The translations under genes were made by a program, and so were the position numbers. A model generated the notes under the pieces. The model saw nothing but the letters and a program-made list of their open reading frames with translations, searched no databases and was not told the DNA's origin. From Chloroflexota bacterium (GTDB taxonomy: Bacteria; Chloroflexota; Anaerolineae; Anaerolineales; Villigracilaceae), in contig JAKAMM010000046.1 in NCBI GenBank assembly GCA_021812905.1, forward strand, positions 1 to 9,665: a DNA stretch of 9,665 nucleotides. Reading direction: 5' to 3'. This document shows positions 1 to 9,665 of the stretch, in pieces; position 1 is the stretch's first letter; each line of letters opens with the position of its first letter.

Positions 1-106
1 CGGCCGGCCCGGCTTCAGGCAAATTTTTAGCGCCAACCAATTCCCCGCCCCAGATCATTGCATCTAAAAATCCTGCCAAACCACGATAGAGAGTGTCGCC
101 TGACAT
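1..106 (-). CDS. Probable PlsC-family acyltransferase, N-terminus only
   Basis: Thirty-five codons are visible before the left edge cuts the gene. The start is the ATG at 106-104, supported by a GGAGG Shine-Dalgarno at 113-117 with six bases of spacing. The visible protein starts MSGDTLYRGLAGFLDAM and continues to a segment reading LVGAKNLPEAGPA. This last part resembles the stretch just before the catalytic NHxxxxD box in 1-acylglycerol-3-phosphate acyltransferases (pattern V-G-x-x-N-L-P-x-x-G-P). The catalytic box itself would lie outside the window, so the call rests on a short match. The family transfers an acyl chain to lysophosphatidate at the inner face of the membrane. The gene follows aroQ on the same strand after a terminator-like hairpin, so it is probably a separate unit. 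Any other protein with a similar N-terminus remains possible. Confidence 0.5.
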   Translation of the reverse strand, partial: MSGDTLYRGLAGFLDAMIWGGELVGAKNLPEAGPA

Positions 107-156
107 AATCAGCCTCCATGTTATTGGAAGCGCGCTTGTTCACTTTTAACTATAAC

Positions 157-180
157 AAAAAAGGTGCCAGAAAGATACCT
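157..180 (-). terminator. Weak intrinsic terminator after aroQ
   Basis: Read on the minus strand, nine bases after the aroQ stop, AGGTATC and GGCACCT can pair around a TTTCT loop. The stem is seven positions with one A-C mismatch and one T-G wobble, and it runs into six T residues. Position and T-run fit a rho-independent terminator for the operon, but the stem is short and imperfect, so it may be leaky. Confidence 0.4.
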
Positions 181-188
181 CCATTACA

Positions 189-617
189 TCACAATAAATC
201 CACCAAAGCCCTTAAACCGAGAGTATAAGATTGCCAGCCAAATCCGCTAATCTTGCCTTTGCACACCGCCGAGATCAGTGATTTATATCGAAACTCTTCG
301 CGCGCGTATACATTCGACAGATGCACTTCGACGACAGGAATTTGAATCGCGCTGATTGCATCGCGCAACGCCACCGACGTGTGTGTATATCCGCCTGGAT
401 TGAACACCACGCCGTTTGCCCACGTGCGCGCATCCTGCAAAGCGTCGATCAATGCACCTTCGTGATTCGATTGCAAGCATTTAATTTCCGCACCCAATTC
501 TTTTCCAAGCTCGATCAATTTCGCATTGATGTCATCAAGCATCATCGAACCATAAATTTCCGGTTCGCGCGTGCCAAGCAAATTCAAATTGGGGCCATGC
601 AAGATCAGTATTTTCAT
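189..617 (-). CDS. aroQ: Type II 3-dehydroquinate dehydratase
   Basis: This enzyme removes water from 3-dehydroquinate to give 3-dehydroshikimate, the third shikimate-pathway step, in the cytoplasm. The protein is 142 residues, normal for the dodecameric type II family. Diagnostic stretches are [16 protein letters not shown] near the N-terminus (R17 and Y22 match the active-site Arg and catalytic Tyr), [10 protein letters not shown] at 49-58, [16 protein letters not shown] at 73-88 (N73 and H79), VEVHLSN at 96-102 (H99), and EEFRYKS with R110. The frame stays open upstream to 815, but the true start is the ATG at 617-615: the family begins at [15 protein letters not shown] and a GGAGG lies just upstream. 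The start overlaps, as ATGA, the stop of a decayed aroB remnant. It is the last aro gene of the operon, and no key residue is missing. Confidence 0.96.
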
Positions 618-780
618 TTGTCCTCCAACGCCATCTCCAAATCTTCCATGTCCACCAATTCGATTCGCCTGATCTATGCAGACAATGCAAATCACACGAT
701 GCCGTTTAATTTTTTCCCTGTCCACTCGCATTTTGTGGACGAGTCTCTCGTATGGCAATTCTCTAGGATGCCGATGGACA
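614..780 (-). pseudogene. Decayed C-terminal remnant of a 3-dehydroquinate synthase
   Basis: This stretch between degV and aroQ is not plain spacer. In one frame (767-711) it reads [19 protein letters not shown]. The C-terminus of AroKB in this window reads PKELPREEIIHVMRMDKKK (residues 465-483), 10 of 19 identical with most other changes conservative. At an A6 run (710-715) the match moves to another frame, which continues through FALSA and ends [16 protein letters not shown] (664-617), against VELVDVTDLGKTLDG at the AroKB end. That second frame has stops at 694-692 (TGA) and 676-674 (TAG). The final TGA (616-614) lands where an AroB stop should fall and overlaps the aroQ ATG. With a frameshift, two stops and no N-terminal part, it cannot encode a working enzyme. 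Its divergence from the intact copy means an old duplication or a different source for one copy. Confidence 0.85.
622..626 (-). promoter_or_regulatory. Ribosome binding site fixing the aroQ start
   Basis: GGAGG on the minus strand lies four bases before the ATG at 617-615. It selects this start over the in-frame upstream codons that extend to 815. It sits inside the aroB remnant, which is expected if the lost gene was once translationally coupled to aroQ. Confidence 0.8.
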
Positions 781-799
781 GACTCGCCCACAAAAATGA

Positions 800-1654
800 T
801 TAGGCGCCAGTGCAATATGCCAGGCCAACCGTTCCAGGTCCGGTATGTGTCCCGATCGCGGGACTGACCGCAGACAGGATCGACTCAACCGCATTCAACT
901 TTTCGGCTGCGATGGCGAGAACTGCTTTTGCATTTTCTTCTGCATTGGCATGCAGCGTTGCCAAACGGACGTTTGACTTTCCAGCGCATTTTTCTGCAAC
1001 CAATTCAATTACTTTCTCATAGGCCTTTTTCGACGTTCGGACGCTATCGGCCGTATCCACTTTGCCATCCTTAATGGTCAGGATCGGTTTCACGTTCAGC
1101 GCCGAGCCGAGTAGCCTCTGCGCGCCTCCAATGCGTCCGCCGCGATGAAGGAATTCAAGCGTTTCCACTACAAAATATACGCCCGTGTTTGGACGGACTG
1201 TTTCCGCCAACTTCTGACAATCCGCCAGCGACGCGCCATCGGCGGCGGCTCGTGCCAGTGCGAGAGCCTGGTAGCCTAATGCCATGCCGGTGTTTTCGCT
1301 ATCAAATAAAACAATTTTATCTTTTGCCGAGGCGAATTCCTCGCGGGCCTGTCTTGCAGAGTCCAGCGTACCAGAGAGTTTCTCGGAAATGAAAACTCCC
1401 ATTACATCATATCCCCGCTCGAGCAGACTGGCGAACGCCTTGTGCATATCCGCAGGAGAGGCTTGGGATGTGGATGGCATGACTTTGGAATTCTTTAGGC
1501 GCGTATAGAATTCCGTGGGTTTTATCGTCACTCCGTCGGAAAACGTTTCCTCCCCCCATATAACGGACAAGGGCGCTACGGTGATGTTCAGTTTCCTACA
1601 AATATCATCGGGAATGTAAGCGGTACTATCTGTGACAATGGCGGTTTTAGACAT
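800..1654 (-). CDS. DegV family (FakB-like) fatty-acid-binding protein
   Basis: The 284-residue product is full length for the DegV family. These proteins hold a fatty acid and, where a FakA kinase is present, present it for phosphorylation toward phospholipid synthesis. Visible hallmarks are [10 protein letters not shown] at 6-15, MPSTSQASP at 59-67 (the conserved T-S-Q lipid-head contact), [13 protein letters not shown] at 89-101, [13 protein letters not shown] at 115-127, [14 protein letters not shown] at 166-179, and [11 protein letters not shown] at 270-280. The start ATG is preceded by AAGGAG at 1660-1665 with five bases of spacing, the best ribosome site in the window. It lies 60 bases after aroKB. 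It has no known step in aromatic synthesis and separates aroKB from aroQ, beside the aroB remnant, so it looks like an insertion into an older operon. The ligand and partner cannot be told from sequence. Confidence 0.92.
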
Positions 1655-1714
1655 TTTTTCTCCTTGGCATAAGTTTAATTGTATAACCCCCCAACTTCCA
1701 TTTGGGTTTCACAA

Positions 1715-3256
1715 TCATCCATCCAAGGTTTTCCCCAAATCTGTCACATCCACCAACTCCACCTTTCCAATCTTAACCGGCAAAGCAAAACGGATGGCCT
1801 TCGCATTTTTCTTTTTATCCATTCTCATCACGTGGATGATTTCTTCACGCGGCAATTCTTTGGGGATATGGATGGGTAGTCCCAACTCCGATAATGACTC
1901 AGCCACCGCTTCTGACAAGCCTTTGCCTGCCACCATTAAACGTTCGGCCAACTTCGCCTCGGCCACTATCCCAATCGCCACGGCCTCGCCGTGCCGCAAT
2001 TTGAACTGGCTGACAAGTTCCACTGCATGCCCAACCGTGTGGCCCAGATTCAACGCTGCGCGGAATCCTTTTTCATATGGGTCATCCTCGATGATCTTTA
2101 TCTTGACCGCCATCGCGCGTTTGACGATTTCTTCGAGGTTATCTTTTACCCAACCCAATCCTTGCGCGCATAAATTGAATAACTCAGGGTCAGAGATGAT
2201 TCCATGCTTGACAACTTCCGCCATGCCAGAAATCAATTCCACTTCCGGCAAGGTCTTAAGCAGTTGCGGATCAGCCAGGACCAGTTTCGGCGGATAAAAC
2301 GAGCCGACGAGATTCTTGCCCTCAGGCAGATCAAATCCGGTCTTACCACCAAGAGATGCATCCACCATTGAAAGCAAAGTAGTTGGCACGCCAATCCATT
2401 GGATGCCGCGCATAAACGTGGACGCGGCAAATCCGGTCATGTCACCGATTACGCCGCCGCCCAAAGCAATGACCGTGCTTTTGCGGTCCAGGCCTGCTTC
2501 GAGAAAACCATGCCAAAGTCTGCTCACGGTTTCCAAATTTTTATGCGCCTCGCCGGCAGGAACGACTGACACTTTTGGTTCGAAATCCGACGAACGCAAA
2601 ACAGCCACCACTTTTTCAGCATGGAACTTGGCCACGTTTTCGTCGGTTACGATGATCGGGTTTTGCAATCCACGCAACTTAAGAATTTCGCCAAGTCGCT
2701 CGATACCACCATTTTGCACCATCGCATCGTATTCCCCCATCGCGGAGAGGTGATGTCTACCTAAAACAACCTGCGCTTGATGGGTATTTTGCTCGGCAGA
2801 TTTCCCGTCCACGTGAACAATCAGCGGGAAAGAACGATAATGCCCGCCACGTTTTACAAGCAACGATGTGAGTTTTTCACGCAAGTCGCCTGCCAGCAAA
2901 GGACGTTTTTCGTGATCGCTTTGCAAACGTTCAAGCAATGTGGATAGTTCCGCCATCAACAAAATAACCTTGCCATTGCTCTCTGCGAAAGTACGGTTCT
3001 CATCTCGCAAGAGCGCACCGCCGCCAAGAGCAATCACACTTTCTTTTTTGCTGACAATATTTTTCAGAACAACCGATTCAAGGTCACGAAAAGTCGGCTC
3101 ACCTTGTTCCTCCATAATTTGTGGAATGGGCGTACCCGCGTTTGTTTCGATAACGTGGTCGAGGTCAATGAAAGGCAGTTTTAGATTATGGGCAAGTTGT
3201 CTGCCAACTGTGGATTTACCCGTCCCAGGAGGACCGTAGAGGAAGATGTGAGTCAT
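1715..3256 (-). CDS. aroKB: Bifunctional shikimate kinase / 3-dehydroquinate synthase
   Basis: This 513-residue fusion carries out pathway steps five and two. Residues 1 to about 165 are the kinase: Walker A GPPGTGKST (8-16), D31 and D33 of FIDLDHVIE, R57 in the FRDLE shikimate site, the GGG at 78-80, and the lid arginine R118 in EKRPLL. Residues from about 172 are 3-dehydroquinate synthase, an NAD- and metal-dependent enzyme converting DAHP to dehydroquinate: GGGVIGDMTGFAAS (267-280), PTTLLSMVDASLGGKTGFD (291-309), and likely zinc ligands E347 (GMAEVVKHG), H406 (NLGHTVGHAVE) and H422 (RHGEAVAIG). Both halves look complete. The ATG at 3256 follows GGAAAG with six bases of spacing. Thermotoga and many Chloroflexota have the same fusion. 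A palindromic element fills the gap upstream, and a decayed second AroB end lies beyond degV. Confidence 0.95.
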   Translation of the reverse strand: MTHIFLYGPPGTGKSTVGRQLAHNLKLPFIDLDHVIETNAGTPIPQIMEEQGEPTFRDLESVVLKNIVSKKESVIALGGGALLRDENRTFAESNGKVILLMAELSTLLERLQSDHEKRPLLAGDLREKLTSLLVKRGGHYRSFPLIVHVDGKSAEQNTHQAQVVLGRHHLSAMGEYDAMVQNGGIERLGEILKLRGLQNPIIVTDENVAKFHAEKVVAVLRSSDFEPKVSVVPAGEAHKNLETVSRLWHGFLEAGLDRKSTVIALGGGVIGDMTGFAASTFMRGIQWIGVPTTLLSMVDASLGGKTGFDLPEGKNLVGSFYPPKLVLADPQLLKTLPEVELISGMAEVVKHGIISDPELFNLCAQGLGWVKDNLEEIVKRAMAVKIKIIEDDPYEKGFRAALNLGHTVGHAVELVSQFKLRHGEAVAIGIVAEAKLAERLMVAGKGLSEAVAESLSELGLPIHIPKELPREEIIHVMRMDKKKNAKAIRFALPVKIGKVELVDVTDLGKTLDG

Positions 3257-3267
3257 AAAATTCTTTC

Positions 3268-3374
3268 CATGTCATTGCGAGGGCGGCGTTCTCCCGAAGG
3301 GGCCCGAAGCATCTCCTCGCCAAACTGGGGATTGCTTCGTCGCAAAGAACAAGAACGCTCCTCGCAATGACATG
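3268..3374. repeat. Palindromic (MITE-like) element between aroC and aroKB
   Basis: A 15-base arm, catgtcattgcgagg at 3268-3282, is repeated as a perfect inverted copy at 3360-3374. The interior contains further partly complementary stretches (CTTCG and GCGAGG-like pieces). The element fills nearly the whole junction: one arm starts one base past the aroC stop codon, and the other supplies the first G of the aroKB Shine-Dalgarno GGAAAG. Arms starting TGTCATTGCGAGG are typical of dispersed intergenic repeats in many draft genomes. No transposase and no clear target duplication are visible. As RNA it would form a long hairpin within the operon transcript. Confidence 0.8.
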
Positions 3375-3375
3375 A

Positions 3376-4545
3376 CTATTCCCAAAAAATATGCGGTGTG
3401 TTATCCATCTGCAAATCTTCGAGAGTTGATTTTCTCAAAGATTCAAAACGGGGTTTCATTTCATTCATCGAGTCGCCGCCGAGTTTTTCAATCAATGCGT
3501 CAGCCAAAACAAACGCAACCATCGCTTCGAGAATCGGAACCGCGCGCGGCACGGGGCAGAAATCGGAGCGTTCATATTTGGTGGGAGATTCTGTTCCTGA
3601 CGCCAGATCAACTGTCAGCTGGGGAAGAAGCGTGGTGGCGATCGGCTTCATCGCGGCGCGGATGACGATCGGCTGTCCATTTGAGATTCCACCTTCGGTG
3701 CCGCCTGCACGATTCGAATTACGTATTACGTATTGCGTATCACGTAATTGAATTGGGTCATGAACTTGCGTTCCAAGCAAACGAGCATTCTCGAACGCAT
3801 CGCCGACTTCCACGCCTTTGATGGCCTGCACAGACATGACAGCCATGGCAAGTTTGGCTTCGAGTCGTTTGTCCCATTGGACGAAACTGCCGAAGCCGAC
3901 AGGCACGTTCAGCGCAACAATTTCCAGCACGCCGCCCAGCGTATCCTTTGCGCGGATGATTTCTTCGATGCGCTTCCGCATTTTTTCAGCCGCGACTTTA
4001 TCCGGACAGCGCACGTCGCTCTCCTCCGCCGCATCAAAGCGGACCTGATAATCGATCCCCTTTAATTCAGCTTCGATCTCGCCGATGGATGTTACATATC
4101 CGCCAATGATGATCCCAAACTGCGAAAGAAAATGTTTACAGACCGCGCCCGCCGCAACGCGCATGGTGGTTTCACGCGCAGAGGCACGTTCGAGTGCGGG
4201 GCGCAGATCGGTGTAACCGTATTTCACCGCTCCCGTTAGATCTGCATGCCCAGGACGCGGTGCGGTCATCGGCTCGATGGCTTTTCCTTTCCATTTGACA
4301 TGGTCATCGTTTCGGACGAGCAGGGCAATCGGCGCGCCTGTGGTCTCGCCTGCCAAGACTCCGCCAAGAATTTGGACGGTATCCTTTTCGATCTTCATGC
4401 GTCCGCCTGAGCCGTATCCCCGCTGACGACGGGCAAGTTCCTTGTCGATGATGGCAGTTGTGATGGGAAGTCCGGCGGGCATGCCATCGAGAATGGCGGT
4501 CAACGATGGGCCGTGGGATTCTCCTGCAGTTAAGAAGCGAAGCAT
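3376..4545 (-). CDS. aroC: Chorismate synthase
   Basis: This enzyme makes chorismate from EPSP by anti-1,4 elimination of phosphate and needs reduced FMN; it is the seventh shikimate step. The product is 389 residues, normal for the family. Signatures are GESHGPSL (8-15, H11), RPGHADL (97-103, H100), RASARETTMRVAAGA (120-134), NRAGGTEGGISNG (278-290) and RSDFCPVPRAVPILEAM (326-342). The start is the ATG at 4545-4543, preceded by GGAGA, because the family starts directly at M-L-R-F-L-T-A-G-E-S-H-G. An in-frame upstream ATG at 4587 lies in repeat-derived leader and is not favoured. Residues 266-277 (QLRDTQYVIRNS), in a variable loop before the NRAGG signature, come from a repetitive tract related to one in aroA. 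The frame and flanking motifs are intact. Confidence 0.96.
   Translation of the reverse strand: MLRFLTAGESHGPSLTAILDGMPAGLPITTAIIDKELARRQRGYGSGGRMKIEKDTVQILGGVLAGETTGAPIALLVRNDDHVKWKGKAIEPMTAPRPGHADLTGAVKYGYTDLRPALERASARETTMRVAAGAVCKHFLSQFGIIIGGYVTSIGEIEAELKGIDYQVRFDAAEESDVRCPDKVAAEKMRKRIEEIIRAKDTLGGVLEIVALNVPVGFGSFVQWDKRLEAKLAMAVMSVQAIKGVEVGDAFENARLLGTQVHDPIQLRDTQYVIRNSNRAGGTEGGISNGQPIVIRAAMKPIATTLLPQLTVDLASGTESPTKYERSDFCPVPRAVPILEAMVAFVLADALIEKLGGDSMNEMKPRFESLRKSTLEDLQMDNTPHIFWE
3713..3751 (-). repeat. In-frame ACGTAT-type repeat tract inside aroC
   Basis: The tract is built from repeated short units: on the plus strand attacgtattacgtattgcg, then variants with gtatcacgtaatt. It encodes AroC residues about 266-277, between VHDPI and NRAGGTEGG, where the family is variable. 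It resembles the tract at 6004-6034 in aroA. The reading frame passes through without a stop. Confidence 0.6.
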
Positions 4546-4549
4546 AAGT

Positions 4550-4554
4550 TCTCC
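4550..4554 (-). promoter_or_regulatory. Ribosome binding site fixing the aroC start
   Basis: GGAGA on the minus strand, four bases before the ATG at 4545, favours MLRFLTAGESHGP as the N-terminus over the upstream ATGs at 4560 and 4587. It lies just downstream of the left arm of the 4564-4623 inverted repeat, so folding of that repeat could expose or hide it. Confidence 0.75.
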
Positions 4555-4563
4555 ATTCATAAA

Positions 4564-4623
4564 GTAGGGGCGACCCTTCATGGTCAATCAAGTAGTTTAT
4601 CGCTCAGAGCGGGTCGCCCCTAC
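4564..4623. repeat. Inverted repeat spanning the aroE end and aroC leader
   Basis: The 13-base arm gtaggggcgaccc (4564-4576) has a perfect inverted partner at 4611-4623, separated by 34 bases. In the transcript, the first arm forms the last codons of aroE (encoding V-G-A-T-R), the aroE stop codon falls in the loop, and the second arm lies in the aroC leader ten bases before its Shine-Dalgarno. Sequences of the GTAGGGGCGACCC type are familiar dispersed intergenic repeats in several bacterial groups. Confidence 0.8.
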
Positions 4624-5439
4624 AGATTCAAACAAAATATTCCGAGGCGGGTTGTGACCTGTCCAGATTTCAAAGGCGAGGGCAGCTTGTTCGATCAACA
4701 TGCCAAGGCCAGTGGTAGCGGGCAGTCCCAGGGAGCGGGCGTCTTTAACCAATTTCGTTTCGCGTGGATTGTAGACCAAATCGTAAATTGCGGCGTTGGG
4801 AAAAGGCAGGTTCCCTGGCCAGGGAGATTGGTTGGTGTTAGGGGTCATTCCAACTGGGGTGGCGTTGACAAGAAGTTGAAGGTTTGATAGTTGGAAGGTT
4901 GAAAGGTTGAATTCAATTGCCTTAGTATTTTCAAATTGGACAGCCAGTTCTTGGGCTTGTTCGATTCGACGGGTGGTGATGCCGACATTCCATTCATCAT
5001 TGGACAAAGCATACACTACCGCCCGCGCCGATCCGCCTGCACCTAAGACAATTGACGATTTTGGATTTTCGATTTTCAATTGGCTATTTACGAGAAATTT
5101 GTTTAAGTCCGTGAGAAACCCTTGGGCGTCAGTATTGTCGCCAACGAGTTTATCATCACGGAGATAAACTGTGTTGACTGCGCCGATGGTTTTTGCTGTT
5201 GGCGTGAGTTCATCCATGAGCGGAATAACATTTTGCTTATGCGGAATAGTGACGTTGAGTCCTTGGATTTCGCCAGCACGGACACGATTGAGTAATTTTT
5301 TCAGTCCTTGCTGATCATCAATATGAATTGGAAAAAGGGAATACTCACCCTTGAGTCCACATGCCTGCAAAGCTGTGCCATGAATCTTGGGAGACAGACT
5401 GTGTCCCAGCGGGTATCCAATCAGACCAAGTCGAATCAT
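4597..5439 (-). CDS. aroE: Shikimate dehydrogenase
   Basis: It reduces 3-dehydroshikimate to shikimate with NADPH, the fourth pathway step. The 280 residues match the family. The N-terminal substrate domain has GHSLSP (12-17), NVTIPHK with catalytic K68 (62-68), GAVNT (86-90) and GDNTDAQGF with catalytic D104 (100-108). The Rossmann half has VLGAGGSARA (131-140), NATPVGM (192-198) and TGLGMLIEQAALAFEIWTG (243-261). Its ATG overlaps the aroA stop as ATGA, so translation is probably coupled; no strong separate Shine-Dalgarno is seen. Three parts look repeat-derived: the linker SQLKIENPKSS (about 119-129), the stretch FNLSTFQLSNLQL (177-189), and the tail VGATRSER after the normal family end. 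The catalytic residues are untouched, so I expect a working enzyme. Confidence 0.95.
   Translation of the reverse strand: MIRLGLIGYPLGHSLSPKIHGTALQACGLKGEYSLFPIHIDDQQGLKKLLNRVRAGEIQGLNVTIPHKQNVIPLMDELTPTAKTIGAVNTVYLRDDKLVGDNTDAQGFLTDLNKFLVNSQLKIENPKSSIVLGAGGSARAVVYALSNDEWNVGITTRRIEQAQELAVQFENTKAIEFNLSTFQLSNLQLLVNATPVGMTPNTNQSPWPGNLPFPNAAIYDLVYNPRETKLVKDARSLGLPATTGLGMLIEQAALAFEIWTGHNPPRNILFESVGATRSER
4875..4912 (-). repeat. In-frame AACCTTC-type repeat tract inside aroE
   Basis: On the minus strand the tract is made of CAACCTT/CAACCTTCCAAC units and encodes FNLSTFQLSNLQ just before the NATPVGM motif. A closely similar tract lies in aroA at 5569-5600. The two agree across nearly 28 bases apart from a few substitutions and one length change. 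Confidence 0.6.
5057..5087 (-). repeat. In-frame GATTTT repeat tract inside aroE
   Basis: Three near-identical units (gattttg, gattttc, gattttc on the plus strand) are followed by aattggctat. They encode SQLKIENPKSS, which joins the substrate domain to the first strand of the nucleotide-binding fold. The linker is a place where extra residues would be tolerated. Confidence 0.5.
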
Positions 5440-6698
5440 CGCAAAGTCTCAAGGACTTCAAAATAATTGGGAAATGTTTTTGAAACGCAGGATGGGTTTT
5501 CAATCGTCACGCCTTTTTTACGCAGGCCGATCAGTGAAAATGCCATTGCCATGCGATGATCGTTGTAAGTTTGAATGTTGGCAGGTTTAAAGGTTTGACA
5601 TGGATAAATTATCATACCGTCTTCATGTTCTTCAACTTGCACACCAAGACGTTTTAGCTCAGTACAAGTCGCAGAAACTCGGTCTGTCTCTTTAACTCTT
5701 GCAGAAGCGATGCCACGAATTCTTGTCGGGGAAGACGCAAAGGGCGCAATCGCAGCGAGGGTTTGAGCGGTATCGGGAATGTCGCGCATGTCAATGTCAA
5801 TGCCGATTAATGATTCTGCTCCCGTCACTTCAATGTAGTTCCCCCCTTCCATGATCTGACATCCTATTTGTTTCAATACATCAAGAAATTCAATATCACC
5901 TTGTTTCGAGTTGCGCGATATATTCTCCACGCGGACAGTCCCGCCGCAGATGGCAGGAGCAGCAAAAAAGTAGGATGCGGCGGAGACGTCGGATTCGATG
6001 AGGTACGTAATTCGTGATTCGTAATTCGTAATTGGGACTCTGAAAGATTGATATTCATCTCTTTTGACTTTTACACCGAAATCTTGCATGATGGCAATCG
6101 TCATGTCTACATAGGGTTTGGAGTTCAATTCAGTTGAAAGGGTAATTTCAATCGGGTATTGAGCATACGGGGCAACCATCAACAAGGCAGATAAAAACTG
6201 CGATGAAATATCGCCCGCTATTTGTGTTTTACCACCAGGTAATCCAGAAGCATAAATTTTTACAGGCGGACAGTTATTCGTCGTTTCAAGTTTAGCGCCA
6301 AGTTCAGCAAGCGCTTTCACCAAATCACCAATGGGTCGTTCGCGCATACGCGGCTCGCCGTCCAAAATATATTCGCCGTTGCCGAGGGTGAGAAATGCGG
6401 AGAGAAATCTGGCGGCGGTGCCAGCGTTGCCGATGAAGAGTTCGGCTTTATCCACAGGGATTTTTCCGCCCAGACCTGTGACCGTCATTTCATGTTTGAC
6501 TTCATCCATTCGAACCTCGAAGCCGAGGGTTTGCAGGGCTTTGGCAAAGTAACGCGAGTCGTCGGAGAATAGCGCGTTAGTCAGGCGCGTCTTTCCATTT
6601 GCCAGGGACGCGATGAGCAGGGCGCGGTTGGTCAGCGACTTGGAGCCAGGCACGCGGACGGTGGCGGAGAGGGGATGGGAGATGGGGGTGATTTGCAT
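5436..6698 (-). CDS. aroA: 3-phosphoshikimate 1-carboxyvinyltransferase (EPSP synthase)
   Basis: It transfers the enolpyruvyl group of PEP to shikimate 3-phosphate, the sixth pathway step. The 420 residues form the usual two-lobed protein. Visible motifs are PGSKSLTNRALL (17-28; K20, S21, R25), NAGTAARFL (91-99, keeping the glycine that contacts PEP), RMRERPI (117-123), SSQFLSALLM (165-174), DIPDTAQTLA with D309 in the position of the catalytic aspartate, RVKETDR (334-340, E337), DHRMAMAF (380-387) and CVSKTFPNYFE (404-414, K407). The conserved glycine at 93 is as in glyphosate-sensitive enzymes, but sensitivity cannot be read from this alone. The ribosome site is weak (GAG three bases before ATG). 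A 158-base gap holding a two-hairpin repeat separates it from tyrA. Residues 225-232 and 368-378 are encoded by repeat-like DNA. Confidence 0.96.
   Translation of the reverse strand: MQITPISHPLSATVRVPGSKSLTNRALLIASLANGKTRLTNALFSDDSRYFAKALQTLGFEVRMDEVKHEMTVTGLGGKIPVDKAELFIGNAGTAARFLSAFLTLGNGEYILDGEPRMRERPIGDLVKALAELGAKLETTNNCPPVKIYASGLPGGKTQIAGDISSQFLSALLMVAPYAQYPIEITLSTELNSKPYVDMTIAIMQDFGVKVKRDEYQSFRVPITNYESRITYLIESDVSAASYFFAAPAICGGTVRVENISRNSKQGDIEFLDVLKQIGCQIMEGGNYIEVTGAESLIGIDIDMRDIPDTAQTLAAIAPFASSPTRIRGIASARVKETDRVSATCTELKRLGVQVEEHEDGMIIYPCQTFKPANIQTYNDHRMAMAFSLIGLRKKGVTIENPSCVSKTFPNYFEVLETLR
5569..5600 (-). repeat. In-frame AACCTTT-type repeat tract inside aroA
   Basis: The tract encodes CQTFKPANIQT, just before the conserved DHRMAMAF motif. 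On the minus strand it reads as CAAACCTTTAAACCTGCC followed by AACATTCAAAC. It belongs to the same family as the tract at 4875-4912 in aroE. Confidence 0.55.
6004..6034 (-). repeat. In-frame ATTACGA repeat tract inside aroA
   Basis: On the minus strand the unit ATTACGA/ATCACGA is repeated about four times. It encodes NYESRITY at AroA residues 225-232, a loop between SFRVPI and the ESDVSAASYFF motif. Runs of ATTACGAATTACGAAT type are familiar as intergenic repeats, and a related tract occurs in aroC at 3713-3751. Confidence 0.6.
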
Positions 6699-6719
6699 GA
6701 TCTCGTTATATGTACTCCG

Positions 6720-6845
6720 TTGGTCGAGTAATGAGCGTTCTTTGCAAGCGTATCGGGACCAATATGTAACATGAAAACAAAATATTATTTGAAACGTGGT
6801 GGTCTCGATACGATACTCGCTATTGCTCGTATCTACTCGACCACC
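6720..6845. repeat. Two-hairpin repeat element, copy A, between tyrA and aroA
   Basis: A left hairpin (6720-6762) pairs ttggt with accaa around a loop containing cgagta and tatcg. A right hairpin (6798-6845) pairs ggtggt with accacc and gatacga (6807-6813) with tcgtatc (6827-6833). The left unit looks like an inverted relative of the right one. The same layout, with ccgttggtYgagtaa at one end and tggtggtNtcgatacg to tactcRaccacc at the other, recurs at 8783-8905. It fills most of the 158-base gap, and no coding sequence is seen there. Confidence 0.75.
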
Positions 6846-6856
6846 AAATTACCCAT

Positions 6857-7699
6857 TTATTGCGTCAATCCTTGATATTTACTGTGCGCTTCGTTCAAAA
6901 TGGACTCGAGTTTTGAATCATCTTTTGACATTAGTGCGATTTTAATTTCAGCGAGTTGTCCTTGAAGCTCCGAGATGGCGTTCAAAACATTTTGACGATT
7001 CGATTGTAATACTCCCAGCATCATGGAGGAGGATGTCTCTGCCAGGCGGCTCGTGGACTTGAAGCCAGGTCCAACAAAGGAAGCGACATCTGGTGGTGTG
7101 GCGAGTGCCAATGCCGATGAAATCAAAAACGGCAGGTGACTCGTGGATGCCAGGATGCGATCATGTTCCACGGCGTCGAGGGTCGTGGCTTTCGCGCCGA
7201 TAGCTTCGAGGATTTGGTGAGCAGCAGACACTGCTCGTGATGATGTTCTTGCTAATGGCATAAGCAGGAATGGCGCGGCGTAGTAGAGTGTCCGTTCGGC
7301 GTTGGCGAGAGAGAGTTTTTCCTTGCCGCAGATGGGATGTCCGCCAATGGGGTCGAAACGCTCGGGTAAGCGCGACATGGATTCAACGATGAGGCGTTTC
7401 GTGGAACCCGTGTCCATGACGACGCATGGATTTGGTGTAAATGCTGGCAACTGCTCAAGCAGAGTCAAAATCGCGGGGACGGGAGCGGACAGGATAACGA
7501 GGTCTGCTTCGGGGAGCAGGTTGGTGGGATCGCTGTCAGCGTAGTCCACGATATTTTGGGACAGAGCTAGTTCGAGCGTGGCACGATGCGGATCACATCC
7601 AAAAAGCGCAGCGCATTTTCCTTTCAACGCCAACGCCAGCGAGCCGCCTATCAAACCCAATCCGACGATTGCGATTTTGGACTCCGCGAGATTAAACAT
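6857..7699 (-). CDS. tyrA: Prephenate dehydrogenase
   Basis: It oxidatively decarboxylates prephenate to 4-hydroxyphenylpyruvate with NAD, the first tyrosine-specific reaction. The 280 residues cover an N-terminal Rossmann domain, with IVGLGLIGGSLALAL at 11-25 and DTGSTK at 96-101, and the helical C-terminal domain. GGHPICGKE (119-127) holds the likely catalytic H121, and HDRILASTSHLPFL (179-192) holds H179 and H188. R218 in SRLAE may bind the prephenate carboxylate. There is no fused chorismate mutase and no C-terminal ACT domain, so no built-in tyrosine site is visible. An arogenate-using or mixed dehydrogenase cannot be excluded. Its start lies eleven bases after the upstream DAHP synthase stop, and its Shine-Dalgarno abuts the palindrome there. 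Chorismate mutase and prephenate dehydratase are not in the window. Confidence 0.92.
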   Translation of the reverse strand: MFNLAESKIAIVGLGLIGGSLALALKGKCAALFGCDPHRATLELALSQNIVDYADSDPTNLLPEADLVILSAPVPAILTLLEQLPAFTPNPCVVMDTGSTKRLIVESMSRLPERFDPIGGHPICGKEKLSLANAERTLYYAAPFLLMPLARTSSRAVSAAHQILEAIGAKATTLDAVEHDRILASTSHLPFLISSALALATPPDVASFVGPGFKSTSRLAETSSSMMLGVLQSNRQNVLNAISELQGQLAEIKIALMSKDDSKLESILNEAHSKYQGLTQ

Positions 7700-7702
7700 C
7701 TG

Positions 7703-7710
7703 CCCTCACC
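7703..7710 (-). promoter_or_regulatory. tyrA ribosome binding site beside a palindrome
   Basis: GGTGAGGG on the minus strand ends three bases before the tyrA ATG. It directly follows the DAHP synthase stop codon and seems to belong to the same dispersed repeat (CCCTCACCCTAGCCCTCTCCC type) as the hairpin at 7715-7735. Confidence 0.55.
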
Positions 7711-8751
7711 CTAGCCCTCTCCCACAGGGAGAGGGGATACGAGACGACGATCCACCGCTTCAGCCACCGCCCGAACCTGCTTCACCAGTTTGGCAAAAGC
7801 CTCGGGCGTGAGCGATTGCTTGCCATCAGAGATGGCGTTGGCAGGATCGTTGTGCACTTCGACGATGACGCCATCGGCGCCTGCCGCGATGCCTGCCTTT
7901 GCAATTGCGGAGACGTAACCCGAATCGCCAGTGGAATGGGAAGGATCAATGATGATGGGCAGATGCGTGAGTTTTTTTAGAACCGGAATGGCATTGATGT
8001 CGGTCGTATTGCGCGTGGCAGTTTCAAAGGTGCGGATGCCGCGCTCGCACAGCATGACGCGCGTATTGCCGCCGCTGATGATGTATTCGCTGGCCATGAG
8101 CATTTCTTCGATGGTGGCGGACATACCGCGCTTGAAAAGGACGGGCGTGCGGGTTTCGCCAATGGCGCTCAGGAGATTGAAGTTTTGCATGTTGCGCGCG
8201 CCAAGTTGGAAAACGTCCACATATTTTTCCATCATTTCGATTTGGGAAACGGCCATCACTTCGACGACAATGGGCAAGCCCGTTTTCTTGCGGGCTTCGA
8301 CGAGATATTCGAGTCCTTCTTCGCCGAGACCTTGAAAGGCATACGGTGATGTGCGCGGCTTGAAGACGCCGCCGCGCAAAGCGTTCGCGCCTGCTTCTTT
8401 TACCGCCTGCGCGATCTCAAGGATCTGCGAACGGGACTCAACCGAGCATGGGCCTGCAATGATCGGGATTTCTGTGCCGCCGACGGATAAGCCATCAAGT
8501 TGAAAAACGGAATCATGTTCGTGAAATTGGCGTGAGGCGAGTTTGTACGGCTGCGAAATGCGTTGAACGGATAACACGCCGGGCAGGGCTTCGAAGATTT
8601 CTTTTGCAACAGTATGTCCGTCACCAACCGCGCCGATGATGGTCTGTTCGACGCCTTCGATAATATGCGAGGAGAGATGTTGTTTTTCGATTGCGGCGAT
8701 TACGTTTTGAACTTGTTCTTTGGGTGCACCTGGGTGCATGATGATCATCAT
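7711..8751 (-). CDS. aroF: DAHP synthase, type I-beta, with N-terminal regulatory domain (copy 2)
   Basis: It condenses PEP with erythrose 4-phosphate to DAHP, the entry step. Residues 1 to about 75 form the ferredoxin-like/ACT-like domain seen in the Thermotoga enzyme, where it mediates feedback by tyrosine. The barrel follows: AGPCSVES (99-106), [18 protein letters not shown] (126-143), [13 protein letters not shown] (182-194), [10 protein letters not shown] (207-216), [17 protein letters not shown] (235-251), IDPSHSTG (268-275), [13 protein letters not shown] (298-310). C102, H272, E298 and D309 match the known metal ligands. The ATG at 8751 gives the expected N-terminus, with AAGGA about eleven bases upstream. 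The last residues, SPLPVGEG, are encoded by a palindromic repeat and are not part of the usual family end. A sister copy lies just upstream. Confidence 0.95.
7715..7735. repeat. Perfect hairpin repeat at the DAHP synthase C-terminus
   Basis: A nine-base perfect stem, ccctctccc (7715-7723) and gggagaggg (7727-7735), closes a three-base loop. It forms the last codons of the complete DAHP synthase (about P-L-P-V-G-E-G), and the TAG stop follows at 7713-7711. The form is that of a very common dispersed palindrome that adds a SPLPxGEG string wherever it is translated. There is no T-run, so it is not a good terminator. Confidence 0.8.
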
Positions 8752-8782
8752 GGTGGTTTGTTTCCTTTTTTATATATTCACC

Positions 8783-8905
8783 GTTGGTTGAGTAAGCGGT
8801 GTTATTCCGCCGTATCGAAGCCAACAGATTAATGGAGAGCTCTTCATTCACTGGTGGTATCGATACGTTCTTCGCCGCAAAGCGGCTCAGAACTACTCAA
8901 CCACC
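8783..8905. repeat. Two-hairpin repeat element, copy B, between the two DAHP synthases
   Basis: The left hairpin (8783-8825) pairs gttgg with ccaac. The right hairpin (8853-8905) pairs ggtggt with accacc and carries an inner stem gccgc/gcggc. The general plan and both ends match copy A at 6720-6845, with similar total length (123 and 126 bases). The interiors differ, as expected for related elements whose stems drifted together. It fills most of the 161-base gap between the two genes. Confidence 0.75.
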
Positions 8906-8912
8906 GAGTTTT

Positions 8913-9665
8913 CTACGCCCAACCCTGCTTCAGCGGAAGATATTCGCCTTGAACAGTCGCGAGTCTCCTGCCCATGATTTGGGCGATCTGTCCAACCTGC
9001 TTGACCATCTCGGCGAACTTCTCAGGCTTGAGAGATTGCTTGCCATCCGAAACAGCGTGCGAGGGGTCGGGGTGAACCTCAACGATGAGTCCATCTGCAC
9101 CTGCGGCAATTGCGGCGCGCGCAACCGCGGCGACGAAGTCGGCATGTCCTGTGGAATGAGACGGGTCAAGGATGACGGGCAAATGAGTCAGGTTTTTCAA
9201 AACGGGAATGGCGTTGATATCCGTTGTGTTGCGCGTGGCTGTTTCAAAGGTGCGGATGCCACGTTCGCAAAGCATGACACGATTGTTTCCCCCAGCCAAA
9301 ATATATTCGGCGGACATGAGCAGTTCTTCAATCGTGGCGGAGAGTCCGCGCTTGAGCAAGACGCTGGTACGCGTCTCACCAATGGCGCGCAGCAGGTTGA
9401 AGTTCTGCATGTTGCGCGCGCCGATCTGCAGCACGTCCACGTACTTGACCATCAAATCCACCTGCACCTGCGACATGATCTCGGCCACGATGGGCAGTCC
9501 CGTTTTCTCGCGCGCTTCAGCGAGATATTCGAGACCTTTCTCGCCAAGTCCCTGGAATGAATACGGGGACGTGCGCGGCTTGAAGACTCCACCGCGCAAT
9601 GCGGACGCTCCCGCCTCTTTCACCGCCTGGGCCGTCTCCACGATCTGTGAGCGACTCTCCACTGA
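8913..9665 (-). CDS. aroF: DAHP synthase, type I-beta, copy 1 (cut by right edge)
   Basis: The last 250 residues of a second DAHP synthase are visible; the first third lies beyond the right edge. The reading frame runs off the window at the S of the expected GPCSVES motif, so the first metal-ligand cysteine and any regulatory domain are unseen. A GTG at 9662 is an internal valine, not a start. Visible motifs are [66 protein letters not shown] and [13 protein letters not shown], including the His, Glu and Asp metal ligands. By hand count it is about three quarters identical to the adjacent copy over the shared part, so it is a tandem paralog. It ends [14 protein letters not shown], without the repeat-encoded tail of its neighbour. 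The two may differ in feedback control. Confidence 0.94.

Follow-up and report, generated by a model that had tools for sequence, protein, structure and literature searches.

In the window, as we call the whole analysed stretch of 9,665 nucleotides, the 182-nt spacer between degV and aroQ holds what remains of the 3' end of a second aroB gene, now decayed. This remnant occupies positions 614–784 of the minus strand (about 55 codons) and possibly extends to 799. Two aro lineages seem to meet after the degV stop, with aroKB and degV belonging to one and the aroB tail and aroQ to the other. We consider it probable, at roughly three chances in four, that the spacer is the scar of a splice that joined two versions, of lineages X and Y, of an aro operon of Anaerolineales type.

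The window holds a chorismate-pathway operon on the minus strand, of Anaerolineales type judging by its relatives. Pfam was run on three genes and identified an intact aroKB fusion (1715–3256; shikimate kinase plus 3-dehydroquinate synthase, with an AroB that we assign to lineage X), degV (800–1654, stop at 800–802; DegV family) and aroQ (189–617, ATG at 617–615; type II dehydroquinase). The other genes were named from the sequence and are presumably two DAHP synthases, a tyrA-like gene, aroA, aroE and aroC. We take 7711–8751 and 8913–9662 to be the tandem DAHP synthase-like genes, which resemble each other. A leader of about 57 nt (1655–1711, minus strand) stands before degV, and similar leaders occur in G344 and G409, where the DNA read around degV contains no aro gene. 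Because it has its own leader, degV can move as a unit. The leader contains the recurring pattern GGGTT..TA..AA...CCAAGGAGAAA, which is palindromic in G344 (GGTTGTAAATTACAACC) and possibly represents a candidate operator. Repeats are found elsewhere between genes. The gap between aroC and aroKB (3268–3374) carries a palindromic repeat, CATGTCATTGCGAGG...CCTCGCAATGACATG, and a similar one lies between aroKB and aroQ at loci L003, L004 and, in part, L009. A further intergenic inverted repeat lies at 6712–6852, and the stretch at about 8780–8906 resembles it by eye.

The aroB remnant and its decay

Along its length, the spacer can be aligned with the terminal portion of aroB. We searched with a DNA profile of aroB tails built from 37 relatives, the window excluded; these loci, also used for the codon counts below, had at least 60% AroKB identity and were freed of duplicates (37, or 38 with the window's own). 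Positions 801–623 matched profile positions 59–237 of 240 with 62.0 bits (E = 1.8e-19). The same profile gave 201.5 bits on the intact aroB tail of the window, 4.1 bits at the next best place in the window and at best 11.3 bits in 200 shuffled windows. In a pairwise DNA comparison with the window's own aroB tail (+1/−1), the spacer scored 34, against 17 for the best of 2000 dinucleotide shuffles. Under a stricter scheme (+2/−3) only the last ~42 nt aligned, with a score equalled by 16 of the 2000 shuffles, and this is the sole point in favour of a chance similarity or of an unrelated conserved spacer. Given the E-value against a profile built without the window, we regard that explanation as barely conceivable. 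The homology is significant and colinear with the end of aroB. At the codon level it starts at about 784; the 15 nt from there to the degV stop (the junction zone, 785–799, minus strand) are ambiguous and possibly derived from aroB. A previous sequence-only reading of the window had recognised a relative of the AroKB C-terminus at 614–780, which is correct within a few bases, and had expected a match to the C-termini of 3-dehydroquinate synthases, which is present.

The remnant no longer encodes a continuous tail. Its frame is broken twice, near 765 and at 716 beside an A6 run (715–710), and there are in-frame stops at 694–692 and 676–674, in agreement with the earlier description of two frames joined near an A6 run with two in-frame stops. 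Third codon positions account for 40% of its differences, whereas they account for 51–66% in each of the 38 working tails when compared with the others. With a disrupted frame and relaxed constraint on codon positions, the remnant is a pseudogene fragment of aroB. Its final TGA (616–614) still overlaps the aroQ ATG (617–615) as ATGA, so that the coupled-gene-like overlap noticed from the sequence is confirmed.

Lineages of the remnant and of the intact AroB

When read through, the remnant was most similar to P0041 (36 of 56 residues), followed by P0105, P0099, P0091 and L101. The window's own intact AroB shared 25 of 53 residues with it and ranked only 43rd of 158 matches. At the sites where the own AroB and P0041 differ, the remnant carries the residue of P0041 in 11 cases and that of the own copy in one, a count biased toward P0041 because P0041 was picked as the best match. 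Among 41 tails compared at the DNA level, L101 matched the remnant best (score 45, against 34 for the own tail). The remnant also lacks the DLGK/DLGA end that is common to the window, P0036, P0001, P0002 and P0012.

We then placed the remnant, which offers the trees just about 55 decayed codons and forms a long branch, on each of the 93 branches of a fixed backbone tree with 48 AroB domains. The best branches were those of P0041, of P0041 plus P0105, and of P0105. At the 0.05 level, twelve of the 93 placements survived, and none of these lay beside the own copy: all fell in the parts of the tree around P0041/P0105/P0099/P0066, L101/P0091/P0058 or P0062. In contrast, the own AroB, P0036, their stem and the wider stem of X were rejected (deltaL 17.8–20.5, p-AU 0.0004–0.011). 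A quick free tree of 53 rows likewise joined the remnant to P0041 and P0105 (SH-aLRT 99). In the test on these 53 rows, however, a tree holding the remnant together with the own AroB and P0036 was not rejected (p-AU 0.53) and even scored 2.1 log units above the free tree. We give more weight to the fixed-backbone test because only the place of the remnant varies in it, and the conflict with the value of 0.53 stands. That the remnant and the intact AroB come from different lineages appears well supported, but not by every test. The tree proposed earlier for telling sisters from separate lineages has given a divided answer: the fixed tree separates the two (p-AU at most 0.011) and the freer test does not.

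Origin of the spacer and gene order in relatives

The following scenario explains these results best. In version Y of the operon, aroKB would have overlapped aroQ by ATGA; in version X, aroKB would have been followed by degV with its own leader. The two versions would have been joined by what we infer to be homology-facilitated illegitimate recombination (HFIR), with the homologous side probably in the aro genes and the other side non-homologous. The latter would have fused the 3' end of degV to a Y-type aroB, the type to which P0041, P0105 and P0099 belong, roughly 55 codons short of its end; we place this joint 0–15 nt after the degV stop. The truncated tail could no longer have yielded a useful protein and would have decayed, while its last bases, with the GGAGG and the ATG, would have remained in use for starting the translation of aroQ. 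An independent sign of recombination at the aroKB locus is seen in P0036. In bins of 50 residues along 1715–3256, its AroB half is 84–100% identical to that of the window and its AroK half 52–60%, which suggests a domain swap inside the fusion. The DegV protein P0243 is 96% identical to that of the window, and P0036 and P0243 probably lie on one contig, judging by the equal size (33042) of their longest contig. The AroQ proteins P0121–P0124 share 97–99% identity with that of the window.

Different AroB lineages favour such a replacement over a tandem duplication, in which the end of the window's own aroB would have been copied when degV was inserted and the copy would have decayed later. The remnant is indeed of the same gene, in the same direction and directly behind it, is colinear with the own aroB tail in the alignment, and can be grouped with it in the free tree test (p-AU 0.53). 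We nevertheless judge a duplication unlikely, given the 43rd rank of the own aroB among the 158 matches, the rejection of the own AroB and its stems as places in the fixed tree, and the missing DLGK/DLGA end. Another path would take two steps: degV was inserted near the end of a Y-type aroB, and an X-type aroKB was then imported upstream by homologous recombination, restoring aroB. This order of events is consistent with the sequence data, and degV, movable with its leader, could have arrived in this way, but it needs an additional event and an intermediate in which aroB was disrupted, which makes it an improbable course. An assembly chimera that joined the contigs of two strains at the end of degV deserves mention because the source may be a metagenome. 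It should have left a working aroB tail, yet we found stops, frame breaks and relaxed codon positions, and an identical DegV protein was counted on five contigs; such an artefact is highly improbable.

If the spacer is a splice scar, either side may have been the incoming one. We have a bare preference for the entry of aroKB-degV into a Y-type operon, since a single event would then account for degV and the fossil alike; the mirror event, the arrival of a Y-type aroB tail and aroQ downstream of a resident aroKB-degV, is equally compatible with the data. We compared the other aro genes of the window with those of 23 genomes. The tree of tyrA, aroA, aroE and aroC (24 rows) placed the window with G360, G003 and G044 (89/99), and in the AroQ tree (23 rows) it grouped, at weak support (58/79), with G124 and the G381 clade. 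In the AroB tree (35 rows) the X-type AroB fell in a group of 16 rows (97/93) without inner resolution, which also contains G003/G044, G124 and the Y-type proteins; two clade tests on this tree, with poorly chosen groupings, were both rejected. None of the upstream-gene, AroB and AroQ trees decides the direction of the replacement. Of the earlier proposal that the present aroKB and degV came in by a rearrangement or homologous replacement, the fossil and the replacement are supported, and its direction is slightly the likelier of the two.

The order of the genes in relatives agrees with a version in which aroKB runs directly into aroQ. Our survey covered one family, with 152 genomes searched and 109 showing an aroQ match; 93 of these also had a listed aroKB and 16 had no listed aroKB row. 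We compared 90 of the 93 by script, read the other three (G295, G371, G379) from the match lists, and excluded two partial aroQ rows (G338:C313, G399:C294). The two genes were on one contig and strand in 87 of the 93 genomes and on different contigs in six (G432, G240 and G044 among the 90, plus G295, G371 and G379). With gaps measured between match ends rather than from stop codon to start codon, aroKB lay directly before aroQ in 84 of the 87, the matches being at most 228 nt apart; in 14 of these 84 pairs they were at most 5 nt apart or overlapped. The ATGA overlap of the remnant was also found between aroKB and aroQ in L007. Together with the 84 genomes, this bears out the proposal that an ancestral aroKB ran straight into aroQ. 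In G044 (L162) aroQ does not follow aroKB, and the only aroQ match of the genome, 60% identical, is on another contig.

The remaining three of the 87 genomes (G381, G248 and G252) have degV between aroKB and aroQ. The aroB-tail profile detected no remnant in their 130-nt degV-aroQ spacers; at these loci it found the intact tails and hits of 6.9 bits elsewhere. Since these genomes have degV without a detected remnant, degV can also arrive by another path. No second aroB tail was found in up to 400 nt downstream of each of 37 other aroKB genes, where the lone weak match (8.0 bits, L118) was on the opposite strand, nor in eight further spacers, each of which gave one hit, on the intact tail. Viral contigs yielded just four relatives of AroB, at 30–36% identity.

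To our knowledge, leftover pieces of displaced gene versions are rare elsewhere, and the replacement of housekeeping genes inside operons has mostly been inferred from tree conflict. A literature search found no work joining three of aroB, aroQ, DegV and Chloroflexi. HFIR, as described in PMC3240628, combines homologous joining at one end with illegitimate joining at the other, and is known there from laboratory conjugation and, by citation, from natural competence. The window would resemble those junctions in having one side joined by homology and the other without, the difference being that here we deduce the event from an old scar, and in a biosynthetic operon. According to PMC5361080, displaced modules at T6SS/Rhs loci are followed by orphan 3' ends and immunity genes, for which HFIR has been proposed. 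There, as would be the case here, a new module enters upstream and displaces the old 3' end to a downstream position, where it persists; the leftovers of those loci include conserved immunity genes, whereas here the leftover is a defunct fragment of a gene for a housekeeping enzyme. By this analogy, the case of the window looks to be of the same kind as the T6SS/Rhs orphan ends, in a biosynthetic operon. Operon genes can also be displaced in situ, as in repABC (PMC2783167); what this shares with our scenario is that a distant homologue takes over the position of a gene within its operon, but in the window a physical piece of the second version is still present. Because this piece is in place, the joint, the flanking lineages and the decay can be read directly. 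The window is a readable scar and not a new kind of system. It would show one way in which an ATGA-coupled pair is split by another gene with the start signals of the downstream gene kept.

The spacer hairpin and the aroQ start region

The spacer can fold into a hairpin at 731–795 (minus strand), with arms at 780–795 and 731–746 and 16 pairs, directly behind the degV stop and partly made of the aroB fossil. The stretch 720–802, picked post hoc, folds at −34.5 kcal/mol, compared with −18.2 for shuffled sequences (z = −5.2, equalled by 0 of 200); the whole spacer gives z = −2.5, a value reached by 3 of 200 shuffles. An intrinsic terminator of degV was considered and rejected: the stem is present, but no T run lies behind it. 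The pattern scan listed no terminator in the degV-aroQ spacer, and over 560–1760 its promoter and terminator counts were near the shuffle mean (2 found versus 1.3 expected for each kind). No Rfam family reached its gathering score in the window, and the hairpin was not listed by the repeat finder.

The GGAGG at 626–622, four bases ahead of the aroQ ATG, lies within the remnant. One may speculate that the fossil has been reused as an intercistronic control element, in which the hairpin and the aroQ ribosome-binding region would set the expression of degV and aroQ apart; we find this rather doubtful. The degV-aroQ spacer of the G381 clade, which has no homology to aroB, also has a strong hairpin (z = −4.3 in G248), and if the reuse were true that hairpin would be convergent. 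By eye, the left arm of the window's hairpin looks rewritten to match the right arm, in the manner of a template-switch mutation.
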